A stretch of 64,000 nt of DNA from contig CM073323.1 in the NCBI GenBank assembly GCA_037043015.1, forward strand, positions 21,232,758 to 21,296,757, in the 5' to 3' direction. This document shows, piece after piece, positions 1 to 64,000 of the stretch. The stretch's first letter is position 1, and the number at the start of each line of letters is the position of its first letter. A program made the position numbers and the translations under genes. The DNA is from Bryum argenteum. Its lineage: Eukaryota; Streptophyta; Bryopsida; Bryales; Bryaceae. The notes under the pieces were generated by a model. It was not told the origin of the DNA and made no database searches. It worked only from the letters and a program-made list of their open reading frames with translations.

Positions 1-141
1 ATAATAGTAGTGCGGCTTCATGTCTTGCCATAACTAAGTCAAGAGCTCTAGCATCAAAATACGCTTTTACGATACAACATCCAAGTGTGTCCATGAAAGT
101 AAGCTTGCTATTGTTGGTTTTAGTTGCATAAAACTCTTTAA

Positions 142-1113
142 CCCCTAAACGTCAGTAGTGTCAAAAAATGACATTTTGGATGAAGGGCAGAAACTTTGAA
201 GAGCCATAACTTCTTTATCCAAACTCTGTTTTTGACGAAATCACTTGTATTAGGTCACAAATCAGGTCTAGTTTATGTGGTAAAAATTGTAAACTCATAA
301 AATAAAGTATGAATAAATGGCATGGATTTTAGTGAAGGCAGCTTTTGATTTTGGGTTTTCAAACATTTGGCATGTTTTACCATTGCAAGCCAATTATGTG
401 AAATCTAAAGTAGTTTTTCATGAATTTTTTTCATAGGTTTGATATTTAGATGCATCCCAAAAAATTTGTAGTTGGAAGTTTTTTTATCTAGATAACTTTG
501 GTATTGGCTTTGCAATGATGTTTCTACAATGAAAAAAGTGAAAAAATGGATGATTTTTGAAGAGCTAGATCTCCTACATCCACCGTTAGATTTTGACTTT
601 ATTTTTTGGGATGGATTCCAATTATAGTCTATTTTTAGTGGTAGAAACCTTGACCTAATCGAGTATATATTGAAGAAAAGGCATGGATTTGAGTGCGAGG
701 GGTCTAGTTTTGGAATATTTTTTCTTTTGTAAAATTTTTGGTACTTTTCACGACTACAAGGCTATTATTTGAGCCAAGATTTTTTTTTGATGAATTTCTT
801 TGGTACAAGAGTGTCTTTGAGGTGAAGATGAACAACTTTCTAGTTGCTGATTATTTGATTGCAAATTTCATGTTGGTAGTATTTTAACTTCAAAGTGGAA
901 ATGATGGTATTTTGTAGCCTGTTTTGCGCACTAATATGTTATGATCTCGCAATCTATGAGGTCCCATGAGTCAATTTTTGGTCCACATGATCTACTACAA
1001 GTCTATCAGAGGTTTGTACGTTTGAGATCTGGTTAGCTTATCTTTATTTTCATCTATATCACTTTTTTTGAAAATGAGTTTTTGGTTAAGAATACCCCAA
1101 GGACGTTTAGGGG
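142..1113. mobile_element. TTAA-flanked non-autonomous element, family B (piggyBac-like or Sola3-like)
   Basis: The element is bounded by inverted termini beginning CCCCTAAACGT on the left and ending ACGTTTAGGGG on the right, each flanked by TTAA (138-141 and 1114-1117), the expected target-site duplication of piggyBac and Sola3 elements. It has no coding capacity that I can see; its 972 bp are AT-rich. A second copy lies in opposite orientation at 10948-11835 and a fragment at 24945-25060, which shows that this is a dispersed repeat. The superfamily is inferred from the terminal bases and TTAA alone. Confidence 0.7.
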
Positions 1114-1117
1114 TTAA

Positions 1118-2913
1118 ACGTTCCTATACACTCCACCATTTATTTTCGTAAACTTATATTACGACTTGGCGAAGATCCACTTTTAAGAATGGTCACCTTC
1201 AAGTTTATGCAGTGCACAAATATCTTGTTTTTATATACATGCTCACCAAATCTGAAAATCTCGCACCACCTTCAAATCTTTGACCATGCCTTCTCTCTTT
1301 GAAGTGTGCAATCTCCCACACGCTTCCTTGAGTTTTGTTATAAAATTCTCTTCAAGGTTCAAAACATACTTCGTAGACAACAACCTTTAAGCAAGCTTCT
1401 TCTCATAAAGATCATGAAACATATTCTCGTCATATACATACGCGTATACGTACACCACCTCCTTAGGTATATTCTATGGTTTCCCTTTGTTTTCTTTGCC
1501 CATCACTAGTGGTCTACCGTGCTGCAAAGAGACTTTTGTTCAGCAGACTTGTTATTGATTCTTTTTAGTGACATACATTATATGATAGCATCATCATTGC
1601 ACTTTCCTCATTTACTCTTCTCAAAGGGCATTTGAGAGGAGTACAAGGAGATGCATGGCAAGCACTAATATGTGAGAGAGAAGCCAGCTTTATAACGCCT
1701 GTTGCTGAAGGGAGAAAGTTTGTGAGATACTAAAATAAGTGGCACAATGTCGAAGCATGACCCGGGGGTCTTTTACAAATTAAGGATGACGGCCTGACGG
1801 ATTGCGGCAAAGGGCAAAAGCATTGAGTGATGGTGAGTTTGGAACATCGCTTTGAACATTGTGTTTGATAATGCTTTTACTTGCATTTTACTTTGTATAA
1901 GCAATTGCTTCTATTTTTATCTCTATATTAAGTTTGTTTTCCATGTATATTATAGGGTATTTGAGTCATATACTTTCCATATTTGTAGGTGGTAAAAAAG
2001 ACACTCAGATCATTGGAAGTGTCGGGGAAGATGGAGCACAACCTAATAGCGAGGGAACATTTGTAGTACAACCGGTAGTAGATGCAATTTTAGTTTACTT
2101 CACCGGCATCTTCTCGACCAGTAGCCTTCTCCACCGTTTTGTAAACTGGCCCTAAGTAAGTAAGTATACTTACCAATACATGTACCCCAATTTTTAACAC
2201 ACTTTGCAACGACCTGGTCTGATTTGAAATTTTGTGTGTAGAATATTCTTAGCTCAAGACTAAATGTTATACATGGAAAAATTGGGCCTATTGATTCACT
2301 ACTCAAAACATCATAACGCATAACCAAAAGTGCCAAAATTGATATTTGTAGTACTTTCCAACTAGTGTAGGAACGATACAAGTTGAAAACGTTGTATAGA
2401 AATAACTTAAAGTGAGGATTCTTTTTTAGGTTACATTCGTAAAATAAAAAATTTATGCGCTCAGAGTACTCCCGGATTTGACATACCTTCCATGTTTGTA
2501 CAACCACTTGTTGAAAAAAAACCTATTATCTTAGAGTTTCTGAATGAAGAACCTAGGTGTACATATTTATGCTTAGTTTCTTCCATTCATTTGGCAAATA
2601 TGTGAATAGATTTTATGTAGTTGGAAACGAATCATAAGATGAATGATTAAAGTTCTTGGTGAAAGCTCAACAATTGGAATTATATTTAAGAATTTTAGGC
2701 AAGGGTACTCAAAGATAACCATTTTTTGTAACAAGTTTCTAATGAAAAAACATCTCCACATGATCATAGCTTGATGTTTTGAAGTGTAAAGTTCATTACA
2801 GTGAGAGCTACAGAGCAAATTATGTTGGACAAGAGCCCCTCAGGCTCTCTTGGGCGTGTAAGGGTTAAATCTTGATGTAGATTCGGATAAACTTGTCAAC
2901 AACTTTTATTTAT
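1118..2913. other. AT-rich intergenic stretch
   Basis: I see no gene here. Open frames are short and have no recognisable domain. The last part (about 2640-2870) shares short phrases with the family A elements and ends in AAGGG followed by TTAA (about 2864-2870), so it may be the right end of a further, badly decayed TTAA-type element whose left end I could not find. Confidence 0.4.
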
Positions 2914-2917
2914 TTAA

Positions 2918-3494
2918 CCCCTAAAGATCCTTGGGTGTTTTTGGGAGCTTAAAACCTCAAAACTCCAATTCTCTACCTCTATGCACTTCAAGGGGTGCGA
3001 AACAATTTTTTTATTCTTTTCTTAACTTCCAACCGTAAGATCTTGTACCTAAGCCAATTTTCAGTATCTGATATAAAAATTGACCGTTGGATGTTTACCA
3101 TTTGAGAGATTATAACATCCAAAGTTTGTTTACGAAGTTTTTTTGGGCATTGTTGATATTATTTTTGACACTTTTGGAGGCTGCCCTTGTAAAATTGGTA
3201 CACTTTTTGACTTGGGGCCCTTTGGAACTTAAGTAGTGATTTGGTCATGAACATATTTCCAAAAAAAAATTTCAAAAAAATACTAAATTTAAACTGCCCC
3301 AGTTCGGCTCGCAAACCAAGAATTGTTGTAGAAGACTCAAAAATTGGAATTTGGCTTTGTAAATTTTACCACATACACTTTGCAGTATAGGGAGCACCCA
3401 TTAAAAAATTTAGGCAAAAATATTACTTTTAACCTATTCATCTAAGTTGCCCAAATAGCAAAAGCACGATTTGGTCCTCTTGGATCTTTAGGGG
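2918..3494. mobile_element. TTAA-flanked non-autonomous element, family A
   Basis: Perfect inverted termini CCCCTAAAGATCC / GGATCTTTAGGGG are flanked by TTAA at 2914-2917 and 3495-3498. At 577 bp it carries no open frame of note. Internal landmarks (a CAACCGTAAGATC motif near 3047 and a block at 3325-3450 with GAAGACTC and TTAGGCAAAAATATTACTTT) recur in the copies at 38421-39254 and 5480-5663, and the first landmark also in the 260-bp element at 9798. The Tc1-type element starts only about ten bases beyond its right end. Confidence 0.75.
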
Positions 3495-3507
3495 TTAATT
3501 ATAGATA

Positions 3508-3536
3508 CAGTGACCTTCAAAACTGTCCCAATGTTT
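3508..3536 (+). repeat. Left terminal inverted repeat of the Tc1-type element
   Basis: This 29-bp end begins CAGTGACCTTC and pairs with 5073-5101; TA precedes it at 3506-3507. Confidence 0.92.
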
Positions 3537-3735
3537 GTACATGTTACATTCAAAAAATAATGTAGGTAAGAGAAACTCATGGAATGGAATGTAGTAAATT
3601 TATTGAAATAGTACATACAATGTACTAATTGATTACAAAAATTCCAACAAAATTGAAGCGCTCAATGAGAAAGAAAAAAAACCTAAAGCTACTCTGTACA
3701 TTGGTACACTTTTGAACGTCCAACATGGAAATTCC

Positions 3736-4825
3736 TCACCACTTTGTCCATTTTCCTCTGGATTTTAATACAGCTGCTATTCGTCTGGGCATTGATTCTA
3801 TAAGTCTCTTGCAATCATCAACAGTGATAGAAGGGAAGGTTTCTTCCACACGAGACCATAATTCAAGTATCCCTTTTAGTGGTGTGTCATATCGATTCAA
3901 TCTCCTTTTCAAAATTGCCCATAGATTTTCTATAGGATTCAAATCTGGAGACTGAGCAGGCCAAGATAAGACACCAAAAGGTTCCCTAGAAAACCATTGT
4001 TTCATACTATTACTAGTATGTATAGGTGCATTATCCTGTTGAAATATGACTCCCGATGGATCTAAATTATATTTTTGAATTGTACCATGGAGATGCTCCT
4101 CCAAGATTTTTTGATAACCATGCTGATTGAGGCGACCTTCAATTCTACACATCATGCCAGTCCATGTATACACATACATCCCCATATCATCACAAACCAC
4201 CACCATGCTTAATAAATCGGAATAACGGTCCGCTCACGAAAGTTCCCGTGGATCACGAACCCAACACCAAACTCTCCCATCCAAGAAAATCATAAATTTT
4301 AGTATCATCCGAGAATATCGCGTGACTCCAGTCATCAATAGTATAGTGCTGATACTTTCTGGAAAATTCTAAGCGAGCCCTACTATTACTGCGTGACAAA
4401 TGTGGTTTCTTTTCTTTCACATGCGATTGCAAACCTGCTCTACAAAGTCCACGGCGTCGTGAAGAATTTCACCGACTTGTACTCCAAAACTTCTTGCACA
4501 TGTTTAGTAGCTTCTCTTGCAGAGACACCTTCCCTCTTGTTATACTAGTTACACAAGACCGCTCCATTGCACTTGTCAACTTGCGTGGTCTACCTCCAAC
4601 TAAAAGCTTTGCATCTGGAAAATGCTTCTTATGGAGCCTCTGTACACTTGATTTACCAACATGCAAAGAATTTGCTATCTCTCTCACACTACAACCTTTT
4701 TGAAGCAAAGAGAGTATACCTTGTTGCTTCCCCGGGACAATGGTCTCACCATTTTCACTTGTGAAGCTAAACACGAAAGAAACAAATATATGACGCAAGA
4801 AGAACAAATACACACAATGACACAC
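3736..4825 (-). pseudogene. Tc1-type transposase, interrupted
   Basis: Two open segments lie on the minus strand. The upstream one (4825-4469) carries a helix-turn-helix with the phrases GCSVREIANSLHVGKSSVQRL and GGRPRKLT, the paired-like DNA-binding domain and GRPR-type hook of Tc1 transposases. The downstream one (4206-3736) carries QQDNAPIHTS and WPAQSPDLNPIENLWAILKRRL; the aspartate and glutamate are separated by 34 residues, the DD34E signature. The first catalytic aspartate probably lies in the stretch between them, where FSDDTKIYDF and then KHGGG can be read. The two segments are in different frames with at least one stop between them, so the gene is broken unless an intron is spliced. 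Plant mariner-like elements usually have DD39D, so this lineage is unusual for a plant. Confidence 0.88.
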
Positions 4826-5072
4826 AAACCAAGCAATTCACAATGCATGTACACTTCACTTGCTATGCATACAAGATTCACTCATATGTACTTTCAAAAC
4901 TGTCCCAATGAAGAGAAAATATCTAGAGCTTCAATTCATGCACATACATGTAGAGACAAGTGGTAAGCCTTGCTCCTTGATTACCTTACTAATGATAGTA
5001 TGTAACTAAATTGATGCCATGTCAGTCTAGCATGCAATCACTATGTGGTGACTCACCAAACTTTCAAATTAT

Positions 5073-5101
5073 AAACATTGGGACACTTTTGAAGGTCACT
5101 G
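5073..5101 (-). repeat. Right terminal inverted repeat of the Tc1-type element
   Basis: This is the reverse complement of the left end apart from one or two bases; it ends GAAGGTCACTG and is followed by TA at 5102-5103. Confidence 0.92.
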
Positions 5102-5103
5102 TA

Positions 5104-6200
5104 TGAGGTTGGTTATAACGAACCAAATAATATCAATGTGTGATTGAATATAGAGAGTAAGCATCTTACTAACTTTGTTATTTCAAAATTTGGATGGTGA
5201 TACTCCTAGAGATAATAATAATGTGTCTTATCATTAGTGATTGTGGCCCTTAATCCGTAAGTTCATGTAATAGCTTAATTAAGGGTTGATGCTAAGACTT
5301 TAAGGTTTTCTGTTATGACCCTATCAGGGAAAGATCTTCCATTTCACTCATAATAGGTTTATTTGAGTTAAGCATATTCTTACAAAACCATATATTCATA
5401 CATGTATGGAGGTTGTCAGTGCAACATCACAATATACTTTATTCGAGAATAATATGTTGAATACAATGAGGTGCACCGACGCATGTTTGGAATGTCCTAG
5501 AAGACTCAAGTATTGAAATTTGACTTTGCAAAGTTTTCCACATATACTTTGTAGAATAAGGAGAACTCAATAAAAATATTAGGCAAACAATTTACTTTTA
5601 ATCCTTTCATGTAAGCTGCCCAAAATTGCAAAAACCCACTTAGGTTAAAAAAATCTTTAGGGATTAAAGTGTAATCTTACATCTACTCATAGTGAATATT
5701 CTAGTGTCCATCATTATTGAGACACTTGCAAGCTCATCTTCAAAAGTTCATGACAATCTTGATAAGAGTTCCAAAAGGGGTCCAATCTTCCACTTGGTTT
5801 ATAGGTGCACACAAATTGCTTACACAACTAACTTCGTTACAAATAAGCACTACTATTGAGCACGTTACATAGCTTCAATGAGTATTAGACTACTTCAGAG
5901 ATTGTGCTTGCAAACTTATTGAAATGTAGTACTTCGCACATTTACCTAAACAAATTCCTTAGCCATCCAAGTTGGCGAAACTTGCTAACTTGAGATTTGG
6001 ACACTTTCAAGACCCTCTAAATGATAGAGTGGCTGTCAAAATTGATCAAACATTTGATAATTAAAAGTTTAGTTGTCATTAATTGAAATCTTGCAAGTGA
6101 CATGCTCTATGTTAAAGCGTATTCACCTTTAATTTCAATCTAAGTTACTCATAAACATAATTGTATAGATGGCAATGCATTTGTATGCACATATGGATGG
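5104..6200. other. AT-rich intergenic stretch containing a family A fragment
   Basis: I see no gene. The part at 5480-5663 is a fragment of the family A element listed separately; the rest holds no recognisable feature. Confidence 0.5.
5480..5663. mobile_element. Truncated family A TTAA element (right end only)
   Basis: The block from GAAGACTC through ACTTTGTAGAATAAGGAG and the stretch around AGGCAAACAATTTACTTTTA follows the right half of the element at 2918-3494, and it ends in a mutated terminus TCTTTAGGGA followed by TTAA. The left half is missing. Confidence 0.65.
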
Positions 6201-6201
6201 C

Positions 6202-7470
6202 TAGTGGTCATTTATCTCATTTGATCACTTTTGACAATCCATAAAATGCAAAAACTAATGAAGTGATGTGCATAGATTTGTGAAAGATCTTCCATTGATA
6301 CTCATAGAACTTTGAATCCTCTAGTCTCTGATAGTTGTATACACAATTATTGTTACTCTATAGGCCTTCCTCTTTAGTGTTTCAAGATGCCTAAAGCACT
6401 ATTTCGACAGACTAAAGAGACTAAAGATGACGTAATTTCAATGCTCTAAAGATGATGTTTACATGGGGACATAGCAGATACTTTGCATGTGATTGTGGGA
6501 AGTGTGCACTACCTTTGTTAGGTACATGTTTCAGATGTAAACCGTTTGTATGGAGGTAGACCTAAAAAATTGAACAGAACACATGAATAAAGGTGTGTCC
6601 TAGAAATGGTGAGGGAAGAGTAGGTACTTGTGCGGATTCAACAAGGTCTTTGCAACAAGTATTGGGAGTGAAAGTGAGCTCTCATACTATTAAATGTGCA
6701 CTTTATAGAGTTGGTTAACGTTGGCAAACAAAGATAAAAAAACCACATCTATCCCTCAAAATTGTAAAAGCAAGTTCAAAGTTTGCTAGTGTCCATGAAC
6801 ACACACTCGACCATAGAGGATAGGAGTTGAGTAATACTCTCGTAAGAGTACAAAATTAATTGCTTCAACTTAGATGGAAGGGTTTGGTGTTGGACACAAG
6901 AGGCGATGCCGCTTTCAGAACAAACCATCAGTGACTAGTGAAACATGGAGGTGGAGGGATTATAGTTTGGGAGTGTATGTGCATGCATGGACCTGGATTG
7001 ATACGCAAAGTGCAGGGACACATTGATTAGATTCATTATCGTGACATTCTAGAGGAAAATGCCCACAAGGTGAATTCCAAGTTCAACTTAGGTTGTTCTT
7101 GTGTTATCTTACAACAAGAACAATGCTCCCATGACACAACAAAAATGCTTTAAGAGTGGTTCACACGACAACCTTTTACTCTCATACCTTGGCCTACTCA
7201 ATCGCCTCATTAGAATCCCATTGAACACCTTTGCTCAATTCTCAATCGGAGACTCAATCAATATGAGAGACCTCCTAACGGATAATCAAAATTACGGGAT
7301 CACATGGTAGAAATCTTCCACTCAATTACACGAGATGATTGTAGGGGGCTTGTAGAAAGTATGTCACATAGAATTGCAAGTATAAGAGTAGCAAAAGGGA
7401 GATGGACAGAGTATTGATAGATAATCTTTCACGAGTTGGCAAAAGTGATCAAATGCCTTGGTGAACTTTG
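6202..7470 (+). mobile_element. Decayed Tc1-type transposon (second lineage)
   Basis: Outer ends contain a shared inverted phrase CATTTGATCACTTTTG about 15 bases in from each edge (near 6217-6233 and 7433-7455), which suggests terminal inverted repeats of a 1.27-kb element. Inside, on the plus strand, remnants read TQSPHLNPIEHL in one frame with NNAPM just before it in another, the DD34E core of a Tc1-type transposase, plus a GGRPKKLNRTHE-like hook near 6555-6590. Numerous stops and frame changes make it a pseudogene. Its ends differ from those of the copy at 3508, so it is a separate family member or lineage. Confidence 0.75.
6545..7418 (+). pseudogene. Tc1-type transposase remnant
   Basis: Order of recognisable pieces on the plus strand: GGRPKK-type hook (about 6556), the catalytic core with NNAPM and LNPIEHL (7118-7235), and a carboxy-terminal part matching the RRLNQYERPPNGI and KSSKREMDRVL style of the copy at 3736 (7240-7418). 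It holds many stops and several frame changes and cannot encode a working enzyme. Confidence 0.75.
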
Positions 7471-7531
7471 GATCCTTCTCAATCTTTTCTAGAAGCTCTT
7501 ATATTGAAGGTGTTCTTCCTCTTATATGTTC

Positions 7532-7696
7532 TATGGTACCTGGATAAGATCAACCTCGTTAAGATCAACATCTCGTTAAGAACGCTGTCCATGTCCCTTT
7601 ATTATGCAAAAAGGCATTGTTTCGTTATGGTCAATGCTTGGATAAGATCAACGTTTTTGTCTGTCCGAAAACGTTTATCTAATCCAAGCATCACTG
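7532..7696. mobile_element. pogo-like MITE, copy 1
   Basis: About 165 bp, highly similar to 17129-17296. The right terminus reads AATCCAAGCATCACTG followed by TA; the left terminus is slightly eroded (TGGTACCTGGATAAGATC against CAGTAGCACTTGGATAAG in the other copy). CAGT ends, TA target and interior motifs CTCGTTAAGATCAACG fit pogo/Lemi-type elements of Tc1/mariner. It has no coding capacity; the short open frame crossing it is chance. Confidence 0.7.
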
Positions 7697-7898
7697 TATT
7701 ACATATTACATATTACATAATATATTTATAAAATTACCTGCTCCATTCTCATGTGTTCATGTTTTGTACACTTAAGATTGAATGAAGTGTTTGCAGATAT
7801 TTGATCAGTTTTGACAGAGGACGCTCAAGACTCCTCGAAGAATTGATGCCATGAAGCATATGCTTGACGAAGTCACTGTCTCTTAAATAGAGCAAGTA

Positions 7899-8837
7899 CA
7901 GTTGGGTACAGAAATAATTCGAACTGCATTTGAAGGCAATTTTTTAAAAAACTTCGAAATGTGCCTGTATACTCAAAAATGATCGGAATTGCAATCCGTA
8001 AAAGGCGTTGGAACCACGTCAGAGTGTTTTACACTAACATTGCAAAAAAAGTGCTTCTTTTTTGTAAAATTGTTCAAAGAACTAAAGCTCTACATGTTCC
8101 ATTCACAATTGACCACTGTCGCTTTGTGCTTCAATTACAATGTTCATTTTCACTTGCAAAATTGATATGAGTGCCATAAGTTGTTCTTTAGCTACTTGAG
8201 CTCATTGTTGAATGTTCAAAAATACTTGCTCCCTCTAAACTTTTGAGTTGGAGTAGTTTTGTGATAAGTTTCCAATCAACACTTAAGGTGTGAAATTGAA
8301 CTTTGATTTAAACTCGGCAAGAATGCTAAAAGAATTTGAGTTTGGCAATGAGCTTTTGAAAGTAATCACCCTAACCTTTATCAAACCATCCTTTAGGTCC
8401 TTGTAGAACATTTCTAGTGGTGTGAATGGCTTCACAAAGTTTTGAGAAAAATTGACTAGTCACAAGCACATTCTAAGACATTCCTCCTACCCAAGAAACA
8501 AACAAGGAACATATTAGTGATTCAATAAGCATGAGCTCAAGTATCTAAAGAACAACTTATGGCACTCATATCAATTTTGCGAGTGAAAATGAACATTGTA
8601 ATTGAAGCACAAAGCGACAGTGGTCAATTGTGGATGGAACATGTAAAGTTGTAGTTCTTTGAACAATTTTACAAAAAAGAAGCACTTCTTTTGCAATGAT
8701 AGTGTAAAACACTCTGACGTGATTCCAACGCCTTTTACGGATTGCAATTCCGATCATTTTTGAGTATACAGGCACATTTCAAACTTTTTTCAAAAACTGC
8801 CTTCAAATGCAGTTCGAATTATTTCTGTACCTGACTG
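7899..8837. mobile_element. 939-bp foldback element with 310-bp inverted arms
   Basis: Arms 7899-8210 and about 8525-8837 are near-perfect inverted copies separated by roughly 310 bp. The outermost bases are CAGTTGGGTACAG and CTGTACCTGACTG, flanked by TA at 7897-7898 and 8838-8839, which places it with TA-inserting Tc1/mariner-like elements. The mirror arms make the same 69-residue open frame appear on both strands; this is a by-product of the symmetry and not a gene. A transcript across the element would fold into a hairpin of about 310 bp and could feed small RNAs. Confidence 0.85.
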
Positions 8838-8839
8838 TA

Positions 8840-9793
8840 CAGTACTGACTTGCAGCTTGCAGACTTGAGCCTTATCTCTCACTGTAAAAGTTCAAAGTCT
8901 TCAGACATAGTAGTCCAGCACCCACAGTAACTTAGCTCTTATATAATATTATCATTTTTATTTTTATTTTTATTTTTCTACTTCAGTAACAAGTGCTTGC
9001 TTTATCTTCCATGCAGTTTCATCATTGGGGTCTGCAAAATGTATTGAGTCCAATTTCATGTCCATATTCATAGTGAAAGCAACCCAGGGGTCAAAATCCA
9101 AGCTTTCGCACAAGTACAAGATTGATTCAACCCTTTTGTACTTTGTAGTGTAGGAACATGATGTTTTTGAAGTGTTGTAAATGTACGTATATGAAGGTAA
9201 TTGATTTGATTCTTAGTTGTACAATTTTATATGTAATTTTGAGTCATGAGGGTTCAAATATTGCTGAATTTCGATTTGAATCTAGTTTTTGTGATAGAAA
9301 TCTCAATTGATGGATAAATTACATGTTGTTCTATTGCAAGACAGACGTCTAGTTTGTACTTGCTTTCTGGAAGTGCTCAGGATATGAGCAAGTTACCTTA
9401 TCTTAGAAGAAGGATGTGTATTATACATTGTCACAAATTACATGTATATGTTCAGAATTAACTTAGGTGAACTATTATAGAATAAGAAGAGGTACTCTCG
9501 TTAGAAATGGAAAAGGTAGCACTTTGCATCAAGTTCTTCACCAAGATATTTGAAAGAGAATGTTGTAGTTTACCTGAATTTTTTGTAGATACTAGTAGTA
9601 TTAGAAATTCAACTTGGTGGAAATTACTGAATTAGCATATTTTTGAGTCTCCATTCATGTTCTTATATCAAAAATATAATGAAAAAATAAAATAAAAACA
9701 CATGGTCCTTGGGAAGTTGTATCTCCTTCATCCATAGTGTAATTTAATTTCATTTCTTAGGTACAATCCTTTTAGGATCCCTTTTCTACTTGA
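8840..9793. other. AT-rich intergenic stretch
   Basis: It contains a short ATTTTT microsatellite at about 8955-8988. I see no gene or other structure. Confidence 0.5.
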
Positions 9794-9797
9794 TTAA

Positions 9798-10057
9798 CCC
9801 CTAAATCTCCTTGTTGCAAAATGGTCTAATACACAAAATTTGACCTTCCCTTAGATTAAGCTCAAAAAGTCTCAACCTAAGCATTATTTGAAGGATTCAA
9901 CCGTAAGATCTCAAATTTCACTTGACATTCTTCTCACATACCAAATTTGAACCGTTCATTCTTCCTCATTTGTGAGATTACAATGGTCAAAGTTGGCTGA
10001 GTTTTTCTCCTGCGGGAACCTCCAAATCCCGTTTCGGGTTTTAAGGAGAGTTAGGGG
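9798..10057. mobile_element. Short TTAA-flanked element (260 bp), family A relative
   Basis: Termini CCCCTAAATCTCC and GGAGAGTTAGGGG are flanked by TTAA at 9794-9797 and 10058-10061. The interior keeps the CAACCGTAAGATCT landmark of family A. This looks like a deletion derivative. Confidence 0.7.
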
Positions 10058-10061
10058 TTAA

Positions 10062-10940
10062 AGTATGAAAAATCACTAATACAGAGGGGGGCGGGTGATC
10101 AACCACAACTTGGAAAGCCATGAGCTATAAACTTTAGCTCACTACGAGTAAAGCAGAGAATAACAAACTAGAAGTTCAATCATCAATCCGCAAAAGCCCA
10201 AAATTTTGCCTGAGCTTAAAGATCTATAATTGAGTTTCATAAGGAGCTCATCCTCATCCTCTTCAGTAATTTTTGCCGCAAGTCCATCCCAAAATTGAGC
10301 AAGAATCTCCTTCGCCAAACGCTCACCTTCATCCATATCACCTCCTAATTGGGCCTATAATGTAAAGTTGAACATCTCGTTCACGGACTTCCAAAGGTGT
10401 GGGATTGAAAGCTATGTTCTTTGAGGAAAAGGCAATGGAACATTTGAATCACCATGACATGATTTTGAATGTAGTAGAGAGTGGCTACTATTGGCCACTC
10501 CTCTAGTAGTATTACAATCAATCCTCGTGGAAGCTAACCTCCTCAAGTACTCTTTTGATAGAAAGTATGGAGGTGGTGATAGATGCCATGCCAAATATAC
10601 TAAAGAAGGGCTTAGCAAATAATATGTCATGGAGTCTTTGAATTTGCAAAAGAGGAAATTGCTTTCCATTCTTCTCCATCCACTGGAAGCTCTTGTGCGA
10701 TTGTGAGCAAAACCATGCGGCTTATTTTTCTTGGAATCCAATGGTGCTACAAATGAGTAAAAATTTGCTTGCTTTGTGTAAATGAGTATCCAAGCTCCAC
10801 CAAATGTGCTTCAAACCGGAGAGGTTTGCTTTTATTCCTCAAGTTTATTTCTTAGGTACAACCCTCTAATACAACTAGTCTCAAATAATTCTTTAGATGT
10901 ATAAAAGATACAACAAGAACCTCGAGAGGATAATTATAGT
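10062..10940. other. Intergenic stretch, no supported gene
   Basis: Two short minus-strand frames (10142-10336, 64 codons, with an acidic start; 10412-10741, 109 codons) lack known domains and splice context, and I do not support them as genes. Confidence 0.4.
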
Positions 10941-10947
10941 TCATCAA

Positions 10948-11833
10948 CCCCTAAATTCATAAAAAAATGGCACGTTCTCAACAAAAGTGTCATAAATGAG
11001 GGTAAGTTATTGAGATCCCAATTGTACATTCTTGTAGTAGACATATCATACATATTGTGGGTCAGGTTTTGAGTAATTAGGCTTTATAGATTGCAAGATT
11101 GTAACGTATTAGTATTCAGAAAACATCACAAAATCTTAGCATTTTCACTTTGAAGTGAAAACTTCTATTAATATATTTACTGCAATAAAAAAATCACCAA
11201 CTACACAAATGTTTATCTTCATCTCAATATCACCTTTGAGCCAAAAATATCCATGAGGATTAATTTTTTGTGCACACAAATAATAGGTCCAAAGTTAAGC
11301 CTTAGCACTCAAATTTATGCCTTATCTTCAAAAAACATCTTAGATTTTGTCAAGATTTCGACCACATGAACTAGACTCAAATTGGAACTCATATAAAAAA
11401 ACTAGGTCAAAAGCCAACGGTGAATGGAGGAGATATAGCTCCTCAAAAATCATCCAATTATTCACTTTTTTCATCATAGAAGCATCATTGCAAAATCCAA
11501 TACCAAAGTTATTTGGATAAAAAATCTCAAGATCTCAAGATCATGATTCTATAAAAAAAAAGTTCACATAGTCATCTTGTGATTTCCCATAATTGCCTCA
11601 CAAATGTAAAACATGCCCCATGTTTGAAAACTCAAAAACAACATCTGCCCTCACTAAAATGCATGCCATTCATTCACACTTCATTGTATTGGTCTGCAAA
11701 TGTTATCACACAAATTAGACTTGATTTGAGACCTAGCCCAAGTAATTTCATTTAAAAAGGACTCTAAATGAAAAAGTTATGGCTCATCAAAATTGCTGCA
11801 ATCATCCAAATTTTGGCCTGGATAAAGGATAAC

Positions 11834-11835
<2 letters not shown>
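10948..11835. mobile_element. Family B TTAA element, inverted copy with one eroded end
   Basis: It begins CCCCTAAATTCAT after a mutated target (TCAA) and follows, in reverse complement, the element at 142-1113 along most of its length (for example CTCACTAAAATGCATGCC at 11650 against the matching phrase near 320-345). It stops short of the expected terminus and runs into a tract of about 39 A residues, so that end was replaced or interrupted. Confidence 0.7.

Positions 11836-11874
<39 letters not shown>
11836..11874 (+). repeat. Poly(A) tract of about 39 bases
   Basis: An uninterrupted run of A lies at the broken end of the family B copy. It could be a tail left by a retroposed transcript or a homopolymer expansion; no target duplication is evident. 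Confidence 0.8.
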
Positions 11875-11878
<4 letters not shown>

Positions 11879-12292
11879 TGCCCAAACACTTTTACGAGAT
11901 GATTCCGAAGAGACACAGAGTGCCATGTCAGACGACAAGTATGTGTAATCCCATGTTTTTCTCATTTGGGCGGACATAAAAAATGAATTTCAGATGGCCC
12001 TCCAAATGATCTTTTATGAGCAAGGGCAATCAAAATCCAAGGCTAGTACCAGATCCCTTCAGAACTCTGGGCCAGAATGGTACTGGCCCCGGAAAGTCCC
12101 GGTACTCCACCCACTTTAAATTTTGGTACGAAAGGATGATGGTGGGAGAGGAGGGCTTCAGTGCCCTGAAGAGTCAACCATGATGTCTCTGGTTTAACCC
12201 ATGCAAACACACCTCCCCACACGATGCATAAAAAACCCCAACATTACAAACGTGTCACACATGTATTCTCGTCCGAGTAGGTTTGGAGCGTA

Positions 12293-12732
12293 AGGTAGGA
12301 GTGGTGAAAACCGTCTGAATTTCAGCTTTGCATACTTGGAATAGTGGTGTAAAATTTTAATTATTTTTCCATGGTCTGCAAAGCTAGTGCGAATCCATCC
12401 CAAAAAAAATAACATTTTTTGAGTAATCCTATAATTTCCTATGAATTTTTGAATCTCGAGTCTTAGGAGTCCCACTACCCGAACATAGAGTGCTGGCTTT
12501 TTTGCAAGGTCGTATTCAAAATCGTGGGATTGAATGTCCCAAAATGAATTAAAATAGGTTTAGGAACTGACATAGGAGTTGTCTAAAACCGTTCAGCATG
12601 CATGGTGGGAGCTAAAATTAGTGGATGGTTCCCAAAATCTGTCAGTTTACCATGAACGAACGGTTTTACAGACCCTACCCATAAACCTACTGTGCGGTTT
12701 TTGGGGCTGGACGGTTTTCACGACTCCTACCT
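12293..12732. mobile_element. 440-bp TA-flanked MITE
   Basis: Inverted ends AGGTAGGAGTGGTGAAAACC and GGTTTTCACGACTCCTACCT are flanked by TA at 12291-12292 and 12733-12734. A second, inner pair of related inverted phrases (AGGAGTTGTCTAAAACCG near 12571 and CGGTTTTACAGACCCTACC near 12661) suggests nested foldback. No coding capacity is seen. Superfamily uncertain (Tc1/mariner-like by TA). Confidence 0.65.
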
Positions 12733-12734
12733 TA

Positions 12735-14250
12735 GCTGCCCTCACAAAGAGTCATAGAAAACAAAGCTCGCGAAAAAGGACGGAAACATGGCAGTGAGAG
12801 TACAACTTGATTGATGTTGCCATGCATGCATACATACAATTCACTCTATCCATGCACTGATGAACGGATGGTACAGACTCCTTGTGGCACAGACTCATTT
12901 GACATTCAAAAGACATTCCATATACCACAAAAATATTTCTCCTTCTACGACTCAAATCATTATTTCACTAAAATATTTGAATGTGAACAAATCAAAAGCA
13001 TGGAATGTGGCTTATATTACAAATTCGCCCCATGGCCTTGTTTTTCCTTTTACAAATCAGCCCCAGGGACTTTACACAAGGGGGAATTGGCCCCCACTTT
13101 GTTAATTTTTTTAGTATGTTCTCCAAGTGGCCCCTGGAGCTAATTGAGCTCAAAATATGAATGAATTAAATTGGAGATTTGTCGGCCTTGACTCCCAATG
13201 TAAAGCATCCCTAAGAGAAAGAGGGAGACTATATTGAAAACCAAAAAAAGGTAATGAAAACGGATGATAGAAGGTCCTTCACTACCAAGGAAAGTGTAAG
13301 CTCCAGTAATCATCAATGAAAGAAAAGCTTAAAACCGCCACCACCAGAAATAAGAAACAAATTCGAGGCACAACGTCGGATTCCACAATATACAAAGCAA
13401 AGACAGAAGACAGTCTTGGAGGAGGGAAACAAGAGCACATGAAGGTGTCAAAGGCGCGCGAACAGAGTAGTACGTCGTAGATAATGTATCTATGAGTTGA
13501 GTACCTCAGACATCCAGACTTTGTATATGTAAGAGACGATCATAGATATGTTTATTGCGGAGAGAGGATATATATTGTTTTGGTTATGTACATATCAATG
13601 TAATTATAGTTTCTTACAACCCGTAAGAACCTCTAAGGGTGCCATTTTTTATTAAACATTGCCATTTTTGACAAAATTGAGGTTAGAGTATACCTGCTTG
13701 GAGACTTGAAGGCCTCCACGTACTCCTCATGTATAGAGTACCTAACATTGCTTCCGAGAATCACCAAGGTAGGCTGTGAAGTCTATGGCATTCCAAAGTT
13801 GGCAAAAATGATCTTAAAGGTTGAGAACAGTGAAGAAGAAGAAGAAGAAGAGAATCTCGTGAGTAGAATGACTGAAAAGAATGTGGTCCGAACCATGCAG
13901 AATGTGGATTAAAAAGGTGATGTAAAGGAGTGATTGATGGCAGGAATCTGAGCCCTTATCCGGGGAGATCCGGGTCGAAGCCCAGCGATCGACAAGCATG
14001 GCCAACGAGAGTCGCATGGGAGGAGCACGAAATCAAGTACCCTGAACCCTCGAGCACGGAGTTAGCGAATGCGCCGACGAGTTTACACAGGAATCCCCAG
14101 GCTCACGTACAGGTCCATGATGCAGGGACCTGCCCATGCAGGCATTGATCGGAAGCCGGACATCAACAAGCATGGCGTGGCCACTACCACCGCCCTTAGA
14201 TGAGAAGGCAACCACTGCGCCCGCATTGGACTTACGACAAATTCCCTCTC
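12735..14250. other. Intergenic stretch upstream of the HsbA-like gene
   Basis: No gene is supported. It includes a short GAA run at 13831-13850. From about 13920 the base composition becomes GC-richer, consistent with the promoter region of the following gene. Confidence 0.4.
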
Positions 14251-14253
14251 TCC

Positions 14254-14260
14254 TATAAAA
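14254..14260 (+). promoter_or_regulatory. TATA box of the HsbA-like gene
   Basis: TATAAAA lies in the phrase TCCTATAAAAGTC. Transcription would start about 30 bases downstream (near 14285). A donor at 14334 (CCG|GTAAGC) and an acceptor ending at 14550 (GGTTGCAG) suggest a 5' UTR intron, which would remove the ATG at 14535 and leave 14565 as the first start. Confidence 0.6.
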
Positions 14261-14564
14261 GTCTTCGACCACCTTATCTGAAATTAATCCAAGCCTGTTC
14301 GCCGCACCGCTCCCTCCTTTCACTGTACATCCGGTAAGCTCATGCTGTGCTTCTCGCAGACTTGTCAATGCCACTTCTGATACGAGTCCATGCTGCATGC
14401 TCATGAGGGTGGCAATTGTGGATTACACTCATATGCATGGAAGTCTGGCACCTGCATTGTAATTTAGAACTTCTGGGTACAGATTGATATGGATCATTTC
14501 CGATTGATTGATTGTGGAATGCTGATATTGAGTTGTGAGTATGGTTGCAGTGTGTGGGTTCAAG

Positions 14565-16499
14565 ATGGTGTCGATGTCCCGGGTTGTGTTTCTGCTGCTG
14601 GTCAGCCTGGCGGTGGTGCAAGCGCTAGAGCACAGCGAGGTGATGCCAACGATCAGGCAACCTTCCCCCGCCGCGGCCATTGCCCAGGAGCAGACCGGAG
14701 CCAAGTTGGTGGACGTTATCGTGGGTGCCTTCAAGGAAGTCACAGCCCTGTCCGACCAGCTGCGCATTGAGACGCAGAAAATCAACAACTTGAACGCGGG
14801 TATCCAGGGAGCTAAGATCGCCCAGGGCTTCTCTGTTATCATCGCGAAGGTGACTGGCTACACTGCTGCGCTTGTCGGTAACCCCAGCCCCCTCCCCGAC
14901 GCCGACGCTCAGCTCGTAGTCGACTCCCTCACCACCTTCGTAAAGGTCAGTCCTCGCCCAATTCCCGGTTACAAATGTCGTTCCCATTGTTTCAGCGGGT
15001 TGACGGTCCGACTTTGTTTCGTGCGATAAGTGCAGGTCCACCAGGCGTTGCTGAATGTGGTGATTGGGAAACACGGGCTCTTAGCCTTGGTTCCATTCTT
15101 CGGGCCAATTCGGATTTCGCTCGTGAATCTGGAGGTAGTTGTGGACACGTTTGCGTTCGCTCTCATCGGTCTGATTCCCACACAGGAGAAGCCAGCTTCC
15201 ACCCAGGTGAAGAGTTTGGACGTTACCATCGGCAAAGCCATCGACACTTACGGCGGGCCTGTCCTCGCCGCGGCCATTGCCCAGGAGCAGACCGGAGCCA
15301 AGTTGGTGGACGTTATCGTGGGTGCCTTCAAGGAAGTCACAGCCCTGTCCGACCAGCTGCGCATTGAGACGCAGAAAATCAACAACTTGAACGCGGGTAT
15401 CCAAGGAGCGAAGATCGCCCAGGGCTTCTCTGTTATCATCGCGAAGGTGACTGGCTACACTGCTGCGCTTGTCGGTAACCCCAGCCCCCTCCCCGACGCC
15501 GACGCCCAGCTCGTAGTCGACGCTCTCACCACCTTCGTAAAGGTCAGTCCTCGCCCAATTCCCGGTTACAAATGTCGTTCCCATTGTTTCAGCGTTTTGA
15601 CGGTCCGGCTTTGTTTCGTGCGACAAGTGCAGGTCCACCAGGCGTTGCTGAATGTGGTGATTGGGAAACACGGGCTCTTAGCCTTGGTTCCATTCTTCGG
15701 GCCAATTCGGATTTCGCTCGTGAATCTGGAGGTAGTTGTGGACACGTTTGCGTTCGCTCTCATCGGTCTGATTCCCACACAGGAGAAGCCAGCTTCCACC
15801 CAGGTGAAGAGTTTGGACGTTACCATCGGCAAAGCCATCGACACTTACGGCGGGCCTATCCTCGCCGCGGTCATTGCCCAGGAGCAGACCGGAGCCAAGT
15901 TGGTGGACGTTATCGTGGGTGCCTTCAAGGAAGTCACAGCCCTGTCCGACCAGCTGCGCATTGAGACGCAGAAAATCAACAACTTGAACGCGGGTATCCA
16001 AGGAGCGAAGATCGCCCAGGGCTTCTCTGTTATCATCGCGAAGGTGACTGGCTACACTGCTGCGCTTGTCGGTAACCCCAGCCCCCTCCCCGACGCCGAC
16101 GCCCAGCTCGTAGTCGACTCCCTCACCACCTTCGTAAAGGTCAGTCCTCGCCCAATTCCCGGTTACAAATATCGTGACCAGTGTTTCAGCGGGTTGACGG
16201 TCCGACTTTGTTTCGTGCGATAAGTGCAGGTCCACCAGGCGTTGCTGAATGTGGTGATTGGGAAACACGGGCTCTTAGCCTTGGTTCCATTCTTCGAGCC
16301 AATTCGGATTTCGCTCGTGAATCTGGAGGTAGTTGTGGACACGTTTGCGTTCGCTCTCATCGGTCTGATTCCCACACAGGAGAAGCCAGCCTCCACCCAG
16401 GTGAAGAGTTTGGACGTTACCATCGGCAAAGCCATCGACGTTTACAGCAATTCCCTCCGCAAGGCCGCTCCCGCCTTCGAAGGCCACATCGACCACTAG
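14565..16499 (+). CDS. Secreted protein of three tandem HsbA-like domains (fungal-type)
   Basis: Exons 14565-14945, 15036-15542, 15633-16139 and 16230-16499 give 554 residues; the three introns are each 90 bp and in phase 0. Residues 1-20 form a signal peptide (VVFLLLVSLAVVQA). Then three nearly identical units of 169 residues follow, without cysteine, rich in amphipathic helix, each with the phrases LPDADAQLVVDSLTTFV, HQALLNVVIGKHGLL and VVDTFAFALIGLIP. These strongly resemble the HsbA / cell-wall mannoprotein family (Pfam HsbA), known from fungi, where members bind hydrophobic surfaces or lipids. It is far more GC-rich than its flanks. Location outside the cell, at wall or cuticle, is inferred from the signal peptide. 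Plant-side flanks (a MITE found elsewhere in the window, an F-box gene) argue against simple fungal contamination. Family assignment is by memory of the motifs, without a search. Confidence 0.82.
14669..16462 (+). repeat. Three tandem copies of a 597-bp unit (exon-intron-exon)
   Basis: Landmarks such as CATTGCCCAGGAGCAGACCG recur near 14679, 15276 and 15873, and the intron donors lie at 14946, 15543 and 16140: exactly 597 bp apart. Each unit covers 507 coding bases plus one 90-bp intron. Copies differ at only a handful of positions, including inside the introns, so the expansion is recent or kept uniform by gene conversion. Confidence 0.93.
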
Positions 16500-17128
16500 A
16501 TGCATGCCGGTGCATGCTTCGGACAGTCCGTTACCAAGTTTTGTGGTTGAGCAGAATCTGCTTCATGCGAGGACAAGCGTTCCTTTTTTTATCTCGAAGT
16601 GCGTGCAGCGTTTGAGAGGTCGATAGACGTGTGATTGTCGTACATTGTGTATGGTACATGTGGAAATGTAAAGCCTGGGTGCATGTGTGTATATCGTTAG
16701 TAGTATTGTCGACTCCATCGCTGCGGAGCAGAATCTTGTAATATTTATTGAAGTGAGATTTCAATGTTGACCATGTGTCGGTTGCCCTTTGCATGCAAAA
16801 CTGCTGCTATCTATCTGATGCATCTTGCAATACATATTTGATTTCCATGACCAGGCTGCGATGGACTGCAGAATTGTTTAGTAGGATAAAGAAGTATTTT
16901 ACTTTTTCATGTAAAAACAGTAAGAAGTGAATGAAGACAAAGAAACTGTATAAAAAGAAAAAGGAAAAGGAAAAGAAAACAGAAATAGAAAATTGAAGTA
17001 ATAAAAGCATAATTTAGGGATTTATATATATATATTTATCACACAAGAAACTATCAAGATATGATATCACCAGTCTAGTTATACCAATCAGACAGAGGGT
17101 AGGCTTTGCTTTAACGGTGTGTTTACTA
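16500..17128 (+). other. 3' flank of the HsbA-like gene
   Basis: Likely 3' UTR to about 16750, then AT-rich spacer. No other gene is seen. Confidence 0.45.
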
Positions 17129-17296
17129 CAGTAGCACTTGGATAAGATCAACCTCGTTAATATCAACGTCTAGTTAACAACGTTGTTCTTGTCCCTTTAT
17201 TATGCAATAGAGGTATTGTTTCGATATGGTCAACGCTTGGATAAGACCAACGTTTTTTGTCTGTCCGAAAACGTTTGTCTAATCCAAGCACCACTG
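17129..17296. mobile_element. pogo-like MITE, copy 2
   Basis: Its 168 bp have ends CAGTAGCACTTGGATAAG and CTAATCCAAGCACCACTG, matching the copy at 7532-7696. TA precedes the left end (17127-17128); the right-hand TA has been lost. It lies in the spacer between the HsbA-like gene and the F-box gene and may influence the latter's promoter. Confidence 0.75.
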
Positions 17297-17594
17297 CCTG
17301 GCAGAACATACTTCAGCGGAACATACATTCCAGGATTACGGAGTATAAGACCAACAATTGTTTCTCTTTTCCGCGTTGTGCGTTTCACTATAGATTGATC
17401 ACCATCAACATGACAAGGTTACCGAAATCAATTCGTGCTAATGCAAAAAATACAGGTACCCTTGCACCTGGTTCAGAATTTACAAGACCTTCACACAGCG
17501 TGTATCACAATTTTATCATCTTTGAGTTATGCGTGATTGAAGCTATGCTTAGTGATAGGCTTGCCGCTTGTCAATTATGAGTAATTCTTAGCCG

Positions 17595-19214
17595 ATGACA
17601 TTTATGGATTCTAATTGGATGGCTCAATTGTGGTCTTCAGAGCAATCAGTCACCCACATCTTAAGGCCATCAATCACGAATGCAGTATTTGCGCACCTCA
17701 GTCGCACCTTCTCCGTTCGTGAGCTTGTGAAACTGAAGCTTGTGTGCAAACAGTTTACAGCATTGGTATCAGAAAGCAGCATTTTCACAGAACAGGCTCG
17801 TTACCAAGACGATTCCAAGGACTGGTACTTCCCGTTGTTATTTACAAAGAGTCTCGTTCATCCAACACCAGATGCATCGAAGAAGAAACGGAAACGAGAG
17901 TGGAGCCCCTCACCAGGTGCAGAAAAGAGACGGAATCGGAGGACCGTGTGGAATTGGTCTGGCATCCATCACCCCACGCAAAAGCCCCACACTCTCCCTT
18001 CCCTCGAGCATCTTCCCGGTGGCAAAATCAAGTTATGTGACAGGTACTTTGGCAGTCTCCTTGCTGGTTCAGGATCATTGTTGCTGTTCGTTGTCAAAAC
18101 CACGAACCAGTACGCACCTGGAGCTTGGAATAACAAGAACGACCTTCATCCCGAGATGCCTGGCCCATGGATACCGTTTATTGTGAGCAACCCGTTAACA
18201 AAAGAGTATAGGGTGCTTCCTGCACCTGCCAACGCGATGGCTACACGGTGGGACTACCACGGCGCTCGAGCTCACCTTGTGGAAGAAGACTGTGCTAACG
18301 CATACAAGGTCTTGCTACTGTTTCGAGACCGGCTTTTTGTTTACCAATCCAGCACCATGTCTTGGACTTCCTCAGTCTTCCACGAGCCAATTACATGGGG
18401 CTATCTTGGCCGTTCCGTCGGTGACTTGCATCGCGAATACAGGGACTATGTCCAAACTCCATATGCAGTTGTGGGGGGGAAGCTCGTGTATGCTGAGCTT
18501 GAATTCGATGGAAACGCCAAGCCCGAACGCCAGGACCAAAATGAGATGCTAAGGAAGGGTGGAGTGAGGTTATACGAAGTGGACGACAAAGCAGGCACAT
18601 GGGAACTCACATTCCGACATTCTCTGCAGGATTTCATCCCCAATTTCCAAAATTGGAATCCGGAGCATAAATTTCAACCCGGGAGCTACGAAATCGATAT
18701 AGTGAAGTGCATGGGTGGTGTATACATTGTCATTCCTGCAATCTTCGATATCTCCAAGAGTGTTTCAGAAGAGGTAAAGCAAATGTATAATCTCGGAAAG
18801 GATGGGACTTTCAAGAAATTTGGCTTCTTGCCTCTACAGTTTTATGTTTTACAGCTCCAAGGTAATGGTTTGCATTGTGGAGAGGCATTTATACAATTAC
18901 CCAGAGATAAAGGTAAGAATCACCGTGAGAATCATTCATATATGTCAAGTAAGATGCTAAATAGAGTAGTGTATTATTGCTGGCACAAGTGGAGGTGGTA
19001 TCGATGCAGGGGATATGGATCTACGATAAACATTGTGGTAGAAGGATGCGTTGTTCGTTACGATGTTATGACCGGTGTATCAAGAACTCAAATGGGAAGA
19101 CCATATGACTTCTGTGAAATGCAACCCGATGTGGCGTACAGGCCTAGCTTATATGAGTTCTGTGAAATGCAACCCGATGTGGCGTACAGGCCTAGCTTAC
19201 GAAGAAAACCATAG
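17595..19214 (+). CDS. F-box protein, intronless
   Basis: A single open frame of 539 residues. The amino-terminal part (about residues 25-70) has the F-box pattern with ITNAVFAHLSRTFSVRELVK and LKLVCKQFTALV, expected to bind SKP1 in an SCF ubiquitin ligase; the remainder is a long F-box-associated region of the kelch or FBA kind (phrases PFIVSNPLTKEYRVLP, AYKVLLLFRDRLFVY) that would choose the substrate. A lysine/arginine-rich patch (KKKRKREW, near residues 95-112) could be a nuclear signal. The extreme carboxy end carries a perfect-looking duplication of a 16-residue block. The start at 17595 is followed by a second ATG three codons on (17604), either of which could be used. The substrate is unknown. 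A broken relative lies 3 kb downstream. Confidence 0.85.
   Translation: MTFMDSNWMAQLWSSEQSVTHILRPSITNAVFAHLSRTFSVRELVKLKLVCKQFTALVSESSIFTEQARYQDDSKDWYFPLLFTKSLVHPTPDASKKKRKREWSPSPGAEKRRNRRTVWNWSGIHHPTQKPHTLPSLEHLPGGKIKLCDRYFGSLLAGSGSLLLFVVKTTNQYAPGAWNNKNDLHPEMPGPWIPFIVSNPLTKEYRVLPAPANAMATRWDYHGARAHLVEEDCANAYKVLLLFRDRLFVYQSSTMSWTSSVFHEPITWGYLGRSVGDLHREYRDYVQTPYAVVGGKLVYAELEFDGNAKPERQDQNEMLRKGGVRLYEVDDKAGTWELTFRHSLQDFIPNFQNWNPEHKFQPGSYEIDIVKCMGGVYIVIPAIFDISKSVSEEVKQMYNLGKDGTFKKFGFLPLQFYVLQLQGNGLHCGEAFIQLPRDKGKNHRENHSYMSSKMLNRVVYYCWHKWRWYRCRGYGSTINIVVEGCVVRYDVMTGVSRTQMGRPYDFCEMQPDVAYRPSLYEFCEMQPDVAYRPSLRRKP
19104..19199 (+). repeat. Two tandem 48-bp units at the end of the F-box gene
   Basis: The unit encodes FCEMQPDVAYRPSL preceded by YD or YE and is present twice in frame (19104-19151, 19152-19199), adding 16 residues just before the stop. 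Confidence 0.9.
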
Positions 19215-21162
19215 TAGGGTTATGTATATATACCTGAAATAATTGTCAATACATAAAATATATTCAGTGATGAAAAAATTGTGAGATGTTTATTGAATCA
19301 ATAAACAATATTAGCACTTGTTTAGTATGAATGAGTTGTTCCATGGTGCGTGGTCATTGTAACTTATTTACACTTCATTTATTCACTTTATAAGAACTCA
19401 CTTTTCTGTAGTCTCAGTACCGACCTCCTTGTATGGATTCGGCAAAGTTTAGCTTGACAATGTATGTAATAATGGCATGGATTTTGGTAAAGGCGGTTGT
19501 TTTCCCTCTCTCTTTTTTCTGATTTTCCTCAGCTTGTCTAATTGTCACTTGGCAATTTTTCTAGAAAGAACTTTTTGTCCACTTGACCTAAAAGTTTTAT
19601 GTTTTTTTTGTGATCTTTGCTCCTACCTGTGTTCAATGTGGTTATGGTTGAGGAGTTCGTCGTGCACGCTGGAGGGTGGAGAAACTTGCTCGCCGAGTAG
19701 TTGATTGTCGGGAGTTCACTATCTGCAGTCATCGATCTTCACTAGAAGTTTGGAATTCATTTTCAGGATATAACCAGCACATCCATGGAAATGCAACCTG
19801 TTCAGCGGTGAAAGCTGCTGAGCAGCCATACTGTAAGGTCTTAAATCTACTTCTTCATGTTAGAAAAGAGACTGAGGCAAGTACAGATAGGTGGTTCTGA
19901 AGGCATGCATCATGGTATAAGCAGATGATGGGAACTTATGATGAAGCCTGCACTCGGTGATGATTCGGTTGTCGATCTGACTTCTGGTGCTAGCGATCAA
20001 GCATTGGCTGTGTACGCTACTATTCTTTTCTTTTGCTCCATGCTTGAGAAACTTAGTTCTGGTAATGATTCCAGAATCAACTCGCATCGTGCAAGGTGCA
20101 ATGAATTATGTATGGCGGAGCCGTGGATACAGAGGTGGTCCTTTGCCTCAATCGGCAATTTACAAAGATCTAGATATCCGGATAAAGCTCTCACATCTCT
20201 GTCAATCGCCACTCGCGCTTTCTCTTGGGTTGCTCGACAAAGCACCTTCAAATTATCGGAGATGAACCTCTTATCTCAAACCCCTCCGGCAATATCTCTT
20301 GGATACATGGTATTTCATTTTCCTTCTGTGCTGCGAAAAACGATTCTGAAGTCTCTGTAAGACATTCGATTATGATAATTTCTGGTACTTTCGTAGTTTG
20401 TATTCTCTGTGTTCTTTCCTGCCTACTCCCCAGAGACGGTTACCAGAACATGCTCCTGATAGCGATGAAGAACTATCGACAAGTGATATCAGCGAGGAAG
20501 CGAGAAAAGAGGCTTAGTAGCCAACAGAGAGGGAATACATTGTGAACAGATTGAGATAAAGCTTTAGTGACGGGAAAACCAGAACGGGAGGTTGCGAAAG
20601 AAATGAATGCGGAGCCGCATGCTCTTGGTGACGGAAAGAGGAAGCATGAGCCTGTGCCTGAGTGCCGGTGGTTGCACCGCTTCAACTGCACCTGTCAATG
20701 ATTCATTTTATGATCGATCAATGTATTTATCAAGCATCTGAACCAAAGCAGTAACCTGCCTGGAAGATCGACGGCTGGACTATCATGTCTATGACGGATG
20801 AAAATTGGAGGGGGAGCTGATCGAGAAGGGCGGAAGAAAAAGCTGGTGAAACTAAAGGAACCAGGGAAAGCTCAACTCCAGTTGTTAATGATTGTGAACC
20901 TGACGACGGCCCATTTATGACCACATTTATGCTTTCTCAGTTGCTGCACTGTTTACCTACTATACGCCATGATCGTGAGTTCGATACGAAACATTCGCTT
21001 CATGCTGCGATCATTCTCGACATTTGTATCTCTAGTCCGAAACGATTTGAAATTGCCAGAGTTCGGAACGGTTTTAAACTCAGAGGCGCTCGAAATGGTT
21101 GTAAACTGACGGGAGCCTGACACAATTTTAAACTTGGAGTAATTCACGCTCTCTGTGCACAT
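19215..21162. other. Intergenic stretch, no recognised gene
   Basis: The longest plus-strand frame (19938-20360, 140 codons) and overlapping frames show no known domain. The region 19900-20700 is GC-richer than typical spacer and may be a decayed gene or a non-coding transcript, but I cannot support either. Confidence 0.4.
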
Positions 21163-21164
21163 TA

Positions 21165-21594
21165 CCGTAACACCATAGCTGATTCGTTCTCTGCCGAACG
21201 AATAATTATTTTTTTTGAAAAAATAAGGTTCCTTTCTTGCAAATCGAATCTTTAAAAATTCGTCTCTATATTTATAGAGAAAAAAAATTCGAGGCTGAGA
21301 AGGGGGTTTATTTGTGGATGGAGCTTCATAATGACAAGACTAAGCAAGACTTGAAATCAGTAGATTTGGCAAGTACATCAGTGGGGCCGGCGCATGTTTC
21401 GTCATTTACCCATTTTTGGAGGGCGGCAGAATAAGTCCACAATTCCTCCATAATCATTATACTCTGTTTTCTCAATTTTTGGTTTATATTGAGATTATTT
21501 TCCTGAAATTCGTTCTTGAAGGCATGGAATTTCCTTTTTTTTTCGTTTGTTATTTTTGGAATTATTTAAGAACGAACCAGCTATGGTGTTACGG
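21165..21594. mobile_element. 430-bp TA-flanked MITE
   Basis: Inverted ends CCGTAACACCATAGCTG and CAGCTATGGTGTTACGG, flanked by TA (21163-21164, 21595-21596). The similarity continues inward (GATTCGTTCT / AGAACGAACC-like). It is non-coding. Confidence 0.75.
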
Positions 21595-22254
21595 TAGTCT
21601 CTCAGTAACTAGTGTAACAAAATGTACCTTTCCAAAACTAATGCAATGTTACAAAACTGGTCGGTAACTAGCTAAGTATCAGTTTGCACTGATTCTGGTC
21701 TTTAGTCTCACCTTCTAGGCTTGGTCAAAGATCACTTTTTGTGCAGAATGTGCACTTAGCAACCATTTCTTGCAAGGTTGTATATGTTTCCCATGGCTTT
21801 TCTTTCTATGTTTATTTTGTAGCTTTCCCGTCCAAGTGGCAAGTCTCCTACAGGAGAATGCTCCTGAGCAAGTGCGGTTAAAGTCTTGATCACACCTACA
21901 CGTGCTACCTTTCACCTAGTTCATAATTTACATATTCATTCCAATTTACATATTCTTCACAATATGCTTTGAACATCACATTTCAAGTATGAGTATGTAA
22001 CAATATGGTAGAAGTATCACCTTTCACCTCTAAGTTCTAAATTCGCATAACTATTACATGGCATGTTTTAAATATGCACATCTTTGAAGTATGGCTATGA
22101 ATGTTTTTGAAGGTATTGTCTCAAAACGTTTTAGCTGTAAATTTATCATATTTGAATGTTGCAGATTATCCTTGAAATAGCAGGATAGGATTGCAAACAT
22201 AATAATTTGAATGATCTGCATGCGTTTTTTAGTTGAGAAGCTCTCCAACATGTA

Positions 22255-23060
22255 TGCAGTCTAGCCCTCTATAGCTGCGGATGCAATCTTTGCTTACTTG
22301 AGCCGCACCCTCTTCATCCGCAAGCTTGTGCAGCTCACTTTTGTGTGCAAACAATTTATTGCTCTCGTATTTGAGAACAAAATCTTCTTGGCACATGCTC
22401 GTTGTTAAGACGACTCCTTAAACAATTAATAAAAGATAAGTTCAAGTAACTTTGCAAGTCATTTGCCCACCACCAAATCCATTAGGGACCCGGAGATGAG
22501 AGAGGAGCTCGTGGGGCTCGTCTCAAGTGTATCATCTTGCGAGAGAGGTTCACATCCTTCCGTCCTTAGAGCATCGACCTTACACCTAGTTCAAGTTCAA
22601 TGACCCTGGCTTCTACGGTCTTTTTGCTAGTTGAGAAGAATTGTTGTTGTTCAGGCTCAAGGTGAGGATGCAACACCGTTAATATGGACCTTGGAATACT
22701 AAGCTAAGAAACCTTGCCATGCGTAAGATTTGAACTCCACTTCTCATTAACAACACGTTGACAAAACAATAAAAAGTGCTCCCTTCACCTCCTGATGTGA
22801 TGTGAGCTTTGTGCGACTACCATGTACACCGAGTACACCTTGTGTTGGACGACTATGTTAATATTTAGAGACTAGTTTTATTGTTTCCAATCTTCCTTTG
22901 TGTTTACAAGTCTACAAATGAGTCTTGGATCTCTCCGAAGTTCGTGACCCCATTGAGTGGGGCTTCCGTCATGCAAACGTTGGTTCATCTCATTACATTG
23001 ATGCTCCTAGTGCAATCCTAGGAGGGAATTTGTAGAATGTCGAGGTGAAGGTAGTAGGAA
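22255..23060 (+). pseudogene. F-box gene relic, paralogue of the gene at 17595
   Basis: The first 130 bp read AIFAYLSRTLFIRKLVQL and FVCKQFIALVFENKIF, closely following the F-box of the intact gene, and later pieces follow its downstream regions in order (a PLLINNTLTK-like phrase near 22730, a VLLFPIFLCVYKS-like phrase near 22880, then a PLSGASVMQ-like phrase near 22950). Stops and frame changes occur from about residue 50 onward and the carboxy end is missing. It therefore looks like an old tandem duplicate that died. Confidence 0.8.
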
Positions 23061-25981
23061 ACAATGTAGGTTTATTGACCTCCGAACATCGTCAAACAGT
23101 AAATATTTTTCATTGGCCGTTCAAGAACAACAATGTTCCTAAACAGCATTTGAGGAATATTTGACCTTCAACCAAATTTTGAAGGTCAAAAGTCATGAAA
23201 ATTTGTGATATTAGGGAATATTTTAATGATATTATAAAATATGTAAATGGTATCAAAAAGGCATTCCATTTTAAAGGCATAACTAGACATGCTTCTAAAA
23301 TGGCACATTTTAGAAGGCAAACCAAAATTTGGTTGCATGGGAACTTCAATCCATTTTAGAGATTGTGTATGTGTGCTCGCAATATGTAGAATTTAAACAC
23401 TGTAGATATAGTGTCTCTATATCGAGTATAAGTGCCACTTAGCTCTCTTATGAGACGTCTTTAGAAAGTTTCATGACATAAGCGAGTGGACCAAATAGTA
23501 CGTTACTATCTGCTTTTGCAACAAACAAGTTCTTCAACGACCGGTTTAGAAGCACTCTTAATGGTATTACACAATTTCTTAAATTGCATAAAAAGTTCCT
23601 ATGAATTTTCTTGTCAATATTTCAGTAAAATTCTTGATGTTTAGTATTATTTTAGTACCTTTTGATGGTTGTAAGTGTGTCACCCTAGTGTGCTTTCACC
23701 CGAGCGTCTAGTATGAGGTAACCACATTGTTATTGTTGTTGCATATTGTTCACCCATAGCCAAATTCCACTCGGGAACTTGGGGGGCTTTACAAAGTTTT
23801 TTTGCCAAAAGTTGTTTAAATAAAGCAATGTTGTGAAACTCGCTCTAGCAACGTTTTTAGCAAAGTAAGCACTATCACAATTTTGACAAGCAAGACTTTT
23901 GATAAATTTAACAATGTGTGACCAAATCATTGATGGAGAAAGTTCAAAAATGATACTTCAATTTAGCAACGTTTGAACATTGCAAACTTCTCTCCCTTGT
24001 GGTAGTATTCAATATTGATGTAAAGCCGTCTCGATTGGTTTTCCAAACTATATGAAGCAATTCTATGATTTGAAGTATGACGACTCCGAGAGATTTTGGA
24101 TTCTTAATTCTTGGCTTGTATATTGTATACCTCAAACAAGATAATGGCATCCCCTTTGAACAAGCGATCATACAAACATGAAAAGATATAATAAAGTGTG
24201 AGTACTTCATGCGTAGATATGGCTTCTCTAGAATGCAACATGAAATATCATTCCCATTTAGCTTATTTCAAGCAAAGTGTTTGAATTGATATTGATATAA
24301 GAATTGCGAAGTCTCACAAGCATTCTTTTGAATAATTACATTAAAGTGTAATATTCCAAGTAGTAAATGAACAACTTAGGTCACTAGAAGTATGATTATT
24401 AGATAGTTTCAAACCGCCCGGTTTTGTTATGAGAGCATACAAATTTAGAGGAAGACCAATATAATCACAATAGGCGTCTTTTAGTCTATGAGAATGCAGT
24501 CACTTACAAGGGTCATGATTGGAAATCCTCAAGCTTTGTTATTCAGAAAGTTTTTACTATGTTGCTCAAACTTAGTTCTTGGGAGCAGCTTTGTAAATAT
24601 GTCAACAAGTTATAAGCTTATAGAGATATGATCTAATTTTGTTTTCTCTTTGAAATTTCTCTTGCAAAAAGTGGTGATGTTATTCAATATGCTTTGTTTT
24701 TGAATGGAAGATAAGACTTTGGTAGCTTGAGTGAAGGGTTTTCAACTAAGTGATATGATACGCATTACTTTTAGTTTCATTGAGTTGTATTTAGCTTTAT
24801 GTATACTCATTCACAACTCACCTTTTCATACTTTTATTTTCCATGAAAGTATTTTGAATGTGAGAATAGTATCATAGTCAGTAATAATCGCTTTGAAGTA
24901 TGCATTAGTCAGTAAGGATGGCTTTGAAGTATGCATTAGTTAGTAATAATATCTTTGTTCGCAATGATGTTTCTTCAATAATAAAAAGTTTAAAAACGGA
25001 TGTTTTCTAAAGAGTTATATTTCCTTCATCCATCGTTGGAGTTATTTTTCCGTTTGAAAAAAGACATAATTTAGCAAGGTCATTTAGCCACTCCGTTAGA
25101 AATGGGTGTGAATTCAAAGGGATGCTATATTTAGCAACCTCTCCTCCATGGCTATATTTAGCCAATCCTATTATTCATTAATAACGACTGCGTATTTGCT
25201 CCACAAGTTATAGAACTAATACTTTCATCTAGAACATTTTTAAGCACAAAGAGAATATTTTATTAACTTTGCGTAACAAAACAATAACTTTTTTACCCCC
25301 TCCATCCCAAAATATATCTCATATACTCTAAATCTACAATTTTAGCATATTCTTTGAATTTAATACATAAATCTCTAACAAAGTATGAGGTTGTATCCTA
25401 TCTACCTCAATAACAAAAATTTCCAGAAGTGGCCCCAACAATTTCTTCAACATCATTCTTGAGTTCAAGACAAAACTTTTCACAAAGCCCAAAAATTTGT
25501 TTTGTTGTGAGTTAATCTCCTTAGTGTTACACATGAAGTGCTTCCTTGCAATTAACACTTATGAGTAAAAAAAATGAGATGGTGTAATACTTGAAAGTGA
25601 CACTTATTTTGGTTTGAGGCAACATTTACGAAGCAAACAAGACACATAGGCAAAGAGGGTAGATTCAATGAACTGGTTTTCCTTTATCACTATCATAAGA
25701 ATGGACACATACATTCATTATCTTGGGCATTCAAAAGTCAACTATTTCTATATAGATTCAAGGCATGTGTAAGTATACAAGACTCATTTTCATTACTCCA
25801 TTCATCACATTGGGGAGGTGACATGACTTCGAAGTATTATCTACAATGTTTGCTTTGATGCTTCCCTACGAATAGGAATCCAAATATCAACTCTATTCTT
25901 GTTTCTATAAGATTGCTGGAAGATTGAGAAGCCCTACTCTCCATCACGTTCATTGATCAAACTGTTGAGTTTCTAAAGTGG
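23061..25981. other. AT-rich intergenic stretch
   Basis: No gene is seen. It contains a family B element fragment (24945-25060) and a small tandem repeat of about 42 bp around GGCTTTGAAGTATGCATTAG (24890-24950). Confidence 0.5.
24945..25060. mobile_element. Fragment of family B TTAA element
   Basis: The stretch with GCAATGATGTTTCT, an A-rich run, and CCTTCATCCATCGTTGGA parallels positions about 510-600 of the element at 142-1113. Both termini are missing. Confidence 0.55.
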
Positions 25982-27132
25982 TTACCAACTTCGCCTATTC
26001 TGCAAATTCTTGTAAGACTCCCAAACTTGTCTGAACTTCGCCATGTTTGCAGCTGAGGGAAGACAAAGCACATAAATCAGACAACATAAGAGCAGAACTT
26101 CGCCATGTTTGCAGCTGAGGGAAGACAAAGCATAAGAGCAGGTAATAGCAATTCAGCCACCACCATTCAAAGGCTAATTGACAGCACCATACAATCAAAA
26201 GAGGGAGTGCATTCCAAACCAAACGGAGGCACTTTATCTCTTCAGAGTCATTGATGCGGTACTGAAGTCAAGTGCTCACATGAAACTTTCATCAACTGAA
26301 AACGGAAATCGTGAATAAGACATACCTCTCTTCTTTGGGTCCTTTTCTCTATTATTTGAAGGATGATACAACATCGCCTTATCTCGGAATGCCGCCTGAA
26401 AATAAACATACAGATACTTTAGACTACGCGAAAGGATAGCTCAGGCATCAACTAGAGAAATTGAGTGAGAAAAGGTTCATACCTTGAGTTCTAGAGGAGA
26501 ATAAGGTTGGTGCCTCCTGCACATACAGCAAGACTCGTCAGGTTGCATCCCAAGTCAACAACTATGAGTAAAACTATATACTCTGAACTGAAAGAACCCG
26601 AAACCCCCACTACAACTTTCACAATTCTTTGAAGAATGAAAATGGACGAGGGAAGGCGTACTTTCTAAGTCCCAGTATCTGATAGTGGTCGATTGGTCTC
26701 AACACTACAGGGTCTTGATCAGGTGCCTTCGGAGCTCCATCCATGAAAAGCTTCTCCCATTCCTCTCGCACGTAATTAAACCGGGCCATATATGACTCCC
26801 AATATGCTTCTTGACTCTGTTCAGATGCCACATTGAATCAAACTTTCTTCGAAACAAGTTTGAAAAGAGATGGATGAAGAGCCCTACCAATCCTGATGAT
26901 CCGTCGAATACAAACACATTCAAAAGATTGAGCTTACATTGTCCTTGATACGGATATCCTGAATACGAGTCATGCGTTCACCAAAAATTCTTTTGTAATT
27001 CAGAGGCTTCGGCCTCGGATCTGGCTCCGACATATTCACGAGCTTGTATCCCTTTCCGAATTCTGGCCTAAGGCGTAAGATTTCGCCGTCTACAGCCCAC
27101 CACTCATCGGGCCCTGAACGTCTCGTGGACAT
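25982..27132 (-). CDS. Small J-like-domain protein
   Basis: Five exons on the minus strand: 27132-26938, 26816-26662, 26516-26483, 26395-26326, 26052-25982, giving 174 residues with all junctions in frame. The first 100 residues are a conserved-looking, charged, soluble region (WWAVDGEILRLRPEFGKGYK, EAYWESYMARFNYVREEWEK). The carboxy third folds like a J domain: DHYQILGLRK, then YSPLELKAAFRDKAMLYHPS, then MAKFRQVWESYKNLQN. The catalytic HPD tripeptide is HPS here, so stimulation of Hsp70 ATPase is doubtful and it is better called J-like. No transit peptide or membrane segment is obvious. A 5' UTR intron probably ends just before the start (acceptor near 27157). I do not recognise a named orthologue. 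The last exon lies beside a duplicated splice acceptor. Confidence 0.82.
26033..26141. repeat. 62-bp tandem duplication containing a splice acceptor
   Basis: The phrase GAACTTCGCCATGTTTGCAG and the following CTGAGGGAAGACAAAGCA occur at 26033 and again at 26095. On the minus strand each copy supplies an acceptor (CCCTCAG) for the last exon of the J-like gene. Use of the inner one (exon from 26052) gives the full carboxy end; use of the outer one (26114) would reach a stop after about a dozen codons. Confidence 0.85.
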
Positions 27133-28907
27133 TGCCCTTCCTCCATCGCACAGCTGTTACAGTAAGAACAAACGATAAGAAATGTTTTAATGCAATTGGA
27201 GCAAAAAATCGATTCTGTCATTCGCACATACCTCAGACGCTCGGAGCAGAAGGCTTGTAGCTCGGTTTCTTACTGACAGCATCCTGACACAAATTCGTCC
27301 TCCTAATCTTACAAATCTCGTCGATGCTCAACGCATCTGTATCGTCAGAGCTTACAATCTGTGGTTGATAAGAATGTGCGCATTCTAAACAGCGATTTCT
27401 TTTGAACGTAAAAGCCTCTTGACACCTTCTTTGCTTCAGGAATCCGCTGCTACGGCTAGAAAATCGAAACGTGGACAATGAGAAGACAATTTTTGTAGTA
27501 AATTGAAAAAGAGTAGCGGATTGGAGCACTACTTGCATTAGATCATGAAGAAAAGCTGTCGCATGCTGTAGTCGTTGAGGAAATAAAACCCTAAAAGGTC
27601 GTCGCTTTCGCACATGAGGTTTTCCGCGGCGATCAGAGGCGGTCGGAGGCTACCGGCGGCAGAAGGAGGCTTCGAGCGGCGGCCTGAGGCTTTCTGCGGC
27701 GATCGGCTTCTTGCCCGGGTGTCCCACCAGCTCGGCGCATGTAAACATTAGGCTGCCCGAAGTATAACTTTTGTCATTCACTTTTTTTAATCATTAAATT
27801 AGTTTTCCTATGAAATTGATGTATTCTTCAAGGCTTTAACCATTATAGCCTCCATAATCATTTTTAGTTGGATACAATAATTTGAAGGATCTGAAGGATT
27901 GCCACATCTAAAAGTAAAACAAGAAACTTTTGAATGTAAAGCTAAAGTTTGCTAATTTTACTCTCATTTGCAATTTAAATAAGTTCATTTAGGTTTGTAG
28001 ATCATTTTCTCCGAGTTTAAATAAATACAATTTTAATAATAAACTAGGGCAATGTATATACCAAAAGAGTTCCAATATTTATATGAGGTGATGGCCCGTT
28101 AAAGTGCCTAACTTCAAATAAATTGGACAAGGGCAAAAAGGTGTGAAGGTTACCCATGATTCTCTTAACCATTTTCAGTATTTCAATAAAAAGGATTATT
28201 CTTAACACCCTAATGAGGGAAGAAGCTGCAAGTTTTATCTGAAATGAATAAGTTAATTAATCACTTTTTGAAAGTTTTAGATATTAGATTCAACTTCTGA
28301 TAGATTTATGAAATTCTTAACTTGTAGGATCTTGTAAAGCACTAGTTTGAGAAATTTGCAAAAAATTCAACTTCCTATTACTCCAAAAATTTGAGATATC
28401 CATGCATTTCATGTCAAATAGACACTTGAAGAGATGTTTGGCACCTCATTTTCACCGAGCATTACAACTTCATACAAAGTCAATAAACTCATTCTCTCTT
28501 GAAATTTATGGTGCACAGTAAAGTTAGCTACCATTCACTATTTATCTTTGAATGATTTGAGGTTATACAATCAACTATGTGGATAACAAATGGGAAGACG
28601 TACATAAAGAAATCTACACTTTATTCAAAAACAATAGAAAACATAGTAATGACTTAGGCAACTTTAAACTGAGAAGTCACTTGAAGAGACCCCTCATATG
28701 CCTTCTAATTTGATACACATCAAACTAAAAACAATATTCTATAGCTACCATCTCCATTATAACTCTTTGTCAACGTAGATAAAATAAATGTTTTAAGTAA
28801 GAATCTAGAGAAGATTAACAAAGACCAATATGTATGCCTATTTGTCATTATGGTTTATTTTGTATAATGGGCAATTAGAGTTGATACACATCTCATTCTA
28901 AAATGTA
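27133..28907. other. 5' region of the J-like gene, then AT-rich spacer
   Basis: A probable 5' UTR exon ends at about 27232 with a GTATGT donor; a minus-strand frame of 126 codons upstream (27613-27233) ends in a stop just before that donor and is best read as leader or chance. 27600-27730 is a GC-rich imperfect repeat of GGCGGC and GAGGC phrases, likely the promoter. From 27770 on the sequence is AT-rich with nothing recognisable. Confidence 0.45.
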
Positions 28908-29700
28908 TGTGAACACGAGAGGAGGAGAACAATTGTAGGAGGACACGAGAAGAGGGGACACTAGTGAGAGGATACGAGAAAAGGGAATAATGTTAGGAGG
29001 ATATGAGAGGAGGGACAGTGGTACAAGGACACGAAAGGAGGGACAGTGGTACAAGGATACGAGAGGAGGGACAATGGTACGAGGACACGAGAGGAGGGGA
29101 AAATGGTAGGAGGACGAGGGGACAATGGTAAGAGGATACGAGAAGAGGGAACAATCGTAGGAGGACAAGGAGACAGTGGTAAGAGGATACAAGAAGAAAG
29201 AACAATGGTAGGAGGACGAGGGGACATTGGTAAGAGGATACGAGAAGAGGGAACAATGGTAAGAAGACGAGGGGACAGTGGTAAGAAGATAAGAGAAGAG
29301 GGAACAATGGTAGGAGGACATGAGAGAAGGGATAGGAGTACGAGGACACCAAGGGAGGAAAATATGGTACAAGAATACGAGAGGAGGGGACAATGGTAAG
29401 ATTGGTAAGAGAATACAAGAGGAGGTGACAGTGGTACGAAGACACGAGAGGAGGGGACAGTGACGGGACAAAGACACGAGAGGAGGGGACAGTGGTAAGA
29501 GGATACGAGAAGAGGGAACAATGGTAGGAGGACACGACAGGAAGGGAGGCTATGAGAGGAGGAGGTAGTGGTACCACAACACAAGGAAAAAAGACAAGGG
29601 TACGAGAACACGAGGGAACATGGACATGAGGGAATAAGAAGGGCAAGAGGATAGGAGGGGACACAAACACATGGGGTTAGGGAGACAAGACAATGGCACA
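28908..29700. repeat. Purine-rich minisatellite, about 51-bp period
   Basis: About 790 bp are built of variants of AGAGGATACGAGAAGAGGGA and AACAATGGTAGGAGGAC; phases at 29131, 29182, 29233 and 29284 give a period near 51 bp, itself made of two related half units. The plus strand is almost only purines with T in fixed places. All six frames are long and open because the repeat lacks stops, so predicted Ser/Pro/Leu-rich proteins on the minus strand are artefacts. Confidence 0.9.
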
Positions 29701-30518
29701 AGAATAAGATAAAGTGTTTTTTATGTAGATTGAACCCAAAAATTCATCGGTTATAGCAAAAGAGGTACATAATTGTAAATTTGATGAACCTTTTTTGATA
29801 TTTGAGTAATTGTTCTTTGTAATCGTGATAACCTTCAAAGTAGTGCGTTCACCTAAAATGTTTGATAGGTTTAATTTAAATGTTGTAAACATGAAATGTT
29901 TGATAGGTTTAATTTAAATGTTGTAGATAAATCATATTCCAATAAGACTTGACATATTTCACTTTTATAGTGTACATTTACATGATACATAAATTGTTTT
30001 AGCACACAAATTCCCAATGTAACACAGATGTGCACTTAGCACAAGTCACTTCACATAGACATGGGACACTTGTTAGAATTGATGATACATTAGAATGTTT
30101 TGGATGTAACGTGCCTATGTAAAAAGGAAATTAAGTACCTAGTACAGTTATTTTTGTCAAAATATAAGTTCCGGTAATCTAAACACTGAATGTAACCGGC
30201 CCCGCTTGCTAACTGCACCGATGGGTAACCTTCCATGGTTGCATTAACCTCGTGTCGGACTGTGGCTTCCGTCAGGGTTTGGTTGTATCCGTTACGAGAG
30301 AACCCTCGCCGGGAGCGAGACCAGGGCGGGTGTATGCAGTTCCGGGCCGGATATCGGAGGTTCTCAAGGCTGTCGCCTCTCTCGGCAGCGTCGGGCGGGC
30401 GGAGGGAGGCGGGAGGCTAGCGATGGTGCTTGACGACGCTGGATGGCATGACGCCAGGAGGGCTGTGAGCGCCGAACGCCACGATTTGCAGGCGGACGGC
30501 CTTTGCTTAGGGCGGGGA
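29701..30518. other. Spacer and 5' region of the ANP32-type gene
   Basis: A 38-bp phrase GAAATGTTTGATAGGTTTAA and its flank is tandemly duplicated at about 29857-29927. From 30200 the sequence becomes GC-rich (promoter and leader). The reading frame of the next gene is open upstream to about 30252, but family comparison places the start at 30519. Confidence 0.5.
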
Positions 30519-32498
30519 ATGGAGGAGGGCGCGTGGGACAGAGCGGTGGAGCAAGCCCGCGTCGGAGAGCCTGTGACGGACGTGGAGGCGCTCACACTCG
30601 ACGGACTCGTCAAGTGCGCACAGGGGAAGTTGCCCAAGTCCAAGGTCTTCGCTCCTTTCACGCAGCTCAAGCGCCTCTCGATCGCCAACGTCGGCCTCTC
30701 GTCGCTCGCAGATTTCCCGTCGTTGCCGCACCTGGAGCGGTTGATCCTCAGCGACAATCGAATCGCCGCGGGCTTGGAGCACCTGGTGTACGCAGGCCTC
30801 AAGTCGCTACGCGAGTTGGATTTGTCCAACAATAAAATTCAGTCCGTGGAGGACCTCAAGCCGTTGGCGCAGTTGAAGCTCGAGTCGCTGGACTTGTATG
30901 AGTGCCCCGTCACCCGCAGCGCGGACTATAGGGCAAAGGTGTTTGGCATGATGAAGTCGTTACGGTTTCTGGACAAGACGGACGTCACCGGGAACGAGCG
31001 TCCCGAGTCTGATGAGGAAGAGGAGGAGTCGGAGGAGGAAGAGGATGTAGATGACCTCAATGGCGACGGTGCTGAGGTCGACGGCGACGAGGAGGAGGGC
31101 GTGGAGGGAGACTCCAAAGGCGCCGCGGTCCACGAGGAGGATGACGATGAGGGCGAGGAGGATGAGGAGCGGGATGATGATGGGGAGGACAATGAGGAGT
31201 TAGAAGACGAAGAAGTGGACGAGGGCGGGAGTTATCAAGAAGAAGTCGTTGTTGCGGCTACAAGCCGTGTCGTCGTGCAAGGCCATGTGAATAATGAGCA
31301 CGGCAGCGACGAGGAGGAGGTAGAAGACGAGGAGGACGACAATGTAGAGGTGCAAGACATCGAGGAGAGTGAGGAAGAAGAGGTTGGGGACGAGGATGAC
31401 GAGGACGCTGTCGTCGACGAGGACGACGAGGACGCTGTCGTCGACGAGGAAGAAGAGGAAGACGACGAGGGTACTGCCTCAAACTTTTCTCTCTTTGCGT
31501 TTGTTAAAACCATGGGCGTCAAATAGCCATCCTATCGCCTTGGTAGCACCATGATTGCATGTTTGACCGACTATATTCCTGTTCGGTGTTATTTCTTTAT
31601 TCTTCTTGTAACTCTGTCTGTTTGGGAGGAAATCGACTGGCTTTTGGGTCCTTGTTAACCCTAGGTGTTTAACTCCTTTGGCAAGCCTGTGAGTGCGTTA
31701 GTGATGGATGCAAGTATGCTGAAAGAAGACGTTCTTGTTTTTAGAGCCCGTAAGTGGCGCTCATGTGAGCACCGAGGGCGAGCTCGACGTTCAAGAAAAC
31801 GAGGAGGATGAGGAGGATGAAAACGGAGAGTTAGGGGAGGACGAAGAGGACGACGAGGTTGAAGACGACGCTGTGAACAACGATGAAGGCGAAGAGGAAG
31901 TTGAAGAGGAGGTAACTTGCGCTTGTTTATTTCTGAACTCCTTAGAGCCTCTCGTAGATTCTCACCGGAGCGAGACATTCGGTGATTGTCCCGTTTATTG
32001 TTCCGGGATTTTTGGGAAACGCAGCAGTTGTGTTGTGATGGAAGGTACAATTGAGTCGAATGGATCGTCTGTACGACGTCCATGCGTGCTCGTGGCCTTG
32101 TGTGTGCATCTGGTAGACCTTTTATGTTGGGTTTTACACTTTCAATGGTTTCTATGGATCTTGTGATTGCCAAGCTAGAATATCTATTTGTTTTGGTGCC
32201 TTCGTCGGCACGATACTGGATTGGTTTTCTGATTGTGTGTGTGTGAATGCATGTGAAGGATGACGAGGAAGAGGAAGAGTACGGAACGAAATACCTCGTG
32301 CAACCTATCGGCCAGCCTGAGGAGGATGAAGGAGCAAGTGATTTCGAACCCGGGGACGACGACGATGAAGAAGACGAAGATTTCGAGGACGAAGAAGACG
32401 ACGAGGACCCTGTAAAGGAGCCAGTGGGGTTAAAGGACAACCGAAAAAGAATGAGGGAGGAAACTGGCGAGAAAGAGGAACGGCCGGCTAAGCACTAA
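30519..32498 (+). CDS. ANP32-type acidic leucine-rich nuclear phosphoprotein
   Basis: Exons 30519-31470, 31745-31911 and 32259-32498 encode 452 residues. Residues 1-150 form the ANP32 leucine-rich repeat cap (TLDGLVKCAQGKLP, KRLSIANVGLSSLADFP, LILSDNRIAAGLEHLV, LRELDLSNNKIQSVEDL) with the closing LKLESLDLYECPVT and RFLDKTD. The rest is an unusually long aspartate/glutamate tail, ending in a basic NRKRMREE nuclear-signal-like segment. ANP32 proteins act in the nucleus as histone chaperones and phosphatase inhibitors. I chose 30519 because MEEGAWDRAVEQA aligns with the start of plant homologues; upstream ATG at 30423 would extend the protein by 32 residues. Typical plant members are longer than animal ones and have this long tail. 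Coding of the tail is GA-rich, so the opposite strand shows false Ser-rich frames. Confidence 0.9.
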
Positions 32499-34439
32499 TC
32501 GACCCCTTTCGTTGGAAGACAGGACGGTTCAAGCCACTTTGCCTGCCATCGTGCTCTCAGAACGAGCATGTCTATCTGTTCGTGGTTTCGTCCAAGGGAC
32601 CACACAAGCATTCGATGAGCTTTGACAGGAGATCGTATGTGTTGCCTCGGCTAGGAGGCATTTGCGAGTGGCCCCCATGACAGGCCTGAGGCTAGGAAAG
32701 CAGAGCAGACGAGATTTACGCATTTTGAGATAGCTCATACAGATGTGCGCCGATCCTGAGATGAAAACTTTTTGGAAGTTTGCAGCCTCCCCTTGTATGT
32801 TAGAACCTGATGGCAGATGTGTGTCATCTCACATGTGCCTGTGGTGTGCAAGCTTCTCTGTCGATATCACTTTCCTTTTTTTATCTATCAATGATGAGCA
32901 TTTGTTGGAGACGTTTCTCTGAATAAAGTCGTTTTGTGATACTGAGTGAATGCGTGGATTACACTGTCGTAACTCTCTCTCTCTCTTGAGTAGCCTCTGT
33001 TCCTTGTATTGATTCCTTCCTAACAATTCATTAATCGTGCTTTGCGTGCATCACAAAGGCAAGAGAGGCAAAACTGTTGCGTTGTGCGGCAGGACATGCC
33101 ATCGAAAACCGCGATCACTTCCAGTTTCTCAATTCGAGGGTTTCATATATTCCTAAATCAGCGCAGGGTGCTCGTAAGTAGGAGTACAGTGACCATCAGC
33201 CACATGCGGGGAGGGGCATCATCAGCGCTGCGTGATCATGGAATCGAATTCTGATAATTTGTGCAGTATCCGGGAACTTTATCATGATACAACATATTAA
33301 AATACCCGGGAATTTTATCATGTTTTACATTCAACATACTTCATCTCGCCTGGCGAGGATGCAGCAATATGGCGTTACGAACTAATGATGATTTGAGCTG
33401 CAAGCAGCAGCAGGGTTTCGGAGACTCCAAACCCTAGAGCTCTCGCAGTTGCAGGTGGAAACGTAAAACGATTCAAGTTTCGATCACTGGAGACCCCAAC
33501 AGAGTAGGGTTCCAAGAATGGACAGTCTAGGAGCGATTTGATGCGGTTGAAGTAACTGAACGCATTTCCCCGTTTGTGTGGGAATGGTGACACGATTACT
33601 TCCAAGAAGCTCGACAAAGCAAAGACGATGCGTCTCAAAAGTCTACGGAAAGAGCTGAAAGACCTCGGCAGGTGTGCCCCCTGTGCGTGACCTCCACCTC
33701 TAGGGGTCACCAGAGCGTGTGACTTCAATGAATTTAGGGCTTCCCCAAGGTTCCTTGCGCTTCAGATTACTTATATCTATTGTTGGTGGTAATAGTGCAC
33801 AGTACTGTAGTAGGTGTATATGATTATTCTATTTATGCTCATTACTTGATCAAGAAGAGTGCTCGACAATGGCTTCAATTTTAGATTTCCTAATATGTGG
33901 TAAAGTAAAGAGTGCATGTAATTTGCGTGCACGGGGAAAGTAAATGGAATGATAGTCAAAATGATCAAACATGACTTTTGGACTCTTCTACAATTTGCTC
34001 TAAACTTATAGGTGTTCCTACAACGATGCCCTAACTTGATACCTTTTAAGGTTTGAAATGAGTACATAATATTGTTTAGATGTAAAGCTATTATGTACCT
34101 CATTGTAAAGATTCCTTGAGCCCCATTATTGACATTGGTCCAATATTGAGCACGCTCCCTTACTTGTTGCAGTACACAAATTGCATGTGCCAAAAGAAAC
34201 AAGTTTAGTAAGAGAAGTTGCAATTGTCATTTTCAAAAAGTTGCTCTTCAATTTCAAGTTTGTAACAAGTTCCTACACTTCAAGAATTTATTCTTGTGCT
34301 ATATATGAGGTTCTAGATAGGTAGGAATGTCAATGATGACTTAACTCACTTGTAAGCTTTCAAATCTGTGACTCCAAAACCAATATGAAATTCTACAAAT
34401 TATTTGTTAAGTAGATTTACAAGATAAACTCGATGATGG
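32499..34439. other. 3' flank and spacer
   Basis: 3' UTR of the ANP32-type gene to about 32960. A phrase CCCGGGAA(T/C)TTTATCATG is duplicated at 33271 and 33306. The part 33370-33740 is GC-richer and resembles the 5' leader of a gene (AAACCCTAGAG phrase), but no coding exon follows. Nothing else is seen. Confidence 0.4.

Positions 34440-34477
<38 letters not shown>
34440..34477 (+). repeat. Poly(A) tract of 38 bases
   Basis: An uninterrupted A run in AT-rich spacer, similar in length to the one at 11836; no flanking target duplication is apparent. Confidence 0.85.
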
Positions 34478-34478
<1 letters not shown>

Positions 34479-34739
34479 AATGAGTGACGACCACCCTTGC
34501 AATCAGGCATGAAAACAAACAAATATGTACACATTAAATATAACACAATTGACTTACCAAACATCAACAAACCAACTATGGAACTGATTTACTAATTGAT
34601 AATATATTTGGGAAGAATCAATTAACATACTATGTGTGTGGGCATACTAAAGTATTGTAGTATGTATCGAGGAAAAATCAACTCGATATACAATTGGGCA
34701 AAATTCAATGAAAATGAGTCGTCGAAATAATTAGAAGAA

Positions 34740-35100
34740 ACCGGAAGCATGAAGATGATAAAGTGGATGAAGGTAAAAGTGGATAAATACAAAAGCAAAT
34801 GAGTAGAGGATGCGGGAAGTGTATTAGCGGATAAAGTGTATGAATACGGAAGTGGATGGAGCAAGAGTCAAATGAAGCACGAAGTGGATGAAGCGGAAAG
34901 CGGGAGAAACATGAAGCGAATGAAGGCGGAAGTGAATAAAGCGAGAAGCGAATGAAGTAGCAAATAGATCGGGGCGCTGGAAGTGGATGAAGTAGTAAGT
35001 GGAAAGTGGATAAGTGAAAAAGGAGAGAATAATAAAGTCGAATTGAGATGAAACATGAAGTGAATGTCAATAAGTGGAAAAAGGGAAAAAAATAGAGTTG
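34740..35100. repeat. Degenerate purine-rich minisatellite
   Basis: Variants of GAAGTGGATGAAGCG / GAAGCGAATGAAG recur about every 13 to 27 bp. The purine bias is again on the plus strand. Open frames on the minus strand are by-products. Confidence 0.75.
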
Positions 35101-36077
35101 AAATGGAAATGTGATAGGAACAAGATTAGGAATGCGACATGTGACCGCATAGATTTCTAGGGGTCGGAGAAACCCCTCTCTCGGCTACCCTTCCTCAAAA
35201 ATTGAGATTTTACTTTTTTCCAATTCTGTTTTATTAAGCACATAGAAGAGGTACCAAGGCATGGTCTCGCCGTTTGGATTCTCAATCTAGTAATTCTTCA
35301 CATGCCCTTTTTATTGTCAAAGATCAATACTTGTATTTAAATTTTAGGATAACGTCATGTGAAATTCAAACTTTTCTTTAGTTTTTATAGGTTCTATGAG
35401 GGTAAAAGTTATGTAGACATGTACCTAGCTCACATTGGAACAATAAATAATTTAAATAAAATCATTCCAAAATATTTTTTTGAAACTAATATTATTTTTG
35501 ACTCACTAAACACCTCAATACCTATTGCAACATGGAAATTGTTTTTAAACAAAAAAAATTAAATCTTCAACTATAAATGTTATGATCTCAAAAATGATGA
35601 GGAATTTAAATCTAAAGATTTGGTGTGCACGGAATTAAAGTGTCCTGCATGGAGGGCCCCCACAAGGGTCTTAAAACGGACACGCGGAGCTGGCGGACAT
35701 GGCCTAGCTGGCAACTGCCAGCTAACGCCGAACGGACGGTCGGGCCCAGCCGGTAAAGCGACGACCGACACCCCGGTCCATCCGGTCACCTCCTTCTCTC
35801 CTCGTCCACGCTCCGTGGCGTATCCTGCTGCTCCCTTCCGTTTCTGCAGTACCAGACCCGCAACCCCGGCGCTCAGCTTTTGCAGGACCTCGCTCCCTTT
35901 CCGACCCCTGCTGTCTCTCCTCCTTCCTCTCGTTTCAAGGACCCCTCACTCGCCCCTCCCCGTTCTCCACAGCCTCAGATCTCACTCCAGACCTCGAAAG
36001 CTCGAGAACACAAATTTTCGTTCCTCTTTTAGGGTCAGTGGTCAGGCAGTCGGAAAAAAATCAACTGAGTTTTTGCA
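35101..36077. other. Spacer and Rab7 promoter/leader
   Basis: AT-rich to about 35630 with nothing recognised; 35640-36077 is GC-rich and is the likely promoter and 5' UTR of the Rab7 gene. Confidence 0.5.
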
Positions 36078-37513
36078 ATGTCTTCTCGGAAGAGAACTTT
36101 GTTGAAGGTCATCATCCTCGGCGACAGCGGGTACGATTTCAATTACGAAATTTTCTCATGTTACGTTTATAGATAAGAAGTTTCTTGATGCTTCTCTTTT
36201 TGTCGCGCTATTTTCTTGAGAGATTCTCTCGTTCGTTTGTTGTAATCGACATAGGAAGCTTTCGGGTGAGTGTGAGATCAGCTTTGGTAGGGTTGCGGAG
36301 TGCTATCTTGCAAAGCTATTTACCCGTTTTGTAGACTTGCAATTTGCGTTCACATTCAGGATAATGACAGGCTTTTGTAAGGGGAGGAGTTTTCGTTGAA
36401 CTTGATTGGTGAGGTCTAGGTCTAATCTTTTTCTGCACATGCTTCTTTGTGTTCCTTAACGAGGTAGCTAAAGGCTTGGTTGGCTGATATTGGCAGGGTT
36501 GGAAAAACTTCTTTGATGAACCAGTATGTTAACAAGAAATTCAGCAACCAATATAAGGCCACTATTGGTGCCGACTTTCTGACTAAGGAAGTGCAAGTTG
36601 AAGACAGACTTGTTACTATGCAGGTGAGAAGGATCTGCACTTTGTAGATAGACATTGGCATGTGTTCGTAGAATCACTAGTGATCAAGGATGTCGAATTA
36701 CTTTTGGAATTATACTGAAGGATATTCTCTTTTGAGCAGATATGGGACACAGCTGGTCAGGAGCGATTTCAAAGTCTCGGAGTCGCATTCTATCGCGGTG
36801 CGGATTGTTGTGTCCTTGTCTACGATGTCAATGTGCTGAAATCGTTTGACAATCTCGACAACTGGCGGGAGGAGTTTCTGATTCAAGCAAGCCCATCGGA
36901 TCCGGAGAACTTTCCATTTGTGGTTCTTGGAAACAAAGAGGATGTGGACGGCGGTAATAGTCGAGTGGTAAGCACAACTATTGATGATGCAGAAAGTGTT
37001 TATCTGGTCAAGCACATCATGAATTTATCGACTGGAAGCATCGATCTTTAAATGTCAAAGCAAAAGCAGTCTGCTTGTTCATATCTGCTTGGCATCATTC
37101 TTCTTGGTTAATCGACCGTGCAGGTCTCTGAGAAGAAGGCCAATGCGTGGTGCGCTGCAAAAGGTGGCATTCCTTACTTCGAGACGTCTGCCAAGCTAGG
37201 CAAAAACGTGGATGATGCATTCCAGTGTATTGCCAAGAATGCGTTGAAGAACGAAACGGAGGAGGAAATGTGAGTTTGTGACGACCTTTCTTCACCCCTA
37301 TCTCATTCGAATGAAATCCAGCATTGTATCACAGTGAAAACAGAATCCTTTGGCGGAAGAAACCATATAACCTTTATCTTTAAGTACAGTATGTAACCAA
37401 TATTCAGGCTAGCCTCTGATTGAGTTCAATGTTCGTCATCTTGCAGCTATCTTCCGGACACAATCGACGTGAACGCCAGCAGGCCACCAAAGACATCTGG
37501 ATGTGATTGTTAA
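36078..37513 (+). CDS. RAB7: Rab7 small GTPase
   Basis: Exons 36078-36130, 36497-36623, 36740-36967, 37124-37269 and 37447-37513 encode 206 residues, the usual Rab7 length. GTP-binding motifs are all present: P loop GDSGVGKTS, switch [22 protein letters not shown], and ETSAK. The Rab7-specific phrases [20 protein letters not shown] and YLPDTIDV are clear, and the end SGCDC is a double-cysteine geranylgeranylation signal. It controls traffic from late endosomes to the vacuole and vacuole fusion, acting on the cytosolic face of those membranes. In the guanine-binding loop the usual GNKIDVDGG reads GNKEDVDGG; the contacting N, K and D are kept. The next 3' sequence to about 38000 is likely UTR. 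Confidence 0.97.
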
Positions 37514-38416
37514 AGAGTGCTGGAGTAAGTTAAATGGGGTTCATGCCAGTATTCTGCAGTCAGCCAGCCGGAGAGTGGTGGGCGATCGACAGAACATTTA
37601 TGTTGGTGATCCATGCCGTACAGATAGTCGATTGTACGCTATCTGTAGAAGAAGCGTTGGGGTCGTGTTTTTATGCCACACGGGCTTCGTTCGTAGCTCA
37701 TCGGCTGTGCTGTGCAGATCGTTGTTTAGAGAGAGGCTGTTTGTGTTGGGGCTCTTCATGCATGGTCCAATTCGAGTGATACTAGATTCTATGTATTCGG
37801 AAGCAACACAGCGAAGAGTCCTGCCATAGGGGTTGAGGATGAGGAGTTTGTCATGATCTTAAGCCTATCCCTCGTTCTATGTAATGTATTGAAAAAGGGC
37901 CCTGATCTTGTAGGTGAAAATGTGCAATAAGGATATTGGGATTCTGGGTTGGTTCTCGTTGAACAGTTACCTCATGTCTCTGAGTAAATGCTTTTACATG
38001 CGAATGTTTCTATAATTTACGGTCGTGTTGGAGTTATGCTGCTTCCAGTTTTGCTTGCGACGTTAACATGGTTCTTACTTGAAATGCTACACGATTGCTC
38101 GACATTGTTTAATAACTCAGTTACCTCCTTGTGTAGCCCTATTTAATTCCTTGAACATTGAACCTGATGCAATCTTTGATTGATATCGCAGTTCAAACAG
38201 ACGGAACCTCCAGGTCCACATCACCAAAAATCCGCACGATTACTTACACTTTTCACTTTCAGTGTTCTATGATACTGAGAGCTATAAATTCGAACCCTGC
38301 TACCACAGAATGTGGTTCTTTCTTTGAAATGTAGCAGTACATGAGCATTGAGCCCACCTGTGTATCTTTCCCCTCTACAACACACACAGCACTGATAATT
38401 TTTAAATCCTAGACTA
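37514..38416. other. Rab7 3' UTR and spacer
   Basis: No further gene is seen. Short open frames here have no domain. Confidence 0.5.
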
Positions 38417-38420
38417 TTAA

Positions 38421-39254
38421 CCCCTAAACTACCATGGTGTTTTGTGAGCTCCAAACTCCAAAACTGCAATTCCATACCTTGTAAACTTTGGAGTGTGAGA
38501 ATATTTTTTACACTTTTTTGAAACTTTCAACCGTATGATCTTGAAGAGAACTATTATTAGAGGTAGTGACTAAAATTTCAACCGTTGGATCGTAGCCATT
38601 TGTAAGATCATATCATTCAAAGTTGATGCAATCTTTTTTCAGCAAACATAGTCGACTTTGTGCAAAGGAAAACGTGATGCTTATTACCTTAAACATCAAG
38701 CTCATATTTTTTTCCATGTATATAACTAAGTCGGGCATGCCCATGCAAAATTTTAGACACTCATTTTGCTTTTTGAACCTTCATGCAATTTATTTACTAG
38801 AAGAAGGTAAAAATCAAGGATTTGGTAATACATGCACCTCGCTTATTCTATATGGTCTAGGGAAAAAGTGAACGGTGAGTATATACCTTCTTGAGTTTTT
38901 GAATTTCAAGAAAAAAGAAATTCAAAAAATTCCAAAATCTCAAATTTTGGCAAATTTTGAACGAAAAAATGGAAATATCAAAGAAAACTTTGAATCTAGC
39001 TCTTGTAATTTTTGAAGGGTGCCCTTGTAGGATTGGTAAAAGTTTCAACTTGGGTCACTTGGATCTGCCCGCCCCAAGGCTGAAAACTAAAATTTGCGTT
39101 TAAGAACTCCATAGGTGGAGTTTGACTTTGCAAATTTTCGCACATACACCTTGTAGTATAGGGAACATTCAGTAAAAATCTTAGGCAAAAATATTACTTT
39201 TAACATCTTAACTTAGGCTGCCCGAAATCGCAAATCTCCTAATCAGTTTAGGGG
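38421..39254. mobile_element. TTAA-flanked family A element, full length
   Basis: Its 834 bp have ends CCCCTAAACTACC and CAGTTTAGGGG, flanked by TTAA at 38417-38420 and 39255-39258. It shares with 2918-3494 the CAACCGTA(A/T)GATCTTG landmark and the right-end block with TTAGGCAAAAATATTACTTT. It lies between the Rab7 gene and the tRNA. Confidence 0.75.
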
Positions 39255-39483
39255 TTAACAAGCTTGGTTTTCGATCGTTGACGGAAGACCTATTGTTGTT
39301 ATTCACTTGTCGGTAAAATTTCGCACAACAATTTATTTCAAATGATAACAAACCTCATCATGATAGCCGATGTCGACGACCGAGGTTATTTTCAAAGTGA
39401 CATTCATGCTTGATAGGTCCCGTACATAATCCTCAGATATTGCGAAAGAACAACACTATGCTAAAAGGAAAAATTATACATGT

Positions 39484-39556
39484 GTTTTCGCCCGGGTTCG
39501 AACCGGAGACCTTCAGTGTGTTAGACTGATGTGATAACCAACTACACCACGAAAAC
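39484..39556 (-). tRNA. tRNA-Val (anticodon AAC)
   Basis: A 73-nt cloverleaf on the minus strand: acceptor stem GTTTTCG pairs fully with CGAAAAC; anticodon stem TCAGT/ACTGA closes the loop CTAACAC with anticodon AAC; T stem TCCGG/CCGGG with loop TTCGAAC, which also supplies the internal B box. CCA is not encoded, as usual for a nuclear gene. No intron. Confidence 0.95.
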
Positions 39557-40092
39557 TGGATGCTATTCAGGGGAACCGTGCTATTATAAGCTGGTACATG
39601 ACAACGAAGTCCGTTCTTCACAAGGATCCAGCCAGGGTCGTTCTTCATCTCAAAAGAGGACACTGCGCTCCAGGAATAATTAATAAGGCAACCTCATGAA
39701 TGTGTCTATCCCGCTCACTTGAAGTGACCGAAGACCTGATTAAACACAGCAGCTTGAGGGCAGTGCGGTCAAAGCTCACCATTCAAAGAGGAATCGGAAG
39801 AGGAGCCGAGAAAGAGACAATGGAAAGTAACACAGCGAAATAGCAAAAATCTGAGCTCACATTTTTTTATAAACAACGCACGATCATACTAGTTCAGAAG
39901 GCCTCCAAATCAATTATCACCACTCTCTGCTCTAGCTTATACCGTGGCTAAAGGCTTCAACCTCCTGCTTCCTTCCCCATTAGGAGCTAATGTACTTAAT
40001 TTGTGTCTACAAGAGTATTTAACTACGCCGCCCGACTGACCTTGACACAGATCAGGCCGCACTCACCTACTACGAATGAACCCAATCAGGAT

Positions 40093-42651
40093 CTACACCA
40101 TGGCCATTCGCTCTGCTCGCATCACATCATTGTTCACTTGAGAAGCTGAATACCGCTGATGATTATTAGCAGTAAAGCTGGAGTTCCGGAGAGACGGAAC
40201 TCGAGGCTGCCATAGCTTCCAAAGTCTGTCATGACTTGCTGTCACAAGGAAGTCTGCCGTGGGAGACCACGCCACATCAAATACGTGGTCTGAGTGTGAG
40301 CTGCAATCAACGGCAAATGCACCCAGATCAGGAACATACACAAATTGATATATAACTACTATGTCAAGGCCACTCTGAATTGAAGAAAGGATCAAAAATC
40401 AAAGAAAGAAAAATCGAATGATATTTTGACAGGCATGTATTCCACATAGGACGGTCATTAAGTACCTGAGAATATGAGCACAATCCCAAGTCGTGGTGTC
40501 AAAGAGTCGGACCGTGGTGTCGCCTGACGTAGTGGCCAGAAGCTTGCCATACGGCGAGAACACAACTCGTTTCACTTCACCGGCATGTGCTTGCAGGACA
40601 ACGATTGGATGGCCCATGCGCAAGTCCCAAACACGGCAAGTTTTGTCATCGCTCCCTGTTGCTAAATAGGTTCCCGAATCATCGATATCTACCCCTATCA
40701 CATCCTCTAAGTGACCCCTTAAGGTTTGCACATCCTCGGCTGACCGAGGATCCCACAGCTTCGCAGTGAAATCGAATGATGCGGTTGCCACTAAATGACC
40801 ACCATTCGGTTGGAAGCAAACACCATACACACCATGTCGGTGACCCTGAACACAACGATACAATACCAACCGGCCAGTGAAAAGGTTAGCGAAGAAATAA
40901 TACTGAAAGAAATATACTGTTCAGATCAGTGTTGTCTGATAAGACAACCCTGGTTCAGATAGATATCAGAGTGCATTACATAACAACTGCTATCCTATAC
41001 ATCTTTGATCAGCAATTGAAACATCTTATCGCCAATTCAAACGATGAGAACATATCGAGTAAACATGCAGTGGTTTAACATGTGGTGTTTGATTACTACA
41101 CCAAAAGTGCTACTCGAAGTCACTCTTCCAATTAGAGTAAATCAGGATCAGCGAGACTGCAAAATATACATAATTTACAAAAGATCACAGCTTTTTACCT
41201 TCAGAGCCGTGACAGAAATTCCCTTCTCAGCATCCCAAATCATGCTTGTAGCATCATCTGATGCTGTAGCCAGCAGATGTGTTCCTGGCTTAAACGACAA
41301 TCCATTAACCTGGATAACAAAACCATCACAACCAGTACGTCACCCTTCCGTAATTTGTGCACGGTAATCTGACGAGGAGATGTTTGAGTAAGAGAAAAAT
41401 ACCTCATCAGTGTGACCTTCAAGAACACGAAGACATTCTCCAGTATCAGTGTTCCACAAGCGGCAAGTCTGATCAGAGCTCACGGTCCCCACAAGGTCTC
41501 GCTTTGCAGGAGAGAATTTCACAGCATAGAGACCAAGCATGTGACCAGCAAGCACAGCAACTTCCTCCTCCAAATGCACATCGTACACACGGCATAAGTG
41601 ATCCCATGAAGCAGTAGCCACAAGGTTGCCCGAAGGATTCACGGCAATCCCATGCACGGGGCCAGAGTGCATAGTGAAAGTGTGCGCAAGCTCCCATTTG
41701 GAGGCACTGAGACGCTCCTCCACTTTGGCCGGAGCTCTTGACGACACGCCTCTGACGATGCCGCCGTAGCCCGTGTCAGGGCTACCATAGCCGCCTATGT
41801 CCGAGATGCCAAGATTGGACAGGTAGCTCCCCATGGCGTTCATCTCACTCTCCCTGTCTAATCCTTGCAACCGAGCGGAGTCTGAGTAGAATCCGCTTTC
41901 TCTTGCGTCGCAATCTAAATCCCATCGAGAGTTTCCCCGTGATCGATAACCTCCCATCATCGCTTGTTTCATTACAGAATTCTCATCTGATAAGTGCTGC
42001 ACTCGTGCTGTTAACTCTTGCTTTGTTTTCTCTAATGACGCTACTTGTACCCTAAGCCTTGCTCGCTCCACCATCACCTGCTGCCACCTCTCTGCCACTT
42101 TACCAAGTACATACTTTACCTGCACCGTAAGCACCATCACATCAAGACGGTTGAATTATGAATCGAAAAAATTATAACCTAGCTATGAGGAGCACTAGGA
42201 TCAAAGGTCGGACCCGGACCTGTACATCTTCGTTGTCGCAATTTCGTCGTTGTAAGCAGTCGGCGACCCGGCCGCGATCGGGAGCTCCCTCTCTGCCAGT
42301 GGAGCTTGGTTCCCCTCCATTCTCTGGTGGTGAGCCACTAGATCCAACGCCGTTGGATTTGGTGGCACTGGGACTTTCCCTAACCTGCGCTTCAGTCTCT
42401 GTCTCCCCGCCATTCTCACTCGTCTCATCATCAAAACCGAGTGACGGTGATTGCAATCCCGCGTCGTGATCGAAAAGCGCAATCAACGCCGGCAGCCCGG
42501 CGACCGCACTTCGGCAGACTGGACAAGCGGCTTCTGTCCGGAACCAGATTGTGGCGCAATCCTGACAGAACACATGCCCGCACGATGTAATTCGCGCCTG
42601 TGTACCTTGCCCCGAAGCCGTCTCGAAGCATATCTTGCACGTAAGCCCCAT
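40093..42651 (-). CDS. RING / coiled-coil / WD40 protein, probable E3 ubiquitin ligase
   Basis: Five exons on the minus strand (42651-42220, 42119-41403, 41309-41199, 40845-40466, 40300-40093) encode 615 residues. Residues 5-48 are a C3HC4 RING (CKICFE, SCGHVFCQDC, CPVCRSA), followed by a low-complexity linker, a coiled coil at about 145-195 (VASLEKTKQELTARVQHLSD), and from about 286 seven WD40 repeats ending in DHLCRVYD, DQTCRLWN, DATSMIWD, DFTAKLWD, DKTCRVWD, DTTVRLFD and DRLWKLWQ: a full propeller. The order RING, coiled coil, propeller is that of COP1 and RFWD3, but the sequence does not look like either. It most likely recruits a substrate through the propeller and ubiquitinates it. The donor of exon 1 (CAG|GTCCGG) is weak; phase and family sense support it. 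Probable leader exon upstream to about 43260. Confidence 0.88.
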
Positions 42652-44572
42652 ACTTGCTCGCTCTACCTCACTCCGAACTTAAATCCAATTCGGAGGCAGT
42701 CTAATACCAACATATCGCACCACATCACGGACAGCGTCCATCGTCCTCATGTCAATTCCGAGAATTCTCCTCACTCACACCAATCTAAGAAACACTCAAC
42801 CACACCGAAAATTACGGATAGAACTCCCAAAATCTGGCGCCTCTTAATCAAGAGAAAGTTCTTCCAAGCCCCCCTGCCCTCAACCTTGAGAGCTCGAAAC
42901 TTGCTCCAAATGTAGGAATTACCTCGAAATCCGAGCTAAGTATGGAATCGGAAAATCAAATACAGTAAGGGATGGCGGGCCGGCCCGCCATAGCCAGCGC
43001 CCTGGCAACCGCAGTGATCGATATAGAGCTCGTTTCAACGGCTCCGAAAGATGATGCCGAATTTTTCGGGTAAGAAGGAGAGATTGGGGTTTTGAATCTT
43101 TGCAAAATTGGGCATTTCTGATGAAGCTCCACCGCGATAACCCTCGGGAGCAACCTGGAGCCCTAAAACGGTCTCGAACGACGACTGGCAGCGGAGGGGG
43201 AAGAACGGTCTGGCACGGAGGCGGACGTGGCTCTTCGACATTGGCTCTCACCCGTTTCATTCCAGCTGGCTAGGGCGGTGGGTTGTAAGGGGTGCCATGC
43301 TGTAGCCATTACTCGTTTAAACTTGATAGGGGGTTGAAGGGCTCGTCGGTTTACGTTATTTTATGGTTTGCTTGTTTTGAAAGCCACTTGGCACCCCTCT
43401 CTTCCAAGGAAGATGATGTTTAGTTCTTCCAAAAACGTCAAATTTGGCTCACGACAACGATGATGAAGTGTAAAAGATAGAGTTACGGTCACACTTTGGG
43501 ATCAGAAATTGTTACTTTTGGTCACCTTGATGTGGAATGAATGCGAAAAAGGATTCACCTTTCACGAGGTGCAGTATGACCAAACCAGTTTTTGCTTGTC
43601 GATTATTCCCTTGGTACCCTCTTACTTGCGTGTATGATGCTCAAGCCGGCATGTCCACATTGTGGAAAAGATAAAGAAGGATTCAAATCAGCAGGAAATA
43701 TATCAAACACAAAATAGTGATCACTTCATTGATGTGGGAGTGTCAGAGTCATTCATCACTTCAACAGTACCAATAGTCTCTTTAATACCCTTTTAAAACC
43801 AAGTCAAATTGCATTGTTTATTCAACCCTTTGAATCCACAAAAATCATGAGTAGCAACTTGTCACTTCAGTCTTTCTTGACACACATGTTTGGATTGAAC
43901 TCATTGGTAGTGTTGTGATTTCTCTATGTAATGATCACATTAGCAAATGTATTCTTCATTGAACCCCATCTTGAAATGATTGCTTTGCAAACACTTTTTG
44001 AATTAAAGCATCTCAACCATGCACACTGAAGGGACACTACATGATGCAAACCATGCGATTATGGGGTCCTATCATACTTTTTTCGTAACATAACTTTGCA
44101 GAACATTACGGCACCTCCTAAGATACCAGTATATGTACAGTATATGTACAGTACACCTCCAGTCCTGCTCGGTAAATACGGAGTCGGCAAACAGTGCCAA
44201 TCAAGTTGATCCATCTTCCCGAAAGCGATTCTACAATGATATAGTTACTATACAGTAGTGACATCATCCATGACTGGTTTCGGTGCAGACTCTCGACATT
44301 AACAAATACATGAAACATGAACCAGACTTACCGTGACTGCAATAATGTCAGCTATGACTTCAACAAGGCGTACCGGCATCAAGTACTTGTGAAAGTGCTG
44401 CATGGCAGCAAATTTATATCACATTCAGAATGAACAAGGCAGAGATCATAAACAGAAATGGTGAACTGATAAATCTCCACATAACCTTCGTACATTACAT
44501 TGTGGGAGACTTGTGCGGGGTGAACAAAGTAAGTAAATAAGCAAAAAGAATAAGCGATTGTACACGGGTTTC
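42652..44572. other. 5' region of the RING-WD40 gene and spacer
   Basis: 42670-43260 is GC-rich and probably promoter plus leader; a donor-like CGAG|GTAATT lies near 42923 on the minus strand. A 113-codon frame there (43260-42919, minus) has no domain. 43320-44570 shows no gene; a small AGTATATGTAC duplication lies at 44130-44150. The last 200 bases are 3' UTR of the TMEM33-type gene. Confidence 0.45.
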
Positions 44573-47436
44573 CTAACTGTGGAACCAGTTCTTTACGTAA
44601 TCCAGTGGGCGCACTAAAGGTGGTGCGAAGCGATGAATCAGAGGCTCGGCACGGGCGCCTATTTTTGTCCATACTTGCTGATGATACGGGGAAGTCTGTG
44701 GTGCTCTGTAGTAAAGCTTCAATAACTGGAGAAACAGGAAAAAAACTTGTGAGAGCAGCGACAAGGAATGTGCATAATCTGCAACTATCTCGTTTCTAAA
44801 TAGAGAAAAGACCATAAAATCTACCTCATTGAGATTTAGAAGTATCTATCCACTCAACACGACAGTCATCAAAGGGTAGGAAGTAAAGGATGCCAACCTG
44901 CCAGTAGATCAATGCTTGAACAAGATTGCGGTGTGGCCTGAATGCAAATCATGAGAAGATGTTAGAGAAAATTTTAATCATATGAAACTGATGTAATCTG
45001 GGTTGCTTGTTCTACCTTGACCTATTCGTAAGCTTAAACTACATCGGATGGCAGGAGATCTCCTCTGACAATATATATATATATATGCGAAGAAATACGT
45101 ACGTGAGGATATTGAAAATCAACGTGAAACCAATTCCAATCTCTGCATTAGCACTAGCCATATGCAACATTGTCCGGTTCGTTGCCAAAATTTCGCAAGG
45201 CTTCCTCAAATAATTCCTGTCCATTAAAAAAAAGACGTGATTAGAATATTGATTTTGGGAGCTGAAACTACTGTCAATGTCAGTAATTAAGAAACAGGAT
45301 ATGACTTCTATGCCCTTGTCTAGTTAGCAAGTCGTCCCTTGATGCAATGACCTTCACAACAACCCTTCATGATCGTATAAGTGGAAGAGCTTACTTGTAA
45401 AGCAGAGTATTGTTGAAGTTCCCTTTCACAAAAATCATTGCTTGCTCCAAAGACCGGCAAAAGGCGGGAATTACCGCAACTGCATAAAAAGGTTAGGACA
45501 AAGAATGTCACTCGCTTGAATAAATGAACACCAGTAAATTAGACTAGCAAATGAAGAACTGTGGGAGAAGGGATACTCACAACTTATGGGGTAGATAGAT
45601 GAGAAAAAAATAACAGAGAACAAGAATGTCAGGAAGTCCTTTAAAGGTACTATTGACTGCATCCATTGTTGCAGAGCTTGAAGATTGTAAGCATGCGGTT
45701 TCTGCACATAGACCACATCCTCACCTTCAGCTATATAAACAGCTCAGGCATCCCATCAGTAGACAGGTTAACCTCAAAAAACCATCTAGAACTAAATCGT
45801 TGACAAATAACTCTGTAAAATTCTACATATCGATAATTAAGAAGGAATCTTCTATTGGAACATGACTCCGAAGAAAAATTATGCGGATCTTTCTCCACAC
45901 TAACAGCTTTGGCAACCAGCAGAATCGGGATCACGTATTTTCAAACAACCAAAAACTCGGAACAAATGCATATCATGCACATCATTCCGAAAAGTCTGGT
46001 GTTTCTATGGCAATACTGTCTCATAACGTAATGACCAGTCGAGTAGTAAAGTCATAAAAGCCACAATTAAGGGCAAAGTTGTGAAAGAATAACCGTACCC
46101 GATTATTTAGATAAAGAGAATGAGCACACGAAACGGCAGATCCCGCTAAAGCGAATCGGTATCCACGATCAGAAATGAATCGTGGTAAAAAAGGGAATAA
46201 GGCAAAAATTGCCATCACGCAAACCTGCAGTACATCAGGTGAAAGTTAGTTTTGTCACATTTAAGCGGCAGCATTCTCTTGCTGAAAGAAATACCATCAA
46301 ACTGGACTTCATGAATATGACTCAAAAGTGTTGATACTGATAGAACTGTACAACACCCCACCCCCTCTTGAGCAAACGTACAAACATAAACTGATCAAGC
46401 TACAACATACCCATGCGTTATTAAGAAACTGGAACGACTTCTGATCAAGTTGAAGAGTGCCAGTGCCTTGAGGAGGTACAGCCCGCGGAGGAGGCCGAGG
46501 AGGAACATTTCCGGCCGTGCCACGAGCTAACAATAAAAAAACGTATCAGTATACGTTTTTGATACATCCCAGTACATTCTCTCAAAGCAAGTCAACAAAA
46601 TTCAACACCTACATCGGCTGTGAACTAGCTGAAACTCATCTACTTTTAACTAAAATCCCCTTAACTCTCTTTCAATCCCTTAACTCTCTTTCAAGAGTCA
46701 ATTCGGGACTACAGGATGAGTTCTGTTCATATGCATCCGAAACAATCAACAATAATTGCACCATATTCCCGTGACCAAATATGAAGCTGGTGGTCCACTC
46801 TACAGAACGAGCAGAAAATAAAAAAATAACAATCTTAAGAGGGACCATCCTTCAAGCATACCTGAGCTTGCTGTATTGCTGGTAGGACGTTGATTAACCG
46901 AAATATTCGGACCTTTAGGAACTGAAGGAGTATCTTTGGAGCTCCCTTTCAAACTTGAGATAGGTTCTACTTCAAGTTCTGGATCCTGCATAACCAGCAC
47001 TCACATCTATAAACGAGCAGCACCTGAATCGTTTACAGAAGTTGAAAAATAATCAAGATCAATTTATATAGTAGATGAAGAAGCTTATATACCATACCAA
47101 AGCTAGAGAAAATGGGTTAATAAGCTCGAGGTAGGATTTTTTTATTTTTATCAGAGCTTATTATGCAACGATGAGGTTATAAACCTCGTCAATTATCCAA
47201 ACCCCAGATACAAACAATAGAAATGCTGTAGTCTTCAATATTCACGGGAGGGAGGTAGCAGCACATACGATGAAGCGTTGGTAAAACTTCAGCTGGAAGT
47301 GACGCTTGACCTCAGGCCGGGAAGTCATCTGCGGCGGAATCAGTACATTGTTCCAGTAATCAGACCATCGGGCATCCTCATCGAAGTTATAGGCTTCCGC
47401 CGTGGCCCGTTTCTGGGCCTGATTCTCTGTCGCCAT
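44573..47436 (-). CDS. TMEM33 / Pom33-type ER membrane protein
   Basis: Nine exons on the minus strand: 47436-47269, 46985-46862, 46526-46411, 46224-46099, 45701-45581, 45479-45395, 45216-45103, 44937-44898, 44725-44573, giving 348 residues in one frame. The amino end (YNFDEDARWSDYWNNVLIPP, HFQLKFYQRFI) and middle (KPHAYNLQALQQWMQSIVPL) match plant members; then PAFCRSLEQAMIFV, AEIGIGFTLIFNIL, YWQLLKLYYRAPQTSPYHQQ and WTKIG close it. Several hydrophobic segments (MAIFALFPFLPRFI, FLTFLFSVIFFSSIYPISF, IGFTLIFNIL) fit a multi-pass protein. The family shapes tubular ER and helps nuclear pore assembly. A Ser/Pro/Arg-rich linker (residues 57-125) separates the start from the membrane part. Introns carry AT microsatellites. 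Confidence 0.92.
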
Positions 47437-50400
47437 CGCACCCTGTGAAATTAACCCCCGATCTAAAATTGGTAGCTATAGGAGGCGGAATTGCGTTCGA
47501 TAGAGCTGAATGCTTTCGATTTCTGATCCCCGCAACAACGAAGCTCGATAGATGGAAACCCTAATGCTCCATGCTTGCTCTGAGAAATTGCATGTTTCCG
47601 TTCCTTCTACCACCTTCCAAGTACGGACGCCGATTCCACTCGGAATATATCGCTCAAGACGTCGGATGAACAATGTGGATGAACAATGGACGAAGTTTTC
47701 CCTGCTCTCTCTCTCTCTACACTATAATAGAATACATTTTTGTGAATACCCATTCTCCACGAGCCAATTAGGGAGCCCGCAGTAGCCCAAGAGACGAAAT
47801 TAATCAAAAAAGTATAAAGAAGGGTTTGCAAAAAAGGTAATGGGTCATGGCTTCCTTGCTCACTTCTTTAAGTGCTCCCTCCTCTCTTCGTGTAGCGCGT
47901 CGCACGTCGCCTGCTGCTGTTCGTTCCCTCAGGAGTCACTAGCTTCTGCTACAACGCCTTCTTCTAACCAAAAGTGCAATATAATAATCATTGAATACAA
48001 TTAACATCAATTAACAAAGGTCTTTACGTGTCAAATGTTTCCTCTAACTTGATGTTGATGAAAATAGTCTTCATTTGGGGAAGAGCTTCGAGGCGAGGGG
48101 GGCGTTTGTGCATTAAAGTTCTTCAATACAGAATAACACAACTTATATTGCAACAGCTTTGGACTCTCGCATGAAGCATTGACATAGAATTATAATCCTA
48201 TGTATGGAGGAATGAAGTCGTGAATTTCGTAAGAGGTTGTGGGAAAGCTAGCCGTTCTTGCAGGCAAAAGGTAAAGCCTACTGGCTTTGGATATTTTTGT
48301 GCATCATTAGTTAGTATCTTCCTCTTGGGATTTGAGCATATCGTAGTATATACGAGTATGCACCAAACAAAAGTGATTAGAATTGTGTCAATTCGCTTGC
48401 GAGTAACAGATAGTATATTCAATCATACTGAGCAGGTATCAAGTGTCTTACGTTATTGCATTCAGTTTTTTTAATAGAAATGGCTCGCAATGGTAAAACA
48501 TCCCTAATGTTTGAAATCTTAAGAGTAATAGTTGCCTTAACTAAATGCATGCCGATAATTCATACTTCACTAGATGTGGCTGTAGTTTTCACCAAAATTA
48601 AATTTAGATTCTACCCAACATATGGTATTTTGAAGTTACAACCTCTAACATTTAATAAAAGGTTCCATGTAGCATGTGTTTGAGGATGGTAGCAATCACT
48701 AAGCCTAGGTTTGACAATTTGGTGACAAGAAATTCGGTTACCTTTTTTCTTTTGTGTGTTCGAAGGACATTGGTACATACTTGCAATATGTTACAACCCC
48801 TGCAAAATTTCAGTAGTGCCAAGTGTTCGGTAGTATGCAAATGTTGTTTATGAAGATACTCTCCATATAAATAAATAAATAAATAAGAACACCAAACCCT
48901 TGTAGGTCTGGCGTGAACAAAATGCCCGTTCGACCTACCCTTGATGATATGCCCACAAGACATAACAACAATGACGTAGGACTACTAACCCCTATGAGGG
49001 TGTACACTATAACCACAAGTAGTAACTAGTAACCATTGAACTAGTATCTAAATATTTTGTTATATAACTTACGATTTGTTTGTTCATGATACTCTCCATT
49101 AATAATTACCACCTCTTATTAAGAAGAATCTCCACATTCATTTATTTTATTTTATTTTTGAAACTAGGACATGGGTCCATGTTCTAGTTTCAATATATAA
49201 TTATCCGGTTTATCACCTATGTTTTTCACTTTCAACCCTTCAATGCTCAAGCTCTTTATGTCACTTAAAAGTCTTTGAAAACCTCCTTGTATGTGATTGA
49301 AAAAATTGGTAAATAAACTTAAGTTTGTGAACTTCCAGTTGTATATCACCTGTTTAGGTTCCTGATGTTTGATGAATTTTTTTACTATTTTTTTCAAAAA
49401 TGAATGTATCCAACAACATCTTAAGTGAGGACTTTAAAAGTTCGGGGCCTAAAAGGAGTCTATGTATTGAGGTTGTTAAAAAAATTGATATCAAAAAATC
49501 GAATCATAGAGTTTGATATAATGTAATTGTACATTTTTTGCAATATAAATGTTGCCAATCAATTGTTGAAAATTTCTCAAAAGAAAAGTGTCTCAAACTT
49601 ATAACGCATGGTAATGCATTGAGCAATCTAACTCAAAACTTTGGAGGTGAATAGGAACAAAAAAAATCAAAATATTAGTTTAGTGAGAGCCACATCGACC
49701 TTTGAGAACATTTGAGGAAGTGCCCAAGAGAGCCACCTTTTATTGACTTTCAATGAAACCAACATACAAGAGAAGTTTATTATTTGTATCACATCTTTGG
49801 AATTTGAATTGTATCGATTGCACAATGTAGGTTTTTAAAATATGGAAAGAGGTTTTGGAAAATGGTAGGTAACTCTACATTGCAATGTGTTATGAGTTAT
49901 TTGGTTTGCACAAAGTCATGTTACTTGCTCAAAATCAGCCACTTAAGAGTAATTCAATTACCCTTTTGTAATCAAATGCTTTGATTTGCCAATCAATGAG
50001 GTTCAAAGAATAGGTTCTTTATGAAACTTCTCACACTAGTACACTACAAGATCTCATTGTCAAATTATTTTATGACAAACAAAAAAAAAACATCAAAAAA
50101 CTTAATCACCTACTTGCACATCGTAGGAGAAAATTCGATGAATTCAAATGCTTAGAGTCATAAGAACAACCGACTATCCGAAATACTTCTACATTCTTCC
50201 TAGCAACACAGATGTCCACATTTCTGGAAACCCCCAAACAAGGTAGAGGAGTTTTATTTATATCCATCCGGTCTAGGTTTTCTTCTTTACATTAGCATCC
50301 GGAATTTTGAATTCATACCCAAGTTCTACCTATGTGAAAACCATGTATACTTTAAGATCTTGAATGACTGAGAATCTTGACCTTTCAAAGTCAAATCAAT

Positions 50401-50640
50401 ATTTTCTAGAAATAATAGACTCATTTGCTATTGTTCAGGTAAAAGCTACACAAGAGGAAATGCAATAAGTTGAATGAATTGTATTGGTTCAAATGAGCAG
50501 GCGGTTGCTACATGAGAGGAAGTATGGGGAGTAGCAACAATGACATGGAACAACTTTTTAGCTTTGGATAATGCTTTGTGATCTACATGGCAATAAAGTC
50601 ATGTGACATACGAGAATAAATGTATTCCAAAATTACGAGG
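47437..50640. other. Leader of the TMEM33-type gene and AT-rich spacer
   Basis: 47440-47720 is the likely leader and promoter, with a CT microsatellite at 47703-47721. Beyond that the sequence is AT-rich with a TAAA run at 48867-48884 and no supported gene. Confidence 0.5.
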
Positions 50641-51244
50641 CACCGGTGCTTGGAAGCCCATATTGTCAAGAGAAAACAAGGAAAAGGAAGGCAAAGTGCC
50701 ATGTTGGAGGAAGTTCTGAAACTTCCTCCCCCTCTCGTGTGGTTTGGGCCTTAGTTGTTTCCCTCTCACCTTGCTCCCAAAAGTCAATTACACGAGGAAA
50801 AAAACAAAAGACAAATGAAAACGAGTCAAACGTGCACCTTCCCTTCCACCAGCAGCCATGACGAGAGCAACCGCTCACATCTTCGTCCTCCGTACATGCA
50901 AGCTCATATCATTCAAGGGAAGGAGACTTACCTTACCGCACGAGGCGGTTGCCTCTTCGAAATCGAAAAGACGATCGATCAATCGATCCATGCAGTCGAA
51001 CCGACTTCACTCTATCAGTCGAGAATCTGACACTTTCAGATATTTGCGGGATAAAAAAGAAAACCATCATCCGAGGTCTCCTTGCATTGCGGATTCCTCG
51101 TTGACTTACAAGCGAATCGGGCGACTCGTAGTGTCACTCGAAGAGCATTCCGCTCCGCTATCTCCGAATAGTTAGTTGATCCAGTCGAAGAATATCTAGA
51201 AATACACACAGTATCGGTTTTTTGCAAGGTTTGTGAGATCGAGA
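50641..51244 (+). other. Promoter/leader of acetyl-CoA synthetase with an upstream open frame
   Basis: GC-richer than the spacer. An open frame at 50858-51175 (105 codons, rich in Arg, Ser and Thr, few acidic residues at its start) lies in the same frame as the downstream gene but ends in a stop 70 bases before it. It could be an upstream ORF in the leader or, if spliced, an alternative amino end resembling a plastid transit peptide; I cannot decide. Confidence 0.35.
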
Positions 51245-54200
51245 ATGGCTTCTGAGAACGGGACGACGGGGTTGAGCTCGCTGGCGTCCGTGCGGCCGAA
51301 TTTCGCGCTCGAAGGCGACAAGATGGATGATCCGGAGCTCGTTGCTCCGAGCGCGGCGGTTCGAGAGCGCGCGTTGGTGCCATCACGGGCGCAGGTAAAT
51401 AACTGATCGCACATTGCTTTGGTTTGCGTTGCTAGACAATCACCGATTGAGGTGATCGCATCTCTTTCCACTAGTTTTTGAGAGCAGGCATTGTGTCAGG
51501 AGTGTCGTCATCCGTGCTCTGGCAATGTGATTCTTCGGTGGTCAAATTATTCAAGGAAGCGAGCCTTTCCCTCTGAGAATGATAGTGCCTATCATTTAGG
51601 GTTGCTAGACTCTGCGATTGGACTCTAGAGTACCAAGGCTCTCAAATGTGATCATGCTTGTTCTTTGAGAACATATAGAGCGTGCTTAAGGAGCAAATTG
51701 CATGAGGGATGCAGCTTTTAGAGCTTGCTTGAAGGGCATATTGCATGAGGGACGTAGGAATTTGATTCGCAAGGGCATTGTTTGCAAGGCGACTGAATTG
51801 AAGGCAATGCGGTGATGGAACTAGATTTTGATAGATTTTGATGTTACGTGCAGTATGATGAGATGTACAAGCGATCAGTGGAGGATCCAGATGGTTTCTG
51901 GGGTGACATTGCATCTACCTTTTTTTGGAAGAAGAAATGGCCTGTCGGCAACGATGGAAAATTGCACTCTGCCAACATCGATGTTCGCACTGGGCGAGTT
52001 GAAGTTAAGGTATGATTCACCTGCACAAAATATCCAGTATCAGGCATCGGAGCGATGTGCCACTCTTCTTCTATAGAAATGAGCAACTTGCTTACAACTT
52101 AGGGTATGTTTGGTGACAGTGGTTTGAGGGAGGCCAAACCAACATCTGCTACAATGCATTAGACAGGCACATCGAAGCAGGGCTTGGTGACAAGGTTGCC
52201 TTCTTCTGGGAGGGGAATGATACGGGCGTGGATGCCACTCTCACTTACAAAGAAGTACTGGAACGTGTATGCCAGGTGAGGCTCCTATATTCAAACCCTG
52301 GACTGTCGTTCAGAGCATCAATATCATAGACATGCCACATTTCACTCTGCTTTATTCTAAAACAATGTGGCGTTCCAATTTTTCATGATTTCATTTCTTG
52401 ATTAAGTATACTATTTGCGACCTATTGCAAAACTGAAAGGAGATTTTCAGGTTGAATCTCGAACTTGGAAGTCACACTAAAACAATGTTGGTTTGCGACC
52501 AGTTGCTTGTCCTGAAAACTTACAGATTGCAGCGATCGAACAGTCTTGAACCATTGCAAAGTGCAAATGCAAGTTAAGATTGAGAATTGAGAGTTGTCTA
52601 TTGATCAGAAGCGTTCGGTGATAGGCGTACCTGTCATACATTTGTTGATTATTGTGTGTGCTTGTGCAGCTCGCAAATTATTTGCGCAGTCAAGGAGTAA
52701 AGAAGGGCGATGCCGTGGCCATCTACATGCCTATGTTGGCCGAGTTGCCCATCGCCATGCTTGCATGTGCTCGCATCGGAGCTGTCCATTCTGTAAGTCA
52801 ATGCTCCATGCTAAAATTATGCCGTATGTGTGGATGGGAGCATCATTTGAGAGTTCGTTGTGTGCAGGTTGTGTTTGCAGGATTTTCGGCGGAGTCATTG
52901 TCGCAGCGCATTCTTGACTGCCAACCGAACATCATCCTCACGAGCAGTGCTGTAAAACGTGCAGCCAAGATCATCAATCTCAAAGACATCGTTGACGATG
53001 CATTGCAACGAGCAGCAGATCAGGGTCATGTTGTGGGTGAGTACATCTCTCACACTAGAGAATCTCCTAACCTCTTTCTGATACTGGCATGAATAGAGTA
53101 TTTGCTTGATTCTTTAAGGACTTCTTCTTCGAGGCAAACACTAATACCAAAATGACAACAGACATGTCATTTGCATGGCGTTTTGGTTTTTGAGGGTACC
53201 CATACAACAAGATCCATACATCCAGTATAGTTTGATGGACGGTAATGGTGGCAGTTGTTTAAGGACATTCTGGTACTCTTATGCACATACCAAATCAAAA
53301 CCTGTGGTGTGAGATTTTTCAGCTTGACGTGTTGTAAAAATGCCAGGTCTTTGCTTGACATATGATAACGATTCGGCAATGAAGCGGAAGGACACGGCAT
53401 GGCAAGAAGGTCGTGATGTATGGTGGCAGGTGAATATATTCTTCATGCTCCATTCTGCTTCATCTTTTTTGTCAATAACTTATCTTTTTAACGTTTTAAC
53501 CTTTTTGGAAATCTCTTGCAGGATGTAGTTCCATCACATTCGAAAGAATGTGAAGTGGAGTGGGTTGATGCCGAAGACACTTTGTTCTTGTTATACACGA
53601 GTGGAAGCACCGGAAAGCCCAAGGTAATCACCCACTTTAGTCCTAGCTTTTTCCATGTTTGTATGCTTTCTGAGCAGCTGGGTTTGATTTAAGAGACATT
53701 GTGATAGGGCGTGCTACATACAACTGGAGGCTACATGGTGTACGCTGCAACAACATTCAAGTATGCGTTCGACTATCACGATGACGACGTCTATTGGTGA
53801 GCTACCCACCATTTATTGTATTTTCATCGCACGCTTTTGTGTTTTTAGGTTGACATTTTTTTTTTGCTGTTAAACCCAGGTGTACAGCAGACTGCGGATG
53901 GATTACGGGGCACAGTTACGTGACGTATGGGCCTCTACTCAACGGTGCATCGATGGTTGTTTTTGAAGGGGTGGGTACTCGACACTTATGCCTTTTGTTC
54001 AGTGAGTTATGAAAAACAAAATTATTATTAACTCTGTGTATGAACACAGGTCCCGAACTATCCAGATGCTGGTCGTTGCTGGGAAATCGTCGATAAATAC
54101 AACGTAACCATCTTCTATACTGCCCCAACTGCAATTCGTTCCTTGATGCGGTCCGGTGACGAGGTATGTAAATATTTCCACTGACTATCCATTTTAAAGT

Positions 54201-56150
54201 AACTCAAAACTCCACGACATGAACATAACTTATCAAGTTTTAAGAAGTGGGTGCTTTATTTGATAGCATTCGAATATTCTATTCTATGTACGTGCATCGG
54301 AGTTGTACTGATTCTAACACACTAATATTGTGAGATCATGTGAAGCAACAGGTTACAGTTTGAGGTTTGATGTGATTTTCATTGATCGATGGACTTGTTT
54401 ATGTGCGCAGCCTGTACAGCGGCACACTCGTAAGTCACTGCGAGTGCTGGGAAGCGTGGGGGAACCCATAAATCCAAGTGCATGGAGATGGTACTATGAA
54501 GTTGTTGGTGATAAACGCTGTCCTGTTGTTGACACATGGTGGCAAACCGAGACAGGAGGTTTCATGGTATGGACTCTTTTAAAATCTGGATGCATTAGAG
54601 AAAGATCTTGCTTGAGCAAGTGCTATTGACTGAAGCGTTCTGTGTTGTTTCTAGATTACTCCAATTCCAGGCGCATGGAGCTTGAAACCTGGCTCTGCTA
54701 CCCTGCCATTCTTTGGAGTCCAGGTATAAATTCAATAACTCTTTAGCAATTGTCACTATTTTAAAGTTTGTGCGAGCCATTGTTCTGAGATTCTCACTAT
54801 ACTGCATTTATGTGCAGCCTGCAGTGGTGGATGAGAATGCGAAGGAGCAGACCGGGGAGTGCAGTGGCTACTTGTGCATCAAGGCAGCATGGCCTGGCAT
54901 GATGCGAACCCTTCAAGGCGACCATGATCGATACGAGACCACCTACTTCGCTCCTTTCAAGGGCTTCTATTTCAGCGGTGATGGCTGCCGCAGGTCCGTT
55001 TCCAACATTTAAATTGCTCCATCTTTCTTGTATATATTTCGCTTGAGATTGTTCACAAATGTTGGTGGTTGTTTTGTGCAGGGATAAAGATGGGTACTAC
55101 TGGTTAACAGGACGAGTTGACGACGTCATCAATGTCAGGTGGGTATGAAATCCTCTCGTTCGTAAGGCAGTGGATCCAGAAACTGACTGGAACACACTCA
55201 GTTTCATATGAATTTCTCAAGTTTTAATACTACACTGCTCTTACAGCGTCCATCGACTGTTCATGAAATTTCTCTAGAGAAAAAGAGAGGAAACTAGCCA
55301 ATCAAATATATCAAATTATATACCAGAGTTTGGACAAGGTGGAAGCATGTGCAGTTTGTGGCAAACAAGGAATTTATGGAAAAGATGCAAGCCATAAGAA
55401 TGTAGGATTGGCTTTGTGACCCAGTAAAGTACTGACAGCATTTTTGGATGGACGTGATGCAGTGGGCACCGCATCGGCACGGCGGAGGTCGAATCAGCGT
55501 TGGTGTCGCATCCGCAGTGCGCTGAAGCTGCAGTTGTCGGCTTCGATCACGAGGTATGAAATCGATCACTCTATCTGCTCTCTAATCGAATAGCCAACAA
55601 TGGGTCTCCAACAATGGGCAAAATCCCACCATAGTTGGGTAATTCAGTAATGTGTAGTTGGACATCTCGGACCAGAGCCTACTCACAGTAACCTTACTGG
55701 GCATTTCCAGGTGAAGGGTCAAGGAATCTACGCTTTTGTTACTTTGTTAATGGACGTGGAGTACAGCAATGAGCTTCGCACGGCTCTCATCAACTGCGTC
55801 CGATCGCAGGTAATGAATCGAACCTCACTCAGATTACGGTAGCCTAATGAGCTCTTGATCAATTGATCGCATATCATATCGTCTCGAGCCATCAATCTGC
55901 ACATCGAAAACTTGAAAATTTGCGATGATCAACTGCTTGACACTATGATTGTTTTTGTTGGCAGATTGGAGCGTTCGCAGCGCCAGATGTGATTCACTGG
56001 GCTCCAGGGCTACCCAAGACAAGGAGTGGGAAGATCATGCGCAGGATTCTGCGAAAGATTGCGGGCAACCAGCTGGACGAACTGGGTGATATCAGCACCT
56101 TGGCTGATACCTCCGTGGTTGATCAGCTCATCAGTCTCCGTGGCAAGTGA
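51245..56150 (+). CDS. ACS: Acetyl-CoA synthetase (AMP-forming)
   Basis: Seventeen exons: 51245-51394, 51854-52009, 52120-52275, 52670-52792, 52868-53036, 53347-53429, 53522-53623, 53708-53796, 53880-53970, 54050-54163, 54411-54566, 54655-54723, 54818-54993, 55082-55138, 55463-55553, 55711-55809 and 55965-56150, giving 688 residues. It converts acetate, ATP and CoA to acetyl-CoA via acetyl-AMP. Signature parts: [11 protein letters not shown] (ATP loop), [45 protein letters not shown] (hinge) and [11 protein letters not shown] with the catalytic lysine that is controlled by acetylation in this family. It is collinear with the plant plastid enzyme, but from this start there is no clear transit peptide, so it may be cytosolic or the true start may lie in an upstream exon. 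It converges on the CASP-like gene, about 660 bp away. Confidence 0.96.
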
Positions 56151-56815
56151 GAACACCCCTTTAGGCGGGTCCGTTCGAGATTAGTGGGCACTGAGTTCCT
56201 GCAGTTGTTTTCTCCGCTCCAAGAATGAAAGAAAAACTTGATCCGCTGTAGATTTTGTAGCAAAAGCAATAATGTGAGGAGTTTGAGACTGGAAATGAGA
56301 GCGAGGAGCTCTCATCTTTCAACTTTTGAGAGAGTGGGCAACGCAACCACCGCAAGAATTAATGCTAGAACTTCTTTATCCTTCATAAAATCATTTACCA
56401 ACTATGTCCATATGGATACTTGCATGTAAGGAGTAGGTGTTGTTGTGGTCTTAGCAAAGATCATCATCAAGAGTAAGAAGTAATTGCAACCCCTAATCAT
56501 ATAGTCTTGGAACATTCCTGCAATAATCATCAACCACGAAATAGCAACCCATTAAATTTTTTACAAATGCACTTAGAAAACGAAGATCATTCTTTGAGTT
56601 CTGCGCAGAGGAAAACATGAGCATTGATGTAAATGTGATTTGATACAAATTTCCAAACACAGGCGTAATAACCGTATAAGAGAACACCATAAAGGCGAAA
56701 TAAGAACTTCAATGGAAGTTCCTATCTGAATCAATGTAAAAGTACATACAGCAACCACATATTCTACATACATGCAAGGCATGCTCAATCTTAAAAAAAT
56801 AACAAATAAAAATCC
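56151..56815. other. Spacer between converging genes
   Basis: This contains the 3' UTRs of acetyl-CoA synthetase and, on the other strand, the CASP-like gene; no other feature is seen. Confidence 0.5.
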
Positions 56816-58633
56816 TCAAAGAATGAGGTAGGGGGCCAAGCTATACACCCCAAGAAGTAACGAAAGCACCATACAGAAGAACGACAAGAAAGTGAAAGCC
56901 ACAGCTGCTTCAGCGTGCCCACAAAATACGGTAATCTTCCCATCTCGGCACCCGTTCCCGTAATCGTCCAATACTCCTTCGTGATTGATTATCATGGCAA
57001 CAGATGCCCCTGCCGCACCGGCGGCCATTAGAAGGAATGCTGATATCTGCACATTCATATCAAATACTCATGTCATCACACTTGTATATCCAAAAGCATC
57101 CGTACATGCATGAATCTATAAACAACTTACATAATGAGTTATCCTATGATACATACCGTATTCCAAGACAAATGTGCCCTAAGTACATCTGAATTTGATA
57201 TACCCATAGTTCTAAATATGGCGTTAAGATTTCCAATCCACATTGGACAAGTTACTATTCATCACATTGTACAATTTCCATTTATCACCCTTAAATTACA
57301 TTGGACAAGTTACTATTCATCACATTGAACACATTGGACAAGTTCCATTTATCACCCTTCGATTGACCTGATCATAAGGCCAGACCTGATCATAAGACCA
57401 AGGTATATAGTCAGGTATATAGTTGTCCAAAGTGTCCAATGTAATGAATAGTAGATCGTCCAATGTGGCAACCATGTTCCAATCATATTACAAGACTCTA
57501 CCGGGGATATTGAAATCATAGCATCAAAAACTCTCACTATGTTGTAAGTATGTGGGTTGTTTACTATCCATGACGATGGAAAAAAAGGTTAGGTATTTAA
57601 AATTAGAAGTGATGAGGAGGGAGTCATCTTACCAAGTCACATCCGAAAGTAACGAATGTGTAGATTTTGTTGACTGCTCCTCCAGAAACAAGAAACATGA
57701 CGGTCATTATAATTTGCCCCAGAGTGTATAAAACTACCAGCACATTTATCGCCAATAAAAAGCTGTACACACACACACAAGCGAACGATCATTAACCGAT
57801 CACACAAGAATTGCTTGCTCCATACAGAAATGCGAACCCTAAAACCCTGCACTTTCATTACAGCAGATGAGAGTTTTCTTCCTGTTGGTAACAAGGCTAA
57901 AATCTAGTTAGAAAGACAAAGACGACTGTAAGAATTGATGATTTTTACCATCCGCATGATGCACTTGCGATCTAAGAATCTAGAATGTACTAATGACAGT
58001 TTGACAGTATGACGAAACATCTTAGTTTCTAAATCCTTCTATTCAAATGCATTTCTGCTGAAGAAGCAGGAGTTCACTGAAAATTTTGATGCTGAACTTT
58101 AGCCATAGCTGATGAAGATTTTTCTGATGTCGATAACAGGACTAAGATTCAGTTACAATGGAGAGGCTCTTGAAGAAGATCTTACAATCCACTTGACGTT
58201 AATTACATTGGGCGAGACAAGGCAACAATCCCATTCTTCAAATGCATAATTGGTGAAGACCGTGTAAGGAGAACCCTAAAATCCTCCTGCCGATAAAACA
58301 TGGCGAGGATTTCCATACAATGCAATGGTATCATATTGAAAACCCTAAAATCCCGAAGGAGATTCCGCGACAGATTTTTGTGTAAATGGAGTTCCGGTGG
58401 TACCTGTAGGAGGTGAAGTTGTTGAAGACAGCGCCGTTTTGATCCGCGGACGCCATCAAGCTGAACGCAATGACACTCAGGATGAACTCCGCCACGCGCA
58501 GACCCAAGTTGAGCCCCGAGATGTGGTTGATGTTCTTCTTCACCGCCACCAACGCCGCGGGGCTCCCACCCGCAGGATAGGAACCGTTCGCTCGCCCTTG
58601 CTCCATCGCACCCGGCCCCGAACCCGGCTCCAT
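56816..58633 (-). CDS. CASP-like (CASPL, UPF0497) four-helix membrane protein
   Basis: Three exons on the minus strand (58633-58404, 57762-57633, 57046-56816) encode 196 residues. A Gly/Pro/Ala-rich cytosolic start leads to four membrane helices: LGLRVAEFILSVIAFSLMAS (1), LLAINVLVVLYTLGQIIM (2), VNKIYTFVTFGCDLISAFLL (3) and EAAVAFTFLSFFCMVLSLLL (4). The arginine in helix 1 and the aspartate of GCD in helix 3 are the hallmark charged residues of the CASP/MARVEL-type fold. CASPs form plasma-membrane scaffolds that direct local wall modification; liverworts and mosses lack a Casparian strip, so a general scaffold role is expected. The start is set by family fit (MEPGSGPGAMEQ); a second ATG ten codons later is possible. 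Intron 2 contains a foldback repeat. Confidence 0.9.
57238..57468. repeat. Foldback repeat inside CASP-like intron 2
   Basis: CCACATTGGACAAGTTACTA at the left is mirrored by TAGTAGATCGTCCAATGTGG at the right, and the left arm has itself been copied in tandem (ACATTGGACAAGTTACTATT at 57239 and again near 57299). The inner part has a repeated CTGATCATAAG phrase. It looks like a small MITE with internal duplication. Confidence 0.65.
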
Positions 58634-61078
58634 CGCTAAACCCAGTATAATCACGGATCACACCAACCCGCTCGAAATGTAGCCACTACTCAACCTGACA
58701 ATGGAAGATCTAGACCTGTTGGGTAAGATGTAGCTAGATCTGTGAATGTCTGGACACGGAAACGCGGAGAGGAACCCGAAGAGCCTGCACGGAACGTTCT
58801 GGGACTATATATTGTTTATAGTTACGATTCGTAGTTTGGTTATGGTGATGTGATTCATGAGTGGTACCAACAACGACAATGAGTCGTTTGGTTGGAAAGC
58901 GGCTTGTTTGCTGCAGTGATGGGTTGCTTTTACAATGATACTCTCACAATTGCGTTCAGAAATCGGTAGGGGGGGGGGGGGTTGCTCGTGGATATTCCGT
59001 GATTGTCAACAACCACATCCACCGACACCGCGGTGCACACGGCGATAGCATCTCGGGTCTATTTCCGCGGGGCGCTCTAATACCGTGCTGAGAAATGTAC
59101 GCATTTGAATTGGGGTTGGAATAGATAGATAAGAACTCCAGTCCTCTTACGATGTTGACGTGAATAAAGTGTCTGTTCATCTTTACAATGAGCGGGTGTC
59201 CACAAGACACAAGGCCATTGGTACAAGACAAGGTTGTACACCTAAATGTAACATTCTCAGACACCGAGCATCAAGTTCCTCGTGGAGTTGTCAAGAGGAT
59301 TTTTTCTACGAAAATTTGCAAACTTTGTTGGAGAGCATTAATAAAGGAATTGGAATTTTTTTTGAAGGTGATATGATAGGTGTCTTTTGAAATGATCAAC
59401 TTGTAGTAAGTGTATATTTGAGTTGAAAATGAAATTCTTGACCAACTGGTGGCCTTCTTGACTATAGTGTGAGCTGGCCTCTCGTGTAGGTTATGTGGGT
59501 AAGATCTTGAGTAATGGCGCCTCATAGATTGAGAAAGCATAACGTACTCTGGAAAAGATCACAAACTTTTATAAATTTCATTTTGATGGTTGAAGTTTAT
59601 ACAACTATGTCACATGGTTGAAGTTTTGATATTGATTTGCAAGTACCTAAGCTTGGAAGGTGAATATTTTGTAGGATTATGTAAACCATTTTATCAAAAC
59701 TATTGTATCACAAAGAGTTTATTACCTCTAATATATTTTATATATTTTCAAAAAAAAAAATCAAAATAATATTTGTTTTATAAATACTTTTAAGAAACTA
59801 TTTCAAAAAAAAAAAAATGTTTATTCCAAAAAGACATAACAAGACTTAATTCTAAAAGAATTTTCTTGTCCCAAAATACTCCGCTCATCTTTTTTTTAGA
59901 TTATCATTTCAATATGACTTAAAGAGACTTATTTCAGAAAGATTCTAAATATTCCAAAAAATCTTTGTATATTTTAAAAGAGACTTACAAAAACTTTGAA
60001 TACCACGTATTAACTATTTATATTACTAATTATTTTACAAAAACTCTATATTTATACATAGATTGAATATTTCCACACAAAATCTATATTTTATTTGTTT
60101 TTTCAAGACTCAATTTTTTCACAAAAATTCGATCCCAAAGACTTTAGTTTTCAACAAAACATGTGTATTTTTCTACACAGGCCATAATATTTTAGAAAGA
60201 TTATACATTTTTTCTACAAAGACTTCATTCTTTTGCAAAGGCTATGCGTACTAAATGTATTTTGAAGTAAGTCAAAGGTTATAGTTGAATTTAGGTTGGA
60301 GATTATGACGGTGGACTATAAGTTGTTTAGTCTTTGCAACCATTCAATTGGTTGGTAGATATTCTTTGAAGCGAGACAACAGTTGTGGTGTTTGAGTGGG
60401 TGAGAGCGTCACCATATTTGTGAAGAAAGCTCTTGAAAGGAAATCACAATATTTGCTCATTGAAGGGATGTTTTGAACTCGTGATTCATAAGAGGCAAAA
60501 TGTGTTTGAGGGGGAGTGAGTTATTTGGCAAAGTTAGTTAAAAACCACTATAATAAAGTTATGTTCGAGAGCAATAATAGTGGTGAGCTTGGACGCTCAA
60601 AGGTAGCCGCTTTAGTAAAATTGTTGTATTAATCGTACAATCAGAAGTTTAATACAGTTTGCAATTTGTTTCTTGTACAAATCTTTGGTCTAATAAGATC
60701 TTACTTTCAACATCTTATAAATCTTGTAAATTTCACTACAAGGAAAAAGATTAGTGGTCAAATCATCAAAATATTAATGCAACCTTGTTGAATACTCTAT
60801 CATTTTAAACTTGTTGCTACAACAGAATTTTGTTCATGTTTAGATATCATGGCAAAGTTTGTCATGAGTGCAAATGTTTGCTGATTAAATTGCCACAGAG
60901 GAAAATATTTGTTGACATGACAATCCTTGCCTGCCCTTAGTGACAATGTAAGGACCTACATGGATTTACGTTGTTTCCTACACAAACTCCTCTATTTTCT
61001 TGATTGCAATGCTTTCTCTTAAAAATGGGATGTTAAATGTTTTTGAAACTCAGGTTAGGGTTGTAGGTTGCAATCGTA
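58634..61078. other. Leader of the CASP-like gene and AT-rich spacer
   Basis: 58634-58800 is the likely leader and promoter. A run of about 12 G lies at 58971-58982. 59160-61070 is AT-rich with no supported gene; 59740-60250 is particularly rich in T and A runs. Confidence 0.5.
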
Positions 61079-61190
61079 CGTACTCGTGGCAGCACCGCTG
61101 CGCTTATTTTGTACGGGAACTTCAGCCCTTGGAACGTACTCGTGGCAGCACCGCTGCCCTTCTTTCGTACGGGAACTTCCGCCGTCCATG
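61079..61190 (+). repeat. Two tandem GC-rich 56-bp units
   Basis: CGTACTCGTGGCAGCACCGC starts at 61079 and at 61135, each followed by a GTACGGGAACTTC phrase. GC content is well above the surroundings. No gene function is evident. Confidence 0.8.
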
Positions 61191-63511
61191 GAGTAAGTGA
61201 TGACCTAATATGCATTGATTTCTCTTAAACTTGGTGGCACATTAACCACGCCCTTGATTTGAAGCTCATAAAGCAAGTGAAGACTTACAGTGCTAAGGCA
61301 CTCAACTGGAGGGCGCAAAGGCACCATAAATGCAACTGAGGAACTGAAGTGGATGGCTTAAAGGCACGTGAAATACGGCTAACGCACTTAAGTGAAGAAC
61401 TTATAGGCACCACAAATGACACTCAAGTGGAAGGCTAGAAGACACTAGAAATGCAACAAAGGCACTCAACTTAAAGTCTTCAATGCACCAAGCATGTAAC
61501 ATATGATTTTCGTCTAGGCAACACTCAAATCATATATTTAACTACTTGTGACAAACATAAAAGTGTATTAATTATGGCAGGTGTGACAAGTTCCATATGT
61601 TCATAGATTATTCACCTTTATACGTCATAAAGATCTCATAAAAGATGCTTTAAAGTGACGAGTGGTGATACACTCTACATGAAAGCATGCAAATGTTGTT
61701 GCTATTTGATGTAAAGGATGTCGTACCTATTGCTTCATAACATGAAGATTGTTGAGGCATGCGTACATATGTGGCAAACACAATTTTCTTGAATGTTCTT
61801 GATGCAATTTTTGAACTTTGTTACATTTCGCATCCGTGCACATCCATGACAACAATAATTACAATTTTACTTCTTTATCATTTTTTTGGACAAGGTTTTG
61901 TACTAGTGCAATCAGTTGTGGTGCTTTGTTTCATAGCCTATTTTCTTTTCCGGGAGACACTGCTTACGGTTCAAAGTAAGTGTAGGACAAAATCAACACT
62001 TTGGTATCAAATAAATGATTTAAAATTTGTCTTTAATATTCAATTGTTTGTATGAATGACTTTTTTTGTAATATTCAATAAAAGAGATAGTAATCTCATC
62101 ATATTTTTATGGATAAACTGTATTATACTGATTACTCAACTATCATTGATAAATTCCAACCAAAAATCAATATTCGTTATAATTTAAGTTTGTTGTGTGA
62201 ATTTCCGGAATGAATTTCCCTATATCTTGATGGGTTTAATACAATTGAGTCTAATCTTGTTATTTCAATTCCATTATTTGGTTTTAATCGTAAAATGAAA
62301 CTAAAGGAGTTTCTTGCAAGTGCTGTAGAATGGCAAGTGAGCAAAAAAAAAGTGAATCTCCATCTCTAAGTTCAAGAGTATTTCACATAAGAATTTAAGA
62401 GGGATTGCTATATCTCTAAGTTCTAGAGTATTTCACATAAGAAAAGAGGGATTGCTATAAATAAAAATAAGCTTTTGTATGCTACAACATCTCAAAGCAA
62501 CATATATAATACAAGTAGTGAAAAGAAGGCAAGTCAAGTGCTCAGGGGAGTCCACTTCACCCTTACACTTTAAAAGATTAAGAGTGAAGAGAAGGTGACA
62601 AATATGGAAGCAAATAACAAAAAAACATACAACATTGTATTAAACAATATACCTACAAATCTTCACAAAAGGTTCAAAGTCATAATGGAGGCTCACCAAA
62701 TTGTGCAATTTAATGTAATCTAATTCTGATATGAAAACCATGGAAGGTTTTTGGGTGTTTTCGGACACATACAAAGACTTATACACCTCCTAATAAAATG
62801 CCGCTTAAAAATTAACAACATATTTTGATACAAATACAAGTATCATAGTTATAGGGAAAAACATAACATTTATAGCAAAAATGAAGTTGAGATGAAGAAG
62901 CTATGATTCTTCAAAGTTTTTGCCTTCCATTCAAAATATAGAAAAACGACATTTGAAACATTTAGAGGTAAAATCACAAATTCATTTTAAAATACTACTG
63001 AAGAAATAAAATAAACTTATACACATGGTAATAAAAAGATGGTCAAGCTTCTAGCATACACTTTGGTAATCCAATTTTAGAAATACCCTTTCATTTGGTA
63101 GATCCTAAAACCAACCCCTGTAGATGAACCAATCTCCTTATTCCAAATCAAATTCACGAACACATGAGGTGCATTTACTGATTCCATAACATCAATAACA
63201 TCAATAAGTGTTAGAAATTTTAGAAATGATTTCTAGTCACTTATTTTAGTAGAATTTCCATAACAAATAATTTCTCTAATTTATGCCAACCGACAAATAG
63301 CTTCTATACTCCTTAGTATACTTTAGCAGAAAATATTTAAGTTTCAAAAAATGCCAAAAACTCAAGGCCTTTATGAGAACAATATTACTAACTCATATAA
63401 TGAAACATGTATAAGAGCAATTGAAGTAAAATTTTTACTAAGGTCAAGAAATTTCATAAAGAATGTTAATTTGTTTGTTTTTTAAGATGCCAAACTCAAT
63501 ACTCATCTACT
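61191..63511. other. AT-rich spacer with weak tandem repeats
   Basis: 61270-61490 holds a degenerate repeat built on GGCACCA(C/T)AAATGCAA and CACTCAAGTGGA(G/A)GGC phrases. At about 62340-62460 a phrase ATCTCTAAGTTC and TATTTCACATAAGAA is duplicated. No gene is supported. Confidence 0.5.
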
Positions 63512-63779
63512 TCTATAATAAAATACTGTACGGCGATCCTTCCTACCCACCAACCTACCAACCAACCTACCTATCTTCTTTCATGTTTTTTGGATTATGT
63601 AAAAAAGATAAAAAATAAAAAAATAAAAAAATAAAGTAATAATAATAAAAAAAAACAAAACAAAACACGAATATATACAAAAATAATAAACAAAATATGA
63701 GAAAATGGTAAACACGGGATAATTTCATAAAACTACCATATAAAGAGCTTTATCGTCGGGGCAACGGGTACATTGCTAG
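63512..63779 (+). mobile_element. Possible small Helitron-like element
   Basis: The left edge TCTATAATAAAATACTGTAC and right edge GGGCAACGGGTACATTGCTAG followed by T look like the 5' TC start and 3' CTAG end of plant non-autonomous Helitrons. The 268-bp interior includes a CCAACCTACC repeat and A-rich runs. The expected 3' hairpin is weak and the base before the left edge is T instead of the usual A, so the call is tentative. Confidence 0.35.
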
Positions 63780-63839
63780 TATATGTATAACAATTTCTAT
63801 GTATATTCCTAAAATTTTGGCCGTTCACAAAAAAAACCT

Positions 63840-64000
63840 AAAATGTCCCAAAATTAAAGGGGAAGAGGCAAGTTACCTCGAGAGCATGATTGACTCCCTT
63901 TAGAGTTCGTCACTCCCGCCTCCCTCCACAATTCCCACCGACGCCGCTCGGCTCGGCAAGCTTTCCCGATTGCCACCATTCTCACGGCTATGGCGAACAA
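63840..64000 (+). other. Possible leader and first codons of a gene cut by the window edge
   Basis: After AT-rich spacer the sequence turns GC-rich at about 63890 and reaches ATGGCGAACAA at 63990. This resembles the promoter/leader transition at other genes in the window; only three to four codons are visible. Confidence 0.3.

Follow-up and report, generated by a model that had tools for sequence, protein, structure and literature searches.

A gene in apparently plant DNA encoding a candidate secreted protein with three tandem HsbA-like domains

The window, by which we mean the whole 64-kb stretch of DNA that was analyzed, contains at 14565–16499 what looks like an intact gene of four exons (Table 1). 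The span given for it in the first-pass annotation was right, with an ATG at 14565 and a TAG that ends at 16499. The spliced coding sequence of 1665 nt reads in a single frame into a protein of 554 amino acids. All three introns of the coding region are 90 nt long, follow the GT-AG rule with ends of the form GTCAGT...GTGCAG and interrupt each of the repeated units at the same place. The putative intron in the 5′ leader contains 10 ATGs and, when transcription is assumed to start at 14285, the spliced leader would hold none.

Table 1. Coordinates of the gene, its repeat array and the flanking repeats, numbered within the window
Feature	Position	Strand	Remarks
Second copy of MITE-like repeat	7538..7696	+	5′ of the gene; 89% identity to the 3′ copy over 161 bp
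TATA box TATAAAAG	14254..14261	+	311 bp 5′ of the start codon; sole TATAAA in 14001–14564
Putative 5′-leader intron	14334..14550	+	217 nt, GTAAGC...TTGCAG; inferred
Exon 1	14565..14945	+	signal-like N-terminus, linker, first half of domain 1
Tandem array, about three 597-bp units	14666..16448	+	2.99 periods; in register with the protein domains
Intron 1	14946..15035	+	90 nt, in-frame TAA
Exon 2	15036..15542	+	169 codons; joins the latter half of domain 1 to the first half of domain 2
Intron 2	15543..15632	+	90 nt, open in frame (CAA where introns 1 and 3 have TAA)
Exon 3	15633..16139	+	169 codons; joins the latter half of domain 2 to the first half of domain 3
Intron 3	16140..16229	+	90 nt, in-frame TAA
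Exon 4	16230..16499	+	latter half of domain 3, then a unique ~17-residue tail SNSLRKAAPAFEGHIDH and the stop
MITE-like repeat	17129..17296	+	3′ flank; ~168 bp, imperfect 19-bp inverted ends

A reading of the 90-nt stretches as coding was ruled out because two of the three copies carry an in-frame TAA and because these stretches have changed faster than the exons. The use of an alternative acceptor, TTTCAG, within the 90-nt stretch was also rejected, since, on a reading by hand, it would put the following exon out of frame. Retention of intron 2 would lengthen domain 2 by 30 residues, three cysteines among them, and retention of intron 1 or intron 3 would truncate the protein.

The repeated part of the gene consists of three direct copies at a spacing of 597 bp, which are 97 to 98% identical over the reported stretch of 300 nt. 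Once the 90-nt intron is subtracted, 507 nt remain, so that every period lengthens the protein by exactly 169 residues. The edges of the array are also the edges of the domains: ahead of the first copy come just the hydrophobic N-terminus and a short linker, and behind the last one just the unique C-terminal tail. A tblastn search with one unit detected no further copies in the 64-kb window, returning the three units themselves and one match at E 6.4. Between copies 2 and 3, changes were counted at 8 of 90 intron positions versus 5 of 487 exon positions (Fisher p 0.00017); the corresponding counts were 4/90 versus 5/487 for copies 1 and 2 (p 0.037) and 4/90 versus 6/487 for copies 1 and 3 (p 0.055). 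All three counts exclude the positions at the array edges (8 at the start and 12 at the end of the 597-bp period), and the pairs share copies and are not independent. Gene conversion may contribute to this contrast between exons and introns. The exon differences altered an amino acid in two of five cases (copies 1 and 2), two of six (copies 1 and 3) and four of five (copies 2 and 3), proportions that give no clear sign of selection acting on the protein.

The spliced 554-residue product contains the three cysteine-free units of 169 residues that had been reported for this locus, together with their two recurrent phrases. Both HQALLNVVIGKHGLL and VVDTFAFALIGLIP occur three times, once apiece in exons 2, 3 and 4. 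Cys, Trp and N-X-S/T sites are absent from the entire chain. By hydropathy alone, the N-terminus has a hydrophobic core that reaches a mean value of 3.25 over 11 residues; from residue 21 onward the protein would have a mass of about 56 kDa, a pI of 6.0 and a GRAVY of 0.49.

Downstream of the gene we found the exon of a Rab7-type GTPase (the best PDB matches are named Rab7), exons of an acetyl-CoA synthetase, WD40 and RING frames and a tRNA-Val(AAC), the tRNA being the sole match in Rfam. We take the Rab7 exon, the tRNA-Val(AAC) and the acetyl-CoA synthetase letters to be of land-plant type; the setting resembles the model liverwort Marchantia. Upstream, a frame for a DDE transposase was the only identification, and no plant-like gene was identified 5′ of the gene. 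The MITE of the local repertoire that had been noted beside the gene is present, its 3′ copy has ends of the form CAGTRGYRCTTGGATWAGA, and members of the same family lie on both sides. Besides the gene, the window has 94 reading frames with at least 90 residues; Pfam scanning covered 15 of them, and among these 15 no second fungal-type gene was detected. A single-exon frame of 539 amino acids at 17595–19214 is F-box-like (weak Pfam match, E 0.094) and has a 48-bp duplication close to its 3′ end; 4.6 kb on, positions 22278–22417 are 70% identical to a stretch of this frame and perhaps represent a decayed paralogue. Further along, an LRR protein ending in a long acidic tail, presumably ANP32-like, is found (window 28915–31526) directly after a purine-rich tandem array at 28915–29537, and the GC skew reaches 0.525 in 29001–30000.

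The GC-richness of the gene had initially been taken as a foreign mark. This fails: GC3 is 0.744 in the gene and nearly equal, at 0.722, in the LRR/acidic gene at 30252–31526 (0.459 to 0.550 in five other frames), and GC-richness is therefore no sign of foreign DNA here. The observed/expected ratio of CpG in exon 2 was 0.95, versus 0.56 to 1.18 in seven other frames. On composition, a foreign origin can be neither proved nor excluded; a transfer that is old and ameliorated would give the same picture.

When compared to Pfam, the whole protein matched HsbA (PF12296) in three stretches with E 1.3e-14 and 55.2 bits, a score that is above the cut-off of 33.5 bits and inflated by the repeats. Since three near-identical copies add up in a whole-protein score, a single unit was taken as the fair test. 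One unit reached 24.9 to 25.3 bits against the same cut-off, with E values of 2.3e-5 to 2.9e-5 and a match that covered profile positions 8–120/121. None of nine decoys of the unit (eight shuffled, one reversed) matched HsbA or the second family discussed below, C166, at E up to 1. The frame at 15030–16223, in which the introns are left in, spans one domain completely and the other two in part. For this unspliced frame HsbA did not appear among the matches up to E 0.1, whereas C166 still did; splicing thus restores the HsbA match. In 14 control prokaryote genomes HsbA was above its cut-off in none, and nine of them had a hit with an E value of 1 or less. Weak matches of the whole protein to DUF6389, PRD1_P5_C and DUF5460 were set aside as repeat-inflated because the single unit brought back DUF6389 alone, at E 0.14, although this family was over its cut-off in the whole protein. 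The proposal of three HsbA-type domains is therefore backed by a Pfam profile match, but a weaker one than had been implied, with 25 instead of 33.5 bits for a single unit. The broader claim of the first-pass annotation, a secreted HsbA-like protein in apparently plant DNA, is likewise supported, the N-terminus being secretion-like by hydropathy only.

HsbA is a family best known from fungi. A fungal origin of the gene is likely, if unproven; the idea of a fungal donor rests on the fungal nature of HsbA as we know it and on the parallel with published transfers in Marchantia. We place just on the probable side the reading of the locus as a host-integrated plant gene for a secreted protein with three tandem helical domains of HsbA/Mp1-like type, derived from a single-domain fungal ancestor. 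This ancestor would have been a two-exon gene with one intron inside its domain, taken up by a plant ancestor, after which unequal crossing-over would have copied the whole domain together with the intron. The copies would then be young, or kept alike by gene conversion. Multiplication of the domain after capture, as suggested earlier, fits the 97–98% identity of the units, but a donor gene that already had several domains, followed by later homogenization, is an alternative. The fungal-type genes of Marchantia attributed to transfer include terpene synthases, fruit-body lectins and GH88 (PMC12890914), and about 20 well-supported events are counted for fungal genes in plants (PMC12448838). Literature searches for HsbA and related terms in combination with Marchantia, bryophytes or horizontal transfer gave no report of such a plant gene among the matches listed, in the portions of text that these contained. 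The one co-mention among them is located inside a reference list, and no literature on the family C166 was found. The gene is probably newly described; fungal-type genes in Marchantia are already known, and the unusual point would be the triplication of the domain.

The explanation that survives best beside this one, though we consider it unlikely, is that of a native, vertically inherited family, in which HsbA-like helical domains would be older and more widespread than the fungi and no transfer would have taken place. It is consistent with a match as remote as 25 bits per unit, with composition and CpG values inside the range of other genes in the window and with a TATA box and leader intron of the ordinary kind. 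It is at odds with the fungal character of HsbA, again as known to us, and with the finding that the family was over its cut-off in none of the 14 control prokaryote genomes; nor was there, among the matches listed, a real co-mention of HsbA in the literature on Marchantia or bryophytes. A relationship to HsbA may also be lacking altogether, the protein being an alanine/valine-rich helical repeat protein that matches the profile by composition. The score of the single unit under the curated cut-off agrees with this, as do the structural comparisons: solved structures gave no significant match (one chain at E 0.56 in one search, none at E up to 10 in the other), and two single-sequence structure models were poor, with a mean pLDDT of 37.4 each. 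The match is, however, collinear along nearly the whole profile, and decoys of equal composition failed to reproduce it in nine out of nine cases, which makes non-homology quite unlikely in our judgment.

We regard as very improbable that fungal contamination or a chimeric assembly placed a block of fungal DNA in a plant contig. The GC content of 14–16 kb is above that of the near flanks, every plant-like gene identified is situated on its downstream side, and liverworts harbor many fungal endophytes (PMC9516144). On the other side, one MITE family is found both 5′ and 3′ of the gene, its GC3 is on par with that of another gene in the window, and the 15 of 94 frames that were scanned included no second gene of fungal type. 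Contamination is less likely because of the flanks, with the same MITE on both sides, and these flanks would speak for integration into the host.

The best Pfam score of the unit was obtained with C166 (PF17615), a family named after ORF C-166, a fuselloviral membrane protein of the archaeal virus SSV1. The whole protein matched this family in three stretches with E 7.6e-38, and one unit scored 52.0 to 52.4 bits, above the cut-off of 36.7; SSV1 C-166 itself scores 262.7 bits against PF17615. With a profile of eight viral sequences, the unit obtained 6.1 bits, the best of the nine decoys 3.9 and SSV1, a member of the profile, 289.9. SSV1 C-166 alone, compared with the unit by phmmer, gave 12.7 bits (best decoy 1.3), and BLASTP aligned the two with 35% over 43 residues at E 9e-5, calculated for this one pair. 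A small local likeness between the unit and SSV1 C-166 does exist, as the unit scored higher than all nine decoys in all three decoy comparisons. In the 14 control prokaryote genomes C166 was above its cut-off in none. Kinship of the gene with the fuselloviral protein, to which the Pfam score and the short local similarity would point, is nevertheless scarcely credible and was rejected on the viral profile, where the unit lies near the best decoy, a tblastn search of 50,697 phage records with the unit likewise returning nothing at E up to 10. The near-invisibility of the unit to a virus-only profile suggests that the PF17615 model most likely includes non-viral sequences resembling the present unit, probably fungal ones. 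The family is probably a mixture, which could mislead annotation.

Other collections were also searched for relatives. Among viral contigs, 23 pattern matches were obtained, none of which was confirmed, and a scan with a degenerate motif gave none; the 236 pattern matches in prokaryote genomes were not confirmed either. Three prokaryote stretches with the degenerate motif, for which tblastn confined to 8-kb regions selected by that motif gave best E values of 0.015, 5.5 and 0.77, were judged to be chance, with in-frame stops flanking the motif or inside it. Plasmids yielded no relative (one record at E 0.7), NCBIfam and PADLOC no match and PHROGs a single match at E 0.057. As the DNA collections searched were not built to hold fungi or plants, this lack of relatives says little.

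By analogy with the fungal proteins, the most likely function of the product would be that of a secreted polyvalent binder of fatty acids or hydrophobic surfaces. Each secreted domain would fold as a helical bundle that lacks cysteines and has an apolar face or pocket, and could take up a fatty acid or lie on a hydrophobic surface, and the presence of three domains per chain would raise the avidity. The protein might in this way coat waxy or lipid surfaces or soak up lipids at the border between plant and microbe. Its role in the plant could be surface coating, lipid carriage or the capture of microbial lipids; a role in the cuticle or air chamber is speculation. Tentatively, and as a possibility only, a fungal surface- or lipid-binding domain would have been made into a three-headed secreted plant protein that coats the plant's own apolar surfaces or mops up fungal lipids and lipid signals, a colonization tool turned surface or defense protein in which the number of domains is still shifting by unequal crossing-over. 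If confirmed, a non-enzymatic surface or lipid binder would join the few fungal genes counted so far in plants and provide a single gene, in a plant resembling Marchantia, through which a use of fungal surface chemistry by plants could be addressed. With such a near-identical array of domains, copy number between accessions would be a direct and cheap gauge of recent change. Two fungal examples concern the plant surface and disease: an expansion of HsbA, 14 versus 1 to 7, is described for a fungus that lives on the surface of apples (PMC5602860), and knock-out of an HsbA-domain protein in the rice blast fungus lowered its pathogenicity (PMC6859710).

The closest comparison is with Aspergillus oryzae HsbA, which, when calcium is present, attaches to a polyester and brings in the cutinase CutL1 (PMC9394342). 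The protein described here resembles it in its putatively secreted type, in its small domain without a cysteine pattern and in the profile positions matched (8–120/121). It differs in that HsbA is a protein of 14.4 kDa (PMC9394342) whereas three near-identical domains stand in tandem here, in that the gene lies in apparently plant DNA and in that one unit fails to reach the Pfam cut-off. Talaromyces marneffei Mp1p and its homologues share with it an arrangement in which domains of about 150 residues follow one another in tandem on a chain that is secreted, putatively so in the present case (PMC4999278). Mp1p has two such domains, the second of which binds palmitic acid, and its homologues have no or one intron in the table rows shown there (PMC4999278). 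Unlike Mp1p, which carries a Ser/Thr-rich stretch and a GPI anchor, the plant protein has three domains and, by eye, neither a Ser/Thr-rich stretch nor a hydrophobic C-terminal end. The C166 family provides the best Pfam score of the unit, but its virus-only profile shows hardly any kinship. Finally, the terpene synthases, lectins and GH88 of Marchantia are, like the present gene, cases of a fungal-type protein in a plant genome (PMC12890914). For the terpene synthases and GH88 phylogenies are cited. In the case of the terpene synthases it was the gene that multiplied after transfer (PMC12890914); here it was the domain, and not the gene, that multiplied.
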